This document shows positions 1 to 64,000 of a stretch of 64,000 nt of DNA, piece by piece (the stretch's first letter is position 1; the number at the start of each line of letters is the position of its first letter). The position numbers and the translations under genes are program-made. This DNA is from Rudanella lutea DSM 19387 (GTDB lineage: Bacteria > Bacteroidota > Bacteroidia > Cytophagales > Spirosomataceae): assembly GCF_000383955.1 (NCBI RefSeq), contig NZ_KB913013.1, forward strand, positions 3,429,694 through 3,493,693, read 5' to 3'. The notes under the pieces were generated by a model. That model was given only the letters and a program-made list of their open reading frames with translations, did no database searches and was not told the origin of the DNA.

Positions 1-92
1 GGACGAAAGCTTTGTTTTTATATTGCTGAACCTATTTTTACTCGGATAATAGATTGTTAAAAGGGGTGTGTAACCTATAAAATTCGGAATCA

Positions 93-1766
93 ATGCAAAA
101 GTTATATTGGCCATTGTTGGGCATGATGCTATTAGTGCCTGTCTTATCACTCGGGCAAAAAAAGAAGGCTCTTTCTTCAAAAGATCCTATTGAAAAGCTC
201 AAGTTAGAGGCCGTTGCGGCTGTTGAAGCCCGGAAAGTACAGGCGCAGCAAATCAACGATCAACTGTTTAGTTTTTCGGAATTGGGTTTTCAGGAAGAAG
301 AAACCTTTACCTACCTGACCGGGCTTCTGGAAAAAGAAGGATTCACCGTTCAGAAAGGGGTTTCGGGTATGCCTACTGCCTGGATTGCCACCTGGGGCAG
401 CGGTAAACCTGTGATTGCCATCGGCTCCGATGTTGATTGTATCCCGAAGGCAAGTCAGAAACCGGGCGTAGCTTACAAAGATCCGATTATAGAAGGTGCA
501 CCGGGCCACGGTGAAGGGCATAACTCAGGGCAGGCCCTCAATATTGTAGCTGCGCTGGCCGTAAAGCAACTCATGGAGCGCGACAAGATTCCGGGTACGC
601 TCATGATTTGGCCGGGCGTAGCCGAAGAATTGGTGGGGGCTAAGGCGTTTTACGTGCGCGACGGCTACTTCAAGAACGTGGATGCCTGTATCTTCACCCA
701 TGTGGGCAACAACCTGAACGTGTCGTGGGGCGATGCGGGTAACAATGGGCTGGTGTCGGTCAAGTTTACGTTTGAAGGGTCGGCGGCTCACGCGGCCGGG
801 GCGCCGTGGCGAGGCAAAAGTGCGCTCGATGCCGTAGAACTGATGAATATCGGCTGGAACTTCCGGCGCGAGCACCTGGAGCTGAGCCAACGTTCTCACT
901 ATGTTATTGCCGACGGGGGCGATCAGCCAAACGTAGTGCCCTCTAAGGCGGCTGTCTGGTATTACTTCCGGGAGCGAAGCTACCCTAAAATTAAGAAGCT
1001 CTTCGAAACGGGCATCAAAATGGCCGAGGGAGCTGCGTTAATGACCGACACCAAGTTTACCTACGAAATTCTGGGGTCGGCCTGGCCGGGGCATTTCAAC
1101 CGGCCCATTGCCGAAGCGATGTACGGAAATATTCGGCAGGTAGGATTGCCGAGTTGGTCGGAGGAAGATCAGTTACTGGCCAAAGCGAGTCAGATGGAGT
1201 TGCAGGCGCTCAACATAAAAGGACTGGCTACCAAGCTCGATACCATCGGCCTGCCCGCCGAGTTGGCTCCTCCGACCCGTATGATGGGGGGCGCTACGCT
1301 CAACTCAAACGCGGGTTCCGACGATATCGCCGATATTTCCTGGTCGTTGCCGACGGTGGTGCTCCGCTACCCGAGCAACATTCCCGACCTGCCGGGGCAC
1401 CATTGGAGCAATGCTATTTCAATGGCAACGCCCATTGCGCACAAGGGAATTGTGGCGGGGGCCAAAGTAGAGGCTATGACTTTGATCGATTTGCTGCTCA
1501 AGCCTGAGATTATCAAAAATGCCTGGGCTTACTACAAAGATGAGCAAACAAAAGAGCAGAAATATACGCCCCTGATTTCCCCTAAGGAGTTCCCGGCGAC
1601 GTACCTGAATCAGAAAATCATGGCTGAGTTTAAGCCGAAGCTGAAGCCGTTTTACTACGACCCGTCGAAGTACAAGACCTACCTGGAACAACTGGGTATT
1701 CAGTACCCAACCCTGCGCGACGATCAACGGGCGGCTCTAAAGCAACAGGAGAGTAAAGGGAAGTAA
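93..1766 (+). CDS. M20 family amidohydrolase (AbgB-like)
   Basis: Predicted exported metallo-amidohydrolase of the M20 peptidase family, closest in motif pattern to the p-aminobenzoyl-glutamate hydrolase subunit AbgB; the substrate is not known. Residues 1-21 look like a signal peptide ending at LSLGQ, so it is probably periplasmic. GSDVDCIP and GHGEGHNSG occupy the places of the usual metal-site motifs, followed by EELVGAKAF, the dimerisation-domain signature HAAGAPWRGKSALDAVEL and the late motif GSDDIADISW. At 557 residues it is about 70 longer than AbgB, mostly at the C-terminus. It stands alone, followed by a REP-like repeat. Confidence 0.85.
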   Translation: MQKLYWPLLGMMLLVPVLSLGQKKKALSSKDPIEKLKLEAVAAVEARKVQAQQINDQLFSFSELGFQEEETFTYLTGLLEKEGFTVQKGVSGMPTAWIATWGSGKPVIAIGSDVDCIPKASQKPGVAYKDPIIEGAPGHGEGHNSGQALNIVAALAVKQLMERDKIPGTLMIWPGVAEELVGAKAFYVRDGYFKNVDACIFTHVGNNLNVSWGDAGNNGLVSVKFTFEGSAAHAAGAPWRGKSALDAVELMNIGWNFRREHLELSQRSHYVIADGGDQPNVVPSKAAVWYYFRERSYPKIKKLFETGIKMAEGAALMTDTKFTYEILGSAWPGHFNRPIAEAMYGNIRQVGLPSWSEEDQLLAKASQMELQALNIKGLATKLDTIGLPAELAPPTRMMGGATLNSNAGSDDIADISWSLPTVVLRYPSNIPDLPGHHWSNAISMATPIAHKGIVAGAKVEAMTLIDLLLKPEIIKNAWAYYKDEQTKEQKYTPLISPKEFPATYLNQKIMAEFKPKLKPFYYDPSKYKTYLEQLGIQYPTLRDDQRAALKQQESKGK

Positions 1767-1799
1767 TTGGGGCTAAACGAACGAGAGTTAAGGAAGATA

Positions 1800-1927
1800 G
1801 CTGACGCGTGGGCTTTCGACAGGCTCAAGCTGACTACGAGCTTAAGAGTCGCAGGTCAGCCTGAGCCTGTCGAAGGCCCGTGCGTCAGCAACTATTTATG
1901 GTACAGATATTTGTAATGCATATCGTC
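1800..1927. repeat. REP-like palindromic repeat, copy 1
   Basis: Two imperfect inverted arms (1800-1835 and 1854-1889) carry the core TTCGACAGGCTCA and its complement. The outer ends read GCTGACGC and GCGTCAGC. A second copy lies at 45937-46070, and the resemblance continues to the right of the hairpin (GCAACTATTT followed by similar bases), so the copied unit is longer than the hairpin alone. It follows a plus-strand stop codon. Confidence 0.75.
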
Positions 1928-1941
1928 CATGACTCGCGTAA

Positions 1942-1987
1942 ATAACTAAATAGGCTGACCGATGCATCGGTCAGCCTATTTAGTTAT
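1942..1987. terminator. Perfect 46-bp palindrome, bidirectional terminator
   Basis: The sequence is a perfect inverted repeat centred between 1964 and 1965 (GATG|CATC), with A/T-rich outer ends. It sits 10 bp past the nuoC stop codon and downstream of the opposite-strand amidohydrolase, so it can terminate both. It marks the end of the nuo gene group here. Confidence 0.75.
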
Positions 1988-1997
1988 AGAGGTAAAC

Positions 1998-2483
1998 TTA
2001 TTTATTCGCGATTCCGTGATAAAAATCCGGCTCGACATAATCGGTGCGGAGCGGATGGCCCTCCCAATCGGTGGGCAGCAGAATCCGGCGCAGATCGGGA
2101 TGGTTTGTAAACCGGATACCTATCAAATCGAAGGCCTCGCGCTCGTGCCAGTCGGCGGTGCGCCAAAGGTGGCTCAGGGTAGGTAGTTCGGGTAATTGGC
2201 CTGTTGCGGTATGACGCGGCAATTGTACCCGTACCATGAGCGTGTGCTCGTACGGAATCGACGTGAAGTTGTAAAAAACCTCCATCGTGTCGGCCTGCGG
2301 GCCGTTGTCAATGGCGGTCAGACAGGCCAATTGATCGAAAAACAGGTTCTCGTCGTCGCGCAGAAACGTACACAACCCAACCAGCTGATCGGGTTCAACG
2401 CTCAGGTAGGGTTGCGCATTCGTGCTGTTGACCGTAACCGGAAAACGGGCCTGGATCAAATCGACAAGTTGGGCAAACGTCAT
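1998..2483 (-). CDS. nuoC: NADH-quinone oxidoreductase subunit C
   Basis: Thirty-kDa subunit of the peripheral arm of respiratory complex I, which passes electrons from NADH to quinone. The family signature is clear near the C-terminus: [16 protein letters not shown], and [16 protein letters not shown] before it. The 161-residue version starting MTFAQLVDL is chosen; an upstream in-frame start would add 31 proline-rich residues unlike the family. It is preceded by nuoB (28 bp gap) and followed directly by a palindromic terminator. No nuoD follows, which is unusual because nuoC and nuoD are normally adjacent or fused. Confidence 0.93.
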
Positions 2484-2511
2484 GGGGGCGAACGGGTAAG
2501 GTACAGTCAAA

Positions 2512-3108
2512 TTAGCTGGCCGTGGGTTCGGGTGCGTCGGGCAGGGGAGACAGATTGCCGGGCGATGGCTCCTCATCGCGCTGAGAGAGCGCCGAAACAG
2601 GTTTCGGGTCCGGCTGTCCGCTCGTGAGTGGCTTCTCGCTTTTTATCTTTTCCTGTAGTTTCAGAAAACCATCAATCAGGGCTTCGGGGCGCGGGGGGCA
2701 GCCCGGCACGTACACATCAACCGGAATAATTTTGTCCACTCCTTTGACCACATGATAGCCGTGTTGCCAGTAGGGGCCTCCGCAATTGCTGCACGATCCC
2801 ATCGAAATTACATACCGGGGCTCGGCCATCTGCTCGTACAGCCGCCGAATCCGGTCGGCCATTTTGTAGGTCACCGTCCCCGAAATAATCATAATGTCAG
2901 CCTGCCGGGGCGAAGGCCGGGGAAAAATCCCAAAACGTTCCAGATCATAACTCGACGCCATCGATTGCATCATCTCGATAGCGCAGCAGGCCAGGCCAAA
3001 CGTCAACGGCCATAACGACGATGCCCGCGACCAGTTGAGGAGGTCTTCGGAGTGCATCAGCATAACGCCGGGGTCGGCTGTTTTCTGGTTTGGCGCAGAG
3101 GAAGTCAT
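2512..3108 (-). CDS. nuoB: NADH-quinone oxidoreductase subunit B
   Basis: Complex I subunit that holds iron-sulfur cluster N2 next to the quinone site. The four ligand cysteines are visible as the CC pair in [10 protein letters not shown], then [12 protein letters not shown] and [11 protein letters not shown]. The conserved core ends near residue 160, and about 35 residues rich in Pro, Glu and Ser extend beyond it. It lies 64 bp after an unknown exported-protein gene that separates it from nuoA, and 28 bp before nuoC; all are on the minus strand and probably cotranscribed. Confidence 0.95.
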
Positions 3109-3172
3109 GAGCTCGTTGTTTTAAAAAATAACGCCAGCCGAAAGGCAAAACGTTCTGTTTGGGCCGGGAGAA

Positions 3173-3724
3173 TTATTGCTCACGAAACGGTGGGTCTTCG
3201 GCATATGCCCGCGTGAAGGGGCGCAACTGGCGCTCCAGGCTCAACACCCGGTCGTCGGTGTCGGGTGGGCGAATCTGCTGCCGGGTAGCCCCGCCCAGCA
3301 CTGAGCCCAGAAAGGCCCCCGATGCCCCGAGTGTGGCGGCCGATAGCGCAATGGAAAACCCCGCCATAACCGGCGAGCGAAACGCGCTTTTTCGGCTGCT
3401 CTGGTAAGCCAGATACCCCCCCAGGGCTGTTCCGATAAGGGCACCCGCCCGGATAGACCGGCGTTTGTCGATCCGCCGAATGACCACCCGCTGAACCTGT
3501 TCGAGCGGTACGATGTATGAATTCAGGCGTGTTCCTCGGAAATAAAGCGGGTCAGAAAGGACAAACGTGAGCGATCCATTGATTACCTCGTCGGGCGTAC
3601 CGCGAACCCGGCCTCCATCGGTCAGGTACACAATAGCCTGATACGTAAGTGGAGCGGGCCGTTGCGCTACAGCGAACGACGATAGCAAGACCGAAACCAG
3701 AAACGAGCTGACCAGCCGAATCAT
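3173..3724 (-). CDS. Unknown exported protein inside the nuo cluster
   Basis: No family is recognised. The 183-residue protein has a signal peptide (cleavage near FAVAQ), a beta-rich N-terminal part, and a glycine/alanine-rich stretch around residues 95-150 ([28 protein letters not shown]) that resembles a glycine-zipper membrane segment. Its start codon overlaps the nuoA stop codon as ATGA (3721-3724), so translation is probably coupled to nuoA. It is not a known complex I subunit. It may be an assembly factor or a chance insertion; the sequence does not decide. Confidence 0.75.
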
Positions 3725-4200
3725 GGTTTTGGACGGCTACTATACTTCTCATTGACCTGCCCATACAAAGAGGGCGGTACTTTGGAGTCGGTGGTTGGCA
3801 GTTGGGGTTGGGGTTTTACCCAGTCCAGGTAGCCCTTGGCCCAGGCATAGGCCAGTCCGAGAGCCAGTAGCCCTACAAACAAAAACGCTTCGGTCAGGGC
3901 AAACCAGCCCCACAGGCCATCGGTTTGGGCAATAAGGCTACGCTGACCAAATACCGTGGCCCACGGAAACAGAAAAACCAGCTCGACATCAAACAGGACA
4001 AAAATGAGGGCAACCACGTAGAAACGGGCGTTGAACTGAACACTGGCGTTGCCAATGGGTTCTTCACCCGATTCGTAGGTGCTTAACTTCTCCGGGTTTG
4101 GACGATCGGGCCGCAGAAAACTGGCCAAAAACAACACCCCGCCGATGAACGCAAACGCGGCCACAATGAACAGGAAGATGACGCCAAAATCGGAGAGCAT
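3721..4200 (-). CDS. nuoA: NADH-quinone oxidoreductase subunit A
   Basis: Small membrane subunit of complex I at the junction of the membrane and peripheral arms. Three hydrophobic segments are visible (about residues 5-28, 60-85 and 100-120). The conserved loop [20 protein letters not shown] and the following [15 protein letters not shown] are diagnostic; the acidic residues of the latter lie in the second transmembrane helix. At 159 residues it has a longer C-terminal tail than most NuoA. It is the first nuo gene of this group, 14 bp after an outer-membrane barrel gene, and overlaps the next gene by 4 bp. Confidence 0.93.
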
Positions 4201-4214
4201 AAGCGGGAACGAGG

Positions 4215-4814
4215 TTATTTCTTCTTGTAGAAGTTGTACACAATCGACAGTTGCAACACGCGGTTGCGATAGTCGACGTTGAGAGCCGGGTCGGAGGGGG
4301 GCGCTACGTTTTTCAGGCCGTAGATGTACCGGAGCTGAAGGCTGAACTTGTCGAGCATATCCAGAAAATCGTAGTGGGCACCTACGGCAAGACCAATGTC
4401 CTGCTTACGGCCGGGGCCGTTGGGCGTATCAAAGGCATAGCTAAACTCAGGCCCGAGTTGCAGGGTGATGCCCTCGGTCGGAATATAGCCGAACATTACC
4501 GGCACGCTCAGGTAATTGAAGTTATTACGGGTGGTTTGGCGGCCGCCTACCCGCTCGGTCACAAACGTGCCTCCTTTCAGGCTGATCAGCACTTCGGGCT
4601 GAATCACAAACTGATTGAGCCGCAGCCGGTACATGCCGCCCAGGTGGTAGTCGAATTTCCGGCGGGGGCTGTTGGGGGTAATGCCCGAAACCCGCAGAGT
4701 CGTTACAGAAGGACCGGCTTTGATACCGAAATGGCCCGAAATGTTAGATTCCTGGGCTACTGCCAGGAAAGGGCAAGTCAGAAAGAAAAGAATGAGGAGT
4801 CGAAAAATGCGCAT
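4215..4814 (-). CDS. Outer-membrane beta-barrel protein (PorT-like)
   Basis: The 199-residue protein has a signal peptide ending at LAVAQ and alternating hydrophobic strands typical of the small barrels annotated as PorT-like or outer membrane protein beta-barrel domain. Features include [13 protein letters not shown] near the mature N-terminus, [13 protein letters not shown] in the middle, and a strand-like C-terminus ([11 protein letters not shown]). Function is not predictable; it probably sits in the outer membrane. It is the gene immediately before nuoA on the minus strand with a 14-bp gap, so it may share the nuo promoter. Confidence 0.7.
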
Positions 4815-4883
4815 GAAAACGGAGTTGAAAAGTCATTGACCTTTCAGTAACGAGTTGATAGGCGCAAAATTGGTTAAAAAAAG

Positions 4884-5441
4884 TTAATTCAAACGCGGAT
4901 CAACCGGGTAGTTGGCCATTGCTTTGAACTCGCCCCCCATGCTTTTCAGGATTCCGCGCCAAAACTGGTCGGCGGGGGTGTCGAAAAGGAAGGTGGCTTC
5001 GCTGCGGGCAATGATCCAGGCTTTCTCGGCCAACTCGCCCTCCAGTTGCCCTTCGCCCCAGCCCGAATACCCCACAAAGAAGCGAATATCGGTTTCGGGC
5101 AGGGTACCAATGTTGATGGCCTGTTTCACCTGCTCAAAATCACCACTCCAGAACAGGCCTTCGCCAACCCGAATAGAACCGTCGATAAGGTCGGGTCGGC
5201 GGTGCAGGTAATGTAAGGTGTTTTGCTGAACCGGTCCGCCCAGAAAAAGGGGGTATTCGGCGTACACATCGTCGATTACGTCGCTCAGGTTCAGGTTGGT
5301 TGTCTGATTCAACACCAGACCAAACGTACCTTCATCGCTATGCTCGCATACCAGTACCACGCTCCGCTCGAAGTTGGAGTCGCCCAGAAAGGGCTCGGCA
5401 ATCAGCAGGCTACCATTGGTGACAGTTGATATCTTTTTCAT
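4884..5441 (-). CDS. YqgE/AlgH family protein
   Basis: Member of the UPF0301 (YqgE/AlgH) family, whose biochemical role is not established. The 185 residues match the family in length and motifs: GSLLIAEPFLGDSNFERSVV at the N-terminus, EGTFGLVLNQ, LFLGGPVQ, and VGYSGWGEGQLEGELAEKAW in the second half. It is soluble, with no signal peptide. The gene is single, on the minus strand, about 70 bp before the barrel gene and 67 bp after the DUF4230 gene. Confidence 0.9.
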   Translation of the reverse strand: MKKISTVTNGSLLIAEPFLGDSNFERSVVLVCEHSDEGTFGLVLNQTTNLNLSDVIDDVYAEYPLFLGGPVQQNTLHYLHRRPDLIDGSIRVGEGLFWSGDFEQVKQAINIGTLPETDIRFFVGYSGWGEGQLEGELAEKAWIIARSEATFLFDTPADQFWRGILKSMGGEFKAMANYPVDPRLN

Positions 5442-5508
5442 GGCTTGGACGGTTCAATGAGTAATGTACAGAAAAGCCGGGCATGCGGTTTGAATCACCA
5501 ACGAAAAT

Positions 5509-6105
5509 TTACCGAGTGAGCGTATCTGTATATCGTAGAACAACGGGCTTACCCGCTACTTTTTCGAGCATCGGCCGGAGAATTTTGTCGGCATTCTGGC
5601 GGGTTTGCGCAAGTAAGCCACTTTTTAGGGCCGCCTGCCGAATTTGGGCTTCTGCCTTTTGGTAGGCTCCATCTACCAGAGCCGACTCATCCAGAAACCC
5701 GTACTCGGTATCGTACACCTTCGACTGATCGTGGTTGATTTTCCAGTTGCACAGTTCAGGTTGCGGCAAATGCACCACTACGGTGTCGCCGGTTTCTATG
5801 TCGGCGGCTGTCAGACGGGTGAGGTCAAGGCAGCCGGTAGCTTCGCCCTGTACAATTAGTACGGCGCGGGCGTTGGGAAGCATGGTACGGGGTTGGCTGT
5901 GTTCCACAATGTCTTTAAATGTGTAACGAACCAGTTCCAGCTTCCCCAGCGCTGTAACCTCTTTCAGTACTACGCCACTGAGGTTCTGGTTTCCTCGGGC
6001 GAATCGGGCAAAAAGAGGTAATGGCCTCAAAAACTCCCAAAGCGTGAGTAAGCCGACAACCAGCAGGGCAACCACAAGAAAGCGGGCGAATGGACGGTAG
6101 AGCAT
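5509..6105 (-). CDS. DUF4230 family membrane-anchored protein
   Basis: Uncharacterised DUF4230-type protein with one N-terminal membrane helix (about residues 8-26, FLVVALLVVGLLTLWEF) and a long extracytoplasmic domain. Family-like segments are ELVRYTFKDIVEH, TIVVHLPQPELCN-like text and an acidic/Gln-rich helix near the C-terminus (AYQKAEAQIRQAAL). The start MLYRPFARF at 6105 is chosen because a longer start would lie inside the hemA terminator hairpin (6122-6151). It follows hemA on the same strand but is probably transcribed separately. Confidence 0.75.
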   Translation of the reverse strand: MLYRPFARFLVVALLVVGLLTLWEFLRPLPLFARFARGNQNLSGVVLKEVTALGKLELVRYTFKDIVEHSQPRTMLPNARAVLIVQGEATGCLDLTRLTAADIETGDTVVVHLPQPELCNWKINHDQSKVYDTEYGFLDESALVDGAYQKAEAQIRQAALKSGLLAQTRQNADKILRPMLEKVAGKPVVLRYTDTLTR

Positions 6106-6121
6106 AAAATAGGTGGTTAAT

Positions 6122-6151
6122 AAAAAACCCGAACCGGTAACGGATCGGGTT
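6122..6151 (-). terminator. Rho-independent terminator of hemA
   Basis: On the minus strand the arms AACCCGATCCG and CGGTTCGGGTT, with one mismatch and a four-base loop, are followed by a run of six T. It begins 29 bp past the hemA stop codon. Confidence 0.8.
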
Positions 6152-6179
6152 CTGTATAACAAACAACGTTTGTCTACTA

Positions 6180-7457
6180 TTAATTGCGGGGGGCGTCGGC
6201 GGGTTGCTGCTCCAGATTAAACAAATCGTTGAGCACATCGATGAGCGTTTCGGCTTCGCCCCGTTTGCAGGCGGCTTTAAGCTGCAACACCGGCAGTTTA
6301 ATGATTTTCTGCATAATGCCCCGCGTAATCTTGTCTACTTTGTCCGACTCTTCGGGGGTCATGTTTTTTAGATACCGACCTACTTCTTCGCGCCGAATCT
6401 GCTCCAGAGCATTTTTCAGCTTGTTAATCGTGGGCGATACCATCATCTCCTTCGACCAGTCGCCAAACTCAACCACAGCCTGCGCCACAATGGCTTCGAC
6501 CTGCGGAATAGAAGCCACCCGGCGGTTCAGGGCTTCGTCGGCCCGGTTCCGAATATGGTCGATGTTGTACAGTAGTACACCCGGAATCTGCTCAATACCA
6601 GCATCTACGCTGCGTGGCACCGAGAGGTCAATAAAATATTTGTAGGTCAGTACCGAAATACCTTTCAGCAGCTCGGGAGTAAACAGAGGCTCGTCGCGCT
6701 GCACCGATGAAATGATCACATCGGCCCGTTCGAGTTCGGCGGTGAGCTGATCAAAATCGGCCAGCTGAAAACCGTACTGTGTAGCCAGGGCTTCGGCCTT
6801 CGAGCGGGTACGGTTGCAGAGGGTGATGTTCTTAAGGTCGCGGTCGGCGAGGTTCTTACAAACGTCGGTACCAATCTCGCCCAGACCAACCACCAGAATG
6901 CGGGGTTGGGCCTGATGCCCCACCAGCTCGTCGATCAGGTCGACGGCGGCATACGAAACCGACGCGGCTCCGTCGCGGAACGAGGTCTCCTGCGCAACCC
7001 GCTTGTTGGTGAAGAAGACCGTGTGCATGAGCCGGTGCAGAAATGGCCCGGCCATATCCATATCAGCCGACCATTGATAGGCTTGCTTTACCTGATTCGG
7101 GATCTGCATGTCGCCCACTACCTGCGAATGCAAGCCAACGCAAACCTCGAAAAGGTGGCGAACGGCCGTCAGATGATCGTCAAAAAACTGGAAATAAGGC
7201 AGGTAAGCCTCGGTATCGGTCAGTCCTTTCTCAATCAGGACCAGTTGGGCAATTTCACGGTTCAGGTCCTGCCCAAAGGTATAATACACCTCTGTTCGGT
7301 TGCAGGTCGAAACCACCAGAAGCTCCGTTAGACCAAAAAAGTCGCGCAGGCGGAACATAAGCCGCTTGGCCTCTTCTTCGTTGAGTGCAATTAGCTCGCG
7401 TACCGACAAAGGAGCGGTTTTGTGGGACAGGCTAATTGATTTAAAATTATCGAACAT
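6180..7457 (-). CDS. hemA: Glutamyl-tRNA reductase
   Basis: First enzyme of the C5 route to tetrapyrroles: NADPH reduces glutamyl-tRNA to glutamate-1-semialdehyde. The N-terminal catalytic domain shows SHKTAPLSVRE and the nucleophile motif STCNRTEVY (Cys near residue 52). The Rossmann domain follows with ILVVGLGEIGTDV, then a C-terminal dimerisation helix region. Length 425 is normal. The start gives MFDNFKSISLSH, consistent with the family. A perfect minus-strand TAATTTTG element lies 23-30 bp upstream. Divergent from the sensor kinase gene. Confidence 0.96.
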   Translation of the reverse strand: MFDNFKSISLSHKTAPLSVRELIALNEEEAKRLMFRLRDFFGLTELLVVSTCNRTEVYYTFGQDLNREIAQLVLIEKGLTDTEAYLPYFQFFDDHLTAVRHLFEVCVGLHSQVVGDMQIPNQVKQAYQWSADMDMAGPFLHRLMHTVFFTNKRVAQETSFRDGAASVSYAAVDLIDELVGHQAQPRILVVGLGEIGTDVCKNLADRDLKNITLCNRTRSKAEALATQYGFQLADFDQLTAELERADVIISSVQRDEPLFTPELLKGISVLTYKYFIDLSVPRSVDAGIEQIPGVLLYNIDHIRNRADEALNRRVASIPQVEAIVAQAVVEFGDWSKEMMVSPTINKLKNALEQIRREEVGRYLKNMTPEESDKVDKITRGIMQKIIKLPVLQLKAACKRGEAETLIDVLNDLFNLEQQPADAPRN

Positions 7458-7479
7458 ACCTCAGAATCACTTCACCACA

Positions 7480-7487
7480 CAAAATTA
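7480..7487 (-). promoter_or_regulatory. Bacteroidota -7 promoter element of hemA
   Basis: Minus-strand TAATTTTG matches TAnnTTTG exactly. A TTTA about 19 bases upstream is a weak -33 match. It would give a leader of roughly 16 nt before hemA. Confidence 0.5.
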
Positions 7488-7765
7488 CACCATGATTATG
7501 GGACGATAAACACGTCGGGACTCTATGCTTGTTATTTAGAATCTATTTAAACAAGCTGCCAGATTCTGGCTAATATCCTATTTCCAGACAGAACAATTGA
7601 TCTGTGACCCACGTTCGTTTTTTACCAGAATCTAATGTGCTTTATCAGAATAGCGTTTTCAAACGTACGCACAAGGTTGCACCAAATCCTTGATTTTCGG
7701 GTAAAGGTGCTAAAATGCCCGGCCCAGTCGTTACTATTGCCTGTTGAAGTGTTTTTAAAAGATCC
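7488..7765. other. Divergent intergenic region hemA / sensor kinase
   Basis: This 278-bp A/T-rich stretch lies between divergent genes. Apart from the hemA promoter at its left edge no coding capacity, hairpin or clear operator was seen. It must contain the promoter of the sensor kinase, but no TAnnTTTG match was found for it. Confidence 0.5.
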
Positions 7766-8956
7766 ATGCTGAAGTCATTCGATATTTACAGCCAGAATAA
7801 TATACTGAAGATCATTGTGGCGCTTAACCTACTGCTGGTGGGGTCGGGGGCTTTGATTTTCATCAACCGGATTATCAATAAGCTGGAAGATCGGGAAGAG
7901 CAGTATGTGCAGCTGTACGCCCGGGCACTTGGCTACGTACAAACCGCCGATGTCAATACCGACGTAAACTTTATTGTGCAGGAAGTTTTGGTGGCCAACA
8001 AAACGATACCGGCTATCTACGTTAACGAGCAGAATGAGCCAGCCTATAAATTGAACATTGACATTCCGCAAGACCTCTCCCCTGATGAGACGAAACAGTT
8101 TTTGCGGCAGCAAATCCTTGAGATGCGTACGAATCATTCGCCCATTCGGGTGGATCTGCGGGACGGCGACTTTGGTTTGGTATATTACAATAACTCAACC
8201 CTGATCCGGCAACTCCGCTATTTTCCGTATGCTCTGATTGCCATTCTGACGGCACTGGGTCTGTTGGCGTATCTGTCGTTCAGTTCGTCGCGCCGGGCTG
8301 AGCAAAATCGGGTTTGGGTTGGGCTGGCCAAAGAAACGGCTCACCAACTGGGCACGCCCCTGTCGTCATTGATGGCCTGGGTGGAGTACATGCGCTCTGA
8401 TCCCGAGCACTACGAGGAGTCGGTGACAGACGAGATTGAGAAAGATGTGCAGCGTTTGAACACGATTACGGCTCGGTTCTCGAGCATTGGCTCCATTCCG
8501 ACGCTGAAAGAGGAAAACCTGAACGAGGTGGTGACGCACTTCACCGATTATCTGGCCCGCCGAATATCGACCAAGGTAAAAATGACCGTTGAGAGTAATT
8601 TGCCGCCTACACAGGTGGTGCGTATCAACCGCTTGCTGTTTGAGTGGGTAATCGAAAACATCTGCAAAAATGCGGTGGATGCCATGGCGGGAGTGGGCGA
8701 GCTGCGGCTCCGAATGATTCCGCTCCATAACGACGAAGTCGCGATCGACATCAGCGACACGGGTAAGGGCATTTCAAAAGCGAATCTTCAGAAGGTGTTT
8801 GCCCCTGGCTACAGCACCAAAAAGCGGGGGTGGGGGCTGGGGCTGACGTTGGCCAAGCGTATTGTGGAAGAATACCACAATGGCCGCCTTTTTGTCAAAA
8901 GCTCCGAAGTCGGCAAAGGCACTACGTTCAGAATTGTACTGAATAAGGAAACATGA
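7766..8956 (+). CDS. Membrane sensor histidine kinase
   Basis: Two-component sensor. Two hydrophobic helices (about residues 13-32 and 150-172) enclose an extracytoplasmic domain of roughly 115 residues. After the second helix come the H-box KETAHQLGTPLSSL with the phosphorylated His, the N-box NICKNAVDAM, the G1 box DISDTGKGI and the G2 box GWGLGLTLAKRI. The input signal is unknown, and no clear HAMP domain is visible. No response regulator is adjacent; a receiver-type sigma-54 regulator lies 1.8 kb downstream on the other strand and could be the partner, which is only an inference. Confidence 0.9.
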   Translation: MLKSFDIYSQNNILKIIVALNLLLVGSGALIFINRIINKLEDREEQYVQLYARALGYVQTADVNTDVNFIVQEVLVANKTIPAIYVNEQNEPAYKLNIDIPQDLSPDETKQFLRQQILEMRTNHSPIRVDLRDGDFGLVYYNNSTLIRQLRYFPYALIAILTALGLLAYLSFSSSRRAEQNRVWVGLAKETAHQLGTPLSSLMAWVEYMRSDPEHYEESVTDEIEKDVQRLNTITARFSSIGSIPTLKEENLNEVVTHFTDYLARRISTKVKMTVESNLPPTQVVRINRLLFEWVIENICKNAVDAMAGVGELRLRMIPLHNDEVAIDISDTGKGISKANLQKVFAPGYSTKKRGWGLGLTLAKRIVEEYHNGRLFVKSSEVGKGTTFRIVLNKET

Positions 8957-9037
8957 AAAGAGGAAAAAGGAGAAAAAGGGCGAAGGCCTGCCGTACGAGT
9001 TACCTTTCTCCCTTTTTCTTTCTCTTTTTCCTTCCCC
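8957..9037. terminator. Purine-first hairpin between convergent genes (1)
   Basis: Left arm of A and G (GAGGAAAAAGGAGAAAAAGG) faces an imperfectly complementary C/T arm ending CTCTTTTTCCTTCC. It fills the 81-bp gap between the sensor kinase and the convergent lipoprotein gene. On either strand the transcript meets the purine arm first and ends in a pyrimidine-rich tract, as a bidirectional terminator should. It is the least perfect of four such elements (others at 10706, 40043 and 58831). Confidence 0.65.
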
Positions 9038-9592
9038 TCATCGGGCCAAAATAGGTACCCGGATGGTGTCGGTTTCGATGGTGTTGCTTACGCGCAGGGC
9101 CCGGTCGCGAATCCGAATCTGAAACTTCACGGGTAGTATCTGGGCGTTGCGGGTGTAGAAGAACACCTGCCGCAAATCGAGGGTCCCTTCGATAGCGCCC
9201 CGCTGCCCCTCACGCGTCAGACGCGGAAAAAGCAAAAACCGGTTTTCAGGGAGGTCGAAGGCCTCAAATCGGCCATTTACAAACCGAAAGGTCTTTATTT
9301 CGTAGTTGCCCCAACCGTCTTTGTAGCGTTCGGCTACCACGGCTGAATCAGCTTTGTTGCGGGGGGTATTCTCTCCCAGGTCGCCATCGCCATCCGTAAA
9401 TTTCACCGAGATAATGATCGAGTCGCGCTCACCACCACCCACAACGGGGCGGGCAGGCAACCGGCGAAACGGGCTCAGCCCAAAGTATTCAATTTTGGGC
9501 GTTTCGTCGAAATCAGGTTCGTTCCAGCATGAGGTCAGAATGAGTGAGAGCCCGAAGAGCAGGATAGCGCCGTGAATTAGTTGCCGTTGCAT
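9038..9592 (-). CDS. Predicted lipoprotein of unknown function
   Basis: The 184-residue protein begins with a lipoprotein signal (LSLILTSC, Cys near residue 22), so it should be anchored in a membrane. A motif of the type FTDGDGDLGEN around residue 70 recurs in Bacteroidota lipoproteins and resembles a calcium-binding acidic loop. The rest is beta-rich without recognised domains. It is single, divergent from the LuxE-like gene (41 bp between starts) and convergent with the sensor kinase. Confidence 0.7.
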   Translation of the reverse strand: MQRQLIHGAILLFGLSLILTSCWNEPDFDETPKIEYFGLSPFRRLPARPVVGGGERDSIIISVKFTDGDGDLGENTPRNKADSAVVAERYKDGWGNYEIKTFRFVNGRFEAFDLPENRFLLFPRLTREGQRGAIEGTLDLRQVFFYTRNAQILPVKFQIRIRDRALRVSNTIETDTIRVPILAR

Positions 9593-9633
9593 GGTGTTGT
9601 AAAATCGTAACAGAAGCTAATGTAGTTTTTCGC

Positions 9634-10701
9634 TTGCAAAATTTACTCTACTGTCTTTCGCCGGAGTGGGCTCGCATTCGGGCGAACCTCCGACAGCGTA
9701 TTCTAACCGTCGATGCCGAGTCGTTTGAGTCTCTGGCGCTCGACGTGTTTCGGTATCAGGCAGCCCTCAATCCAACGTACCGGGCGTTTCTGAACGCCCT
9801 CCGGGTCGAGGTCGATGAGGTTCAGCAACTGGCTCAGGTGCCGTTTATGCCCATCGGTTTTTTCAAACACCACGCCATTGTATCGGCGGAGTGGCTTAGT
9901 CCGGCGGTCCTTGAGTCGGCCGTGTGCTTTGCCAGCAGCGGAACCACCGGAGCAACCACAAGCCACCATTACCTCTTCGATGAGCCGTTGTACGATCAGG
10001 TAAGTCGGCAGATCTTCGAAGCTACGTACGGCCCGCTGACCAACGTCCATATTCTGGCGCTGTTACCGTCTTACCTTGAACGAAATAACTCGTCGCTGGT
10101 GTATATGGTTCGACAGTTTATCGAGCAAACCGGGTCGGCTGAATCGGGTTTTTATCTGCATGACACCGACGGGCTAACCCGCCGGATCAGGCATCTGCTC
10201 GATACCTCTTCCCGCACCATTCTTCTGATGGGCGTCACCTTTGCTCTGCTCGACTGGGTGGAGTCGGCAACGAACTTAGCATTTATTGGTGAAAGTAAGC
10301 GTGTATTAATCATGGAAACCGGCGGCATGAAAGGCCGTCGGCGCGAAATGCTCCGGGAAGAGGTACATGAAATCCTGACTGACCGGCTCCAAACGCCCCG
10401 TATTCATTCGGAGTACGGCATGACCGAGCTATTGTCGCAGGGTTATTCTACGGGCGAGGGGGTATTCAGGCCGGGGGCTACCATGCAAATTCGGTTACGT
10501 GATATCAACGACCCGTTTACGATTTTTCCGGCTGATTATACCCGTACGGGCGGTATCAATGTCATTGATCTGGCTAATCTGGACTCCTGTAGTTTTATCG
10601 AAACGCAGGATTTAGGCCAAAACGGCCCAGAGCCGGGTACGTTCCGGGTCATGGGCCGTTTTGATAATTCCGACGTGCGGGGGTGTAATTTGATGGTATA
10701 A
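9634..10701 (+). CDS. LuxE/PaaK-like acyl-protein synthetase
   Basis: Member of the acyl-protein synthetase (LuxE) branch of the adenylate-forming superfamily, which activates a carboxylic acid with ATP and may hold it as a thioester. Seen are VPFMPIGFFKHH, the nucleotide-binding loop FASSGTTGATTSHH, METGGMKGRRRE, HSEYGMTELLSQ, and the late GRFDNSDVRGCNLMV. The start is a TTG, because no ATG lies at a suitable place upstream of the conserved region. LuxC or LuxD partners are absent nearby, so light production is not implied; a role in surface polysaccharide or lipid modification is possible. Confidence 0.75.
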   Translation: MQNLLYCLSPEWARIRANLRQRILTVDAESFESLALDVFRYQAALNPTYRAFLNALRVEVDEVQQLAQVPFMPIGFFKHHAIVSAEWLSPAVLESAVCFASSGTTGATTSHHYLFDEPLYDQVSRQIFEATYGPLTNVHILALLPSYLERNNSSLVYMVRQFIEQTGSAESGFYLHDTDGLTRRIRHLLDTSSRTILLMGVTFALLDWVESATNLAFIGESKRVLIMETGGMKGRRREMLREEVHEILTDRLQTPRIHSEYGMTELLSQGYSTGEGVFRPGATMQIRLRDINDPFTIFPADYTRTGGINVIDLANLDSCSFIETQDLGQNGPEPGTFRVMGRFDNSDVRGCNLMV

Positions 10702-10705
10702 AAGT

Positions 10706-10787
10706 AAGGAGAATGGATAAAGGAGGAAAGGGAGAAGGAAGACCGCGACAGCCCCCTTCTCCCTTTCCTCCTTTATCCATTCCCCTT
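10706..10787. terminator. Purine-first hairpin between convergent genes (2)
   Basis: Arms of 33 bp (10706-10738 and 10755-10787) differ at one position and enclose a 16-base loop. The left arm contains AAAGGAGGAAAGGGAGAAGG. It fills the gap between the LuxE-like gene and the convergent sigma-54 regulator, ending two bases from the regulator stop codon. Likely a bidirectional terminator. Confidence 0.8.
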
Positions 10788-10788
10788 C

Positions 10789-11940
10789 TTATGCGTACAA
10801 CGCTACATCTTCGCCGGTGATGGTGTCTCCGCACATGATCACCAGACGCTCAATCACGTTGCGTAGCTCGCGCACGTTACCCGTCCAGGGGAGAGATTCC
10901 AGCTGCCGGAGGGCGTCGGGGCTAAGTTCTTTAACGGGAGCACCGTATTCGGAGGCAATGTCCTGCAAGAATTTATCGGCCAGCAAACCAATGTCTTCTT
11001 TGCGCTCAGCCAGGGCAGGCACATGAATCACGATAACGCTCAGGCGGTGGAACAAGTCTTCCCGGAAGTTTCCTTCGGCAATTTCCCGACGGAGGTCTTT
11101 GTTCGTAGCGGCAATCACCCGAACGTTGACCCGGATTTCTTTGTCGCCACCCACGCGGGTAATTTTATTTTCCTGCAGAGCCCGCAGTACTTTGGCCTGA
11201 GCTGACAGACTCATGTCGCCAATTTCGTCGAGGAATAGCGTACCGCCGTCGGCCTGCTCAAATTTACCAACGCGCTTGGCCATAGCGCCGGTGAAGGCTC
11301 CTTTTTCATGGCCAAACAATTCGCTTTCAATGAGTTCGCTTGGAATAGCGGCACAGTTTACCTCCACGAGCGGCATATTGGCGCGGTTGCCTTTCTCATG
11401 AATTTGCTTGGCCACCATCTCTTTACCGGAGCCGTTGGGCCCCGTTACAAGCACACGCGCTTCGGTAGCGGCCACGCGGTTGATGGTCTCTTTAACCTTC
11501 CGGATCGGGGGCGAGTCACCAACAATCTCGTTTAGTTTGTAGATACGTTTGCGGAGGGTTTTGGTTTCCTGCGCCATCTTCGACCGTTCGAGGGCGTTGC
11601 GCACCGTAACGAGCAGCCGGTTCAGATCGGGTGGTTTGGTAATGAAATCGAAGGCGCCCCGTTTGGTGGCTTCTACGGCATTTTCGACGTTGCCAAAGGC
11701 CGATACCATGACAAATTGCGTTCCTTTGCCGGCTTCACCTACTTTCAGGAGCAGCTCCAGACCGTCAATCTTGGGCATCTTAATATCGCAGAGCGCTACG
11801 TCATAATTCGACCTCAGAATCATGTCCAGGCCTTCTTCGCCGTCTTTGGCTTCTTCTACATCGTACCCTTCGTATTCAAGAATATCGCGCAAGGCTGCAC
11901 GGATGCTCTTCTCGTCATCAATGATGATGATTTTAGCCAT
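10789..11940 (-). CDS. Sigma-54-dependent response regulator lacking a DNA-binding domain
   Basis: NtrC-type regulator of 383 residues. The receiver domain (1-120) has IIDDEKS, the phosphorylation site in [10 protein letters not shown] and FITKPP. The AAA+ domain has Walker A GPNGSGKE, the sigma-54 contact loop [15 protein letters not shown], and the arginine-finger region LFHRLSVI. It ends just after [19 protein letters not shown], so the Fis-type helix-turn-helix that normally follows is missing. Similar HTH-less activators exist (for example FlgR), so this may be functional. Its stop codon abuts the hairpin at 10706-10787. Confidence 0.9.
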
Positions 11941-12540
11941 AGTAGCGGAATAACTTAGTCAACTGCGGCTGGGATGTCAGCGCGTAAATCGGACGAATGT
12001 AAGAGAAAAGGCCCTCAGTTTGCAAGTAGAGCTTCTTTTTTTTGAGACAAAAAGTAAGAATGTCATTACAGTTATAAATACCCGGTTGAGTGTTTGCGGT
12101 TGACAAGTAGAAAAGCGATAAAATGGGGATATGGCCTTAATGAGGGCAAAATTAACCCGTGCGTAAGCCCTGAGGCTTTGGTATCCTGTCGCCGATTTCC
12201 GTATTAGATACGGAAATGGCATGTTCAGGGGTGTGCCGGAGACCAGCCTGTTCGGGCATTGTAGGGGGATTTAGGAAGTTTGCCGATGGCTGTAATCCGG
12301 CCGTTTTGCGGTCGTATGGTTGGATCTGTATTCTACGAAAACTTATACTGAGCTTAAACACGAGCTTCCGGCTTTGAGACTGAATGTGGCACGGTGATGA
12401 AGCCAACCACCGATGACCAACAACCAGGCATGCTCCAGACAGAATTATACGGTGCGTTAAACTTTTTGGAGGGTAAGTCTGTCTAACTGAAAACAGATTG
12501 CCAATTTTGCGGGCAATTTTATTAATCCGAAACGATAAGA
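11941..12540. other. 600-bp non-coding region with a small hairpin
   Basis: No credible gene was found between the divergent sigma-54 regulator and the LolA-like gene. A perfect 10-bp inverted repeat with a three-base loop (ATTTCCGTAT TAG ATACGGAAAT) lies at 12195-12217; it has no T run, so it looks more like an operator or RNA structure than a terminator. A run of eight T lies near 12033. Open frames here lack recognisable protein character. Confidence 0.4.
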
Positions 12541-13170
12541 ATGAGAAAAGCACTCATGGCGTTGGTGGCTGTTATGCTGACGTTGCCAGCCTTAGCCCAG
12601 AAAGATAAGCGTGCCGGAGACATCCTGGATGCGATGAGTAAAAAATACAAAACGTACAAAACGTATCAGGCCACTTTTTCCTTCACCAGCGACGGAGCAG
12701 CTCCCCTCAAAGGCGACCTGACGGTGAAAGACCAGAAATTTCGTCTCAAGCTTGGCGGGCAAGAGGTGTTCAACGATGGCAAAACCATGTCGACGTACAT
12801 CAAAGAGTCAAACGAGGTGAACGTGCAGGACTACGATGGTAGTGCCAATAACGATTTCAACCCGAGCCGGATTTATTCGATTTATAAGAAAGGCTTCAAC
12901 TACCGTTTTGTGGGTGACCAGAAACTGGCCGGAAAACCGGTTGAAGTTGTTGAATTGACGCCCGAGAAGAAAAATACGCAGGTTTCGAAGGTACAAATCA
13001 GCGTTGATAAGGCCGATAAGTCGATTCGGAGCTGGCAAATTACCGATAAGGCTGGCAAGCGAACTACCTATTCAATCAGTAAGTTCACGCCCAATGTGGG
13101 CATTACTGATGCCTATTTTGTATTTGATAAGGCTAAGTACCCCGGCGTTGAAGTAGTTGACTTACGCTAG
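12541..13170 (+). CDS. LolA-like outer-membrane lipoprotein carrier protein
   Basis: Periplasmic protein of 209 residues with a signal peptide ending at LPALAQ. The mature part matches the LolA fold as seen in Bacteroidota: AGDILDAMSKKYKTYKTYQA at the start, QKFRLKLGGQEVFNDGKTMSTY, YKKGFNYRFVG and an internal strand pattern. LolA carries lipoproteins from the inner to the outer membrane; this divergent branch is assigned by motif pattern, not tested specificity. Followed by a strong terminator, so it is transcribed alone. Confidence 0.8.
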   Translation: MRKALMALVAVMLTLPALAQKDKRAGDILDAMSKKYKTYKTYQATFSFTSDGAAPLKGDLTVKDQKFRLKLGGQEVFNDGKTMSTYIKESNEVNVQDYDGSANNDFNPSRIYSIYKKGFNYRFVGDQKLAGKPVEVVELTPEKKNTQVSKVQISVDKADKSIRSWQITDKAGKRTTYSISKFTPNVGITDAYFVFDKAKYPGVEVVDLR

Positions 13171-13200
13171 TACAGGATACCGCTTACCAAATTGTACAAA

Positions 13201-13230
13201 AGAGAACCTGTCTGTAGGTTCTCTTTTTTT
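13201..13230 (+). terminator. Terminator after the LolA-like gene
   Basis: AGAGAACCT and AGGTTCTCT form a 9-bp stem with a six-base loop, followed by a run of T. It starts 30 bp after the stop codon. Confidence 0.9.
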
Positions 13231-13385
13231 ATGCTCATTTATAAGTAGTTGACAGGAAAAAATACCAAAAATTATATTCGAAGATGACCCTCAAAAAGGT
13301 GTTTGTAGGGATAATATACTAAAAGAGAAAATAATATTTGTACATTACGCCCAATTCTTTACCTAAAATATTGTGAATTACAATT

Positions 13386-16300
13386 ATGAGGAAACATCTA
13401 TTGAGTCTAATTCTGCTGTCGGGAATAACGATGGCTACGGCCTGGGCGCAGTCTCGGACCTTATCGGGCGTAGTCCGAGACGCCAATGGTCAGCCAATAC
13501 CGGGGGCTAACATCGTGATCCGGGGTACAAATCGCGGAGCTACCACCGATGCGCAGGGGCGCTACACCTTATCCGACGTACCCGCTACGGGTCGGGTTCA
13601 GATTTCAAGCATCGGCTTTTTATCGAAAGAGCAGGACTTGGGCAACGGGCAAACGTCTCTGGATGTAAGTTTGGTTGAGGATGTCGCCAATCTGGAAGAG
13701 GTGGTGGTGTCGGGTCTGGCTACCAACGTAAAACGCTCGAATCTGGCCAATGCCGTAACCCTGCTCGATAGCAAGGCCCTGACCGGAACCACAACGCCAA
13801 CAACCACCGACGGTGCCTTTCAGGGTAAAATTGCAGGGGCCAACATCGTTGCCAACTCGTCGGTGCCGGGAGGTGGTTTCAACCTACAATTCCGGGGCGT
13901 GTCTACACTGGGTGCCTCGGCTTCGCAGCCCCTGTTTATTGTCGATGGGGTGTATATCGACAACGGGCAATATTCCAACGGACGTTCGGCGGCCAATAAA
14001 GCGGCCGCCGGTTCGGCCGCGAGTACGCAGGATAACAACGCCAACCGCCTGGCCGACCTGAACCCCGACGATATCGAGACGGTGGAGGTACTGAAAGGCT
14101 CGTCGGCGGCAGCTATCTACGGTACCCGCGCCAATGCCGGGGTAGTGATTATCACCACCAAGCGGGGCAAAGGCGGCAAAACGACGGTTTCGTTCGGGCA
14201 GGACGTGGGCATCAGTAAAGCCATGAGTTTTTACGGTGGTGCCGACTGGACGGAAGACAAACTGACCAACTATTTCGATAAATCGGAGATTCCGCTCCTG
14301 CGCGCGGCCAAGGCCAATGGTACCTATACCGATTGGGAGCGGGTTGTGTTTGGCGGTACCGGGCAAATCACCAATACGCGGCTGGGCATCACGGGCGGTA
14401 ACGAGCGCACGAAGTTCTATGTGAACGGAAGTATGCAGAATGAAAAAGGAATCATTAAAAATACCGGTTTCAAGCGCTACTCAATCCGGGCTAATATTGA
14501 CCATAAACTGTCGAGTTGGCTCGATTTTGGGGTAAACTCCAACTACATCGTGAGCGACAACGATCGGGGCTGGACCGGTAACGACAACTCCTATATCAAC
14601 TACGGGTACTCGCTGCCTTATACCAAACCCTACATTAACCTCTACCCCGATGCCAACGGCCGCTATCCCGACAACGGGTCGGGCGTGGGTGAGAACCCAC
14701 TGGCTGTGCGCGACCGGGCCATCAACAACCAGAAAAACAACCGGGTGCTTCAGGGCTTCACGGTAAACGCCCGGGCGATCAACAACGAGCGGTCATCACT
14801 GACGTTCCGGATCAATGGTGGTCTGGATTATCAAAACGGGTACGCCCTGATCTGGCTGCCGTCGGATCTGCAATCGCAGCGGGCCGAGGCTAACCCCGGT
14901 TTCGCGCAGGATACCCGTACCGAAGTGTTCAACTCCAATGTGCAGCTGTCGGCCATTTACACGCAATCGCTGATGGACGGCCGCCTGAACCTGACAAGCT
15001 CGGCGGGCGCTGTTCGGCTAACGAAATACCTGCGGTCCAACTTCGTACGCGGTACGGGTCTGCCGGCAGGCGTATCGAACCCGTCGCGGGGTAAAGTGAT
15101 CGACGGATTTGTTGATTATCAACGTAATACCGACGTTGGTTTGTTTGCCCAGCAAGATGCCAACTTCGAAGATAAAGTGATTGGTTCGGTAGGTATTCGT
15201 TTCGATAAATCGACGCTCAATGCCGACTTCGACAAGTTTTATGCCTTTCCACGGGCTTCGCTCGCCGTCAATGCCGCTCGCTTTGGCGACTGGGCTGGTA
15301 GCGCCGTGAGCCAGATGAAGTTCCGGGTGGCCTACGGGGCTACGGCCGGTTTGCCTACGTTTGGTACCACCTATTCGCAGCTTACCGTAAGCGGTGTGGG
15401 CGGTCTGGGGGGCCTAGTGCCCTCGACAATCCTGGGGAACTCGAGCATCAAGCCGGAGCGGGCTACTGAGCTGGAGTACGGTCTGGATTTCGGTCTGTTC
15501 AACGGCCGCGTAACGGGTGAGCTGACCCTGTATAACAAGAAGGTATTTGACCTGATTCAGCCCCTGACCACTGCCCCAACTACCGGGGTAACCTCGACAC
15601 AAATCAACGCAGCCGATCTGACCAACCGAGGGCTTGAACTGACACTTGGTGCCGATGTGGTGCGTAGCTCAAATTTCAGCTGGTTTGTACAGCCTATTTT
15701 CTGGTACAACCGCTCAAAAATTACCCGACTGGCTATTCCCGAGCGTTTGACGGGTGGCTTTGGCGCTACGTTTGGCCAATGGCGGGTAAAAGAGGGCTTC
15801 TCGCCCACGCAGATTGTGGGTCAGCCCCGCACCGACCCGAACGACCCACGCTCATGGACGGTGTATGGCGATCAGCAGCCGAAGTACGAACTGTCATTGA
15901 TGAACCGGATCACGTTCCTCAAACACTTCGAATTCTCGGCCCTGCTCAACTATCGGCACCGGTTTACGGTGGTGTCGCTGTCGCGCGTGCTCTGGGATGA
16001 AGGCGGCAATACGTACGACTGGAACGAAACCGACGACATTGGTAATGACGGCAAAACGCCCAACGGCATGTATCGTCAGAACGTGAATGGCCTCGGCGAC
16101 AATGGCGACCCGAAGCCCGGCTATAACCCCGACGTGTACAGCTTCCTGAAACTGCGTGAGGTTGCTCTGTACTATCGTGTGCCCTCGGCAACGCTCAAGA
16201 GTGTGTTTGGCAATGCGGTAAGTAATGTTCGGTTTGGGGTTTCCGGGAATCATTTACTCCGCTGGACCAACTACACGGCTGGCTACGACCCTGAAAACTC

Positions 16301-16394
16301 AAACTTTGGTTCGCTCGCGCTGGGTGGCGGGGTCGACCTGGGTTCGTCGCCCGCGGTGCGCCGGATGATGTTCCACATTGCTGTTGATTTTTAA
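13386..16394 (+). CDS. SusC/RagA-family TonB-dependent outer-membrane transporter
   Basis: Outer-membrane importer of 1002 residues that works with the SusD-like lipoprotein encoded next. A signal peptide (to about residue 21) is followed by a carboxypeptidase-regulatory-like domain (SGVVRDANGQPIPGANIVI, residues 27-100), a plug domain with the SusC signature EVLKGSSAAAIYGTRANAGV near residue 240, and a long beta-barrel ending in RMMFHIAVDF with terminal Phe. No sigma/anti-sigma pair, glycoside hydrolase or protease is adjacent, so the substrate cannot be inferred. Confidence 0.95.
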   Translation: MRKHLLSLILLSGITMATAWAQSRTLSGVVRDANGQPIPGANIVIRGTNRGATTDAQGRYTLSDVPATGRVQISSIGFLSKEQDLGNGQTSLDVSLVEDVANLEEVVVSGLATNVKRSNLANAVTLLDSKALTGTTTPTTTDGAFQGKIAGANIVANSSVPGGGFNLQFRGVSTLGASASQPLFIVDGVYIDNGQYSNGRSAANKAAAGSAASTQDNNANRLADLNPDDIETVEVLKGSSAAAIYGTRANAGVVIITTKRGKGGKTTVSFGQDVGISKAMSFYGGADWTEDKLTNYFDKSEIPLLRAAKANGTYTDWERVVFGGTGQITNTRLGITGGNERTKFYVNGSMQNEKGIIKNTGFKRYSIRANIDHKLSSWLDFGVNSNYIVSDNDRGWTGNDNSYINYGYSLPYTKPYINLYPDANGRYPDNGSGVGENPLAVRDRAINNQKNNRVLQGFTVNARAINNERSSLTFRINGGLDYQNGYALIWLPSDLQSQRAEANPGFAQDTRTEVFNSNVQLSAIYTQSLMDGRLNLTSSAGAVRLTKYLRSNFVRGTGLPAGVSNPSRGKVIDGFVDYQRNTDVGLFAQQDANFEDKVIGSVGIRFDKSTLNADFDKFYAFPRASLAVNAARFGDWAGSAVSQMKFRVAYGATAGLPTFGTTYSQLTVSGVGGLGGLVPSTILGNSSIKPERATELEYGLDFGLFNGRVTGELTLYNKKVFDLIQPLTTAPTTGVTSTQINAADLTNRGLELTLGADVVRSSNFSWFVQPIFWYNRSKITRLAIPERLTGGFGATFGQWRVKEGFSPTQIVGQPRTDPNDPRSWTVYGDQQPKYELSLMNRITFLKHFEFSALLNYRHRFTVVSLSRVLWDEGGNTYDWNETDDIGNDGKTPNGMYRQNVNGLGDNGDPKPGYNPDVYSFLKLREVALYYRVPSATLKSVFGNAVSNVRFGVSGNHLLRWTNYTAGYDPENSNFGSLALGGGVDLGSSPAVRRMMFHIAVDF

Positions 16395-16431
16395 GGCCTT
16401 TGTCAAACCGAGACATTCAAAGAGATTCATT

Positions 16432-17760
16432 ATGAAAAAACATACACAAATTCTGCTTACCACGCTGCTGGTAGGTGGTTTTACGGCCTGTAACCCGTTG
16501 CAGACCGAAGAGGTGATTGACCCGAATTACCCTAGTGTAGGGGCTGTTACCAACAACGCTACCAAAGCCCAGCTTGATGGGCTCTCGATCGGGCAAGTTT
16601 CAATTGCCCGCGATGGTATCCAGACCTACCTCTGGGTACTGGGTACGCTGGGCAAAGAGCTGTTTAACTTCAACGGTACCGAGTCGCGCTGGATGACGGA
16701 ACTGAACGGGTTGCGGCCTATCGATAACTCGGCTTTTTACAATGGGGCAACTACGGCGTTTGGCCTGCCCGTACGTCAGGCAAACATTACGCTGGCGGCT
16801 GTTAATAACACTAACTCGGTAACCGACCGTGAGAAAAACGGCTACCGGGGGCTTGCCAACACGTTTAAGGGATTGGCCTACCTGTACATGCTCAATGCGC
16901 AGGGCTCCAACGGCGTTCGCCTGAATGTGGAAGACCCCTTTAAGCCGAGCAAGCCTGCCAGCTATGCCGAGTCGCTGACGGGTATTGCGAAAATTCTGGA
17001 CGAGGGTGCTGCCCAGCTCGATCAGGCGGGGGCTACGTTCCCGTACACGTTGCCCTCCGGGTACGCGGGTTTCGATACTCCGGCGGCTTTTAAGCGGTTC
17101 AACCGGGCCATTGCGTTGCGGGTTGCCATTTACCAGGCCGATTGGGCAAAGGCAGCTACCTTGCTCCCCCAAACGTTTTACAATGCTACCGGCGACCTGA
17201 ACGCCGGGCCGCGGCATACGTTCAATGCCACGCCCCCCGACCGGGCCAATCCGTTGCTGAACACGGCATCGAGCCAGATTGTGGGCGTTCAGCAGGTGTT
17301 TGATGCGGCCGAGGCCAATGACAAGCGGCTAAGCAAGGTACGTAAGTTAGCCACTCCGCTCACGTATACCTCTGGGGTTACGTATGGCACGCCCTACCTG
17401 ACAAACATGTATGCCAGTGCCAACGATGCTGTGCCTATTATTCGGAACGAGGAGCTGATCCTGATTGCAGCCGAAATTGCGGCTCAGCAAGGTAACGCGG
17501 CCGAAGCTACCCGCCACCTGAACATTGTACGGACGGCAGCGGGCCTGCCTGCCTACGCCGGTGCCACCACGCGCGACGCCCTTATCAACGCTGTTCTGAA
17601 AGAGCGTCAGTATTCGCTGTTTTACGAAGGACATCGGTGGGTCGATATGCGCCGGTACAACAAGCTGGGTGAGATTGTGTTGCCCGTGGCCGGTATGAAA
17701 GTGCTGGAGCGTCTGGAGCGCCCCGTTGCCGAAGTGAACTGGGATGTATTTAATCCGTAG
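16432..17760 (+). CDS. SusD/RagB-family outer-membrane lipoprotein
   Basis: Substrate-binding lid lipoprotein paired with the preceding SusC. The start MKKHTQILL gives a lipoprotein signal with Cys in VGGFTACNP; a longer frame would begin inside the susC gene. Tetratricopeptide-like helices follow, and the C-terminal part has the SusD hallmarks RNEELILIAAEIAAQQGN, HLNIVRTAAGLP and LKERQYSLFYEGHRWVDMRR. At 442 residues it is at the short end of the family. The gap to susC is 37 bp, and a terminator follows. Confidence 0.93.
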   Translation: MKKHTQILLTTLLVGGFTACNPLQTEEVIDPNYPSVGAVTNNATKAQLDGLSIGQVSIARDGIQTYLWVLGTLGKELFNFNGTESRWMTELNGLRPIDNSAFYNGATTAFGLPVRQANITLAAVNNTNSVTDREKNGYRGLANTFKGLAYLYMLNAQGSNGVRLNVEDPFKPSKPASYAESLTGIAKILDEGAAQLDQAGATFPYTLPSGYAGFDTPAAFKRFNRAIALRVAIYQADWAKAATLLPQTFYNATGDLNAGPRHTFNATPPDRANPLLNTASSQIVGVQQVFDAAEANDKRLSKVRKLATPLTYTSGVTYGTPYLTNMYASANDAVPIIRNEELILIAAEIAAQQGNAAEATRHLNIVRTAAGLPAYAGATTRDALINAVLKERQYSLFYEGHRWVDMRRYNKLGEIVLPVAGMKVLERLERPVAEVNWDVFNP

Positions 17761-17776
17761 CAATACCCAATCAACA

Positions 17777-17812
17777 AAAATGCCCCGTCGATTTCCCGGC
17801 GGGGCATTTTTA
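17777..17812 (+). terminator. Terminator after the SusCD pair
   Basis: AATGCCCCG and CGGGGCATT form the stem, followed by a T-rich tract, 17 bp after the susD stop codon. Confidence 0.9.
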
Positions 17813-17838
17813 TTATGTGATTTCAGACGAGAGTTAAG

Positions 17839-18261
17839 TCAGACTGAGAGAAGCTGGGCTAACTGCTGGATGGTTAACACGTTTATCTGTGGAAATTCAC
17901 GCTGCTTAAGAACATCATAGTGCTTGTCATTCGAGACTAAATAGTGTGCATTTGCCGCAAAAGCACAGTCTACAAATTTGTTATCGTCAGGGTCTTCTGG
18001 AATTAAATTCATTCGAAACGAAGGCTCGATTCTCTGAACATTAGGTAGCTCCAAAAGCGTACGACAAACATCACTGGCAACGTCAGGATGCCATTTTTTG
18101 CCGATTATTTCAGCGTATTCATCCAGAATTTCAGTGGTTACGGCCAAATCAAAATGGCCGCTTAGAATACCTCTGTAAAGCCAGTGAAATACTGAACGGT
18201 CAGATATGGAAACAAGCAATACATTGGTGTCCACAACCAATGTTAGTCTTTCTCCAGCCAT
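17839..18261 (-). CDS. PIN-domain putative toxin
   Basis: PIN-fold ribonuclease of the COG1569 type (putative toxin-antitoxin component). Acidic metal-site residues are visible in VVDTNVLL (residues 8-15), TTEILDEYAEI near 45 and DPDDNKFVDCAFA near 97. At 140 residues the length is normal. The upstream gene overlaps its start by 19 bp and probably encodes the antitoxin. The pair lies between the SusCD locus and purQ. Toxicity is inferred from family and layout only. Confidence 0.8.
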   Translation of the reverse strand: MAGERLTLVVDTNVLLVSISDRSVFHWLYRGILSGHFDLAVTTEILDEYAEIIGKKWHPDVASDVCRTLLELPNVQRIEPSFRMNLIPEDPDDNKFVDCAFAANAHYLVSNDKHYDVLKQREFPQINVLTIQQLAQLLSV

Positions 18262-18449
18262 TGAAGCATGTCATCGTTTGTCAGGCCGCGTTCGTCCCAA
18301 ATCTGATTGGCGCGTTTGATGGAACGCTCCGCATAGAAGTTTGCCAGTAATTGCTTCAGATCCAACAAGTCTGATTCGGACAGATCGGTCGCGTACAGCC
18401 GCAGTAGCTCAGTCTGAACATTCGATAGCGGTAGGGTAAGCTGATTCAT
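18243..18449 (-). CDS. Probable antitoxin of the PIN toxin
   Basis: Small protein of 68 residues from the start MNQLTLPLSNVQ; an earlier start would add 13 residues. It is hydrophilic and helical, with leucine-rich segments (LLRLYATDLSESDLLDLKQL) and ends NDDMLQWLEKD. No ribbon-helix-helix or AbrB motif is obvious. The call rests on size, on the 19-bp overlap with the downstream PIN gene and on the antitoxin-first order. Confidence 0.6.
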   Translation of the reverse strand: MNQLTLPLSNVQTELLRLYATDLSESDLLDLKQLLANFYAERSIKRANQIWDERGLTNDDMLQWLEKD

Positions 18450-18502
18450 TGGTAATGGATAGTCGTTAACTACATGAACCACATACAACGCTTAATAGCT
18501 CC

Positions 18503-19192
18503 TTACGCCAGCACACTCGTAATGAGCTGCTCCAGAATCAAACGGCCATCGGTATTACCCAGCAGGGGGTCGGCGGCACGCTCAGGGTGGGGCATCATGC
18601 CAAATACATTCTTGCGCTCGTTGGCTACACCGGCAATGTTTTCGAGGCTACCATTGGGGTTGGCCGCGTCGGTAATGGCCCCGGTTTCGTCGCAGTAGCG
18701 GAAAATAATCTGATCGTTATCGTTCAGTTGCTTTAGCGTATCGGCATCGGCATAGTACCGGCCATCGCCGTGCGCAATCGGAATTTTCAGGGGTTGCTCC
18801 TTGTCGAGTCCGGCCGAAACCAGCACACTCGATGACTGTGGCTTCAGATAAATGTTTTTGCAGGTGTACTTCTGGCTGAGGTTACGCAGCAGTACGCCCG
18901 GTACCAGACGAGCCTCGGCCAATACCTGAAAACCGTTGCAGATTCCCATCAGGTAGCCACCTCGGTTGGCGTGCGCAATCACCTCGTTCATAATGGGCGA
19001 AAACCGGGCAATGGCCCCCGTCCGCAGATAATCGCCGTGGGCAAAACCGCCGGGCAACAAGATAAAGTCACAACCTTGCAGGTCGTGGTCTTTATGCCAG
19101 AGTTTCACAACGGGCTGGCCCATCAGGGTCAGGGCATCGACTGCATCCTGATCGCAGTTTGAGCCGGGGAATACGACAACGCCAAATTTCAT
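18503..19192 (-). CDS. purQ: Phosphoribosylformylglycinamidine synthase subunit PurQ
   Basis: Glutaminase subunit of the fourth step of purine synthesis; it releases ammonia from glutamine for PurL. Class I amidotransferase features are complete: FPGSNCDQDA at the N-terminus, LLPGGFAHGDYLR, the nucleophile in MGICNGFQ (Cys near residue 86), and the His/Glu pair in MMPHPERA. Length 229 is normal for the stand-alone small PurQ, which needs PurS and a small PurL encoded elsewhere. It is downstream of the split 5'-nucleotidase on the same strand, 101 bp away. Confidence 0.95.
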   Translation of the reverse strand: MKFGVVVFPGSNCDQDAVDALTLMGQPVVKLWHKDHDLQGCDFILLPGGFAHGDYLRTGAIARFSPIMNEVIAHANRGGYLMGICNGFQVLAEARLVPGVLLRNLSQKYTCKNIYLKPQSSSVLVSAGLDKEQPLKIPIAHGDGRYYADADTLKQLNDNDQIIFRYCDETGAITDAANPNGSLENIAGVANERKNVFGMMPHPERAADPLLGNTDGRLILEQLITSVLA

Positions 19193-19293
19193 AACTGAAA
19201 AGCGAAATAGTGAAAGGGAGAAAGAACAACGTCCAGATCACAGCGGCTTAACCACTCGTTCACTCTTTTCCCTCTTGGTTGCAAAGATACAAA

Positions 19294-20214
19294 TTAACCC
19301 TGCACCGCTACCGGTTTCCCCTCATTTAAGGTAGCCTTGCCTCGCTCAAAGGTGAGGTCGAGCTGCCCCAGGTGAATACCGGCAAAGCCTACCTGATTGA
19401 TGAGCGTGGGTTTGCCGTCGAGGTTATTGACCGATACGGGTGCGTTCAGAAACGTATGTGTGTGCCCTCCGATAATCAGATCAATATGGCGGGTTTTGGC
19501 CGCCAGCACGTTGTCCGAAACGGTGGCATCATTGTATTTAAAGCCCAGGTGCGACAGGCAGATTACGTAGCTACATTTCTCGTCCTGACGTAATCGCCGG
19601 GCCATATCGTTGCCCAGCTCAATCGGGTCGAGGTACTTGGTTTCGCGGTAGGCATCCGTCGGAATAAGCCCCTTTGGCTCGATACCAAGGCCAAATACAC
19701 CAATCCGGACGCCATCGCGCACAAACACCTGGTAGGGCTTCGTGCGACCGTCCATCACGGTATTCCGGAAATCGTAATTGGCAATCAGAAACGGAAAGTC
19801 GGCTTTGGCAAACTGAGTACGCATATTGTCGATGCCCCCGTCGAAATCGTGGTTACCAATGGTGCCGGCATCGTAGCCGAGCCGGTTCATAGCCAGAATT
19901 TCGGGCTCACCGAGGTACAGGTTGAAATAGGGCGTACCTTGGAAAATATCACCCGCATCGAACAGCAGTACGTGGGTTTTCTCTTTCCGAATCTGCTGGA
20001 TGAGCGTCAGGCGACGGGCCACGCCCCCCTTCCCGGCATTGCGCCCGCCATCAAACGGAAACGGATCGAGCCGACTGTGCACATCGTTGGTGTGCAGAAT
20101 GGTAATTTGGGTGGTTTTAGACTTGGCCAAAGCCTCAGGTGCGGTAGCCCCAATCACGGCGGCCGAACCCAGCAGTTTCAGAAACTGACGTCTATTCGAC
20201 AGTAACGCGTCCAT
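19294..20214 (-). CDS. Metallophosphoesterase domain of a split 5'-nucleotidase (Tat-exported)
   Basis: N-terminal catalytic domain of the UshA/5'-nucleotidase family as a separate protein. A twin-arginine signal is seen at residues 8-15 (NRRQFLKL), so export is by the Tat system. Metal-site motifs are ILHTNDVHSRLDP, LFDAGDIFQGTP, TIGNHDFDGG, CLSHLGFK and IIGGHTHTF. The protein stops at 306 residues, before the C-terminal substrate domain, which is encoded by the upstream gene; the two genes overlap by 23 bp. Together they should hydrolyse nucleotides in the periplasm. Confidence 0.9.
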   Translation of the reverse strand: MDALLSNRRQFLKLLGSAAVIGATAPEALAKSKTTQITILHTNDVHSRLDPFPFDGGRNAGKGGVARRLTLIQQIRKEKTHVLLFDAGDIFQGTPYFNLYLGEPEILAMNRLGYDAGTIGNHDFDGGIDNMRTQFAKADFPFLIANYDFRNTVMDGRTKPYQVFVRDGVRIGVFGLGIEPKGLIPTDAYRETKYLDPIELGNDMARRLRQDEKCSYVICLSHLGFKYNDATVSDNVLAAKTRHIDLIIGGHTHTFLNAPVSVNNLDGKPTLINQVGFAGIHLGQLDLTFERGKATLNEGKPVAVQG

Positions 20215-20941
20215 CCGATACGGGGGTTAGAGGGGTGCCGGTTTTACCCTGTTGACGAAAATAATCAATGAATGCATCGCGGATGAGGTAGTTCAGATTC
20301 TCGCGACGGATAGCTCCTTTGATGTAGCCCACGTTTTCGCCCCCATCCGCAATGTAATCGCTCATGGCAACGGTGTAGGTCTCGTTGGGTTGCAGCGTAC
20401 GGCCGTTGGTAAACTGTACCGACTGTACTTTGCCATCCTTGATTTTAGTGCGCAAACCGCCAATAACCAGGGCGTTGGAGGCCGCGAAGTGATTCAGGAA
20501 TTGCTGAAGCATATCGCCTTTGAGCGTCATCACCACCAGTTGGTTATCAAACGGCATCACCTCGTAAATAGAGCCGATGGTGATATTTCCTGCGGGCAGG
20601 TTGGTTCGGATGCCACCCAGATTCAGGTGCGAGCAATCAACGGGTTTACCGTACCGTTGGGTGGCCTGTTGGAGCAGGGCGTCGGTGAGCAGGTCGTTGA
20701 GCGGAGCGTCGGGTTGGCCTTTCTCGATGCGGCCCGTTGACCGGGTCAGCACCTCGTTCATGGTCTGATCGAGTTTCTGCCGATACGGTTGCAGAAAGGC
20801 CGCCATACCGGGGTCGGTTTGGGCCGTCGCGGAGTCGACCGTCAGCCGGGTCGCGGTTTGCTGACCCAGATAATAGCTTGGTTTGCAGCCGGCAATGGCA
20901 ATGAATAGGAGCCATACCGGGAGCCACTGTTTGGATGTCAT
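20192..20941 (-). CDS. C-terminal domain of a split 5'-nucleotidase (lipoprotein)
   Basis: Corresponds to the UshA C-terminal domain, which binds the nucleotide base. It has its own lipoprotein signal (FIAIAGCKPS, Cys near residue 19). Family motifs are LNDLLTDALLQQ, LNLGGIRTNLPAG, EVMPFDNQLVVMTLKG and AMSDYIADGGENV. In transcription order it precedes the catalytic-domain gene, the reverse of the order in the fused protein. The 23-bp overlap suggests coupled translation, and the pair probably assembles into one enzyme. Confidence 0.87.
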   Translation of the reverse strand: MTSKQWLPVWLLFIAIAGCKPSYYLGQQTATRLTVDSATAQTDPGMAAFLQPYRQKLDQTMNEVLTRSTGRIEKGQPDAPLNDLLTDALLQQATQRYGKPVDCSHLNLGGIRTNLPAGNITIGSIYEVMPFDNQLVVMTLKGDMLQQFLNHFAASNALVIGGLRTKIKDGKVQSVQFTNGRTLQPNETYTVAMSDYIADGGENVGYIKGAIRRENLNYLIRDAFIDYFRQQGKTGTPLTPVSDGRVTVE

Positions 20942-20979
20942 TATGGAATCAACGCGTTTTGGGCGTTCAAAAGTTTAGA

Positions 20980-22191
20980 TTAACGCAGCTTTAGCGTTGC
21001 GAGGGTGAGGGCCGCCAGAATAATGCCCACAATCCAGAAGCGTGTCACGATTTTGGCTTCGTGGTACCCTTTCTTCTGGAAATGGTGGTGCAGGGGCGAC
21101 ATCAGGAATATGCGCCGACCTTCGCCGTACTTTTTCTTGGTGTACCGAAAGTAGCTCACCTGAATCATGACCGACAGCAGCTCGACCAGAAAAATACCGC
21201 ACATGAGCGGAATCAGCAATTCTTTGCGAATGGCCAGTGCCACCACCGCAATCACGCCCCCCAGCATGAGGCTGCCCGTGTCGCCCATGAAAACCTGCGC
21301 CGGGTACGAGTTGTACCAGAGAAAACCCACGCAGGCCCCTACAAAGGCGGCACAGAAAATAACCAGCTCGCCCGAGTTGGGAATGTACATGATGTTGAGG
21401 TATTCCGAAAAACGGGCGTTACCCGACAGGTACGCCAGTACCCCCAGCGTGAGGGCAATAATAACCGACGAACCGGCCGCCAGCCCGTCGATACCGTCGG
21501 TGATGTTGGCCCCGTTCGATACGGCGGTGATAATGAAAATACAGACCGCCGTGTAAATAATCCAGGTGTATTCGTCGGGGAGGAGCCCAAACAGGAGTGA
21601 GCTGTAATCGAACTCGTTGTTTTTCAGAAATGGTACCGTGGTCAGCGTCGATTTGATATCTTCATAAACCGATACCGAGCCAATGTTGGTGCTCACCACG
21701 GGCTTGTCGTAAATCCGGATTTTTACGTACCGGTTAAACGACAACGTAAGGCCCACAATGAGCCCCAATCCTACCTGACCTACAATTTTGAACCGGCCGT
21801 GTAGCCCCTCTTTGTTTTTCTTGAATACCTTGATGTAATCGTCCAGAAACCCGATCAGACCCGTCCAGACGGCCGAAACCAGCAACAGAACAATGTACAC
21901 ATTGGAGAGTTTGGCAAACAGCAGGACCGGAATCAGCAGGGCGGCCAGAATAATGAAGCCTCCCATGGTTGGGGTGCCGCGTTTCTGCATCTGCCCTTCG
22001 AGGCCCAGATCCCGAATCGACTCGCCAATTTGTAGTTTGCGGAGATAGTCAATGATTCGTCGGCCAAATACCGCCCCGATGATCAACGAGGTAACTACGG
22101 CGCCCAACGCCCGAAACGAAAGGTACTGAAATACCTGCGCACCGGGAAAATCAAATTGGCGGTCGAGGTACGAGAAGAGGTAATAGAGCAT
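20980..22191 (-). CDS. mraY: Phospho-N-acetylmuramoyl-pentapeptide-transferase
   Basis: Integral membrane enzyme that joins UDP-MurNAc-pentapeptide to undecaprenyl phosphate to make lipid I. About ten transmembrane helices are predicted. Diagnostic motifs are [25 protein letters not shown] with the DDx motif, [32 protein letters not shown] and [10 protein letters not shown]. At 403 residues it is longer than the E. coli protein through an insertion between helices, as is usual in Bacteroidota. It follows murE, separated by a 113-bp gap with a long hairpin. Confidence 0.97.
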
Positions 22192-22206
22192 TGTATTGAG
22201 TGAATG

Positions 22207-22292
22207 AGTGAATGAGCGAATTAGTGAATGATAACAGGCAAGCGGGTGTGCTTAAGACTTCATTCGCTCATTCACTAATTCGCTCATTCACT
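22207..22292. repeat. Hairpin with arms of tandem short words, murE-mraY gap
   Basis: A perfect 25-bp inverted repeat (22207-22231 and 22268-22292) has arms made of repeated words such as GTGAATGAG and GCGAATTAGTGAATGA. The words continue outside the perfect arms on both sides. It lies between murE and mraY on the minus strand, where a strong hairpin could attenuate mraY transcription. There is no T run. Confidence 0.7.
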
Positions 22293-22304
22293 AATTAAAC
22301 AAAG

Positions 22305-23783
22305 TTACGCTTTTCCGCGGTTTGCAAAAGCCTCGCGGAGCACGAGCCGGTCGTCGAAGTCGTATTTCACGCCTTTGATTTCCTGATACGTTTCGTGGCC
22401 TTTGCCCGCTACCAGAATAATGTCGTGCGGTTGTGCCAGGGCCACAGCGCGCTCAATGGCTTCGCGCCGGTCTTCAATCGTGATGGTTTTCTTGAAATCG
22501 ATAGGCGGTACACCGGCCTGCATCTGTTCCAGAATCGCCATGGGCTCCTCGTGGCGGGGGTTGTCCGACGTCAGAATGACACGTTGGCTGAATTTGCAGG
22601 CAATCTCGGCCATAAGCGGGCGCTTTGCTGCGTCGCGGTTGCCTCCACAACCCACCACCGTAATTACCTGCGGCAGGCGACCCGTTTCGCTTTCCTGGCT
22701 AAACTCGGCAATGGTTTCGAGTACGTTTTGCAGGGCGTCGGGGGTATGCGCATAGTCGACAATGCCCACAATCCGGTCGTCTGAAATTACCTGCTCGAAC
22801 CGACCCGGTGGGGGCATCAGGCCTGAGAGTTGGGTCAGCACATCGTCGGGGTCTTCGCCCAGCAACACGGCCGCACCGTACACCGCCAGCAGGTTGTACG
22901 CATTGAACCGCCCGATGAGTTTGAACCACACCCGCCGGTTATCGATGTCCATTTCGAGCCCAAACAGACCATCGGCCAGAATTTTGCCCTTAAATGTACC
23001 TAGTGTTTGCAGCGAGTAGCTCTCTTTACGGGCCAGGGTATTCTGAAGCATCACCGCCCCCCGCTTGTCGTCGGCATTGGTCAGGGCAAAGGCCGCACGG
23101 GGCAGCTGGTCAAAAAAGCCTTTTTTTGCCTTGATGTAGTTGTCGAAGGTTTTGTGAAAGTCGAGGTGGTCGTGGGTGATATTGGTGAAGATCCCCCCCG
23201 CGAAATGTAGCCCCGCAATACGCTCCTGCACCACCGCGTGCGAGCTCACCTCCATAAATACGTGCGTACAGCCGTGCTCCAGCATCCTGACGAGCAACTC
23301 GTGGGTCGTGATGGCGTCGGGGGTGGTGTGGGTGGCCGGGATTACGGTATCGTCAATCTGATTTTGCACCGTCGAGAGCAGGCCGCAACGGTATCCCAGC
23401 GAGCGGAACAACCGGAAAAGCAAGGTGGCCACCGAGGTTTTGCCATTGGTGCCGGTTACGCCCACCAACCGGATTTTTTTGGACGGATGCCCGTAAAAGT
23501 TAGCCGCTACCAGCCCCATAGTCCGGGCCGAGTCGGCAACCTGTACAAACGTTACGTGCTCGGGGGTTTGATCGGGCAGGGTTTCACACAAAATGGCCGA
23601 TGCCCCCAGTTCAATGGCTTTATCGATGTACGCATGGCCGTCGGTAACGGTACCCCGCACGGCAATAAACAGGCTCCCCGGTGCCACCCGGCGCGAGTCC
23701 ATAGTCAGGTGCGTGACGTCGGTATCCATGCTGCCCGCTGTAGCTTGCAGCGGGACTTTGTAAAGCAGAGAGGATAATTGCAT
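22305..23783 (-). CDS. murE: UDP-MurNAc-tripeptide ligase
   Basis: Cytoplasmic ligase that adds the third residue to the peptidoglycan stem peptide. Mur ligase motifs are complete: ATP loop GVTGTNGKTSVATLL near residue 112, substrate segment ATHTTPDAI, MEVSSHAV, the ligase centre GRFNAYNLLAVYGA, and DYAHTPDAL. The sequence SDNPRHEEP contains the DNPR box that marks meso-diaminopimelate specificity. Length 492 is normal. It lies in the order ftsI, Uma2-type gene, murE, mraY. Confidence 0.96.
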   Translation of the reverse strand: MQLSSLLYKVPLQATAGSMDTDVTHLTMDSRRVAPGSLFIAVRGTVTDGHAYIDKAIELGASAILCETLPDQTPEHVTFVQVADSARTMGLVAANFYGHPSKKIRLVGVTGTNGKTSVATLLFRLFRSLGYRCGLLSTVQNQIDDTVIPATHTTPDAITTHELLVRMLEHGCTHVFMEVSSHAVVQERIAGLHFAGGIFTNITHDHLDFHKTFDNYIKAKKGFFDQLPRAAFALTNADDKRGAVMLQNTLARKESYSLQTLGTFKGKILADGLFGLEMDIDNRRVWFKLIGRFNAYNLLAVYGAAVLLGEDPDDVLTQLSGLMPPPGRFEQVISDDRIVGIVDYAHTPDALQNVLETIAEFSQESETGRLPQVITVVGCGGNRDAAKRPLMAEIACKFSQRVILTSDNPRHEEPMAILEQMQAGVPPIDFKKTITIEDRREAIERAVALAQPHDIILVAGKGHETYQEIKGVKYDFDDRLVLREAFANRGKA

Positions 23784-23836
23784 AGGGCAAAGATAAAGCC
23801 CCGTTGGCGATTCTGCCTACAGCAGCCAGGCAACGG

Positions 23837-24439
23837 TCAGGCTAAGAGCCCGGTCAGCCCCCGCCGTTCCAGCAGAGCCATTAAATTGAAGCGGCAATTG
23901 GGAGCAAAGTCAATATCAGATTCCCAGGTTGTCACACGCCAATCCTGATTGGGTTGGGCAACCAGAACTTTGCGGGTTCCCTCTGTTGTGATCCAAATCA
24001 CCGTTCCCACCCCAAAGTCGAGCATCGTTTGTGTTTTGTGGAAAATATAGTCTTCTTCCTTCTGATAGTTCGATAGGTCAATTTCCAGTTTAACATCCAC
24101 TTCGATCACAATATCGGGGGGAGTGGCAAAGTATTTTCGGTTCACCTTCTCGATTTCGGCCAGTCGGAAGATGGCAATATCGTTGGCCACGTTGGAGTTA
24201 TGGGCGATATGTAAGCCCGGTTCGCTTACAAAGGCCAGATAATCGTCGGGTAGATATTTAAAGATTTCCCCGAATAAGATCGAGACAACCAAGGATTGCA
24301 ACGAACTGCTGCCCATAATTTCGTTTATCGTTTTTTGGCCATTCAGAACGGCAAGCGTGCCTTTGCGGTACAATATCTGACCTTCCAGCTCCTCGTGCCG
24401 GAAGGTGGCCGGAATCGTCAATGGGGCCGTTGTCGTCAT
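23837..24439 (-). CDS. Uma2-family putative endonuclease
   Basis: Member of the Uma2/DUF820 family of PD-(D/E)XK nuclease-like proteins, whose targets are unknown. Visible features are PGLHIAHNSNVANDIAIFR (acidic residue of the putative site), PPDIVIEVDVKLE with the E-x-D/K pattern, and a late FGVGTVIWI. The start MTTTAPL is preferred; an upstream start would add 13 residues. It sits between ftsI and murE, where no such gene is normally found, 53 bp after murE in map order, so it is probably a late insertion into the cell-wall cluster. Confidence 0.75.
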   Translation of the reverse strand: MTTTAPLTIPATFRHEELEGQILYRKGTLAVLNGQKTINEIMGSSSLQSLVVSILFGEIFKYLPDDYLAFVSEPGLHIAHNSNVANDIAIFRLAEIEKVNRKYFATPPDIVIEVDVKLEIDLSNYQKEEDYIFHKTQTMLDFGVGTVIWITTEGTRKVLVAQPNQDWRVTTWESDIDFAPNCRFNLMALLERRGLTGLLA

Positions 24440-24479
24440 CGTTGTTATGGGGTAGAATGAGAAATTCTGTAACGGCAAT

Positions 24480-26600
24480 TTACTCTATTTTCAACACAAT
24501 TCCTCTATGGCCCTTTATGTCTTCGCCGGGGTCTACAGACTGGGCCGAAACGCGCCCGCGTCGGCTACCCCGAATGGCTACCCGAACCCCCCGATTTTCG
24601 AGTAGGGGCAGGGCGTCGCGCAGGGGCAGGCCGCGTACGTCGGGCATTTTGCCTTCGCGCGTGGACAATGATTGCCAGCTACCATTTTGGGTCGTGCGTA
24701 CCCAGCCTTCAACCGATGGCTCCTTGCCCAGTTCGAGCTCCTGACTAATCAGGTGGAGGTCTTCGGCATAGCCCGCTTTAGGCGTGGGTGCCGACCCTGC
24801 CTTGCCTTTCCGCAATGGTGGGTGCATCCGAATATCGTAGGCATGAATCCGGTCGGCTACGGCACGGAATACCGGCGCGGCTACTTTGCCGCCGTACAGC
24901 GAGTCGATATTGCTGAACCGGGGATTATCGATGGCTGCCAGAATGGTGTACTTGGGTTTGTCGGCCGGGAAATAGCCAATAAACGACGAGTAGTAGAAAC
25001 CCTCGCGGAAGGTGCCCCCGACGTATTTCTGGGCGGTGCCTGTTTTGCCGGCAATTTTATAGTACGGGCTCATGATGGAGCGGGCCGTACCGCGTTCGAC
25101 TACCCCTTCGAGCATCCGTTTCGCCAGCTGAATCGTCTTCTTCGACGCAATAGGCTCAGGGGCTACATAAGGCTCAAATGCCTCGACGAGGTCGCCGGCC
25201 TGCCGAATTTCTTTCACAATCATGGGTCGCACCCAGCGCCCGTCGTTCGCTACGGCGTTGTAAAAGGTGAGCATCTGCAAGGGGGTAATGAGCATCTCGT
25301 ACCCGTACGACATAAACGTGAGCGAGGTTTTGCTCCAGCCCTTAGAGTCTGGGTTGCGGATAAACGGCACCCCTTCGCCCTTCATGTGAATGCCCGTGGG
25401 CTGGGTCAGGTGAAACCGGCGGAGGTATTGGCAGTACAGGTCGGGACGTTTGTAGAAATAATTCTGCATGAGCAGGTGAACCCCGATGTTCGACGATTTC
25501 TCGAACACCTGCTGGGCAGTCAGCGTACCGTAGCCGCCCCGTTTGGGGTCAACAATATCGATGGTTCGGTACCGCAGCCTCCCGTTGCCGGTATGCACAA
25601 TTTTGTTGGGCGTAATGGCCTTTTCTTCCAGCAAGGCCATCATACTCACCAGCTTGAAGGTAGAGCCGGGGTCGGTGCGGCCCGCCAGTGCGTGGTTGAA
25701 TGTTTCGAGGTATTGGCTCGACCCGTCTGTACGGGGGTAGCGGGTCAGGTTGGCCATCGCCCGGATTTCGCCGGTCTGTACCTCCATCACAATCACGGTT
25801 CCCTTATCGGCCTGAAACTTCTCCATGTACTGCCGCAACGACGACTCGGCCATGTCCTGATAATTGACGTCGATTGTGGTGTACAGGTCCATGCCCGTTT
25901 CGGGGCGCATGTCGGGGCCGTCGTCGACTGGTTTCTTTACCCCATTGCTAAGTACCTCCACAAGGCCAACGGCATTCTTGCCGGCCAGATTTTTCTGAAA
26001 ACTGGCTTCGAGGCCCATGAGCCCTTTGCCGGTTTTAGCGTCGAGGTCGCCCAGGGTCCGTTTGGCCATTTCGCCGAAGGGATGATACCGCTCGTAGTAA
26101 GGTCTGAATACCCCACCGCGTGCACTGATTTTGGCCGAACGACGGAAAAACGGCCATTGGCGCATGTACTGCCGCTCGGCATACGTAACCCGGCGGCTGT
26201 ACAGGGGCAAAAACTGCCGACCGTGTTCGCGGGCGTCGCGGGCCATATCGGCATACTCGGCGGGCGAGTGGTCGCCAAAGACCCTGGAGAGCAGTATACC
26301 CAGAGAGTCTACTTTTTGGGCAAAATACGTTGAGTCGGCAATGGTGGGGTCAAGGCCGACCTCGTAGGTTGGAATAGAGGTCGCCATGAGGCTTCCATCA
26401 ACGGCGTAAATATTGCCACGCATGGCCCGTAGCGTGTCGCGCCGAATCTTGACACCCTCGAGCCGCTCAATCCAGTGCTTACCATCATAGACCTGAAAAT
26501 ACTGGACATACACCAGCTTGGCTACAATGGCCACGGCCACCACAACCAGCCCCAGGTAGAGGTAGGTGGCCCGCTTCAGAAAGTCCTGCTTAATACTCAT
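24480..26600 (-). CDS. ftsI: Division-specific penicillin-binding protein (FtsI-like) with PASTA domain
   Basis: Class B transpeptidase that cross-links septal peptidoglycan. One N-terminal membrane helix (about residues 12-33) anchors a periplasmic pedestal domain. The transpeptidase domain has the catalytic SxxK in DPGSTFKL (Ser near 313), SSN near 370 and KTGTAQ near 530. A PASTA-like domain follows at the C-terminus (MPDVRGLPLRDALPLLENRG), as in Spo VD-type and Bacteroidota FtsI. Length 706. Its start overlaps the ftsL-like gene by 11 bp. Confidence 0.94.
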   Translation of the reverse strand: MSIKQDFLKRATYLYLGLVVVAVAIVAKLVYVQYFQVYDGKHWIERLEGVKIRRDTLRAMRGNIYAVDGSLMATSIPTYEVGLDPTIADSTYFAQKVDSLGILLSRVFGDHSPAEYADMARDAREHGRQFLPLYSRRVTYAERQYMRQWPFFRRSAKISARGGVFRPYYERYHPFGEMAKRTLGDLDAKTGKGLMGLEASFQKNLAGKNAVGLVEVLSNGVKKPVDDGPDMRPETGMDLYTTIDVNYQDMAESSLRQYMEKFQADKGTVIVMEVQTGEIRAMANLTRYPRTDGSSQYLETFNHALAGRTDPGSTFKLVSMMALLEEKAITPNKIVHTGNGRLRYRTIDIVDPKRGGYGTLTAQQVFEKSSNIGVHLLMQNYFYKRPDLYCQYLRRFHLTQPTGIHMKGEGVPFIRNPDSKGWSKTSLTFMSYGYEMLITPLQMLTFYNAVANDGRWVRPMIVKEIRQAGDLVEAFEPYVAPEPIASKKTIQLAKRMLEGVVERGTARSIMSPYYKIAGKTGTAQKYVGGTFREGFYYSSFIGYFPADKPKYTILAAIDNPRFSNIDSLYGGKVAAPVFRAVADRIHAYDIRMHPPLRKGKAGSAPTPKAGYAEDLHLISQELELGKEPSVEGWVRTTQNGSWQSLSTREGKMPDVRGLPLRDALPLLENRGVRVAIRGSRRGRVSAQSVDPGEDIKGHRGIVLKIE

Positions 26601-26979
26601 CTGGCTTCACAACAAGTTTACGGGGTGGTGTTTGGCTATCGGTCAGGCCGAGGGGGGCCACACGCTTGCTCAGCTCCGACTGTTTGCCGCTCTTCATAAA
26701 ATCGGCCTGTAGGGTTGTGTACTGCGCGCGCAGCTCGTCGAGCTCAATTTTGGCCCGTTGAATCCGGCGAACGAGCCGCTCGGCATTGTGCGTGAGCCCA
26801 ATGTAAATAATGAGCAACAGCGTGACCCACAAAATGCGGTCGATGTTGCGGATAGGCCAGGAGTTGTTCTCACCGAAGAGCCGGTCTAGACCAATGACAT
26901 CGTTGACCCAGTTGGTCAGGCGGCTTTTGCGTTTTTGCCGGGCAATGGTTTTGGGGGTGCGAAAGGTGTTTTGAGCCAT
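26590..26979 (-). CDS. FtsL-like division protein
   Basis: Small bitopic protein of 129 residues: a basic cytoplasmic N-terminus, one membrane helix (about residues 49-66, ILWVTLLLIIYIGL) and a coiled-coil periplasmic part (AKIELDELRAQYTTLQADF). This shape and the place between rsmH and ftsI identify it as the FtsL-like subunit that links FtsI to the divisome in Bacteroidota. It overlaps ftsI by 11 bp and the rsmH coding end by 64 bp; a shorter start is possible, but MAQNTF fits the family. Confidence 0.82.
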   Translation of the reverse strand: MAQNTFRTPKTIARQKRKSRLTNWVNDVIGLDRLFGENNSWPIRNIDRILWVTLLLIIYIGLTHNAERLVRRIQRAKIELDELRAQYTTLQADFMKSGKQSELSKRVAPLGLTDSQTPPRKLVVKPDEY

Positions 26980-27884
26980 TTTTCTGCAATTCTCAATTTG
27001 GCGCTACGTGCTCGGGGGTTGCGGCTAATTTCCTCGGCGGAGGCTTCGATAGGCTTGCGGTTGACGGCTTGTAACGGTTTCAGCTCATTGCCATAGAGGT
27101 CTTTTTCAACCTCCCCGTGAAACTTACCCTTGTTGATGAAATTCTTGACCAGCCGGTCTTCGAGCGAGTGGTAGCTCATCACCACCAGCCGCCCGCCGGG
27201 CGTGAGGGCGTCGGGCACTTGCTCCAGAAACTCCTCCAGTACGCTCAGTTCTTCGTTTACTTCGATTCGGATGGCCTGAAAAACCTGCGCAAAAAACTTG
27301 TTTTCCTTGCCGCGCGGGGCCAGTCGTTGCAGGGCGGCTTTCAGGTCATTGACGGTTTGCAGGGGGCGGTTGGCGCGGGCTGCCACAATCGCCGTAGCGG
27401 CCGTGCGGGCGTTCGTGATTTCGCCGTACATGCCCAGAATCTTGTGTAGTTCGGCCTCGGTGGCGGTGTTGACCACCGCCTTCGCCGAGCGCTCGGCCTG
27501 CTGATTCATGCGCATGTCGAGGTCGGCATCGAACCGGGTGGCAAACCCCCGCTCGGGCGTGTCAATCTGGTGGGATGAGATGCCCAAATCGGCCAGAATG
27601 CCATCGACCTGCTTAATGCCGTACAGCCGCAAAAACCGTTTGAGGTTGCGGAAGTTGGCGGGTATAAACGTCAGGCGTGCGTCATGGATGGCCTCGGCAT
27701 TGGCGCGGGCGTCGGCGTCCTGATCAAAGGCAATGAGTCGGCTATTCGGGTCCATTCGCTCCAGAATAGCCCGGCTGTGTCCCCCTCCTCCAAAGGTGAC
27801 GTCTACGTAAATACCGCCCGGCTTAATGGCCAGCCCATCGAGGCACTCGGTGAGCATTACGGGTTCGTGGTAACTTGTTGTCAT
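26916..27884 (-). CDS. rsmH: 16S rRNA (cytosine-1402-N4)-methyltransferase
   Basis: S-adenosylmethionine-dependent enzyme that methylates C1402 of 16S rRNA in the ribosomal P site (formerly MraW). Motifs: EPVMLTECLDGL at the start, VDVTFGGGGHSRAIL (cofactor loop), IAFDQDADA, ILADLGISSHQID, RGFATRFDADLDMRM, QAIRIEVNEEL and VVMSYHSLEDRLVK. Length 322 is normal. It is the first gene of the wall and division cluster here; mraZ, usually just upstream, is absent, and the neighbour is a divergent TlpA-like gene. Confidence 0.97.
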   Translation of the reverse strand: MTTSYHEPVMLTECLDGLAIKPGGIYVDVTFGGGGHSRAILERMDPNSRLIAFDQDADARANAEAIHDARLTFIPANFRNLKRFLRLYGIKQVDGILADLGISSHQIDTPERGFATRFDADLDMRMNQQAERSAKAVVNTATEAELHKILGMYGEITNARTAATAIVAARANRPLQTVNDLKAALQRLAPRGKENKFFAQVFQAIRIEVNEELSVLEEFLEQVPDALTPGGRLVVMSYHSLEDRLVKNFINKGKFHGEVEKDLYGNELKPLQAVNRKPIEASAEEISRNPRARSAKLRIAEKWLKTPFAPPKPLPGKNAKAA

Positions 27885-27994
27885 GCAAAATAGGGCGGAA
27901 CCAAATCGAAACGGTCGGCCGTTACAAACTTAACGAAACCGCCCCGGAAGTGAATCAGGCGGCTCAGATATTCATTTTTGGTTTCTTTTGCGGT

Positions 27995-29233
27995 ATGAAC
28001 AAATTGCTGCTTCTGCTCTCACTGGCAACGTTTTCTACAGCCTGTACGGCTCAGTCCGAAAAACCGCTGACGGCGGGTACATGGCGTGCTACCGTCAAAA
28101 CCGCCGGGGGCGAGCTGCCCTTTGGGCTCGACATTCAGCCGGGGGCGGATAAACAAACCTTTACCGTGCACGCTGTGAACGGCAAAGAGCGCCTGCCGAT
28201 GGACGCGGCCACGTACCGCAACGACACACTGCGGATTCCGATGTCGCTGTTTGAGTCGGAGATCATTGCCCGTGTGGAGGGTAAAACTATGCGGGGCATC
28301 TGGCGTCGGCGTCGCACCGGCAACGAATACCAGAGCATTCCGTTTGAAGCCCAGCACGGCCTGAATTACCGCTTCACGCCCGATGGCCGCGCGGCCTCGG
28401 TCGACCTGACCGGCAAATGGGCCACTACCTTCCGCAGTACCACCGGAACCGATACCACTGCTGCCGTTGGGGTTTTTGAGCAGCAGGGAAATACCATCAC
28501 GGGTACGTTTTTGACGCCCACAGGCGACTACCGGTATCTGGCCGGTAACGTAGTCGGGGATAGTCTGTTGCTGTCGTGTTTCGATGGGTCGCACCTGTTT
28601 CTGTTTAAGGCGAAGGCCGGGCGCGGTCCTAACCGAACCCTGACCGGCACGTTTAACTCAGGGCCGACCTACGCCGAAACCTGGACGGCCCGTTTCGATC
28701 CCAACGCGTCGCTGCCCGACCCGGCCCTGCTGACGTTTGTCAAGCCCGGTCAGAAGTTCTCGTTTTCGTTTCCAGATCCTGCCAATAAGCTCGTTTCGCT
28801 CACCGACGACCGGTTTAAGGGCAAAGTGACCGTGGTGCAGATTCTGGGTTCGTGGTGCCCTAATTGCATGGACGAAACCAATTTTCTGAGCCCGTGGTAC
28901 CAAAAAAACCGGAGTCGGGGCGTCGAGGTAGTGGGGCTGGCTTTTGAGAAGTCGGCCGTTATGGCGGAGTCGGGCCCGCGCATTCAGCGCATGAAAGAGC
29001 GGTTTGGTATCCAATATCCGGTGTTGCTGGCCGGTACCAATGATAAGGTCGAAGCGGCTAAAGCTCTGCCCGCCCTGAACCGGGTAGTTGCGTTCCCGAC
29101 AACCATTATTCTGGACAAAAAAGGGCAGGTAAGGCACATTCACACCGGTTTCAGCGGACCGGGCACCGGCGTCTACTACGATCAGTTTGTCGACGAGTTT
29201 AATGGCCTGATCACGAAGCTCCTGGCCGAGTAA
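27995..29233 (+). CDS. TlpA-like thioredoxin-fold lipoprotein
   Basis: Membrane-anchored thiol-disulfide protein of 412 residues. The start MNKLLLLLS gives a lipoprotein signal with Cys in ATFSTACTAQ. The first 280 residues are beta-rich and not recognised with certainty; they resemble the N-terminal domains of other Bacteroidota TlpA proteins. The C-terminal thioredoxin domain has LGSWCPNCMDET as the CxxC active site and VVAFPTTIILDKKG with the cis-proline. It probably handles disulfides in the periplasm. A VTT membrane gene follows after 27 bp. Confidence 0.85.
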   Translation: MNKLLLLLSLATFSTACTAQSEKPLTAGTWRATVKTAGGELPFGLDIQPGADKQTFTVHAVNGKERLPMDAATYRNDTLRIPMSLFESEIIARVEGKTMRGIWRRRRTGNEYQSIPFEAQHGLNYRFTPDGRAASVDLTGKWATTFRSTTGTDTTAAVGVFEQQGNTITGTFLTPTGDYRYLAGNVVGDSLLLSCFDGSHLFLFKAKAGRGPNRTLTGTFNSGPTYAETWTARFDPNASLPDPALLTFVKPGQKFSFSFPDPANKLVSLTDDRFKGKVTVVQILGSWCPNCMDETNFLSPWYQKNRSRGVEVVGLAFEKSAVMAESGPRIQRMKERFGIQYPVLLAGTNDKVEAAKALPALNRVVAFPTTIILDKKGQVRHIHTGFSGPGTGVYYDQFVDEFNGLITKLLAE

Positions 29234-29260
29234 CCACGCGCCGATTCGGGAAGCTCGCCT

Positions 29261-29929
29261 ATGATCTCCAACAAACTCACCCTGCCAGCGGTGGTCAGTG
29301 CGCTGATGACGGTGGCCCCTTTGCTCACCAGTTCGTTTATCACGTATCAGGTGCTGGTCAACGAGCCGCTGCTGGCGGCTCTCACGGCCGGGCAATGGGC
29401 CGTAGTGACGGTTGTGTGTGCGCTGGCGTCGGCGCTGGCGCTCATGCCGCCCACCTTTCTGGCCTTGGTGTTTGGCTATTTTTTGGGTTGGAACGCCCTG
29501 ATTCCGCTGTTTGCGCTCAACATGGCCGCCATTCTGTTTGTCAACACGGCCGTACACTGGCTCGATGGCGACCGACTTCGGCACCATCTCGAACAAAACC
29601 CGAAGGTGCACCAAATTCTCGACCGTATCGGGCAGCGCGAACTCCGGTTTATCTTTTTCGCCAAGCTTTCGCCGGTGTTGCCCTTTGCGGTGACCAACCT
29701 GATGTTTGCCCTGTCGGGGGCGCGGCTGTACAACGTGTTGCTGGGTGGTTTTCTGGGCATGGTGCCCCGCACGGCGCTGGCGGTCTGGGCCGGGAGTCAG
29801 GCGCGCGAACTCCGGGCTTTGCTCACGCAACCGGGAGGCACGGCTAACCTGGGCTGGACACAGGGTATTGTGGCCGTGCTGCTGCTCGTGTCGGTAGTGG
29901 GGCTGTGGCGGGTACTGAAGGGTAAATAA
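29261..29929 (+). CDS. VTT-domain (TVP38/DedA-like) membrane protein
   Basis: Integral membrane protein of 222 residues of the VTT (SNARE-associated, DedA-like) superfamily, linked in other bacteria to lipid flipping and membrane homeostasis. Features are LALVFGYFLGWNALIPLF near residue 70, a re-entrant-type segment FFAKLSPVLPFAVTNLMFAL near 130 and FLGMVPRTALAVWAGS near 165. It follows the TlpA-like gene by 27 bp on the same strand and ends 4 bp from the convergent hydrolase. Confidence 0.78.
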   Translation: MISNKLTLPAVVSALMTVAPLLTSSFITYQVLVNEPLLAALTAGQWAVVTVVCALASALALMPPTFLALVFGYFLGWNALIPLFALNMAAILFVNTAVHWLDGDRLRHHLEQNPKVHQILDRIGQRELRFIFFAKLSPVLPFAVTNLMFALSGARLYNVLLGGFLGMVPRTALAVWAGSQARELRALLTQPGGTANLGWTQGIVAVLLLVSVVGLWRVLKGK

Positions 29930-29933
29930 GGGT

Positions 29934-30752
29934 TTAGCCCAATCGCTCGTCGATACGTTTGGCGATGGCTTCGAGAAGCCGATTGTGCCCTACTGGTAGC
30001 ACAATCACCTGGGCCGAGGGCACCCGCCTGAGCAAGGGCTCCACGGCTGTTTTGGGCAGCACCCGGTCGTATTCACCCAGATACAATGTAATGCGCATCG
30101 ATGACTGGTTGAGCACTTTGGCTAACGTATCGAGCTGAGGCCGTAGTGGCCGGAAACCAATCCACGACCGGTACACGCGCTCGCGTTGGGCGGGCGTAGC
30201 CAGCGTACTCTGCGCAAACCGCAACAGACTGCGGTCGAGCCATCCGAGTCGCACGAGTGTATTGCTCAGGCGTTGCAGCAGCGGCAGGTGATTCAGAAAA
30301 TAACGGAACAACGTCCGACCCAGCCCCGACCCGGTCGCAAAGGCATACCAGCCGTTGGTCGAGATCCCGTCGGGGGCCAGCAACCAAAGCCGGTCTATCC
30401 GGTGTGAAAACCGCTCGGCCGTAGCCAGGGCAAACACCCCGCCCATGCTGAAACCCGCCACCGAAAACCGGTCAATGGTTTGTTCGGTCAGAAACGCGTC
30501 GAGCAGTTTAGTCCAGCGGTCGGGCGTGAGTGCCTCGTGCTCCGCATAGGTGTTGCCGTTCAGCCCCGAACTTTGGCCGTGGTAAAACAAATCGAAGCTA
30601 TAGATGGTAAAGAAAGAGGCCAACGAATCGCCAAAGGGTGCAAAAACCCGACCATCTTGCCCAATGCCATGAAAACAGAGGAGTACCGCCGGGCCGTGCC
30701 CCCATTGGTGGTAACGTAGGTGGATAGCATCGAACGCGAAAACAGAAGGCAT
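29934..30752 (-). CDS. Alpha/beta-fold hydrolase
   Basis: Cytoplasmic hydrolase of 272 residues. The oxyanion region is CFHGIGQDGRVF, the nucleophile elbow is VAGFSMGGVFAL (Ser near residue 102), the acid lies in LYLGEYDRVLP, and the catalytic His is in VLPVGHNRLLEAI. The substrate is unknown. It is divergent from the MaoC-like gene (47 bp between starts) and convergent with the VTT gene. Confidence 0.85.
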   Translation of the reverse strand: MPSVFAFDAIHLRYHQWGHGPAVLLCFHGIGQDGRVFAPFGDSLASFFTIYSFDLFYHGQSSGLNGNTYAEHEALTPDRWTKLLDAFLTEQTIDRFSVAGFSMGGVFALATAERFSHRIDRLWLLAPDGISTNGWYAFATGSGLGRTLFRYFLNHLPLLQRLSNTLVRLGWLDRSLLRFAQSTLATPAQRERVYRSWIGFRPLRPQLDTLAKVLNQSSMRITLYLGEYDRVLPKTAVEPLLRRVPSAQVIVLPVGHNRLLEAIAKRIDERLG

Positions 30753-30799
30753 TGATCAGGTCAGGTTGAGATTCCGAAAACAATAAACACGTACACCCT

Positions 30800-31270
30800 A
30801 TGCAAACCTTCGCAACGCTGGCCGACTTTTCGGCCCATGCCGGACAGTCGCTCGGCGAATCGGCGTACATGACTGTAACCCCCGAAATGGTCCAGAAATT
30901 CGCCGATGCCACCGGCGATCATCAGTGGATCCACCTCGACGAGGAAAAAGCCCGGCAGTTTTCGCCCTACGGTACCACCATCGCCCACGGGTTTCTGACA
31001 CTCTCGCTGGCACCCAAGCTGATGGCCGAAATTTACCGGGTTGAGTCCGTAAAAATGGGTATTAACTACGGGGCCAATAAAATCCGCTTTACGGGGGCTG
31101 TACCCGTTGGGAGCCGCGTTCGGATGAAAGCCTGGCTGCATCACGCAGAGCCAACCAACGCCAATGAAGGCGCGACTGGCGTGCGGGCCGTTGTCGAGTG
31201 CGTGTTTGAGGTCGAAGGGCAGCAAAAACCTGCCTGTGTGGCTGAATTGATTAGCTTGTTGTTCGAGTAA
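30800..31270 (+). CDS. MaoC-like (R)-specific enoyl-CoA hydratase
   Basis: Hot-dog-fold dehydratase of 156 residues. The catalytic Asp/His pair is in FADATGDHQWIHLD, followed by GTTIAHGFLTLSL and YGANKIRFTGAVPVGSRVR, all standard for (R)-specific hydratases that act on enoyl-CoA. It is followed by a tandem repeat and then by an SDR reductase and an acyl-CoA dehydrogenase, so a role in fatty acyl-CoA metabolism is likely. Confidence 0.88.
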   Translation: MQTFATLADFSAHAGQSLGESAYMTVTPEMVQKFADATGDHQWIHLDEEKARQFSPYGTTIAHGFLTLSLAPKLMAEIYRVESVKMGINYGANKIRFTGAVPVGSRVRMKAWLHHAEPTNANEGATGVRAVVECVFEVEGQQKPACVAELISLLFE

Positions 31271-31273
31271 ATA

Positions 31274-31322
31274 AATGAACAATGAACAATGAACAATGAA
31301 CAATGAACAATGAACAATGAAC
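31274..31322. repeat. Seven tandem copies of AATGAAC
   Basis: Seven perfect 7-bp units start 4 bp after the MaoC-like stop codon, with a partial eighth. About 60 bp further on, T-rich words such as ATTCATTATCCATT (31389-31420) are partly complementary to the array, so the region may fold. The repeat number is likely to vary between strains. Peptide frames across it read as LFIVHCS repeats and are not genes. Confidence 0.85.
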
Positions 31323-31426
31323 AATGCATATTCATTGGCCGTGGGTGGTTTAACTGCGTGTAACGGGCTGTCCATTGCGCGTTACCCATTATTCATTATC
31401 CATTTTACATTATCCATTAAAGCAAA

Positions 31427-32164
31427 ATGCGTTTACAAAATAAAGTTGCCATCATCACCGGCGCAGCACGGGGCATTGGTCGGTCGGCCGCCGAGATTTT
31501 TGCCCGCGAAGGGGCCACTGTTATCATTTGGGATATGCTCGACGAGGGTGCCCAAACCGCCGAGGCTATCCGGGCAACGGGAGCACAGGTCGAGTACATG
31601 AACATCAGCGTGACCGACGTGCCCCGTGTGGAAGAAGCCGTGCGGGCGGTTGTAGAGAAATACGGCCGAATCGATATTCTGGTCAATAACGCGGGCATCA
31701 CCCGCGACCGGACTCTCCTCAAAATGAGCCATACGGAGTGGCAACAGGTGATTGACGTGAACCTGACGGGCGTGTTCAACTGCACGAAGGCCGTGGTGCC
31801 TTACATGGTTGAGAAAGGCTACGGCCGGATTATCTGCACTTCGTCGGTAGTAGGGGTACACGGCAATTTTGGGCAAACCAACTATGCAGCTACCAAGGCG
31901 GGCGTAGTAGCCATGTGCCGCACCTGGGCCAAAGAACTGGGTAGCAAGGGAATCACGGCCAATGCGGTTGCCCCCGGTTTTATCCGCACCGATATGACCG
32001 ACGCCATGCCCGAAGAAGCCCGGCAGGCCACCATCCAAACCATTCCGGCGAAACGCATGGGCGAGCCCGAAGACATTGCCTACGCCTACCTGTATCTCGC
32101 TTCCGACGAGGCTTCGTTTGTCAACGGGCAGGTGCTGGGGGTCAACGGCGGGCAGGCGAGTTGA
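31427..32164 (+). CDS. Short-chain dehydrogenase, 3-oxoacyl reductase (FabG-like)
   Basis: NAD(P)H-dependent reductase of 245 residues in the classical SDR family. Cofactor motif TGAARGIGRS (residues 11-20), LVNNAGITRD, active-site Ser in ICTSSVVGV and YAATK near residue 150, then VAPGFIRTDMT. Motifs are of the FabG/PhaB type, reducing 3-oxoacyl-ACP or -CoA. It lies 156 bp after the MaoC-like gene and 79 bp before the acyl-CoA dehydrogenase. Whether it is the main fatty-acid synthesis enzyme cannot be judged from context. Confidence 0.87.
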   Translation: MRLQNKVAIITGAARGIGRSAAEIFAREGATVIIWDMLDEGAQTAEAIRATGAQVEYMNISVTDVPRVEEAVRAVVEKYGRIDILVNNAGITRDRTLLKMSHTEWQQVIDVNLTGVFNCTKAVVPYMVEKGYGRIICTSSVVGVHGNFGQTNYAATKAGVVAMCRTWAKELGSKGITANAVAPGFIRTDMTDAMPEEARQATIQTIPAKRMGEPEDIAYAYLYLASDEASFVNGQVLGVNGGQAS

Positions 32165-32170
32165 TGATTA

Positions 32171-32184
32171 GTATGCTTGCATAC
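32171..32184. promoter_or_regulatory. Palindromic operator candidate before the acyl-CoA dehydrogenase
   Basis: GTATGCTTGCATAC is a perfect 6-bp inverted repeat with a two-base spacer, 60 bp upstream of the start codon. A TACCTTTA element at 32195-32202 (one mismatch to TAnnTTTG) lies just downstream, so a bound repressor would cover the promoter. Confidence 0.4.
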
Positions 32185-32243
32185 AATTAATTCGTACCTT
32201 TATACCACTTCTCAAACACTTACTAAAACCAAACGTAACCCCT

Positions 32244-33413
32244 ATGGCATCAGCAACGCTGGAATTACAGGGTATGAATTTTAACCTCTCCGAAGAACAG
32301 CTTTCGGTACAGGAGGCCGCCCGTGACTTTGCGCAGAACGAATTGCTCCCCGGTATTGTCGAGCGCGACAATGAAGCAAAATTCCCGACGGAGCAGGTTC
32401 GGAAAATGGGCGAGCTCGGCTTTATGGGCATGATGGTGTCGCCCGAATACGGCGGCAGCGGCATGGATACCGTGTCGTACGTGCTGGCGATGGAAGAAAT
32501 CTCCAAAGTCGACGCGTCGGCCTCGGTGATTATGTCGGTCAACAACTCGCTTGTATGCTGGGGTCTGGAAACCTACGGCACCGAAGAGCAGAAGCAGAAA
32601 TACCTGACTCCGCTGGCAAGTGGGCAAATCATCGGGGCCTTCTGCCTGTCGGAACCCGAAGCCGGTTCTGACGCTACCTCGCAAGCCACTACCGCCGAAG
32701 ACAAAGGCGATTATTATCTTGTCAACGGTACCAAAAACTGGATCACCAACGGCAACTCGTCGAGCGTGGCGCTGGTGATTGCCCAAACTGACCGCGACAA
32801 AAAGCACCGGGGCATCAACGCCCTGATTGTGGAGAAGGGTACGCCGGGCTTTACCGTTGGTAAGAAAGAAGACAAAATGGGGATTCGGGCATCGGACACG
32901 CACTCGCTGCTATTTACCGACGTGAAAGTGCCCAAAGAAAACCGCATTGGTGATGATGGCTTCGGGTTTAAGTTCGCCATGTCGACGCTCAACGGCGGCC
33001 GAATCGGTATTGCTGCGCAGGCGCTGGGTATTGCCGCCGGAGCCTACGAACTGTCGTTGAAATACAGTCAGGAGCGGAAGGCGTTTGGGCGTCAGATTTT
33101 CGACCATCAGGCCATTCAGTTCAAACTGGCCGAGATGGCTACCAAAATCGAAGCGGCCCGCTTGCTGGTGTACAAAGCGGCCCGGCTGAAAGATGAGCAC
33201 AAAGACTACGTGCAGGCTGCGGCAATGGCTAAGTTGTTTGCGTCGGAAGTAGCCATGTGGGCCACCACCGAGGCCGTGCAGATTCATGGCGGTTACGGGT
33301 ACGTAAAGGAGTACCACGTGGAGCGACTCATGCGCGATGCCAAGATTACCCAGATATATGAAGGAACATCTGAAATACAAAAATTAGTAATTGCCCGCGA
33401 GCTAATTCGATAA
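32244..33413 (+). CDS. Acyl-CoA dehydrogenase (short-chain/butyryl type)
   Basis: FAD flavoprotein of 389 residues that makes the trans-2-enoyl-CoA in fatty-acid or branched-chain breakdown. Motifs are GFMGMMVSPEYGGSGMDT, AFCLSEPEAGSDATS, NGTKNWITNG, RKAFGRQIFDHQ and the C-terminal MRDAKITQIYEGTSEIQK, where the Glu of YEGT is the usual catalytic base. An in-frame ATG 30 bp later (MNFNLSEEQ) matches the typical family start and may be the real one. It is likely part of the same pathway as the two preceding enzymes. Confidence 0.92.
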   Translation: MASATLELQGMNFNLSEEQLSVQEAARDFAQNELLPGIVERDNEAKFPTEQVRKMGELGFMGMMVSPEYGGSGMDTVSYVLAMEEISKVDASASVIMSVNNSLVCWGLETYGTEEQKQKYLTPLASGQIIGAFCLSEPEAGSDATSQATTAEDKGDYYLVNGTKNWITNGNSSSVALVIAQTDRDKKHRGINALIVEKGTPGFTVGKKEDKMGIRASDTHSLLFTDVKVPKENRIGDDGFGFKFAMSTLNGGRIGIAAQALGIAAGAYELSLKYSQERKAFGRQIFDHQAIQFKLAEMATKIEAARLLVYKAARLKDEHKDYVQAAAMAKLFASEVAMWATTEAVQIHGGYGYVKEYHVERLMRDAKITQIYEGTSEIQKLVIARELIR

Positions 33414-33449
33414 GGAGGACGAACCAAAAACTAAATTTTTCTAAGATGG

Positions 33450-33485
33450 AAGTGCGTGTTCATAGCGAATACGCACTTTTTTTTT
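33450..33485 (+). terminator. Terminator after the acyl-CoA dehydrogenase
   Basis: AAGTGCGT and ACGCACTT form the stem, followed by nine T. Confidence 0.9.
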
Positions 33486-33506
33486 ATTATTTGGAAACTT
33501 TTCCGC

Positions 33507-33538
33507 TTGTATTGGATTTGTACAATTTATTAGTTTTG
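33507..33538 (+). promoter_or_regulatory. Promoter of the AraC-type regulator
   Basis: TAGTTTTG (33531-33538) matches TAnnTTTG exactly, with TTG at 33507-33509, 21 bases upstream, as the -33 element. It overlaps the only earlier possible start codon, so the gene must start at 33583. Confidence 0.7.
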
Positions 33539-33582
33539 TGCAACTTTACACGCACCAATCCTGGTATCTACTCTTTCGGGCT

Positions 33583-34506
33583 ATGGAAGATTATAATAAA
33601 ATCATTGAATCGCTGGGGGTGAAGTTCATCAAGGCGCGCAACATTCGCATCTTGCAACCCATCACGATTAAGAACTTCTACGACGTCGAGAACTCGATTA
33701 CGATTCTGTACGATGGACAAGTGACGTTCGGCGAAGAGGCTCAGCGGGTAGAGGTAGGGGATATGTTGTTCATACCCGGCGGTAAACACCTGACCGTAAC
33801 CTACGGCGATGGACCCAGCAAAACGGTCAGCAATGAAGAGTTTCTGACCCAACGCGAAAGCTATTTCGAAGCCAACCGTAATCCCGACAAAATCGGGACG
33901 CTACCCAATTCGTTTGGCTACATTTCGTTTGAGGCTAAGGTCTTCGACTCGGTCAACTTCTTCAATTCGCTCGACGTACCGCCGTTCATTATCAAAGCCG
34001 ATACGCATCTGGCCCAGACCATCAACATGATTCTGGCCGAAGATATGAGCGATATTGCGGGAAAAGGCCGGGTGATCAAGATCAAAACCGAAGAAATCGT
34101 CATCGAGATTATTCGGTACATCCTGAAAAACCGGCTCTTTGTGGAGCAGTTGGTGACCAACAGCACCTACTTCAAAGACCCGCGTCTGATCGATATTTTT
34201 GCCTACATCAAAGATAACCTCGGGGGCGACCTGTCGAACAAAGTTCTTGCCAACGTGGCCAACGTATCGGAAGATTACGTGGGGCAGTACTTCAAGATGC
34301 TCACGGGTATTAACCCACAGGACTATATCGAATACCAGCGTATGGAGGCCGCCGTTGGGTTGCTTCGTACTTCGAAGAAGAGTATTCGGGCTATTGGTGC
34401 CGAAGTGGGCTACAAAGACACGGCGTACTTCTGTCGCCGGTTTAAGATGATGTTCGGTATTCCGGCGGGCAAAATGCGTCGTCGTGAGTCGCTGATGAAT
34501 GTGTAA
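33583..34506 (+). CDS. AraC-family transcriptional regulator
   Basis: Transcription factor of 307 residues with a cupin-like N-terminal half (VGDMLFIPGGKHLTVTY) and a C-terminal pair of helix-turn-helix motifs: DLSNKVLANVANVSEDYVGQ and KSIRAIGAEVGYKDTAYFCR, ending FKMMFGIPAGKMRRRE. The ligand is unknown. The ATG at 33583 is chosen because a promoter covers the earlier GTG. It stands alone between two terminators. Confidence 0.9.
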   Translation: MEDYNKIIESLGVKFIKARNIRILQPITIKNFYDVENSITILYDGQVTFGEEAQRVEVGDMLFIPGGKHLTVTYGDGPSKTVSNEEFLTQRESYFEANRNPDKIGTLPNSFGYISFEAKVFDSVNFFNSLDVPPFIIKADTHLAQTINMILAEDMSDIAGKGRVIKIKTEEIVIEIIRYILKNRLFVEQLVTNSTYFKDPRLIDIFAYIKDNLGGDLSNKVLANVANVSEDYVGQYFKMLTGINPQDYIEYQRMEAAVGLLRTSKKSIRAIGAEVGYKDTAYFCRRFKMMFGIPAGKMRRRESLMNV

Positions 34507-34521
34507 ACAATATTATTCTTA

Positions 34522-34566
34522 TTAATAGACAAAAAAGGAGGCAAAGCCTCCTTTTTTGTCTATTAA
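34522..34566. terminator. Bidirectional-type terminator hairpin
   Basis: The 21-bp arms are perfectly complementary around a three-base AAA loop. The inner stem is GGAGGC and GCCTCC, flanked by A6 and T6. It follows the AraC gene on the plus strand. Confidence 0.92.
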
Positions 34567-34587
34567 AATTTCACTTTACTTTAATCC

Positions 34588-34615
34588 TTTGCCGTTTTGC
34601 CTAATCTTATATTCG
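34588..34615 (+). promoter_or_regulatory. Promoter of the cysteine-motif protein gene
   Basis: TTTG (34588-34591) and TATATTCG (34608-34615, one mismatch to TAnnTTTG) are separated by 16 bases. The element lies before the ATG at 34651 and within an earlier possible frame start, supporting the later start. Confidence 0.45.
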
Positions 34616-34650
34616 CAGTACCAAATACTGCCTTGAGAGAGAAACGCAAA

Positions 34651-35421
34651 ATGGAAGACTCCGAATTCATTCCGGGTATTTATAATTATTGCGATACCTG
34701 GTGCGAGCGATGCCCGTTTACCGCTCGTTGCCAAAGCTTTCAGCTTCAGCGGCAGGAGCCTGTCGCGCCGACTGCTTCGTCTGCCAATAAAGGAGAGGTG
34801 CTGGTGCAGCAGTTGACCGAGGCTCTGAATATGACCCGGCAGTATCTGGACAAACTGCGGGCACAAACGGGTAATACCGACACCGAAGGCCCTACCGAAG
34901 AGGAGAAACGGATGCTGGAGGAGCGGGCTGCTTTCCGGCGGCAGCAGGCGAAAAACCACCCGGCTGCCCAATTGAGTCACCAATACATGCGCGAATCGGG
35001 TGTCTGGCTTGCCAGCGAAGCCCAGTTGCTCGAAGAAACCGGCCAACAGCAACTGACCCACGTTGAACTGGGCATTGGGAGTCAGGACGACGCTATGACC
35101 CTGCTCAACGGTCTTAAAGACGCCTGGGAAAAAATAAAATGGTACCGGACGCTTATTCCGGTCAAGACGATGTCGGCCCTGCGAATCCTGACCGAGCCGA
35201 CTACCGATACCACACTGATGAGTTACTATCTGGGCAAGGCCAAGCTCGTACTCGTGTGCATCGACCAATCGCTGACGGCCTGGGAAACGGTGCTGGCGAG
35301 TTACCCCGATAAACTAGATGAAGCCCTCGACGCGTTGGCCCTGCTCACGCGCCTGCGCCGGGAGATGGAAATCCTCTTTCCGGACGCCCGGGCATTTAGG
35401 CGACCCGGCCTTGATGGTTAA
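34651..35421 (+). CDS. Conserved hypothetical protein with N-terminal four-cysteine motif
   Basis: No function is recognised. The 256-residue protein begins with a compact cluster NYCDTWCERCPFTARC: cysteines at 14, 18, 21 and 27, a spacing suitable for zinc or an iron-sulfur centre. The rest is helical and hydrophilic, with acidic stretches and no signal peptide or membrane helix. I recall the same cysteine pattern from uncharacterised Bacteroidota proteins, but no role is known to me. It is single and convergent with the OmpA gene across a shared terminator. Confidence 0.75.
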   Translation: MEDSEFIPGIYNYCDTWCERCPFTARCQSFQLQRQEPVAPTASSANKGEVLVQQLTEALNMTRQYLDKLRAQTGNTDTEGPTEEEKRMLEERAAFRRQQAKNHPAAQLSHQYMRESGVWLASEAQLLEETGQQQLTHVELGIGSQDDAMTLLNGLKDAWEKIKWYRTLIPVKTMSALRILTEPTTDTTLMSYYLGKAKLVLVCIDQSLTAWETVLASYPDKLDEALDALALLTRLRREMEILFPDARAFRRPGLDG

Positions 35422-35430
35422 TAGATCACG

Positions 35431-35465
35431 TAAAAAAATAACCGGCCAAGCCGGTTATTTTTTTA
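35431..35465. terminator. Shared terminator of convergent genes
   Basis: TAAAAAAATAACCGGC and its complement flank a CAA loop, with runs of A on one side and T on the other. The stem includes the stop codon of the OmpA gene. Confidence 0.92.
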
Positions 35466-37065
35466 CAATCACAAATTCTACCCGTCGGTTTTGTTGCCGG
35501 CCCTCATCGGTATCGTTCGGGGCCACCGGTTTCGACTCGCCGTAACCTTTGCTGCCCACCCGGTCGGGTTCAATGCCTTTGCCAATAAAGTACTCACGGA
35601 CGGCATCGGCCCGATCCTGTGAGAGTTTCAGGTTCGTTTCGTTGGAGCCCACATTATCGGTATGCCCCGCGAGTTCGATAACGAGTTTGGGGTTCTCGTT
35701 CATGGTCGTAACCATCCGGTCGAGTTCAGGGCCCGATTCGGGCCGTAGCTCCGATTTGCCAGTATCGAAGAAAATATTGTTGAGCCGCACCGACCGACCC
35801 ACCTCAATCGGAACAAGTTTCAGCTCCTTGCCTTTGATTTCCTGGAATCCTTTGGGGGCTGAGGTAAGGTCTACGTTGTCGCCTTCGGCAATGAAATTGG
35901 GCGAAATAGCCCGCATACTGTATTTTTTGCCGTAGGGTAGCACAATCTTGTACTCGCCCGTAAGCGGGTCAGAGGTAGCCTCGCCTACTTCTTCGCCGTC
36001 GGGCAGGGTTTGGTACACAATCCGGGCCTGCACGGGCTTGCCGGTCCGTTGGTCAATCACTTTGCCTGTCAGCAAAGCTACGGGGTCGGGGCGGGCCACA
36101 TCGGTACCGGGCTGATTGCTGCCGCCTACCTGTGCCGGTTGGTTGCCTGCAAGCGTCGGATCGGGCGTGTCTTCGATCAGTTTCACGCGTACCACATCGC
36201 CTTTTCCCAGGGTAGCCTTAAACGTAGTCAGATAAGCATAGTCGCCTGCGGCCGAGAGCGTGTAGTAGGCATCGTAGCCTTCGGTATTGAACTTAGGGCC
36301 AATGTTTACCGGTTTCGACCAGCGTTTCCAGGTTTTGTCGATGCGTTTAGATACGTAAATATCGTTGCTGCCCAGGCCGCCTTCGCGGTCGCTGGAGAAG
36401 TACAGCGTGGCCCCGTCGGGGGCCAGAAAGGGCGTTGTCTCGGTGAATTTGGTGTTTACGTCGGCCCCGAGGTTCATGGGTTTGCTCCACGAACCGTCTT
36501 TTTGCCGAAAACTCACGTACAGATCATCTTCTTTGCTGCCTTTTTTCTCGCTGAAGGCCATCAGCAGCGTTTTACCATCGGCCGATAGAAAGCCGCAGTC
36601 AAACTGCCCTTTGCTCATGCCTTCGTAGCCGGGTAGGCTTATTTTTTGGGGAACGCCCCATCCATTAGCCGTGCGTTTGCTGAGCGAAAACCCCCGCGTT
36701 TCGTAGTTGCCGTTGAGGTAGGCTCCTTTTACCAGCATGGTACTGCCGTCGGGCGTAATACTGTAGAGGCAGTTGTACTCTTCTTTATTGAGCGGAGCGG
36801 CCATCCGGCGCGCCGGGCCCCACTTTCCGCTCATGTCCTGTTCAGAATACCAGATGTCCTGACTGCCTTTGTCGCCGTGGGTGTTTTGCGGATGGCTGAT
36901 TCGGGCGAAATACAGGGTTTTTCCGTCCGGCGAGATAACCGGATTGATTTCGTTGTAATCCGAGTTGACCTGATTCCCCAGATTCTCTGCTTTGTATTGA
37001 GCCCAGAGATTGGGCAACGCTACCGTGAGCAGGATACCGGTCAGCAGGATACGAGTGGCATTCAT
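35455..37065 (-). CDS. OmpA-family protein with beta-propeller (PD40) repeats
   Basis: Cell-envelope protein of 536 residues. After a signal peptide (to about residue 22, LPNLWAQ) come WD40-like/PD40 repeats (VISPDGKTLYFAR, LAPDGATLYFSSDREGG). A carboxypeptidase-regulatory-like domain lies near residues 330-400 (LTGKVIDQRTGKPVQARIV), then the peptidoglycan-binding OmpA domain (IFFDTGKSELRPES, ELAGHTDNVGSNETN, LSQDRADAV, and the end NRRVEFVIVKK). This arrangement is typical of Bacteroidota envelope proteins such as those near type IX secretion and gliding genes; none of those genes is nearby. Confidence 0.9.
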   Translation of the reverse strand: MNATRILLTGILLTVALPNLWAQYKAENLGNQVNSDYNEINPVISPDGKTLYFARISHPQNTHGDKGSQDIWYSEQDMSGKWGPARRMAAPLNKEEYNCLYSITPDGSTMLVKGAYLNGNYETRGFSLSKRTANGWGVPQKISLPGYEGMSKGQFDCGFLSADGKTLLMAFSEKKGSKEDDLYVSFRQKDGSWSKPMNLGADVNTKFTETTPFLAPDGATLYFSSDREGGLGSNDIYVSKRIDKTWKRWSKPVNIGPKFNTEGYDAYYTLSAAGDYAYLTTFKATLGKGDVVRVKLIEDTPDPTLAGNQPAQVGGSNQPGTDVARPDPVALLTGKVIDQRTGKPVQARIVYQTLPDGEEVGEATSDPLTGEYKIVLPYGKKYSMRAISPNFIAEGDNVDLTSAPKGFQEIKGKELKLVPIEVGRSVRLNNIFFDTGKSELRPESGPELDRMVTTMNENPKLVIELAGHTDNVGSNETNLKLSQDRADAVREYFIGKGIEPDRVGSKGYGESKPVAPNDTDEGRQQNRRVEFVIVKK

Positions 37066-37107
37066 TGGGTCCAGAAAGGCAGAGCTTTAATTAACTACGC
37101 TAAAACC

Positions 37108-37141
37108 AAAGATGTCATCCCTGAAACAAGATGACATCTTT
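37108..37141. terminator. Palindromic hairpin between psd and the OmpA gene
   Basis: AAAGATGTCATC and GATGACATCTTT enclose a ten-base loop (CCTGAAACAA). It lies after psd on the minus strand and probably terminates it. The core resembles the hairpin at 47520-47590 (see findings). Confidence 0.8.
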
Positions 37142-37176
37142 AAAAACGAAATAAAAGACATTTTTCGTGCCAACGT

Positions 37177-37842
37177 TTACTCGGGCAATTCGGCCAGAAC
37201 CGATACGCCCCCCTGCATCTTATCGCCCAGTTTAACCTTCACTTTGGCATTGAGGGGTACGTACACATCCACGCGTGAGCCAAACTTGATAAAGCCCATT
37301 TCGCTTCCCTGCTCTACGGGCTCGCCTTCTTTCACGTACCACACGATTCGGCGGGCCATAGCGCCGGCAATCTGCCGGAAAAGCACCTGAATGCCGTTTT
37401 TGGTTTCCAGAACTACCGTAGTTCGTTCGTTTTCGGTGCTCGATTTGGGGTGCCAGGCCACCAGATACTTACCTGGATAATACCGGAAGTACTTTACAAT
37501 ACCCGTAACCGGGTTGCGGTTAACGTGTACATTGAGGGGCGACATAAAAATAGAGATTTGCCGACGCCGTTCCTTGAAGTATTCGGTTTCTTCGGTTTCT
37601 TCAATCACAACCACGGTGCCGTCGGCGGGGGCTACCACTTGCCGGTCGTGAATGGTAAGCGCCCGGTTGGGAACCCGGAAAAACTGAACCACCAGGGCAA
37701 ACAAAACGAGGCTAACAACGGCCATAAGGACAATAGCCGTGGTGTTGCCAGCGAACAAAAAATAGTAAGCAAGACCATTGATCACCAGTAAAGCCAGTGC
37801 GGTGGTGAGCATGATCGTGTTGCCTTCGCGGTGCAGACGCAT
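37177..37842 (-). CDS. psd: Phosphatidylserine decarboxylase
   Basis: Membrane-associated enzyme that makes phosphatidylethanolamine, of the short pyruvoyl-dependent type. The 221-residue length and two N-terminal hydrophobic helices (about residues 12-52) fit. Motifs are VVAPADGTVVVIEE, IFMSPLNVHVNRNP and the self-cleavage site in MGFIKFGSRVDV, where the Gly-Ser bond is cut to form the pyruvoyl group. The start MRLHREGNT is preferred because an earlier frame runs through the hairpin at 37861-37918. It follows gdhA on the same strand. Confidence 0.93.
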   Translation of the reverse strand: MRLHREGNTIMLTTALALLVINGLAYYFLFAGNTTAIVLMAVVSLVLFALVVQFFRVPNRALTIHDRQVVAPADGTVVVIEETEETEYFKERRRQISIFMSPLNVHVNRNPVTGIVKYFRYYPGKYLVAWHPKSSTENERTTVVLETKNGIQVLFRQIAGAMARRIVWYVKEGEPVEQGSEMGFIKFGSRVDVYVPLNAKVKVKLGDKMQGGVSVLAELPE

Positions 37843-37860
37843 AATGACGGGTAAATAAAA

Positions 37861-37918
37861 ATGGATAATGTATAGTGTTTGCCAACAAAGTCGTTGGGCA
37901 AAAATATACATTATCCAT
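37861..37918. repeat. Long hairpin upstream of psd
   Basis: ATGGATAATGTATA and TATACATTATCCAT are perfect 14-bp arms, with an inner TTTGCC and GGCAAA pair around an AACAAAGTCGTT loop. It lies between glutamate dehydrogenase and psd on the minus strand, 19 bp before the psd start. It may be a terminator or leader structure. Confidence 0.7.
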
Positions 37919-38043
37919 CAGAAGTGGTTTTGGTTTTGGGTTTATCGCCTGTGGTTCGCTAAAAAGACGAGTAAGCTAATACAAGTCGATGCGCGGTAAG
38001 CACCCAAACACGAAACCAAAACCTAATCCCCAAAAACCATGAA

Positions 38044-39318
38044 TTAGTACCCGCCCCGGAATTTATAGGTGCTGGCAACTTTCTCAATAGCTACTACGTA
38101 AGCCGCCAAACGAAGCGGAATCTTGTGCTTCTGCGACACATCGAACACCCGGTCGAAAGCGTCCTTCATGGCGCGGTCGGCCCGGCGGTTGATCCGGTCG
38201 AGGGTCCACTTGTAGCCAATCCGGTTCTGTACCCATTCGAAATACGATACCGTAACTCCACCGGCATTGGCCAGAATATCGGGGACCACCAGAATGCCTT
38301 TGTTGTTGATAATTTCGTCGGCGCTGGCAGAGGTGGGGCCGTTGGCACCCTCCACAATCATTTTAGCCTGAATCTGCCCCGCATTTTCGTCGGTGATGAC
38401 GTCTTCTTTAGCGGCTGGCACCAGCAGGTCAACGGGTAAGGTCAGGAGTTCTTCGTTCGAGATCTTCTCGGCACCCGTGAATCCTTCCAACGTGCCTTTG
38501 TTGGCATTGCGGTAGTTCATGGCAGCCGTGATATCGATTCCTTTCTCGTTGTAATAACCGCCCGAAATGTCGCTCACAGCTACTACGGTTACGCCCCGCT
38601 CGTGCAGCAGCTCAGCCGCAAACGAACCAACGTTACCAAAGCCCTGAATAGCGGCCGTAGCGCGGTAGGGGTTAAGCCGGATTTTGTCCATGGCGGCCAA
38701 TGCAGCCACGGTTACCCCCCGGCCTGTGGCTTCGGTACGGCCGAGTGAGCCGCCCAATACGAGCGGTTTGCCGGTTACGACGCCGTTGACGGTCATGCCG
38801 CGGGCTTTCGAGTATTCGTCGACGATCCAGGCCATCTCGCGCGGGCCGGTGCCCATGTCGGGAGCCGGAATGTCGCGGTCGGGGCCAAATACGTCGAGCA
38901 TCTGTACGGTGTATGCCCGGATCAGTCGTTCGATTTCGCCGGCCGACATCTCGCGGGGGTTGCAGGCAATGCCCCCTTTGGCACCTCCGTACGGAATATC
39001 AACAACGGCGCATTTCCAGGTCATCCAGGCGGCCAAAGCGCGTACCTCATCGAGGTGTACGCCCGGATCGAGCCGGATACCACCCTTGGCCGGGCCGAGG
39101 ATGTTGGAGTGAATAACACGGTACCCTTCAAACACCTTGATGCTGCCATTGTCCATCGTAACGGGCAAGCCAACAATCACCTGGCGGGCGGGTACTTTCA
39201 GGATGTCGTACATCTCATCGCTGATGCCTACAATCTGGGCGGCAGCATCGAAACGTGACATCATCGACTCAAGCGGATTCTCTTTATCTTTTATCGGGGC
39301 TGGTTCAATGTATCCCAT
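38044..39318 (-). CDS. Glu/Leu/Phe/Val-type glutamate dehydrogenase
   Basis: NAD(P)-dependent glutamate dehydrogenase of 424 residues interconverting glutamate and 2-oxoglutarate plus ammonia. Motifs are GPAKGGIRLDPGVHLDEV, the catalytic Lys in LAAWMTWKCAVVDIPYGGAKGGI, DIPAPDMGTGPREM, the Rossmann motif AIQGFGNVGSFAAELL and VEGANGPTSASADEI. Start is MGYIEPAPIK; an ATG two codons earlier is possible, while a longer start at 39378 overlaps the promoter element at 39372-39379. The hexameric short form suggests a catabolic or dual role. psd follows on the same strand. Confidence 0.92.
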   Translation of the reverse strand: MGYIEPAPIKDKENPLESMMSRFDAAAQIVGISDEMYDILKVPARQVIVGLPVTMDNGSIKVFEGYRVIHSNILGPAKGGIRLDPGVHLDEVRALAAWMTWKCAVVDIPYGGAKGGIACNPREMSAGEIERLIRAYTVQMLDVFGPDRDIPAPDMGTGPREMAWIVDEYSKARGMTVNGVVTGKPLVLGGSLGRTEATGRGVTVAALAAMDKIRLNPYRATAAIQGFGNVGSFAAELLHERGVTVVAVSDISGGYYNEKGIDITAAMNYRNANKGTLEGFTGAEKISNEELLTLPVDLLVPAAKEDVITDENAGQIQAKMIVEGANGPTSASADEIINNKGILVVPDILANAGGVTVSYFEWVQNRIGYKWTLDRINRRADRAMKDAFDRVFDVSQKHKIPLRLAAYVVAIEKVASTYKFRGGY

Positions 39319-39371
39319 AACCATGACGCTTATTCCTTCTTTAAACAAAAAAGTTGATGAAGTGTATGTTG

Positions 39372-39379
39372 CAAACATA
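39372..39379 (-). promoter_or_regulatory. -7 promoter element of glutamate dehydrogenase
   Basis: Minus-strand TATGTTTG matches TAnnTTTG exactly; no clear -33 match was found. It would give a leader of about 45 nt. Confidence 0.5.
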
Positions 39380-39581
39380 CCAAAACAAAAACGATAATGC
39401 CTAAAGGATATTTTTTCTTAAACAAGTCCTAAAATTCTGACTAAATAGAATAGTTGCCCGGAACCAGAAGACGCCAAAACGGTATTAGGGCATCTGTTGG
39501 CAAGTCGAAATATTCATTGGAAAATATGGGTTTCTACAATTCGGTAAATTTTTCAAAAAAGTTAGTGTTTGTGTACTAATG
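39380..39581. other. Divergent intergenic region glutamate dehydrogenase / TraR
   Basis: A/T-rich stretch between divergent genes. Apart from the promoters at either edge no operator, hairpin or small gene was recognised. Confidence 0.4.
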
Positions 39582-39613
39582 ATTGAAAAGCCGCGGGTTA
39601 CTGCGTAACTTTG
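39582..39613 (+). promoter_or_regulatory. Promoter of the TraR/DksA gene
   Basis: ATTG at 39582-39585 and TAACTTTG at 39606-39613 (exact TAnnTTTG) are 20 bases apart, matching the Bacteroidota housekeeping promoter. The start codon is 37 bp further on. Confidence 0.75.
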
Positions 39614-39650
39614 CGCCGGCAAAATCAACACACAACCCATCGAGACCCCT

Positions 39651-40037
39651 ATGGTTCAGGAAGAAAAGAAGCGCTATTCGGATGAGGAACTGAAAGAGTT
39701 TGAGGTTCTGATTGGCCAAAAGCTTGAGGCTACCCGAGGTGAGCTTAACTACATTAAAGAAACGCTCAGTAAACGGAACGATAGCGGTACCGACAACACA
39801 TCGGGCAACTCGAAGTTACTGGAAGACGGCGCTGATACAAGCGAGCGCGAAAACCTGAGTCAGTTAGCGGGTCGACTGCAAAAGTTTATTCAGCAATTAG
39901 AGGCCGCCATGGTACGAATCAAAAACGGAACCTACGGCATTTGCAAAGACACGGGTAAGCTGATTCCGAAAGAGCGTTTGCGGGCTGTACCGCACACGCA
40001 GCAGACGATCGAAGCCAAGCTCCGTCAGTCGAACTAA
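39651..40037 (+). CDS. TraR/DksA-family protein with one remaining zinc cysteine
   Basis: Short coiled-coil protein of 128 residues related to DksA/TraR, which bind RNA polymerase in the secondary channel. The family region is GTYGICKDTGKLIPKERLRA near the C-terminus, but only one cysteine is present where four zinc ligands are usual, so no zinc finger can form. This reduced form is common in Bacteroidota. The N-terminal half forms a helical hairpin with acidic tip residues (EDGADTSERENL). It is transcribed alone. Confidence 0.85.
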   Translation: MVQEEKKRYSDEELKEFEVLIGQKLEATRGELNYIKETLSKRNDSGTDNTSGNSKLLEDGADTSERENLSQLAGRLQKFIQQLEAAMVRIKNGTYGICKDTGKLIPKERLRAVPHTQQTIEAKLRQSN

Positions 40038-40042
40038 AGAAC

Positions 40043-40120
40043 CCAAAAGCAAACGGGAGGAAAGAAAAAAGGAGAAAGCGTAAGCCATCTCCCTTCTTCT
40101 TTCCTCCCGTTTGCTTTTGG
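40043..40120. terminator. Purine-first hairpin between convergent genes (3)
   Basis: Arms of about 34 bp (40043-40076 and 40087-40120) have three mismatches. The left arm reads CCAAAAGCAAACGGGAGGAA onwards. It fills the gap between the TraR gene and the convergent TonB-dependent receptor, ending one base from the receptor stop codon. Confidence 0.8.
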
Positions 40121-40121
40121 C

Positions 40122-42503
40122 TTAAAACCGAACCCGAACCCCTACCAGCGCGTTCCGACCCGCTTGCGGAAAAAAGGCATTGTCGGCCTGAACCCGTCCT
40201 TCTGAGACATACGCATACGTGTACCCGTTCGACTCGTACAGCTCGTTAAACACGTTGTTGAGTAGCAGCGTGAGGCTCACCTCTTCGGCAAAACGGGGTT
40301 TCCAGACGTAAGCCAGCCGGATATCATTCACAAAGTACGGATCCAGCCGACGGGCTTCATTCGAGGTGTTGTCGAGGTATTGCTTGCCGACATACTTCGA
40401 CAGCAACGATACGTCGAACCCTTTCAGCAGCGTGTACGTCAGTTGGGAGCCCCCGATCACGTTGGGCGAGAACGAGATGTCTGTTTGGCTGTATTGACGG
40501 ACATCCTGCTTACCGGTATCAAAGTTGTCGAGGTACTCGGTAAACTGCCGGATCTTGTTGCGGCTAAACGTAGTATTGACGTTCCATTGCAGAGCTTTGG
40601 CCAACCGCAGGCCGGCCTCCAGCTCAATACCAGCCCGGTAGCTGCGGTCGACATTGACGCGGTTGTAAGCGCCCACGTCGTTGATCCGGCCCGAAAGCAC
40701 CAGCTGATCGCGGTAGTTCATGTAGTACGCATTGGCAGTGAAAGCGAGCCGGTTTTGCCGCAGCTTGTAGCCAGCCTCCCAGTCGTAGAGCCGTTCAGCC
40801 CGGGGGCGGCTCGTGGGCGACGATTGTGTGAAATCGTCACGGTTGGGCTCTTTGTTGCCTACCGCAAACGACGCATACAGGGTGCTGCGGTCATTTAGTT
40901 CATAAGTCAGGCCGGCTTTGGGGTTGAAAAACGAAAGCTGCGCGGTTTGCTGTACATTGTTCAGGTTGTTGTCGAAGCCCAGAAACGAGTAGTCGACGGT
41001 ACGCACCTGTAAATCGGCAAATGTGGTCAACTGAGTCGTGACCCGGTAGTAAGCCTTTGCGTACAGGTTGAAGTCGTTCTTGGTCGCATCGTTGTCGTAA
41101 TATCGCTGCCGAATGTTGCTTGTGCCTGCAAACCGGGCCCAGATCACCTCACCAAAGTGCTTGCCTTTATACTGATTCCAGCCCCCGCCGATGTTGGCCG
41201 TCAGCCGTCCGAAGCCGGTGTAGTCGAGGGAGAAAATACCGCCATAAAAGTCATTGTCGAGCCACCGGCGCCGGATCAGATCCGAGCGGCTGATGACCGA
41301 GTCGCGAATGGTTACGTTCGGAATTCCGTACCGGCTCAGGCGGTCGTTTTCGCGAAACTGCTCGTAATAGCCCCGGCCTTTGGTGTAAAACGCCGACGCA
41401 TTGAGCCGCCAGTTTCGGCTTAGCTCGTGCGACGAAATAAGCTGATACTGATCCTGCTGGTAGTTATCGGTCTCGTTATCGTACGTGAGTGAGTTGAACG
41501 TCCGATTGGTGGCGAGCAGGTTTTCAGGAACCCCGTTCCAGGCCTGATAGGTTTGCTCGCGGCCTGAGAATACGTTGAGCCGCACGTAGCTTTTCTTGCC
41601 GTAATACCCGCCCGACACATAAAACGATTTGAGGTCGGAGAAGGCCCGGTCGATGAATCCGTCGGACTTGATTGCCGACAGCCGGGCGTCGACTACCCAG
41701 TGATTGTTGAGAAGCCCTGTACCGGCCATCACGGTAGCTTTACGGGTGTTGAACGATCCTCCCGAGAGGTTTACCTCGCCGTATGGGTCTCGCTGCAGAG
41801 CGTTGGTTTGCACGTTGAGCGTTGCCCCGAAAGCCCCGGCCCCGTTGGTGCTCGTGCCTACCCCACGCTGAATCTGCACGCTGCTCACCGATGAGGCAAA
41901 ATCGGGCATATTGACCCAAAACGTCCCCTGCGACTCGGCATCGTTGTACGGAATCCCGTTGAGAGTCACGTTGACGCGGGTAGCATCGGACCCGCGAATC
42001 CGAATGCCCGTGTAACCCACACCTGCCCCGGCATCGGAAGTGGTGACCACCGAGGGCGTAAAGTTGAGCAGAATAGGCAAATCCTGTCCGAGGTTCAGTT
42101 TGCGTAGCTCAGGTGCTGTAACGGTTGAGTACGCAATGGCCGACTTGTCGTTGGCGCGGGTGGCACTGACCACTACTTCGTCGACCACGACCTCGGTTCT
42201 GACGAGCGTAACGTCGAGTTGTGTATTGCCCCCAACGGTTACCGAGCGGGTTTGGGGTTCGTAACCCAGCAGCGAAATCCGGATGGTGTAGGAGCCGGGG
42301 GCTAGATTAGTGAGCCGGTAGCGGCCTTCGGCATCGGCGGTGGTGCCCCGGAAGGAGCCTTCCAGCATGATGGCCGCGCCGGGTAGCGGGCTTTCCGAAT
42401 CGCGGATTTGGCCCGACAGCACAGCCGTTTGGGCCATAGCGGCCAAACTAAACAACCACAGCACAATACTGTGGGCAAGTCGATAGGTTGTCTTTTTTTT
42501 CAT
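40122..42503 (-). CDS. TonB-dependent receptor under TPP riboswitch control, probably thiamine uptake
   Basis: Outer-membrane receptor of 793 residues. Signal peptide ending at AAMAQ, then a carboxypeptidase-regulatory-like domain (LSGQIRDSESPLPGAAIML, residues 29-105), a plug domain (IRIRGSDATRVNVTLNGIP and QRGVGTSTNGAGAFGATL) and a beta-barrel with C-terminal Phe. The leader carries a thiamine pyrophosphate riboswitch (42600-42683), so the natural substrate is probably thiamine or a precursor. No inner-membrane transporter or thi gene is adjacent. Stop codon abuts the hairpin at 40043-40120. Confidence 0.92.
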   Translation of the reverse strand: MKKKTTYRLAHSIVLWLFSLAAMAQTAVLSGQIRDSESPLPGAAIMLEGSFRGTTADAEGRYRLTNLAPGSYTIRISLLGYEPQTRSVTVGGNTQLDVTLVRTEVVVDEVVVSATRANDKSAIAYSTVTAPELRKLNLGQDLPILLNFTPSVVTTSDAGAGVGYTGIRIRGSDATRVNVTLNGIPYNDAESQGTFWVNMPDFASSVSSVQIQRGVGTSTNGAGAFGATLNVQTNALQRDPYGEVNLSGGSFNTRKATVMAGTGLLNNHWVVDARLSAIKSDGFIDRAFSDLKSFYVSGGYYGKKSYVRLNVFSGREQTYQAWNGVPENLLATNRTFNSLTYDNETDNYQQDQYQLISSHELSRNWRLNASAFYTKGRGYYEQFRENDRLSRYGIPNVTIRDSVISRSDLIRRRWLDNDFYGGIFSLDYTGFGRLTANIGGGWNQYKGKHFGEVIWARFAGTSNIRQRYYDNDATKNDFNLYAKAYYRVTTQLTTFADLQVRTVDYSFLGFDNNLNNVQQTAQLSFFNPKAGLTYELNDRSTLYASFAVGNKEPNRDDFTQSSPTSRPRAERLYDWEAGYKLRQNRLAFTANAYYMNYRDQLVLSGRINDVGAYNRVNVDRSYRAGIELEAGLRLAKALQWNVNTTFSRNKIRQFTEYLDNFDTGKQDVRQYSQTDISFSPNVIGGSQLTYTLLKGFDVSLLSKYVGKQYLDNTSNEARRLDPYFVNDIRLAYVWKPRFAEEVSLTLLLNNVFNELYESNGYTYAYVSEGRVQADNAFFPQAGRNALVGVRVRF

Positions 42504-42578
42504 CGACGACGAAAAATGGACGTACAGGTAAAGGGGCTGTTACCTACCGTGGTGAATGTATGTGAAACGATAATTGCT

Positions 42579-42601
42579 GCAGCCGAACACCCGTTCGCTG
42601 C
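42579..42601 (-). promoter_or_regulatory. Hairpin after the TPP aptamer (expression platform candidate)
   Basis: GCAGCGAAC and GTTCGGCTGC pair with a four-base loop and one bulge, directly after the aptamer 3' edge on the minus strand. There is no U run, so it is not a standard terminator; it may act through pairing with the aptamer stem or on translation. Confidence 0.45.
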
Positions 42602-42683
42602 TCCTGTTCCCTTCGACGGCATTACCCGCATCAGGTTCTATGGGTATAATCTCAGCCCGTTGTTTTGGGGCACCCCTGATAAG
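42600..42683 (-). ncRNA. TPP (THI element) riboswitch
   Basis: On the minus strand the conserved blocks of the thiamine pyrophosphate aptamer appear in order: GGGGTGCC (42676-42669), GGCTGAGAT (42657-42649), ACCC (42645-42642), GAACCTGATGC (42638-42628), GGGTAATGCC (42627-42618) and GAAGGGA (42614-42608). Block order and spacing match the THI box, so bound TPP should lower expression of the receptor gene that starts 97 bp downstream. The leader begins near a perfect -7 element at 42694-42701. Confidence 0.95.
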
Positions 42684-42693
42684 ATTAGCGGGG

Positions 42694-42701
42694 CAAAATT
42701 A
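42694..42701 (-). promoter_or_regulatory. -7 promoter element of the riboswitch-controlled receptor
   Basis: Minus-strand TAATTTTG matches TAnnTTTG exactly and places transcription start close to 42687, at the 5' edge of the riboswitch. No clear -33 TTG is seen. Confidence 0.6.
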
Positions 42702-42727
42702 CGAAGGAGGCCGCTTGGGTGTGCGGT

Positions 42728-43660
42728 TTAGAGCGGAATAATTTGTTTCCGATACTGGGCGGGCGACATACCTACTTCGCGCCGGAAGAGTTTCATGAAG
42801 TAAGTCAGGTTGTTAAAGCCACAGTCGATACTGATGTCGGCAAGGCAGCGGTTGGTGGTGCGGAGCAGTTTCGACGCCAGCGCAATGCGTTGACTGTTGA
42901 TATAGTCGACTGGGGTCATGCCGAACGTCTGTTTGAAGGTCCGGTAAAAGTTGGGCTCGCTCATGCAGGCCTGATCGGCCAGCTCCCGGATGTGTAGGCT
43001 GCGGTGGAGGTGCTTGTTGATGTACTGCGCGACATGGGCCAGGCGATTCACGTTAGCAACGGTAGTTTTAGGGTTGAGGAGTAGCGTGCGGGCTTGCGTT
43101 TGCATGAGCCGGACCACCAGCTCCTGCAAAACCAGGTTGGCAAAAACGTCTTTGGCCCGGTTGTTTTCTGTAAAAATGTAAATGAGCCGGGCAATGAGTT
43201 GGTGAATAGGCTCGTCGTTGGTCAGGAAGAAGTTGGTCTGCCCAAACTGCCAGCCGTGCGGATTATCAACGAGGGGCGCCCGGTCGTTGAGCAAATCGGT
43301 TACCTGCTGAACCGTGTCGGGGGCAATGGCAAGCGCGAGGCATTGGGTTGGGTTGTGCATCTGGGCCTCGGGAAAGTCGATGCACATGGTTTCGTTACCC
43401 GGCACAATGACCGACTCGCCCGGCAGAAACTCGAACGAGGGCGTTTGCGGCAGGTGCATCACCTTTTTGCCCCGAATCATGCTGGCCAGTACCGGGCTGC
43501 TGAACGTCAGTTCAACTTTTTCGGCAACGTGGTGGGTTTCGTAAATATTCAGTTCGGCAGAGTCGAGGGTGTACGACGTTCTGTTTTCGACTTCCTGTTC
43601 CAGCCGACGGGTTTCTAAGTGCCGCGAAATATCAAGAGGAGAGGTCTGAACACGCTTCAT
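42728..43660 (-). CDS. AraC-family regulator, probable regulator of the quinone-detoxification genes
   Basis: Transcription factor of 310 residues with an AraC-type cupin-like sensing half and a C-terminal double helix-turn-helix: SLHIRELADQACMSEPNFYR and RCLADISIDCGFNNLTYFMK, ending FRREVGMSPAQYRK. The start MKRVQTSPLD is preferred over one 19 codons upstream. It is divergent from the dioxygenase and esterase genes at 43990 onwards, a layout usual for a regulator and its targets. The effector is unknown; a quinone or phenolic compound is a reasonable guess. Confidence 0.87.
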   Translation of the reverse strand: MKRVQTSPLDISRHLETRRLEQEVENRTSYTLDSAELNIYETHHVAEKVELTFSSPVLASMIRGKKVMHLPQTPSFEFLPGESVIVPGNETMCIDFPEAQMHNPTQCLALAIAPDTVQQVTDLLNDRAPLVDNPHGWQFGQTNFFLTNDEPIHQLIARLIYIFTENNRAKDVFANLVLQELVVRLMQTQARTLLLNPKTTVANVNRLAHVAQYINKHLHRSLHIRELADQACMSEPNFYRTFKQTFGMTPVDYINSQRIALASKLLRTTNRCLADISIDCGFNNLTYFMKLFRREVGMSPAQYRKQIIPL

Positions 43661-43924
43661 AGTGAAATGCCGAATACCGCAAGCGTTAGGCGCAATGGGT
43701 GGTTGTGTGCAGGCCATCCTTGCGTTGGTTCATTGGGGTGGGCCTCAATTTAGTTATAAATTTTGTTTGCATTGTGAAGCCTGGCCCTTTTCTTCCCCAA
43801 ACGTATTTTGGTCGAACAGCGTCTGCATCAGCGGCTTTTTAGTTTTTAGGCTTTTAGAGGCAATCTGTTTTTTGCCGGGTTCTCTAAACTTCTTTTAAAC
43901 AGGTTGAACTTAATCTGAAATTTA
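43661..43924. other. Divergent intergenic region AraC / dioxygenase
   Basis: No gene and no TAnnTTTG promoter was identified in this stretch, which must contain the promoters of both divergent transcription units. The operator-like palindromes lie at its right end. Confidence 0.4.
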
Positions 43925-43956
43925 AATGTATATACATTAAATGTAATGACATTTAA
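43925..43956. promoter_or_regulatory. Two adjacent palindromes, operator candidates of the mhq-like genes
   Basis: A perfect 14-bp palindrome AATGTATATACATT (43925-43938) is joined to a 20-bp inverted repeat TTAAATGTAATGACATTTAA (43937-43956). They share the half-site AATGT/ACATT. They lie 34-65 bp upstream of the dioxygenase start, within promoter distance. Confidence 0.6.
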
Positions 43957-43989
43957 AACAATCCATTCGCCTTCAAACGTTTAAATACC

Positions 43990-44943
43990 ATGAGCACCTT
44001 AATCAACGGCCTCCATCACGTAACGACCATTGCGGGCGACGCCCAACGCAACGTCGATTTCTACACGGATATTCTTGGGCTTCGGCTGGTCAAGAAAACG
44101 ATCAACTTCGATGCCCCCGACGTGTACCACCTGTACTACGGCGACGAAACCGGCTCACCCGGAACGATCCTGACCTTTTTTCCGTACGGACGTATCCCGC
44201 GGGGGCGTAAAGGGGCTGGGCAGTTGACCTACACGGCGTTTTCGGTGCCGACGGCTTCGCTGAGCTACTGGATCGACCGGCTCAACACCTACTCGATTGC
44301 CTTTGCCGGCCCGTACAAACGGTTCAACGAAACGTACATTCGGTTCGATGACTTCGACGGAATGGGCATTGAACTGGTAGCTAATGACGAGGATCTTCGT
44401 ACTGGTTGGGCTACCGGCCCTGTACCGGCTCAGTTTGCCATTCGGGGTTTTCATACGGTGACCTTGAACGAAACCAACCCCGATGCCACCATCAAACTGC
44501 TTACCGAAAGCATGGACCATCGGCTGGTGGCTGAGGAGGCCGGGCGATTCCGGTTTGTAGCGGGGCCGGGCGCGGCCGGTACAGGCGGGTCAGGGAGTTT
44601 TGTCGATGTGCAGCACGCGGCTGGCGAGTTGCGCGGGGCGCAGGGAGCGGGGTCAGTGCACCACGTGGCCTTTGCCACCGACAACCACCAAACGCAGGTG
44701 GCTATCCGGGAGCGGCTTATTGACAACGGTTTCATGCCGACCGAGATTCTGGACCGGAATTATTTCAAGAGTATCTACTACCGTGAGCCGGGTGGGGTAT
44801 TGTTTGAAATTGCGACCAACCCGCCGGGCTTTGCTATCGACGAACCTGTAGCTTCACTCGGCCGCGAACTCAAATTACCCGAGTGGTATGAGCCGCGCCG
44901 GGCACAGATCGAAGCCGGTTTACCCCCAATTTCGGTTAAGTAA
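43990..44943 (+). CDS. Ring-cleaving dioxygenase, VOC family (MhqO-like)
   Basis: Two-domain vicinal-oxygen-chelate protein of 317 residues. Each domain begins with a metal-ligand His motif: GLHHVTTIAGDAQRNVDFY at residues 7-25 and VHHVAFATDNHQTQVAI near 225. GPYKRFNETYIRFDDFDGMGIEL and the late YYREPGGVLFEIAT are typical of the MhqO/MhqA group that opens hydroquinone and catechol rings during quinone stress. It forms an operon with the next two genes (31-bp and 14-bp gaps). Confidence 0.88.
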   Translation: MSTLINGLHHVTTIAGDAQRNVDFYTDILGLRLVKKTINFDAPDVYHLYYGDETGSPGTILTFFPYGRIPRGRKGAGQLTYTAFSVPTASLSYWIDRLNTYSIAFAGPYKRFNETYIRFDDFDGMGIELVANDEDLRTGWATGPVPAQFAIRGFHTVTLNETNPDATIKLLTESMDHRLVAEEAGRFRFVAGPGAAGTGGSGSFVDVQHAAGELRGAQGAGSVHHVAFATDNHQTQVAIRERLIDNGFMPTEILDRNYFKSIYYREPGGVLFEIATNPPGFAIDEPVASLGRELKLPEWYEPRRAQIEAGLPPISVK

Positions 44944-44974
44944 AAAACGCTCTCCTGAACCGGAGACAACTGGT

Positions 44975-45607
44975 ATGATTCACAACCCGAATAATATTGT
45001 TACGGCTGGTGTACCCCTCGAAAAGGCGGGTAAAGTGATGGTGATGGTGCATGGCCGGGGCGGGTCAGCGCGTGATATTCTGTCGTTGAGCCAGTACATT
45101 GACCACCAGGATGAGTTCGCGTTCATTGCACCCGAAGCCCATCAGAATAGCTGGTACCCATATTCGTTTTTGCAACCGATGGAGCGCAACGAGCCCTATC
45201 TGTCGTCGGCGCTAACCACCCTCGAAATGGTGCGGGCCAGGTTGCAGTCGGATTTCAACCTGAAGCCTCCGCAGATCTATTGGCTTGGGTTTTCGCAGGG
45301 TGCCTGCCTGACGCTTGAGTTTGTGGCCCGCAACCCGCAGGTGTACGGCGGGGTGTTTGGCCTGAGTGGCGGGCTGATTGGTCCTGAGGGCTCTCCCCGC
45401 GATTACGCGGGAACGCTCGACGGGACACCGGTGTTTTTAGGCTGTAGCGATACCGATTCGCACATTCCGAAGGAGCGGGTTCTGGAAACCGAAGCCGTAC
45501 TGAGCCGGATGGGCGCCGAGGTAACCACTACCTTGTACCCGAATTTCGCCCACACAATTAATGAGGATGAACTGAAAACCATTAACTTGTTACTGCGTGG
45601 GCGTTGA
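44975..45607 (+). CDS. Carboxylesterase/phospholipase family hydrolase (MhqD-like)
   Basis: Alpha/beta hydrolase of 210 residues related to MhqD. Motifs are VHGRGGSARDIL, the nucleophile elbow LGFSQGACLTL (Ser near residue 116), an Asp in CSDTDSHIP and the catalytic His in PNFAHTINEDEL. Start MIHNPNNIV lies 31 bp after the dioxygenase stop; an earlier frame overlaps that gene and is rejected. Together with the dioxygenase it resembles the mhqNOD and yodED loci for hydroquinone resistance. Confidence 0.88.
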   Translation: MIHNPNNIVTAGVPLEKAGKVMVMVHGRGGSARDILSLSQYIDHQDEFAFIAPEAHQNSWYPYSFLQPMERNEPYLSSALTTLEMVRARLQSDFNLKPPQIYWLGFSQGACLTLEFVARNPQVYGGVFGLSGGLIGPEGSPRDYAGTLDGTPVFLGCSDTDSHIPKERVLETEAVLSRMGAEVTTTLYPNFAHTINEDELKTINLLLRGR

Positions 45608-45621
45608 TAAATCCCGATGAT

Positions 45622-45918
45622 ATGAGCCAGTACATGGTTGAATTTGCGCTTCCGGCCGAAATGAACGAAGAATTTGTTCAGAAAATACCGGCCCAGCGGC
45701 TGAAGGTCAACGAACTGATGGAAAGCGGCAAAATGCTTTCGTATTCGCTCTCGGCCGACCGCCAAAAGCTGTGGTGCATTTTGAAGGTAGATTCGGAGCT
45801 GGAAGTTATGGAAGTAATTGCCCAGTTTCCGCTCATCCAATACATGGACCCCACCATCAGCGAGCTAATGTTTCATAACATGGTGGCGGCCCGCATTCCG
45901 TTGTTTTCGCTCAATTAG
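45622..45918 (+). CDS. Muconolactone-isomerase-like protein
   Basis: Small ferredoxin-fold protein of 98 residues resembling muconolactone delta-isomerase (MLI domain): YMVEFALPAEMNEEF, NELMESGKMLSYSLSADRQK, LWCILKVDSELEVMEVIAQFPL and MDPTISELMFH. Muconolactone isomerase acts in ring-cleavage pathways, which agrees with the dioxygenase at the head of this operon, but the same fold is used by related small stress proteins. Start is an ATG 14 bp after the esterase stop. Confidence 0.7.
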   Translation: MSQYMVEFALPAEMNEEFVQKIPAQRLKVNELMESGKMLSYSLSADRQKLWCILKVDSELEVMEVIAQFPLIQYMDPTISELMFHNMVAARIPLFSLN

Positions 45919-45936
45919 TGTAAATTATGGAAAATG

Positions 45937-46070
45937 GCTGACGCGAGGGCCTTCGACAGGCTCAGGCTGACATCGGTTTGAGAGCCGCCCGTTAGCCTGA
46001 GCCTGTCGAAGGCCCTTGTCGTTCGGCGCATTGGTCGGCAACTATTTTTGAAGCAAATACTTGCGATGCT
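45937..46070. repeat. REP-like palindromic repeat, copy 2
   Basis: Same element as at 1800-1927. Left arm GCTGACGCGAGGGCCTTCGA onwards (45937-45971), right arm 45991-46020. Similarity resumes right of the hairpin with GGCAACTATTT and TTGCGATGC. Like the first copy it follows a plus-strand stop codon. Confidence 0.75.
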
Positions 46071-46109
46071 TAGTATCCATACTTCACGTCAGTTAATGTT
46101 TTTTCGGCC

Positions 46110-47471
46110 TCACTCCGCCAGCAATACCTCCTGCGCGGCTCGCTCGCCGGAGCGTACGGCCCCGTCCATATAGCCATTCCAGACTTCGGCAGTTTCGGTG
46201 CCAGCCCAGTGAATCCGGCCGACGGGTTCACGCAAAGCCGTGCCGTATTGGGTCCAGACGCCCGGTCCAAACAAACCGGCATAACAGCCCCGGCTCCAGG
46301 CTTCATCCACAAAGCTGTGATCAAGGTAACGCGTAGGCCTGTCAGCCGCGGGCCCAAACAAGGTGGTAAATGACGCCAGTGCCGATGCCTGCCGCTCGGC
46401 CTCACTCAGTTGCCCAAACGCCCGCGCCTGATTCCCCAGCACGAAACCCATCAGAATGCCCCGGCCACCATCGGCTGGTGAATTGTCGAACGTGACGGTT
46501 ACGTGCCCCTCAGGTGTGGCCGCGAGCCCATTCAGTCCCTGATCGCGCCAGAAAGGGCGCTCGTAGAACGCATAGCATTTCCAGACGACGCCCATCGGTA
46601 CGTTTTGCTGAAGTTGTACCCGTTTAGGGGGCAGAGCGGGCGTAAACTGAATTTCATTGGCCAGTATAGGCGGAATAGCCACAATGACCCGCCGGGCTGT
46701 ATAGTCAAAATCGGGGCCACTGACCCGGACTCCCTGTTCGGTTTGCTCAATCTGATGCACCGGCGCATTCAGGCGAATATGCCCATGCAGCTCGGCGGCC
46801 ATTTGGTCGGCTATCCGTTGAGAGCCGCCCACAAACCGTTCTTCCTGCGCGCCATTTTTTACGTTCATCAGCGTGTCCAGGTCCCGGCCCGACTTGATGT
46901 AGAACAACGTGTGCAGCATTGAAATATCGGCCGGGTCGGCGGCCCAAATCGCTTCGGCGGCAATTTTGAGGAACTGTCGGGCGGTTCTGTAACCCACGTG
47001 TTGCTGCATCCAGTCGGCTAGGGTGATAGCGTCGAGCTGTTGGGCGTTGGGCGAGGCCCACGGCTGTTTCAGATCAATGGTCCTTGCCAGTTTGTTCAGT
47101 TTTTTGATGTGCCAGTCGAGGCTCAGTAACGACAGCAGGGGGAGGGGTGGTATGAGGCCTTTGTAGCGTTTTACTTTGCCCCGGAATAGCTGCGTGCTTT
47201 TGCCGTCGTTGTAGGTTGGGTAGGTTTCAACGCCATACTCCCGGGCCAGCGCGTACATCCGGTCCTGCGTAGGGCCAACCCAGGCCGCCCCCAGATCAAC
47301 GTACGAACCGTCGTCGAAATGGCGTGTCCAGACCCGGCCACCGATTCGGTCGCGGGCTTCGAGAACCAGCACGCTTTTGCCCGCCCGGTGTAGGTTACGG
47401 GCGGCTGTCAGGCCGGCATAACCAGCCCCTACAACAATGACATCATGGGTGGTTGGGTGTTCGGTAGGCAT
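46110..47471 (-). CDS. Flavin monoamine oxidase family protein
   Basis: FAD-dependent amine oxidase of 453 residues. Dinucleotide-binding motif VIVVGAGYAGLTAARNL at residues 11-27, EARDRIGGRVWT near 40, YVDLGAAWVGPTQ, and the C-terminal FAD contact WAGTETAEVWNGYMDGAVRS GERAA-type region. The segment SRGCYAGLFGPG aligns with the region holding the covalent FAD cysteine of mammalian MAO, but covalent binding is not certain. No signal peptide. Substrate unknown. It is downstream of a small membrane protein across a long hairpin. Confidence 0.9.
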   Translation of the reverse strand: MPTEHPTTHDVIVVGAGYAGLTAARNLHRAGKSVLVLEARDRIGGRVWTRHFDDGSYVDLGAAWVGPTQDRMYALAREYGVETYPTYNDGKSTQLFRGKVKRYKGLIPPLPLLSLLSLDWHIKKLNKLARTIDLKQPWASPNAQQLDAITLADWMQQHVGYRTARQFLKIAAEAIWAADPADISMLHTLFYIKSGRDLDTLMNVKNGAQEERFVGGSQRIADQMAAELHGHIRLNAPVHQIEQTEQGVRVSGPDFDYTARRVIVAIPPILANEIQFTPALPPKRVQLQQNVPMGVVWKCYAFYERPFWRDQGLNGLAATPEGHVTVTFDNSPADGGRGILMGFVLGNQARAFGQLSEAERQASALASFTTLFGPAADRPTRYLDHSFVDEAWSRGCYAGLFGPGVWTQYGTALREPVGRIHWAGTETAEVWNGYMDGAVRSGERAAQEVLLAE

Positions 47472-47519
47472 TTATTTGGGTGGTTTAGGGCTTGTAAGAT
47501 AGGTCTTTAAATAAAGAAA

Positions 47520-47590
47520 GGGCTTTGTGAAGTGTGTAGAGATGTCATCTTTTCAAACAAAATGACATCTCTACACACTTCACAAAGCCC
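47520..47590. terminator. Long 29-bp-stem hairpin
   Basis: Perfect 29-bp arms (47520-47548 and 47562-47590) reading GGGCTTTGTGAAGTGTGTAG onwards surround a 13-base loop CTTTTCAAACAAA. It lies after the small membrane gene and before the amine oxidase on the minus strand, probably as a terminator. Part of the core recurs at 37108 and in hisF. Confidence 0.8.
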
Positions 47591-47614
47591 TCGATGCTGA
47601 AACCGGCCTAACGA

Positions 47615-47950
47615 TTAGTTTATGATCGCGTCGATAGCCCAGGTGACAATCGACACCACAATACTAAACAGCAAAGCGGCAAAGAAACCACTGACGGCAA
47701 AGCCGTCGACGATAGATGCTGCCAGATACACCATGATGACGTTAATGACGAGGTAGAACAAACCCAGCGTCAGAATGGTGATTGGGATAGTGAGCAGTAC
47801 CAGAATTGGTTTCAGAAACGCGTTGAGCAAGCCCAGCACGATAGCCACGATGATAGCGGCTCCGAAACCGTCGACTCGGATACCCGGAATGAACTGACTG
47901 GCGATAAACACCGCCACAGCGCTGATCAGAATGCGAATGATGAGTCCCAT
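47615..47950 (-). CDS. Four-helix membrane protein (phage holin 4 / YvlD family)
   Basis: Hydrophobic protein of 111 residues with four transmembrane segments (about 5-20, 27-55, 58-80 and 86-106). The pattern FIPGIRVDGFGAAIIVAIVLGLLNAFLKPIL and LTLGLFYLVINVIMVYLAASI is that of the family PF04020 (mycobacterial 4 TMS phage holin, YvlD). Despite the name there is no phage context. The cellular role is unknown, possibly envelope stress. It lies downstream of hisIE on the same strand. Confidence 0.85.
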   Translation of the reverse strand: MGLIIRILISAVAVFIASQFIPGIRVDGFGAAIIVAIVLGLLNAFLKPILVLLTIPITILTLGLFYLVINVIMVYLAASIVDGFAVSGFFAALLFSIVVSIVTWAIDAIIN

Positions 47951-48054
47951 TTTTCAGTTTTACAGTTTGTACTATTCAGGTTGCGGCCAGCCGTTCGGAG
48001 GGCCGCCCTCCTACGAATGATAACAACCTGAGCGCGAAAGATAGGATTTGAATC

Positions 48055-48660
48055 CTATTTTCCGGCGTGACGGCCCTGTAAAATCGTGATGACTTCGTCG
48101 AGGTCGATGTTTTTCTGCTCGAGCAACACCAGAAAATGGAACAGCAAATCGGCGGCTTCGCCCCGGAATAGGTCGTCGTTGTTGTCTTTGGCTTCGATTA
48201 CCAGCTCAACGGCCTCTTCGCCAACCTTTTGCGCAATTTTGTTGACCCCCCGGTTGAATAACGACGTGGTGTACGATTTTTCGGTGGGATTCACGCGCCG
48301 GTCGTGGATAATGCCTTGCAGGTAGTTCAGGAACTGCCCTTTTCCCCGGTTTACCTCCTCAAAACAGGTATCGGCACCGGTATGGCAGGTAGGGCCGGCG
48401 GGCGATGCCTTAATCAGCAGGGTGTCGCCGTCGCAGTCGATCAGGATCTGCCGAACGTGCAAAAAGTTATTGGAGGTTTCGCCCTTGGTCCAGAGCCTAC
48501 CTTTGCTCCGGCTGAAAAACGTAACCACACCCTCGGCCTGAGTTTTGTCGTAGGCTTCCCGGTTCATGTAGCCCACCATGAGCACCTTACCGGTTTGTTC
48601 GTCCTGCACCACGGCGGGCACAAGGCCGTCGGGCGATTTGCTAAAATCAATTGTTGTCAT
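48055..48660 (-). CDS. hisIE: Bifunctional phosphoribosyl-AMP cyclohydrolase / phosphoribosyl-ATP pyrophosphatase
   Basis: Steps two and three of histidine synthesis in one 201-residue chain. The HisI domain has GLVPAVVQDEQTGKVLMVGY, FFSRSKGRLWTKGETSNN and the metal-site CDGDTLLIKASPAGPTCHTG. The HisE domain (from about residue 110) has GVNKIAQKVGEEAVELVIEA and GEAADLLFHFLVLL. It is the last of four his genes on this strand, after hisF with a 24-bp gap. Confidence 0.95.
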   Translation of the reverse strand: MTTIDFSKSPDGLVPAVVQDEQTGKVLMVGYMNREAYDKTQAEGVVTFFSRSKGRLWTKGETSNNFLHVRQILIDCDGDTLLIKASPAGPTCHTGADTCFEEVNRGKGQFLNYLQGIIHDRRVNPTEKSYTTSLFNRGVNKIAQKVGEEAVELVIEAKDNNDDLFRGEAADLLFHFLVLLEQKNIDLDEVITILQGRHAGK

Positions 48661-48684
48661 ACAATTCGTTTGCTTGAGAAACGC

Positions 48685-49485
48685 CTAATTAGTCAGGCGC
48701 ATCGGAATACCTTGTTGGGCCAAATACTGCTTAAGCTCAGGAATATCGATCTCTTTGAAGTGAAAAATGCTGGCTGCCAGCCCGGCATCGGCTTTGCCAG
48801 TGGTAAACACATCCACAAAGTGATCCATGGTGCCCGCGCCCCCCGACGCAATCACCGGTATATGAGCCGCCCCCGACACGGCTGCCGTCAGTTCGAGAGC
48901 AAAGCCTGCCTTGGTACCATCGGTGTCCATTGAGGTGAGCAGAATTTCGCCCGCCCCCCGATTTTCTACTTCTTTAGCCCATTCGAGCGTGCGCAAATGA
49001 GTGGGTTTGCGGCCGCCATGCGTGTGCACGATGTGTTGTCCCGGCGCTGACATTTCGTTTGAAGAAATGTCAGCGCCGGCGGGAATCCAGCGGGTGTCGA
49101 TGGCCACCACAATACACTGGCTACCAAATTCGAGCGCGAGCTGATCGACCAGGGCGGGGTTACGCACGGCCGAGGAGTTGATCGAAACCTTGTCGGCACC
49201 GGCGTTGAGCAGCGCCGATACGTCGGCCACCGACGAGATTCCTCCGCCTACAGTAAACGGAATATTGACCGCGTGGGCCACCCGCCGGACGAGTTCAATC
49301 AGGGTTTTGCGCTCGTCGACGGTGGCGGTAATATCCAGAAAAACAAGCTCATCGGCCCCTTGTCGTGCGTAAATAGCCCCCAGTTCTACGGGGTCGCCAG
49401 CATCGCGCAGGTTCACGAAGTTCGTTCCTTTTACGGTGCGCCCGTCTTTGATATCGAGACAGGGAATAATTCGTTTTGTTAGCAT
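48685..49485 (-). CDS. hisF: Imidazole glycerol phosphate synthase subunit HisF with palindromic insertion
   Basis: Cyclase subunit of IGP synthase; with HisH it makes imidazole glycerol phosphate and AICAR. The TIM-barrel signature is intact: catalytic Asp11 (CLDIKDG), Asp130 (VVAID), [31 protein letters not shown] and [13 protein letters not shown]. The protein has 266 residues instead of about 253. The surplus is residues 136-148 ([13 protein letters not shown]), and their DNA is exactly the 39-bp perfect hairpin at 49041-49079. The start overlaps the stop of the GNAT gene by one base (TAATG). Confidence 0.95.
49041..49079. repeat. 39-bp palindromic element inserted in-frame in hisF
   Basis: Sixteen-bp perfect arms (CCGGCGCTGACATTTC and its complement) around the seven-base loop GTTTGAA. 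Thirty-nine bases are thirteen codons, so the frame is kept. The encoded segment has no counterpart in other HisF proteins known to me and follows catalytic Asp130 by five residues. Confidence 0.85.
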
Positions 49486-49910
49486 TAGTAGCTGGTAAAT
49501 AATTTGCGGTGCATGTACCAGTGGGGCTCTTCGGGGTTGACGAAGCCAAACTGACGGTAGAGCCCCTGCGCATCTTGCGTGACCAGAATCCACCGGCGCA
49601 GCCCCTGCAATTCGGGGTATTCGGTGATGTACTGAACCAGTTTTTTGGAAAGGCCCCGGCCCCGATTGCTCTCAACCACGAACACATCGGACAGGTACGC
49701 TACCGTAGTATAGTCAGTTACGACGCGGGCAAACCCAACCTGTTGTCCATCGGGGGCGTAGACCCCAAAACAAAGCGAGTGCGCAACGGCTTTCTCGACT
49801 TTTTCGAGCGGGATGTTCTGCGCCCAGTACGACTCCTGACTCAGAAACCCGTGAATCACGTTCAGGTCGAGCCGGGATTTGTCGGTGCTGATGGTGTAAT
49901 TTTCGGTCAT
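49485..49910 (-). CDS. GNAT-family N-acetyltransferase
   Basis: Acetyltransferase of 141 residues with the GNAT acetyl-CoA loop [18 protein letters not shown] and the preceding strand YLSDVFV; the C-terminal part ([18 protein letters not shown]) is typical. The ATG at 49910 overlaps the stop of the gene before it (ATGA), and its own stop overlaps the hisF start by one base. It therefore belongs to the his transcription unit by position, though histidine synthesis has no known acetyltransfer step. Substrate unknown. Confidence 0.88.
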
Positions 49911-50620
49911 GTGGTACAAACGGGTTTAGGCGGATAGGTTCGTCGGCAGATGTCTGTTGGGTTTTTAGCTAGTGAGAACAGCTGCTTCAGGATCGACACT
50001 ACCTGTTGAAGTTCAACTACTTTGGTTCGGACTTTACCGTATCCGGCCGGGCAATGGTATTTGTACGTTCGATGGCCCTCGGCCGAAAAAATGTCGAAAC
50101 GGTAGCTGATGCCGTCGCCAATGATTACGTAACGCTCCGTGTTCTTCGGGGCTTTTACGGTTACCTCGCCTTCCTTGTCGACACTCACGACAGTACTGGG
50201 AATACTGGTATCGCGCGGAGCGGATTTGGGAAAAATCTGCTCTCGAAGTACCGATTGGTCGGGTAAGGTCAGTAATCCGTCCGACACTAATTGACTCCAG
50301 ATAGCCGGGTCTACTTTCTTTCTTCGCGTTAAGCGCTCAGAATTTTCGAAACGATTTTGTGCCCAGTTCAGCGAGTATTCAGACAGAAATAAGCCCGCAT
50401 CGGTTCGGTCGAGCACGTATAGCTTTTGGGCATCGCCATAGGCCAGGCTTACTTTGGTCCAGATGCGTACCTGATAGTTACCCGGTTTCAGCGGCAAGGT
50501 TTTTAGACCGACTTTCTGAGCCAACGCATCAAACCGGGCCTGCACCCGTGTGGAGTCGTCCGGGGTAGCACAGGCGGGCCAGTAAGCCAACCAGAAAAGG
50601 AGTAAAACGATGCGGCTCAT
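49907..50620 (-). CDS. Unknown exported protein inside the his cluster
   Basis: The 237-residue protein has a hydrophobic N-terminal signal (LLLFWLAYWPACA) without a clear lipobox. No family is recognised. The mature part is rich in charged and beta-type segments, with YGDAQKLYVLDRTDAGLFLSEY and a C-terminal pair of cysteines. It lies between hisA and the GNAT gene, overlapping the GNAT start by 4 bp. It is most likely an inserted gene with no role in histidine synthesis. Confidence 0.72.
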   Translation of the reverse strand: MSRIVLLLFWLAYWPACATPDDSTRVQARFDALAQKVGLKTLPLKPGNYQVRIWTKVSLAYGDAQKLYVLDRTDAGLFLSEYSLNWAQNRFENSERLTRRKKVDPAIWSQLVSDGLLTLPDQSVLREQIFPKSAPRDTSIPSTVVSVDKEGEVTVKAPKNTERYVIIGDGISYRFDIFSAEGHRTYKYHCPAGYGKVRTKVVELQQVVSILKQLFSLAKNPTDICRRTYPPKPVCTT

Positions 50621-50629
50621 ACCTCAAAG

Positions 50630-51349
50630 TTAACTATTCAGGGCCATCAAGTCTTTCAGCGTCACGCGACCTTCGTAAATGGCCTTGCCTACAATCACCC
50701 CGAAGAGGTTCATTTCGGCCAGTTTCTCAATATCGCCCATGTTGGCAACCCCCCCACTGGCAATAATCTGCAAATCGGCCGACCGCTCCTGTAGGTTACG
50801 GTACAGCTCGAACGATGGACCCTGCAACAGCCCGTCTTTGGCCACATCGGTGCTGATTACGTACCGGATGCCTTTTTCGAGGTACTTCTCCACGAAGTCG
50901 TACACCCATACATCGGTGCCTTCTTCCCAGCCGCTCACGGCGATTTTCTCGTTTTTGGCGTCGGCCCCCAGAATAATGGCCTCGGGGCCGTATTGGGCGA
51001 GCCAACGTTCGAAGAGGTCGGGGTTTTTGACGGCGATACTGCCCCCGGTAACCTGCCTGGCGCCCGATTCGAACACAACTCGCAGGTCGTCGTCGGACTG
51101 TACCCCGCCACCAAAGTCGATATGGAGCCGGGTTTTGGTGGCAATCAGTTCGAGCACTTTCCAGTTGATGACGCGCTTTTGTTTGGCCCCGTCCAGATCC
51201 ACCAGATGCAGCCGGGTCAGGCCCGCATCTTCAAATTGCTGAGCTACCTCAAGCGGGCGGGCGTTGTATTCTTTTTTCTGGTTGTAGTCGCCCTGCGTAA
51301 GCCGAACGGCCTTGCCGTCGATCAGGTCAATTGCGGGAATAATGTGCAT
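50630..51349 (-). CDS. hisA: ProFAR isomerase HisA
   Basis: Fourth step of histidine synthesis: Amadori isomerisation of ProFAR to PRFAR. TIM-barrel protein of 239 residues with Asp8 in IPAIDLIDGKAVRLTQG, HLVDLDGAK, FGGGVQSDDDLR, the second catalytic Asp in VISTDVAKDGLLQGP and IIASGGVANMGD. The start at MHIIPAID is chosen over a start seven codons earlier. It follows hisH by 54 bp. Confidence 0.95.
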   Translation of the reverse strand: MHIIPAIDLIDGKAVRLTQGDYNQKKEYNARPLEVAQQFEDAGLTRLHLVDLDGAKQKRVINWKVLELIATKTRLHIDFGGGVQSDDDLRVVFESGARQVTGGSIAVKNPDLFERWLAQYGPEAIILGADAKNEKIAVSGWEEGTDVWVYDFVEKYLEKGIRYVISTDVAKDGLLQGPSFELYRNLQERSADLQIIASGGVANMGDIEKLAEMNLFGVIVGKAIYEGRVTLKDLMALNS

Positions 51350-51403
51350 AAACGGTATTGGGTTGGCCACAGAGCCGTTGCCACAACGGAGTTGCCCACA
51401 CGG

Positions 51404-51997
51404 TTAAAGCGAAAGATTCAAAAAGTTTTCGAGCACGCGCTGCCCTACGTTGCCACTAATTTCGGCGTGAAATTGAGCCGCGTAGAAGTTGTCTTTCTGG
51501 AGCATAGCGCTGAACGGACGCCCGTACTCGCACACGGCCACGGTCTCGGGGCAAACGTCGGCCGCGTAGCTGTGTACGAAATACATGTAGGCATCGGCGG
51601 GAAGCCCTTCGGTGAGCGGCCCGCGTAGTTGATTGATGTTATTCCAGCCCATATGCGGTACTTTGAGGCCACCATCGGCCGGCAGCCGGCGCACATCAAT
51701 ATCAAAAATGCCCATGCAGGTCGTGTTGTTCTCTTCGGAGTGACGACACATGAGTTGCATGCCGATACAGGTACCCAGCACGGGTTGTTTCAGCGATGGA
51801 ATCAGGCGATCGAGGCCGCGCTCGCGCAGGTACGCCATAGCGGTACTGGCTTCGCCTACGCCGGGAAAAATGACTTTGTCGGCCGACCGGATTTCGGTCT
51901 CATCGTCGGTCAGGAGGTAGCTCGCACCGATGCGGTCGAGGGCGTACATTACCGACTGAACGTTGCCTGCATTGTATTTGATAATGACGGTTTTCAT
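51404..51997 (-). CDS. hisH: Imidazole glycerol phosphate synthase subunit HisH
   Basis: Glutaminase subunit that feeds ammonia to HisF. Class I amidotransferase of 197 residues: VIIKYNAGNVQSV at the start, VIFPGVGEASTAM, the nucleophile in VLGTCIGMQLM, GWNNI, and the His/Glu pair in QFHAEISG. The ATG at 51997 is the true start; the longer frame gives the prefix MPVGLSAQRSTASLY, which is encoded by the flanking palindromic repeat. Three bases separate the start codon from that repeat, so the native promoter has been displaced. Confidence 0.94.
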   Translation of the reverse strand: MKTVIIKYNAGNVQSVMYALDRIGASYLLTDDETEIRSADKVIFPGVGEASTAMAYLRERGLDRLIPSLKQPVLGTCIGMQLMCRHSEENNTTCMGIFDIDVRRLPADGGLKVPHMGWNNINQLRGPLTEGLPADAYMYFVHSYAADVCPETVAVCEYGRPFSAMLQKDNFYAAQFHAEISGNVGQRVLENFLNLSL

Positions 51998-52000
51998 AAA

Positions 52001-52116
52001 GTACAGTGAAGCGGTGCTTCGCTGGGCCGATAGGCCAACAGGCATCGCTTGCTCAAGCGTTTGTTAGTGGTTCAAAAGTTGGCCTATCGGCCCAGAGGAG
52101 CGGTGCTCCGCTGCAC
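52001..52116. repeat. Palindromic repeat flanking RAYT, hisH side
   Basis: Begins GTACAGTGAAGCGGTGCTTC; its first 67 bases match 52755-52821 with two differences. The inner part folds back (CGATAGGCCAAC with GTTGGCCTATCG). The right end (GGAGCGGTGCTCCGCTGCAC) has diverged. It starts three bases upstream of the hisH start codon. Confidence 0.85.
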
Positions 52117-52124
52117 GGGTTGCG

Positions 52125-52751
52125 TCATAAGTACGCTTCGTTAACATACGTGTGTGGCCAATCTTGCCAATTTTCCACCAATTTTGCTTTGACGGGATTC
52201 TCCAAAACATATCGGATAATGTTTTCTAACTCAGCGCTATCTCGCACTACATGGTCGTAACTCTCTTGGTGCCAGAAGCTGCCCGTATGGCCAAGCAGTT
52301 TATTTGTATGACGTCCTGTATGGCTTTTGAACGATTGTAAAACCCTAAATAAAGGCCGGTCTTGCTTACCCTTATTTCGGGTATCAATGACGATATGGAT
52401 ATGATTCGACATAATGGTGTAAGCAATGAGGTCATACTGTTCTTGTTCTCTGAAATGCAGTGCTTCTTTCACTATGTTGGCAATTTCAGGCTTTGATAGC
52501 CAATAAGGGCCGTTCTGCGGATGGTCGAGGTGATGCTCAAAGTGAGCAAAGTAACGCTTTCGGTTGTCGGCTTTAAGTTGGTTCAATTGCTTTTCATCGA
52601 TTATGCTTTTCTCCAACCTTTTTTGATCCAACTCATAACGTTCCTGTATCATCGCTACTATGGCAGTAGGTATGCTCCCTGATAACCTCATGGTAATGAA
52701 GAAGACCGCTTCGGTTGGCTGGATATGAGGCAAATTTCGATGATAATGCAT
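52125..52751 (-). CDS. REP-associated tyrosine transposase (RAYT, Y1_Tnp family)
   Basis: Single-strand DNA transposase of the IS200/IS605-like Y1 family, RAYT branch. The 208-residue protein shows the metal-binding histidine motif SNHIHIVID, the conserved FKSHTGRHTNKLLG, and FWHQESYDHVVRD, where the Tyr is the expected nucleophile, then IIRYVLENPVKAKLVE. It appears intact. The start MHYHRN at 52751 is chosen: a longer frame reads into the repeat. Its usual substrates are REP hairpins such as those at either side. Confidence 0.92.
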   Translation of the reverse strand: MHYHRNLPHIQPTEAVFFITMRLSGSIPTAIVAMIQERYELDQKRLEKSIIDEKQLNQLKADNRKRYFAHFEHHLDHPQNGPYWLSKPEIANIVKEALHFREQEQYDLIAYTIMSNHIHIVIDTRNKGKQDRPLFRVLQSFKSHTGRHTNKLLGHTGSFWHQESYDHVVRDSAELENIIRYVLENPVKAKLVENWQDWPHTYVNEAYL

Positions 52752-52754
52752 ATT

Positions 52755-52870
52755 GTACAGTGAAGCGGTGCTTCGCTGAGCCGATAGGCCAACAGGCATC
52801 GCTTACTCAAGCGTTTGTTAGGCGTTTATTCATTGGCCTTGCGGCCCAGCGGAGCATCGCTCCACTGTAC
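52755..52870. repeat. Palindromic repeat flanking RAYT, distal copy
   Basis: Ends are inverted repeats (GTACAGTGAAGCGGTGC at the left, GCTCCACTGTAC at the right), and the inner part folds back with CGATAGGCC and GGCC. This is the less degraded copy. It ends three bases upstream of the RAYT start codon. Confidence 0.85.
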
Positions 52871-52879
52871 CAATCAAAA

Positions 52880-52912
52880 AGCCCGGCTCTGGATGCAGAA
52901 CCGGGCTCTTGT
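52880..52912 (-). terminator. Terminator of the class IV aminotransferase gene
   Basis: On the minus strand AGCCCGGTTCT and AGAGCCGGGCT are followed by a run of five T. Confidence 0.85.
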
Positions 52913-53042
52913 GTATTGTGTGTTGTTGCCAATTTCTTGCAAAAGCACAAAACAAACCGCATCGTTCTGCCTTATGGGCAAATCGAATGATGGTGGTGAT
53001 GTACTGTCTTTGTGCTGAACATGGTACAAAGATACAAGATGG

Positions 53043-53864
53043 CTACCATTTTGCCACAAACTCATCGAACCGTTGCAACAAAAACCGTGATTTGGGGCCA
53101 ACCTGCCCGTTGCCAATGGTGATCTCGCCAACCTGTACAATGGGTAGCACCCGTTTGGTCGAGCTGGTAGTAAAGGCCTCATCGGCATCCTGCAACTCAG
53201 AAAGCAATACGGGGCGTTCCTCCACAAAAAAGTCAGGCTTCGCCAGCTCAATCACGGTTCGGCGGGTGATACCCCGCAGAATGTGCCGGTTGGGCGTGAT
53301 GAGCGTATTTCCTTTCACCAGAAAGAAATTACTCCGGCTCAACTCGCTGATTTCGCCGTCTTTATGATAGAGCAAATCCGACGCACCAGCCGCCCGAATA
53401 GCCGGGGCTTTCAGAATTACGCGCTTGTAATCGGTGCTTTTGATCTCAGCCATATCCCGAACGTATTCGTCGAGCATCACCCGGATCCCCACTTTGTACT
53501 GCTCGCCCGGTACCGGGTGAATGTCCTCTGTGATGATCAGCAGGTTAGGCTCTCCGATACTGATGCTATCGGCCGAATAGCCGCCCGTCAGCACAAACCG
53601 AAGGGCTACATCGGCCCCACCGGCCCGGTTAACGAGATCCATCACTAAGGCGTAGGTTTCGTCTTTGCCCATGGGTAGGGGCAAGCGTAGCCCCGTGGCC
53701 GAGTTCTGAAACCGCTCCCAGTACCAGTCCCACTGAAAAGGCCGGCCGTTGTAGGTCAGGAAGTAGTCGAACAGGCCGTAGCCGCGCAACAAACTCAGGT
53801 CGGTGATACCGATGCTCAGTTCATCGACAGGTCGGATGGTGCCGTTAAGATACCCGTAGTGCAT
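53043..53864 (-). CDS. Class IV PLP-dependent aminotransferase
   Basis: Fold-type IV aminotransferase of 273 residues, related to branched-chain and D-amino-acid aminotransferases and aminodeoxychorismate lyase. Seen are LSLLRGYGLFDYFLTYNG at the start, the PLP Lys in STDYKRVILKAPAIR near residue 145, the phosphate loop SELSRSNFFLV and TSSTKRVLPIV. The substrate class cannot be chosen from sequence alone, so no symbol is given. It follows ettA by 23 bp and is followed by a terminator and the RAYT unit. Confidence 0.87.
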   Translation of the reverse strand: MHYGYLNGTIRPVDELSIGITDLSLLRGYGLFDYFLTYNGRPFQWDWYWERFQNSATGLRLPLPMGKDETYALVMDLVNRAGGADVALRFVLTGGYSADSISIGEPNLLIITEDIHPVPGEQYKVGIRVMLDEYVRDMAEIKSTDYKRVILKAPAIRAAGASDLLYHKDGEISELSRSNFFLVKGNTLITPNRHILRGITRRTVIELAKPDFFVEERPVLLSELQDADEAFTTSSTKRVLPIVQVGEITIGNGQVGPKSRFLLQRFDEFVAKW

Positions 53865-53887
53865 ACCGAAAACGATTAACGCTTTTT

Positions 53888-55555
53888 CTAAGCCAACTTC
53901 TTGTATTTGATGCGCTTGGGCGTGGCATCGGTGCCGAGCCGCTTGCGCCGGTTTTCTTCGTATTCAGAGAAGTTACCCTCAAACCAGTAAACCTGCGAAT
54001 CGCCTTCAAACGCCAGAATGTGCGTAGCTACGCGGTCGAGGAACCAACGGTCGTGGCTGATGACCACGGCGCAACCGGCGAAGTTTTCGAGACCTTCTTC
54101 CAACGCCCGGAGGGTGTTCACGTCCAGGTCGTTGGTCGGTTCGTCGAGCAACAACAGGTTACCGCCTTCCTTGAGCGCAATGGCGAGGTGTACGCGGTTG
54201 CGCTCCCCGCCTGAGAGTGTGCCCACTTTTTTCTCCTGATCCGAACCGGCAAAGTTGAAGCGGCTGCAATATGCCCGGGCGTTGGATTGCTTTCCACCGA
54301 GCATAATCCACTCGTTGCCTTCCGAGATAGTCTGGAATACCGTTTTGTCGGGGTCAAGGCCGTCGTGTTCCTGATCTACGTAAGCCAGTTTTACGGTTTC
54401 GCCCACTTCAAAGGTGCCTGCGTCGGGTTTGAGCTGACCGGTAATCAGCTTGAACAAAGTCGTTTTACCCGCGCCGTTGGGGCCAATAATGCCCACAATA
54501 CCTGCCTGTGGCAACGTAAAGTCGAGGTTTTCGTACAGCAGTTTATCGCCAAAGGCTTTGGCAACACCGTGCGCTTCAATAACCTTGGCACCGAGCCGGG
54601 GTCCGGGTGGAATAAAAATTTCGAGCTTCTGTTCGCGTTGTTGGGCGTCTTCGCTGAGGAGCTTCTCGTACGCACCCAAACGTGCTTTGGACTTAGCCTG
54701 CCGGGCCTTGGGAGCCATGCGCACCCACTCCAATTCGCGCTGAAGCGTCTTTTGGCGTTTCGATTCCGTTTTTTCCTCCTTGGCCAGGCGTTGTTCTTTC
54801 TGCTCCAGCCACGACGAGTAGTTGCCTTTCCAGGGGATACCTTCGCCCCGGTCGAGTTCGAGAATCCAGCCGGCCACATTGTCGAGGAAGTAACGGTCGT
54901 GGGTTACGGCAATCACCGTGCCTTTGTACTGCCGCAGGTGTTCTTCCAGCCACAACACCGACTCGGCATCGAGGTGGTTGGTGGGTTCGTCGAGCAACAG
55001 AACGTCGGGTTCCTGCAACAGCAGTCGGCAGAGGGCCACCCGGCGCTTTTCGCCCCCTGAGAGGGTGCTGATAAGCGCGTCGGAAGGGGGTGTCCGGAGG
55101 GCGTCCATGGCGCGCTCGAGCCGGGCGTCGAGTTCCCAGGCATTGTAGTGGTCGAGCTTCTCCTGCACCTCACCCTGCCGGGCAATAAGTTTGTCGAAAT
55201 CGGCGTCGGGATCACCGAAGGCTTCATTGATTTGATCAAACTCTTTCAGCAGGTCGACAATGGGCTGAACGCCCTCTTCCACAACCTCTTTCACGGTTTT
55301 GCTGGGGTCGAGTTGGGGCTCTTGCTCAAGCATTCCGACCGAATAACCGGGCGAAAAAACAACCTCGCCGTTGTAGTTCTTGTCGATGCCGGCAATGATG
55401 CGCAGCAAGGTAGATTTACCCGATCCATTGAGTCCCAAAACGCCGATCTTCGCGCCGTAAAAGAAGGAAAGGTATATGTTTTTTAGGATTTGTCGGTTAG
55501 GCGGAATAATTTTACTCACGCCCGCCATAGAGAAGATAATGGTTTCCTGACTCAT
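53888..55555 (-). CDS. ettA: Energy-dependent translational throttle protein EttA (ABC-F)
   Basis: ABC-F ATPase that binds the ribosomal E site and gates elongation according to energy state. Two ABC domains lie in 555 residues: Walker A GLNGSGKST and GPNGAGKTT, signature LSGGEKRR and LSGGERNR, and Walker B LLLDEPTNHLD and LLLDEPTNDLD. The linker between them is the charged P-site tip segment. The N-terminus MSQETIIFSMAGVSKIIPP is typical of EttA. A start 14 codons upstream is less likely. Confidence 0.95.
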   Translation of the reverse strand: MSQETIIFSMAGVSKIIPPNRQILKNIYLSFFYGAKIGVLGLNGSGKSTLLRIIAGIDKNYNGEVVFSPGYSVGMLEQEPQLDPSKTVKEVVEEGVQPIVDLLKEFDQINEAFGDPDADFDKLIARQGEVQEKLDHYNAWELDARLERAMDALRTPPSDALISTLSGGEKRRVALCRLLLQEPDVLLLDEPTNHLDAESVLWLEEHLRQYKGTVIAVTHDRYFLDNVAGWILELDRGEGIPWKGNYSSWLEQKEQRLAKEEKTESKRQKTLQRELEWVRMAPKARQAKSKARLGAYEKLLSEDAQQREQKLEIFIPPGPRLGAKVIEAHGVAKAFGDKLLYENLDFTLPQAGIVGIIGPNGAGKTTLFKLITGQLKPDAGTFEVGETVKLAYVDQEHDGLDPDKTVFQTISEGNEWIMLGGKQSNARAYCSRFNFAGSDQEKKVGTLSGGERNRVHLAIALKEGGNLLLLDEPTNDLDVNTLRALEEGLENFAGCAVVISHDRWFLDRVATHILAFEGDSQVYWFEGNFSEYEENRRKRLGTDATPKRIKYKKLA

Positions 55556-55642
55556 TATATGTACTGCCGTTTCGGCGGTCTGATTTGTGGTTGGCAAATA
55601 TCAAACAATTAACCCTAAGCGCAGCTTTAATTTGCTGGAAAA

Positions 55643-56920
55643 ATGGAAAACGCTTCACTGGTAGATGAATACGGTTACGTCGCAGACGGAAAGGTATTTT
55701 TGAAAGGCTACCTCCACTACCCGGATCGCCAAATTGGCGAAGTAAAAAGAACCGAGCAGGAAGCACTCGACTACTTTAAGAACCGCTTCGTTATTGCCCA
55801 AAACAAAGTTGCTCAGCTCGAACGTGAAATCGAAGAGGCTCAGAACAAAGGGTCGTACCTGACTAAACTGGTGCAGCTGCGTAAAAAGTTGACCACCTTT
55901 GATGCCATCGGGGACTTTATTCCGCTGCTCGACCGTCTCGATGCGCAGGAGTTGGTGCTGACCGATCTGATCAAACACAATCAGCTTAAAAATCTCGAAA
56001 TTAAGCGGGCGCTTATCGCCGAGGCCGAAGCCATTGTGGGTAGCGACGACTGGAAAACCACCGCCGATGCCTTGCAGGAGATCAAAATGAAGTGGATCAA
56101 AACGGGGCCGGTAGACAAGTTGCTCGATGAAGAAATTGAGGGGACCTTTACGGGCTTGCTGGATAGCTTCTTCCAGCGCCGTCGGGATTTCTTCAACGAA
56201 CAGAACAAGGTTATTCAGGAGCGTCTGGATCAATACGACGCCCTGATTCGGGAGGCCTTCAAACTCTCGCGTAGCCACAATATCGAAGAAGCCTACGGTG
56301 AAGTACGCCGACTCAACAATGCCTGGAAAGCCGTTGGTGAGGTGCCCATCAAGAAAAGTGGCAAACTCTACAAGCAATTTAAGAAAGCCACCACGATCAT
56401 CTACACGAAGTATAACGAAGCTAAAGGCATCGTTGTGGTTCCGAAAATAGATCCGCGTGTAGAAGCGCAGATGAAGATGACCGAGGAGGCCGAGCGGCTC
56501 TCGAAGCAGACCGATATTTTTGCGGCTGCCGAGCGGGCTAAAGTACTCCTCAATAGCTGGAAAGAAATCAAAGTTCCGTTTAAGTTGCAGGACAAGTCGA
56601 TCAACGAGCGTTTCCGGGCGGCCTGCGACAAAATCTTTGAATTAAGTTACCTTGGGCGCGTACTGACGCGGAAATATCCGGCCTTCGAGATGAAGAGTGA
56701 ATCGGAGCAGCTGCGTACCAAAATCCGGGAGATGGAATACTTGGTTCGTCGCGAGAAAAGCGATTTGCAAATTGCCCTGCAGGATGCAGATAGCCTGAAC
56801 CCCGATAATCCCGAAGACAAGCAGATTCTGAATAAGATCAATACCCAAAAGCGGAAGATCGCGATGAAAGAACTCATTCTGCGTGAGTTCAACAAGCGAT
56901 TGGAGACGATCGAATACTAA
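55643..56920 (+). CDS. DUF349 domain protein
   Basis: Cytoplasmic coiled-coil protein of 425 residues with repeated DUF349 segments (for example AWKAVGEVPIKKSGKLYKQF and SWKEIKVPFKLQDKSINERF). Predicted helices and heavy charge suggest an elongated structure. The function of the family is unsettled. It is divergent from ettA (87 bp between starts) and followed, across a long hairpin, by the MazG-like gene. Confidence 0.87.
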   Translation: MENASLVDEYGYVADGKVFLKGYLHYPDRQIGEVKRTEQEALDYFKNRFVIAQNKVAQLEREIEEAQNKGSYLTKLVQLRKKLTTFDAIGDFIPLLDRLDAQELVLTDLIKHNQLKNLEIKRALIAEAEAIVGSDDWKTTADALQEIKMKWIKTGPVDKLLDEEIEGTFTGLLDSFFQRRRDFFNEQNKVIQERLDQYDALIREAFKLSRSHNIEEAYGEVRRLNNAWKAVGEVPIKKSGKLYKQFKKATTIIYTKYNEAKGIVVVPKIDPRVEAQMKMTEEAERLSKQTDIFAAAERAKVLLNSWKEIKVPFKLQDKSINERFRAACDKIFELSYLGRVLTRKYPAFEMKSESEQLRTKIREMEYLVRREKSDLQIALQDADSLNPDNPEDKQILNKINTQKRKIAMKELILREFNKRLETIEY

Positions 56921-56926
56921 TCGAAC

Positions 56927-57017
56927 GATGAGTGATGAGCGATGAATGATGAGTTTACTGACGCAAGAAAAGCATGTGTGCGTCAGCAAACTCATCATTC
57001 ATCGCTCATCACTCATC
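56927..57017. repeat. Long hairpin with tandem-word arms
   Basis: Arms of 39 bp (56927-56965 and 56979-57017) differ at one position. They consist of the repeated word GATGAGT/GATGAGC/GATGAAT, then GTTTACTGACGCA, around a 13-base loop. The hairpin lies seven bases after the DUF349 stop codon and ends eight bases before the next start codon; both genes run the same way, so it may end the first transcript or mask the second start. Confidence 0.8.
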
Positions 57018-57025
57018 ACTGTTTT

Positions 57026-57385
57026 ATGACGCTGCGCGAAGCACAAGATACGGTCGATCACTGGATCAAAACGGTGGGTGTGCGCTACTTCGGCGAACTA
57101 ACCAACATGGCTATTCTAACCGAAGAGGTAGGAGAATTGGCCCGCATTATAGCCCGGCGCTACGGCGAGCAGTCGGAGAAAGAGTCGGATAAAAACCGCG
57201 ACCTCGGCGATGAAATGGCCGATGTTCTTTGGGTGCTGATCTGCCTGGCCAACCAAACCGGTGTGGACCTGACCGAAGCACTCCATAAGAATCTGGAAAA
57301 AAAGAATATCCGCGATGCCACCCGGCACAAAGAGAATCCGAAGCTGACCGGTAATCCTACTGATGTAGTTGGCTCCGGCAACTGA
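57026..57385 (+). CDS. MazG-like nucleotide pyrophosphohydrolase
   Basis: Small all-alpha NTP pyrophosphohydrolase of 119 residues. MazG-type acidic motifs are MAILTEEVGELARIIAR and DLGDEMADVLWVLICLAN, providing the E-x-x-E and E-x-x-D magnesium ligands. Such enzymes hydrolyse non-canonical or excess nucleoside triphosphates. The start MTLREAQDTVD is chosen because earlier codons lie in the hairpin. It is monocistronic or follows the DUF349 gene. Confidence 0.9.
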   Translation: MTLREAQDTVDHWIKTVGVRYFGELTNMAILTEEVGELARIIARRYGEQSEKESDKNRDLGDEMADVLWVLICLANQTGVDLTEALHKNLEKKNIRDATRHKENPKLTGNPTDVVGSGN

Positions 57386-57528
57386 TTCGAATTACTAAAA
57401 CCTCCGAGGTACTCCTTCCAGCATGAGCGAACGGTTTGTTTGACCCCAGGGCCGAACAAATCGTTCGCTCGCTGATTATAAACGTATCAGCCGTAGTTTA
57501 GCCCTGGTATTGTAAAACCAACTCTAAT

Positions 57529-58812
57529 TTGGCCTCATTACTCACGATTGTTCCGGCCGAACAGGCCGTGTCGGTTATTCAGTCGGGCAACCGGGTATTT
57601 GTGCACAGCGTGGCGCAAACCCCCCATGCTCTCATCAATGCGATGGTGGCGCAGGCCGACCGTCTGCGCGATGTTGAAATTTGTCATATTCATACCGAAG
57701 GCCCCCTGCCTTACCTCGACGCTAACCTGCAACAAAGCTTTAAGCCCAATTCCTTTTTTATTGGAGCTAACATGCGCAAGCAACTGGCGCAGGGAATCGG
57801 CGATTACGTGCCGGTGTTTCTGAGTGAGGTGCCGCTACTGTTTTCGCGCCGGATCTTGCCGGTTGATGTGGCTCTGATTCAGGTTTCGCCCCCCGATCAG
57901 CACGGGTACTGCTCGCTTGGGCCCTCGGTCGATGTGTCGCTGTCGGCCATCCGGGCGGCCAAGTACGTGATTGCGCAGGTAAACCCCCGCGTGCCTCGTA
58001 CGCACGGAGACGGTATGATTCCGGCGTCGATGATTCATGCCGCCATTGAGGTCGATGAGCCTATTTACGAAGTTCACCCCGGTACGATCGACGAAACTGA
58101 CCACAAAATTGGGCAACACGTAGCCAGTTTGGTGGAAGACGGCGCTACGCTGCAACTCGGTATCGGGGGGATTCCCAACGCAACCTTAGCCGAGCTGATT
58201 TACCACAAGGGGCTGGGTATTCATACCGAAATGTTCTCCGATGGGGTAATCGATCTGGTTGAGCGTGGGGTTATCACGGGTGAGCACAAAGCGGTATTGC
58301 CTCACCGAATTGTATCGAGTTTTGTCATGGGAACGCAGCGGGTGTACGATTTTATCAACGACAACCCGGCCGTGGTGATGAAGCAGGCCAATTATACCAA
58401 CGATACGGTCAATATCCGGCGTAACCCTAAAATGACCGCTATCAACAGCGCCATCGAAGTCGACCTGACCGGTCAGGTGTGTGCCGATACCATCGGAACC
58501 ATGCAATACTCAGGCGTGGGCGGGCAGATGGATTTTGTGCGGGGGGCGTCGCTTTCGGAAGGAGGTAAACCGATTATTGCGCTGCCCTCGGTCACGAGCA
58601 AAGGACTCAGCAAGATTGTGCCGTTTTTGAAAGAAGGGGCGGGCGTGACTACCACTCGCGCACACGTACACTACATTGTGACTGAGTACGGTATTGCTAA
58701 TCTGTATGGGCAAAACCTGCGGCAACGGGCGCGGGCACTTATTCAGATTGCCCACCCCGATCATCGCGAAGAACTCGAACGACAGGCGTACGCCCGTTTC
58801 GGAAGTGTGTAG
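57529..58812 (+). CDS. Acetyl-CoA hydrolase / 4-hydroxybutyrate CoA-transferase family protein
   Basis: Class of CoA-transferases or thioesterases with a catalytic Glu. Seen are SVAQTPHALINAMV, FSRRILPVDVALIQVSPPD, LGIGGIPNATLAELIYHKG, the Glu-containing GIHTEMFSDGVIDL, and GGKPIIALPSVTSKG with TTRAHVHYIVTEYG. Length 427 is normal. Start is TTG at 57529, since no ATG lies nearby in frame. Function could be acetate/succinate CoA exchange; specificity is not decided by sequence. Convergent with lpdA. Confidence 0.85.
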   Translation: MASLLTIVPAEQAVSVIQSGNRVFVHSVAQTPHALINAMVAQADRLRDVEICHIHTEGPLPYLDANLQQSFKPNSFFIGANMRKQLAQGIGDYVPVFLSEVPLLFSRRILPVDVALIQVSPPDQHGYCSLGPSVDVSLSAIRAAKYVIAQVNPRVPRTHGDGMIPASMIHAAIEVDEPIYEVHPGTIDETDHKIGQHVASLVEDGATLQLGIGGIPNATLAELIYHKGLGIHTEMFSDGVIDLVERGVITGEHKAVLPHRIVSSFVMGTQRVYDFINDNPAVVMKQANYTNDTVNIRRNPKMTAINSAIEVDLTGQVCADTIGTMQYSGVGGQMDFVRGASLSEGGKPIIALPSVTSKGLSKIVPFLKEGAGVTTTRAHVHYIVTEYGIANLYGQNLRQRARALIQIAHPDHREELERQAYARFGSV

Positions 58813-58830
58813 AGAAGGCGGAGGAAGGAG

Positions 58831-58897
58831 GAAAGGAAAATGGAGGAAGGGAGAACGGCACACTTGCGACCCTTCTCCCTTCCTCCATTTTCCTTTC
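58831..58897. terminator. Purine-first hairpin between convergent genes (4)
   Basis: Perfect 25-bp arms (58831-58855 and 58873-58897) reading GAAAGGAAAATGGAGGAAGG onwards, and further imperfect pairing outside. It fills the 92-bp gap between the CoA-transferase gene and lpdA. Confidence 0.82.
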
Positions 58898-58904
58898 TCC
58901 TCTT

Positions 58905-60308
58905 TTACATATTAATAGCCCGGTTGCCGGTAGCGGCCAAACAAGCCTCTTTGAAGGCCTCGGTGTAGGTCGGGTGGGCGTGCGACATGCGCGAGATGTC
59001 TTCGGCTGAGGCCCGGTACTCAAGAGCTACTACGGCTTCGGCAATCATGTCGGCAGCGCGGGGACCAATGATATGAACGCCCAGAATCTCGTCGGTTTCT
59101 TTGTCGGCCAATACTTTTACCAGCCCGTCGATGTCCATACTGGCGCGGGCGCGGCCCAACGCCTTAAACGGAAACGACCCGGTTTTGTACGATTTGCCTA
59201 ATTCCTTCAGTTCTTCTTCGGTGTAACCTACGGCGGCTACTTCAGGCCAGGTGTACACCACGTTCGGGATGAGCCGGTAGTGGATGTGCGGTTTCTGACC
59301 GGCAATGGTTTCGGCAATAAATACGCCTTCTTCTTCGGCTTTGTGCGCCAGCATAGCCCCCCGAATCACGTCGCCCAGAGCGAAGATGTGCGGTACGGCC
59401 GTGCGGAGGTTATCGTCGACTTCAATCTTGCCCCGGTTGTCGGTTTTCAGACCGGCCGCTTCCAGATTCAGGCCTTCGGTGTATGGTTTCCGACCTACCG
59501 AAACAAGGCAATAGTCGCCCGTGAGCGTCATTTGCTCGCCCTTGGGGGTGTCGATGTTTACAGTCACCTCATCGCCATTGCGTACTACCGAGGTTACCTT
59601 GTGGTTGAAATAGAAGTCGGCGCCCAGTTTTTTAACGGCCTTTTGCAGTTCCTTACCCATGGTTTTGTCCATGGTCGGGATCATTGAATCCGCAAACTCG
59701 ACAAACGACACTTTTGCACCCAAACGGGCGTACACCGACCCCAACTCGGCCCCGATTACGCCCGCCCCGATAATAATCAGGTGTTTGGGAACTTCGCTCA
59801 GCTTAAGGGCTTCGGTCGAGGTAATAATACGCTCCTTGTCGAGTGGCATCGATGGGAACGCCATAGGCTTCGAGCCGGTCGAGATGACGATGTTCTTGCC
59901 TTTGATGGTTTCTTCGCCCCCTTCGTTCCTGGCAATTTTAACGGTGTTAGCGTCTACAAATGAGCCCAGACCGAAGTACGTGTCGATCTTGTTTTTCTTC
60001 ATCAGAAAAACGATGCCCTTCGTGGTCTGATCGACAACCTCCTGCTTGCGCTTGATCATCTGCCCCAGATCCACGGCCAGATTATCGAGCTTAATACCGT
60101 GTTCGGCAAAGGTATGGCTGGCATTGTAGTAGTGCTCCGATGAGTCGAGCAGGGCCTTCGATGGAATACAGCCAACGTTGAGGCAGGTGCCGCCGAGGGT
60201 GTTGTATTTTTCAATAATGGCCGTTTTGAGGCCCAATTGAGCACAACGAATAGCGCCCGTGTAACCACCCGGTCCGGCGCCGATAAAGATAACGTCGTAT
60301 TCTTGCAT
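58905..60308 (-). CDS. lpdA: Dihydrolipoyl dehydrogenase
   Basis: E3 component of the 2-oxoacid dehydrogenase complexes and glycine cleavage system; it reoxidises dihydrolipoamide with NAD+. FAD motif VIFIGAGPGGYTGAIRCAQLG, redox-active disulfide in GGTCLNVGCIPSKALL, NAD motif IIIGAGVIGAELGSVYARLG, the FAD contact FALGDVIRG, and the C-terminal His-Glu pair in AHPTYTEAFKE. Length 467 is standard. No E1 or E2 gene is adjacent. Start is MQEYDVIF; a longer start is unneeded. Confidence 0.96.
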   Translation of the reverse strand: MQEYDVIFIGAGPGGYTGAIRCAQLGLKTAIIEKYNTLGGTCLNVGCIPSKALLDSSEHYYNASHTFAEHGIKLDNLAVDLGQMIKRKQEVVDQTTKGIVFLMKKNKIDTYFGLGSFVDANTVKIARNEGGEETIKGKNIVISTGSKPMAFPSMPLDKERIITSTEALKLSEVPKHLIIIGAGVIGAELGSVYARLGAKVSFVEFADSMIPTMDKTMGKELQKAVKKLGADFYFNHKVTSVVRNGDEVTVNIDTPKGEQMTLTGDYCLVSVGRKPYTEGLNLEAAGLKTDNRGKIEVDDNLRTAVPHIFALGDVIRGAMLAHKAEEEGVFIAETIAGQKPHIHYRLIPNVVYTWPEVAAVGYTEEELKELGKSYKTGSFPFKALGRARASMDIDGLVKVLADKETDEILGVHIIGPRAADMIAEAVVALEYRASAEDISRMSHAHPTYTEAFKEACLAATGNRAINM

Positions 60309-60498
60309 AGGGTAATAGTCGTATGTTCGATGGCCTCTCATCAAGTGGGAAACCATTCATTTATAAAGCGTTCGCGGGGCGAATTTCGTTCAGATTTTGA
60401 TTCTTCCCGGCACAATGACGCTTTTTTGTTGGGGAATGGCATTTTGGTTAGGGTACGTACATAACCAGACCGGGTATTTGGGCGTTAAAACAGATGAA

Positions 60499-61662
60499 AT
60501 GATACCACGACCTCTACGCTGTTCTTTCCGAATTTTTCTGTTCCTGCTGTGGCTTACCGTTGTTGGTACCCAGGCAAACGCGCAGGTGGTGAAACCGCAT
60601 ACGTTGCTGGGCCGGTATCTGGGCAAATTTACCAACGATACCACCGCGCCCGAGAAGCCCCGCTTTCTGGTGTATCCGACGGCTACCTACGCACCCGAAA
60701 CCAGCCTCGAACTGGGCGTATCCACCCTGTATCTCTACCACGCCCGGGGCGACTATAAAGCCAACCGACTGAGCGAGATCAATGCCTTTACGTTTGTGAC
60801 CCTGCGCGGTCAGTACGGGTTCAACATCGATAATGCTTTGTATGGCCACCGCGACCGCTGGCTTTTTATTGGCCGCACGCGGCTGCAACGGTTTCCACTG
60901 TTGTATTATGGCATTGGGCCGGAAGCGAGCCCCGCAGCTCCGGCTACGGTCGATGCTCTTTCGATTCAGGTTCGGCAGCGGGCGCTGAAAGGTATTGGCA
61001 AAAATCTGTTTGCGGGCCTTCAGGTCGATTATCAGGCCCTCAGTCGGGTGTCGTTTGAACAGCCCGACAGAAACCCGTTTCCGTTGCCAACGGGCGCGCG
61101 AGGGTCTGCCAATCTGGGATTGGGGGCGGGTGTGGTATACGACAGCCGCAAAAATGCGCTCAATGCCCGCCGGGGATTTTTTGGCGAGTTAGCCTACCTC
61201 GATTATAACCCGGCCTGGGGTAGTACCTTCCGGTTTCAGAATACCAACTTCGACCTGCGCTACTACCGGACTATCAATGCCACGCAGGTGCTGGCATGGC
61301 AGGGGTTCGGGCAGTTTATGTCGGGCACGGTGCCGTTCAACCAGCTGGCCTTGCTGGGGAGCGAAACCATCATGCGTGGGTACTACCCCGGCCGGTTCCG
61401 CGACCGGGCGTATGTAGCCACGCAGCTGGAATACCGGTTTTTGCCGTTTCCGTTCAGCAAGCGATTGGGGGGGGCGGTGTTCGCGAGCGTGGGTACCGTA
61501 GCGCCCACACCCGCGCAACTGGATGTACGAAAGCTGTTGCCCGCCGGTGGAGCCGGATTACGGTATTTCCTGTTTCCGAAGAAAGACATCTTTCTGCGGT
61601 TCGATGTGGGTTTCACCCGCGAGGGACCGGGATTCTATGTGTTTACGGGAGAGGCTTTTTGA
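60499..61662 (+). CDS. BamA/TamA-like outer-membrane beta-barrel protein
   Basis: Protein of 387 residues with a signal peptide ending at TQANAQ and a barrel of the bacterial surface antigen (Omp85) type. Seen are LGLGAGVVYDSRKNALNARRG with FGELAYLDYNPAWGS, the YYPGRFRDRAYVATQLEYRF strand region, and the terminal GEAF with aromatic end. It has no clear POTRA domains, so it is a barrel-only relative, not BamA itself. Start MIPRPLRC gives a good signal peptide. Convergent with the following hydrolase, whose 3' end overlaps by 28 bp. Confidence 0.75.
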   Translation: MIPRPLRCSFRIFLFLLWLTVVGTQANAQVVKPHTLLGRYLGKFTNDTTAPEKPRFLVYPTATYAPETSLELGVSTLYLYHARGDYKANRLSEINAFTFVTLRGQYGFNIDNALYGHRDRWLFIGRTRLQRFPLLYYGIGPEASPAAPATVDALSIQVRQRALKGIGKNLFAGLQVDYQALSRVSFEQPDRNPFPLPTGARGSANLGLGAGVVYDSRKNALNARRGFFGELAYLDYNPAWGSTFRFQNTNFDLRYYRTINATQVLAWQGFGQFMSGTVPFNQLALLGSETIMRGYYPGRFRDRAYVATQLEYRFLPFPFSKRLGGAVFASVGTVAPTPAQLDVRKLLPAGGAGLRYFLFPKKDIFLRFDVGFTREGPGFYVFTGEAF

Positions 61663-62321
61663 GCCAACAGCTCCAGAATCGGCTGGGCAACGCGCTCCGG
61701 GTGAAAATACAGGCTGAAATGGTCGCCGGGCACCTCAACAAAGGGCTCGTCGGGCGGAAACACGATGCTGTCGGGGCGGGCGTGAATCCGGAGGTCGGGC
61801 TGTACCGTGAGCGGGGGTACCTTGCCAAACAGGGTCATCTGCTGCTGGTACACGTAGTCCCGATCTTGCTGCCGACCACCGTCGACGAGTTGATTGTACA
61901 GCGATCTGGATTCGGCAAACGGGTACTGCTTTTTAAAGAACGCCATCAGCCAGTTGCTTTGGGTAATACCGCCGTAGAGCATCAGGCGCAGGAGCCGGAG
62001 ATTGGTGACCGGAAAATTGATCTTCTTCTGACTCGTCCAGGAGCCAAGCTGCACCGTAGTGGCTCCGGTTAGTTGCTTGATGTTCACGGCAATCCAGCCG
62101 CCCATTGAGTGACCAATCAACACGTCGTCGGCTGTAATCTCATAATAATCCGTGAGGTACTGTGCCAGTTGCCGGGCGTTGATCGGTCCTTTGGGTTGCC
62201 AGCGGGCAAACTCGTCTTTCAGGTCGACCGGCACAAAATAGGCAGGCATGAGCAACGGAGCGAGGGGATCAAAAATACCCGGATCTTCGAGGTAGCCGTG
62301 AATCAGAATCAGACGTTTCAT
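61635..62321 (-). CDS. Alpha/beta-fold hydrolase
   Basis: Hydrolase of 228 residues. LILIHGYLEDPGIFDPL at the start, nucleophile elbow VLIGHSMGGWIAV (Ser near residue 87), acid in the PDSIVFPPDEP region and the catalytic His in VPGDHFSLYFHPERV. Substrate unknown. Its 3' end overlaps the convergent barrel gene by 28 bp, so the two termini are interlocked. The start MKRLILIHG is chosen from an eight-residue longer frame. Confidence 0.85.
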   Translation of the reverse strand: MKRLILIHGYLEDPGIFDPLAPLLMPAYFVPVDLKDEFARWQPKGPINARQLAQYLTDYYEITADDVLIGHSMGGWIAVNIKQLTGATTVQLGSWTSQKKINFPVTNLRLLRLMLYGGITQSNWLMAFFKKQYPFAESRSLYNQLVDGGRQQDRDYVYQQQMTLFGKVPPLTVQPDLRIHARPDSIVFPPDEPFVEVPGDHFSLYFHPERVAQPILELLAQKASPVNT

Positions 62322-62508
62322 TTGATAAGGATTTGGGTTGGGCAAGATTGTTGTATGGGGAGAAGGGCGCCCCGGCAGGCTAAACTACGCATTTTGGCGA
62401 ATGGGTCAGTAACAGAACCGATGGGTTAGGACCAAACGGAGGCCATTTTGCGTTGTTTAATCCCCAAAAAGAACATCGCTGGCATACGTTTTGCCCCGGT
62501 GAGTCTGT

Positions 62509-62516
62509 TATATTTG
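62509..62516 (+). promoter_or_regulatory. -7 promoter element of the thioredoxin-like gene
   Basis: TATATTTG matches TAnnTTTG exactly. A TTTTG is 15 bases upstream (62489-62493), shorter than the usual -33 spacing. Confidence 0.45.
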
Positions 62517-62551
62517 TTGTGAACGAACGAGTTAGCTAACGCGAATAAAGC

Positions 62552-63127
62552 ATGAAAACGCTTCTTACCCTCCTGTTGACCGTATGCATCGGCATAGCCG
62601 GTGTTGGCTTTACCACGGCGATCGGGGAACTGAAACCCGGTGATAAAAAAATTAAGTGGATGACCATTCAGGAGGCTTTTGCCGCTACGCAGAAGAAGCC
62701 GAAGAAAATATTTGTGGACGTGTACACCGACTGGTGCGGCTGGTGCAAGGTCATGGATCGGAATACGTTTACCAATCCGTACATCGTTGATTTCATGAAC
62801 GAGAATTACTACTCCGTAAAACTCGATGCCGAAGGTAAAGAAGATATTACTCTCGGGGGCCGTACGTACAAATCATTGGGTAACGTACACGAGTTGGCCG
62901 CGGCCATGTTGCAGGGTAAAATGAGCTACCCAACTACCGTGTACCTGAACGAAAAAATGGAACTTATTCAGCCGGTACCGGGCTATCTGGAACCCCGGAT
63001 GTTTCACCAGATTACGACGTACTTTGCCGGTGATTTTCACACCAAAGAGTCGTTTGACCAGTACAAAGCCGGTACCTATGTGAAAGAGTTTCAGGCTAAA
63101 TTACCTAACCCGTCGGCCGGGCAGTAA
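62552..63127 (+). CDS. Thioredoxin-like periplasmic protein
   Basis: Exported protein of 191 residues with a signal peptide (to about residue 22) and a thioredoxin-like fold of the DUF255/SoxW-like type. The active site is DWCGWCKVMDRNTF near residue 60, and SYPTTVYLNEKME carries the cis-proline. The mature part also has a long helical C-terminal tail. It may reduce or isomerise disulfides, or act as a periplasmic reductant. It is single, followed by a terminator. Confidence 0.87.
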   Translation: MKTLLTLLLTVCIGIAGVGFTTAIGELKPGDKKIKWMTIQEAFAATQKKPKKIFVDVYTDWCGWCKVMDRNTFTNPYIVDFMNENYYSVKLDAEGKEDITLGGRTYKSLGNVHELAAAMLQGKMSYPTTVYLNEKMELIQPVPGYLEPRMFHQITTYFAGDFHTKESFDQYKAGTYVKEFQAKLPNPSAGQ

Positions 63128-63172
63128 ATAGACAATCGCCTGACGGCTTGCTGGTTAATGCTACTTTATTCG

Positions 63173-63204
63173 ATCCGCTCCAGGTAATGGAGCGGATTTT
63201 TTTT
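63173..63204 (+). terminator. Terminator after the thioredoxin-like gene
   Basis: ATCCGCTC and GAGCGGAT form the stem, followed by eight T. Confidence 0.92.
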
Positions 63205-63212
63205 GCTTGTTG

Positions 63213-63242
63213 TTGGATATATAGTTTTCTTATATATATTTG
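63213..63242 (+). promoter_or_regulatory. Promoter of the PadR gene
   Basis: TATATTTG (63235-63242) matches TAnnTTTG exactly, with TTG at 63213-63215, 19 bases upstream. It covers an earlier in-frame TTG, so the gene starts at the ATG at 63261. Confidence 0.75.
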
Positions 63243-63260
63243 ATACAAGAATTTAGCACT

Positions 63261-63614
63261 ATGGAACCATCAGCCAATGAATTTTTGCGGGGAACGCTCA
63301 AAACGATTGTCCTGAAATTGTTGGCCGAGCAGGGGAGAATGTACGGCTACGAGATCACGCAGGCCGTAAAGGAGCGTACCCGGGGGCAAATTACCCTGAC
63401 GTTTGGGGCCCTGTACCCTGTTTTGCACAAACTCGAACAGGAGGGGCTGCTCGTTACGGAGTCGCAGGAAGTAGAGGGGCGGTTGCGCAAGTACTACTCG
63501 CTTACGCCCGGTGGCAGCCAGGTGGCTGTACAAAAAGTATCTGATTTCGAACAATTTATGGAGGCTATGCGCATACTGCTGTTGCCTCCTCCTTCGTTGG
63601 CCCCCGGCATGTAA
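63261..63614 (+). CDS. PadR-family transcriptional regulator
   Basis: Winged-helix regulator of 117 residues. The PadR signature is RGTLKTIVLKLLAEQGRMYGYEITQAV, then TFGALYPVLHKLEQEGLL with the recognition helix, and RLRKYYSLTPGGSQVAVQKV. Start MEPSANEFL follows directly from the promoter. The next gene starts 21 bp later and encodes a membrane protein, the common PadR plus permease-like partner layout. Likely autoregulated; ligand unknown. Confidence 0.93.
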   Translation: MEPSANEFLRGTLKTIVLKLLAEQGRMYGYEITQAVKERTRGQITLTFGALYPVLHKLEQEGLLVTESQEVEGRLRKYYSLTPGGSQVAVQKVSDFEQFMEAMRILLLPPPSLAPGM

Positions 63615-63635
63615 TCCACTTCAATCCTGTATAGT

Positions 63636-64000
63636 ATGCAAAAGCTCTCGACTGCCCAGATCAAACAATTGCACGACCACCTAATCCGGCAAGGGGCTTC
63701 CGACGCCCTGCTGTACGAACTGCTCGATCACCTCATTTGTGAAGTAGAACACTACATGTGGATTGGGTTGCCCTTCGAGGCTGCTTTTGACAAAGTACTG
63801 CTCGAAGCCAGCCATACAGCCGTGCATTACCTCAACCAAACCTACCAAACCGCTATGGACCTTGATGCCATGCGGGGTGCGACCCTCGACGACATCGTGT
63901 TTGAGTTCCGCAACAAGTACTACGGCGCGTACGACCTCCGGCAGAGCTACCGATTGTCGTTGCTGAATGCCCTGCTGCTCGGTATTGGGGCGTTTCTGAT
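63636..64000 (+). CDS. Membrane protein downstream of PadR (truncated by the window end)
   Basis: Open frame from an ATG to the window edge without a stop (about 121 codons). The N-terminal 100 residues are hydrophilic helical text (LSTAQIKQLHDHLIRQGASD, YELLDHLICEVEHYMWIGLP), similar to the HAAS-type helical domain often linked to PadR regulators, then hydrophobic residues start (LSLLNALLLGIGAFL), the first transmembrane helix. Probably the sensor or target of the PadR protein. The C-terminal part is not in the window. Confidence 0.75.
   Translation, partial: MQKLSTAQIKQLHDHLIRQGASDALLYELLDHLICEVEHYMWIGLPFEAAFDKVLLEASHTAVHYLNQTYQTAMDLDAMRGATLDDIVFEFRNKYYGAYDLRQSYRLSLLNALLLGIGAFL

Follow-up and report, generated by a model that had tools for sequence, protein, structure and literature searches.

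A dispersed hairpin repeat carried in frame within hisF of Rudanella lutea

The window considered here is a stretch of 64,000 nucleotides from the genome of Rudanella lutea DSM 19387 (contig NZ_KB913013.1). Its minus strand carries hisF (48685..49485), an open reading frame with TIGR00735 and PF00977 matches that encodes the 266-residue cyclase subunit of imidazole glycerol phosphate synthase. Both features by which a HisF protein was recognised are found in it: a profile search yields 362.2 bits against TIGR00735, exceeding the curated cut-off of 294.55, and Asp11 and Asp130 are both present in the translation, leaving the catalytic residues unharmed, as the original prediction had stated. 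The closest named HisF is that of Fibrella rubiginis (88%), in agreement with a placement in the Cytophagales. A RAYT-like Y1 transposase gene is located between the his genes (52125-52799, minus strand); it scores 76.3 bits against REP_Tyr_transpos, for which the cut-off is 80, and lies above the cut-off of PF01797. Near-identical segments of ~70 bp (near 51990-52065 and 52750-52830) precede the RAYT-like and the hisH-like ORFs, which have the extra start MPVGLSAQRSTASLY in common.

The hisF gene harbors a hairpin at 49041..49079 (minus strand), detected by an inverted-repeat search and by the covariance model R1 (see below). Its two arms (49041-49056 and 49064-49079) are 16 nt long each and 100% complementary. 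They enclose a loop of 7 nt (49057..49063, minus strand) that reads GTTTGAA on the plus strand and TTCAAAC on the coding strand. This is the only inverted repeat of at least 12 nt reported within 48600-49500, and it bears out the palindrome that had been read from the letters. The length of 13 codons proposed for it also stands, but its alignment with codons 136 to 148 does not: the first letter of the palindrome is base 2 of codon 136 and its last is base 1 of codon 149, so that it touches codons 136-149. Since the core and loop of the dispersed repeat amount to 35 nt, which is not a multiple of three, the flanks must have undergone adjustment to fit the frame. Folding of the mRNA, which had been proposed as a check, is predicted at -33.7 kcal/mol for a stretch of 79 nt (z = -5.5), a value that none of 200 shuffles equalled. 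Furthermore, none of 200 codon shuffles of the HisF loop segment gave a perfect arm of such length. An Rfam search of 48600-49600 returned six matches at E<=10, every one of them far under its gathering score.

In the AlphaFold model of HisF (mean pLDDT 87.8), the insert lies between strands 125-134 and 150-155, and the blocks covering it have a mean pLDDT of 78 (131-140) and 62 (141-150). According to this model, the insert is the turn of a β-hairpin following Asp130, which agrees with the exposed loop after Asp130 proposed for it originally. The solved HisF proteins for which alignments were shown (HisF-LUCA and a 2wjz chain) have a gap at the insert site.

A search of the genome for the arm sequence, suggested at the outset, reveals that the arm and loop sequence recurs at about 76 places. 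The consensus core of this repeat is AGAGATGACATCTC-TCCAAAC-GAGATGTCATCTCT, with core arms of 14 bp and a loop of 7 nt. A core pattern built from copies other than that of hisF, allowing up to 3 mismatches, matches the genome 44 times in forward and 44 times in reverse orientation, while the reversed control has no match in either. The same pattern yields 36, 6, and 2 forward matches in three congeners, one of which (G159) is represented by a genome just 71% complete. The hisF copy shows 2 differences from the pattern of an intergenic copy (C1:5531473), for a chance expectation of 0.01 matches in the window. The covariance model R1 was derived from five copies, including that of hisF. On both strands of the genome, it gives at least 131 matches at E<=1 (150 of 778 first-look candidates scored), from which 76 distinct places were kept after removal of opposite-strand duplicates and of a few weak or overlapping matches. 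The arms covary among copies, CTC/GAG alternating with CTT/AAG, and GAC/GTC with GTC/GAC. Most copies are apparently located outside genes, and some form pairs 50-110 bp apart, often oppositely oriented. The window holds a second copy (47519..47591, plus strand; inverted-repeat search and R1), with its core at 47536-47574 and arms of 33 nt at 97%, which sits between two ORFs of the minus strand, 46110-47471 and 47615-47950. A weak, degraded copy is found at 37106..37143 (plus strand; R1, 23.4 bits, E 8e-5).

Across 222 genomes of the family, R1 finds matches at E<=1e-4 in at least 17 (best 30 candidates per genome), and, among the matches listed, those above 45 bits are confined to the genus. 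Loci from other genera have a 3-nt loop in 12 of the 17 measured. The repeat thus appears, as far as the sequences scanned go, to be abundant solely in this genus. Lone near-consensus copies, such as a hairpin of genus g33 (G216, locus L230) with 22-bp arms, one mismatch, and a 7-nt loop near the consensus, indicate however that the family is not strictly limited to it. In G114, a species of genus g10, a palindrome with perfect 48-bp arms, a related-looking core, and a 3-nt loop is observed (L234, 1470-1570). The pattern GACATTTC..GAAATGTC matches 12 of the 222 genomes, including the present one and that of the sister species G157, and by eye the other ten have different loops.

The hisF sequences of relatives show the gap of 39 bp that a precise insertion would leave. 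Compared with the 798 nt found here, seven of 11 other sequences measure 759 nt, namely those of congener G158, three g10 species, G115, Larkinella knui, and Fibrella rubiginis, the last having a loop and distances identical to those of G114. The G157 gene is as long as the present one, and those of G159, G181, and G048 are off by other amounts. Among 89 HisF loops parsed in the family, the stretch separating the conserved motifs is 8 residues long in 36 and longer in 53, versus 21 residues here; this set combines the 30 best matches with 60 proteins partly picked for length (59 parsed, G191 being the exception), and its length distribution is biased. An ancestral loop had been expected if most related HisF proteins carried the same extra segment, and the short loops, together with the mostly different sequences of the longer ones, do not bear this out.

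Two congeners, G157 (WIPASDDTASNEMSSPRQ) and G159 (WVSRDNISLNEMSSQ), possess the segment at the same site and in the same frame of hisF, although their palindromes are imperfect, while G158 has no insert. The G159 gene holds an almost consensus copy of the repeat, and its loop amounts to the short form plus 10 residues, not plus 13. In G157, 10 of 16 stem positions pair (our own count from the alignment), indicating that a perfect stem is not maintained in all species. Two arm positions of the present genome differ from the state common to G157 and G159, as the alignment of the three is read, and at each of them both arms are altered, A to C being matched by T to G, and C to T by G to A. These paired changes complete the perfect stem and, in comparison with G157, replace residues 138 and 147 of the protein. 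Loop orientation is identical in the three species, so the clearest sign of template switching is absent in hisF itself. The HisF proteins of the present genome and of G157 differ at 7 residues, 6 of which fall within 134-149, versus 84 synonymous codon differences outside this segment. This points to purifying selection on HisF, with an insert almost free to vary. In the hisF tree, G158, devoid of the insert, groups weakly with G159, which carries it (70-78% support; a genus tree from hisF only is weak). With this grouping, one insertion requires a later loss; otherwise, two insertions are needed.

Two of the about 76 copies are clearly in frame within genes, those of hisF and of a glycosyltransferase 2 gene (C1:598592-599767; PF00535, E 2.1e-23), the latter copy being WTDDISFGEMSSVQ. 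This glycosyltransferase has 32 residues between two motifs versus 13-17 in eight parsed relatives (G158, G159, and six others), the comparison using the 10 of 30 loci parsed by motif. Its G157 orthologue has 31 residues, carries an inverted loop, and reads DDISPNERSS, showing that inversion of the hairpin loop has altered a protein. A third copy (C1:2995289; L204, around 2482) is a candidate. It lies in a gene for a 506-residue membrane-type protein that displays the repeat pieces EMSSLD, EMTSLQT, and EMSSLN in one loop, and for which a Pfam search gave no match. Placement within genes was judged by open frames and a codon score. By this rough test, six of the 76 copies are in open frames of at least 100 residues with a score of about 0.1 or more: these three, plus 2926388, 4086130, and 5539399 at frame edges. 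The frame-edge copies were excluded from the in-gene count, as was 3357035, upstream of a likely start. From the look of their translations, we take the gene at 3357035 to be NeuA-like, and that at 2926388 is presumably hemE-like.

The hairpins of this genome and of G157 differ in a characteristic way, the copies evolving in concert and unusually rapidly. In 37 orthologous hairpins matched by their flanks, the loop is inverted in 15 and the same in 22, one of the 15 (76749) being ambiguous, as it reads as same or inverted depending on the hairpin with which it is paired, and two pairs (1220672 and 3282028) being poorly matched. The second copy of the window (47519-47591) is inverted in G157 with nearly unchanged flanks. 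These 37 pairs cover 37 of the 76 copies, and the G157 stretches were selected for R1 or pattern matches, hence sites empty in G157 are under-represented. An earlier table of 35 pairs, 16 of them inverted, was replaced because at least 3 hairpins had been paired with a neighbouring copy; hairpin 599088, inverted in that earlier pairing, is outside the 37. Of the 518 pairs of arm positions, 37 show a change on one side; another 17 have changed on both sides and still pair, and 3 have changed on both and do not. By our own estimate, 0.95 compensatory pairs are expected if the two sides are independent (Poisson P(>=17) about 4e-16). Arm lengths peak at 14, and in 26 of the 76 copies the arms reach 18-35 bp and extend into the flank. 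At C1:4086191, the left flank is equal in both species, and the right flank is its reverse complement here but not in G157. A similar growth of the arms is seen by eye at C1:142356, 2074042, and 4532205, and even the extended, site-specific arm of C1:4103006 has one position altered on both sides. Arm extension seems to occur in the neighbouring genus g10 too.

These changes fit template switching during replication. Passages of two papers, on yeast coding genes (PMC8604942) and on rRNA genes (PMC8794818), describe such switching at inverted repeats, and arm homogenisation, inversion of the loop or spacer, stem extension, and amino acid replacements within genes are common to these descriptions and to the present family. 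The published events described there lie at scattered, unrelated sites, such as the 10 spacer inversions found in coding sequences of yeast (PMC8604942), whereas a single repeat family is concerned here, with a difference in loop orientation in 15 of 37 orthologous pairs.

Taken together, the hisF palindrome is very probably a copy of the dispersed, genus-typical hairpin repeat that was inserted in the β-hairpin turn after Asp130 and later modified by template switching. The original reading of a palindromic element inserted in frame into hisF is supported. The repeat would have entered the gene at the codons for the turn following this catalytic residue, measuring 39 nt with its flanks. As its frame is used without a stop (core peptide DDIS-xN-EMSS), the repeat adds 13 surface residues while the enzyme stays under purifying selection. 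It may have arrived by copying of the repeat, possibly with a Y1/RAYT-type transposase acting in trans. Template switching during replication would then rewrite the inserted hairpins, one arm acting as template for the other. This process would keep the arms complementary, flip the loops, and extend the arms into the flanks; the perfect hisF stem and the two paired arm changes since the split from G157 are consistent with it.

A bolder and decidedly more tentative proposal is that the β5-α5 turn of HisF constitutes a standing landing site for diverse short palindromic repeats in this Cytophagales family, where "living hairpins", continually perfected, inverted, and extended by template switching, would reversibly switch in-frame copies between two peptides. 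These would be FGE and PNE in the glycosyltransferase; in HisF, SSNE would become SFEE after a flip. Such hairpins, if real, would form a built-in generator of surface-loop variants.

Concerning the spread of the repeat, it might be REP/REPIN-like and owe its mobility to a RAYT-type Y1 transposase encoded in the same genome, an idea that overlaps the insertion of a dispersed repeat proposed above and that we consider possible but rather doubtful. The family shares with the REPs of the GTAG and CGTC types, as passages of PMC3733652 present them, short stem-loops in tens of mostly intergenic copies, some intragenic, and pairs of opposite orientation, the latter looking REPIN-like here. The genome also has four Y1_Tnp genes, and the distance from hisF to one of these is 2.6 kb. 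However, R1 finds no match in the 13,284 bases searched around these four loci, whereas REPs of the GTAG type flank their RAYT gene. Nor is there a constant tetranucleotide tag: among the 70 copies of standard length (6 longer or shorter ones being excluded from the count), GTAG is found 5' in 4 and 3' in none, CGTC at neither end, and no positional consensus exists outside the core. Both the 14-bp stem and the 7-nt loop are longer than the range given for CGTC REPs in the same passages of PMC3733652. Without a constant tag and a repeat at the four Y1 loci, the hairpin repeat was not filed under REP, and no dedicated transposase for it was found.

It is unlikely that the hairpin is a selected RNA element, acting in ribosome pausing or in protection of the his transcript, with its pairing maintained by selection. 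The very stable fold and the compensatory changes across the family would suit such a role, and part of PMC3733652 considers intergenic REPs in the role of RNA elements. Nevertheless, G158 dispenses with the hairpin and G157 with a good part of its pairing, while loop inversions and arm extensions that copy the flank are not expected from pairing selection alone. Still far less probable is an origin in place, by which a template switch would have copied one half of a long HisF loop onto the other, without any mobile repeat. The loop does vary in length, most of the 89 parsed members are devoid of long palindromes, and template switching is able to create palindromes, according to passages of PMC8794818 and PMC8604942; yet the match of core and loop to about 76 dispersed copies and the near-consensus copy in the G159 gene make this origin hard to hold, although such a switch still stands as an account of how the stem was perfected later. 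Finally, an ancestral long loop that serves its own function, for instance in substrate-loop dynamics or in the binding of a partner, and in which the palindrome is incidental, is highly improbable: although 53 of the 89 loops, in a set partly picked for length, exceed 8 residues, the genera mostly carry unrelated sequences and lengths, and 6 of the 7 differences to G157 fall inside the insert, where model confidence is low.

The inserted repeat of Rudanella would not be alone in occupying this turn. Turn length varies across the family, and different genera mostly have unrelated sequences and lengths there. Two foreign turn inserts, those of G154 and G162, were covered by a repeat search. The first is a palindrome with 13-bp arms that has 56 matches in the G154 genome, itself included. 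The second has 9 matches in G162, 10 in G161, 4 in G165, and 0 in G167, where the counts for G162 and G161 take in the copy within hisF; both inserts are G-rich or C-rich, and these are raw match counts with no shuffled control. Nevertheless, several matches of the G154 insert stay near-identical across 27-37 nt, and one in G161 reaches 83% over 78 nt. By sequence comparison, the G154 and G162 segments thus match dispersed repeats of those genomes, unrelated to the Rudanella repeat. By eye, the turn inserts of genera g29 and g33 resemble heptad-type repeats. Unrelated repeats may have settled in the turn of other lineages because it is tolerant to insertions.

Rickettsia palindromic elements (RPEs), to which the insert had been likened, offer a second comparison. 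The behaviour is alike, since both are palindromic, multi-copy repeats, some of them lying in frame in unrelated protein genes (here hisF and glycosyltransferase 2) and adding a peptide, but the likeness is one of behaviour only. RPEs are about 150 bp long, with nearly half of them within ORFs, as given in passages of PMC10969869, versus 35-39 nt and two clear plus one candidate of ~76 copies for the hisF repeat. Intragenic REPs are also mentioned in passages of PMC3733652, together with two Xanthomonas species that have different REPs at about the same recB site, so the phenomenon is not categorically new. A literature search outside subscription papers, which is weak evidence of absence, brought up, among the entries listed, no description of this repeat from the Cytophagales and none of a palindrome within hisF. 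As far as this search tells, the repeat family, its hisF location, the sharing of one turn by several repeats, and the extent to which loops flip seem to be new.

The hisF insert would provide a clean natural case of a biosynthetic enzyme gaining coding sequence from a dispersed palindrome, beyond the groups where such gains were found described. The use of one turn by unrelated repeats could serve to test whether insertion-tolerant sites determine the survival of repeats. Besides, the loop orientation of about 76 hairpins is a readable flag by which template-switch mutagenesis could be measured in wild genomes, and the family would permit a direct test of whether pairing is kept by selection or by mutation.

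Other inverted repeats have been observed in the window. Long, near-perfect ones are located at 56927-57017, 40040-40123, 10706-10787, 22197-22296, and 58820-58897, several of them consisting of purine runs or of heptads (GATGAGT, for example), and represent further palindromic families. Another inverted repeat is present in two copies around TTCGACAGGCTCAGGCTGAC, at 1800-1889 and 45946-46016.
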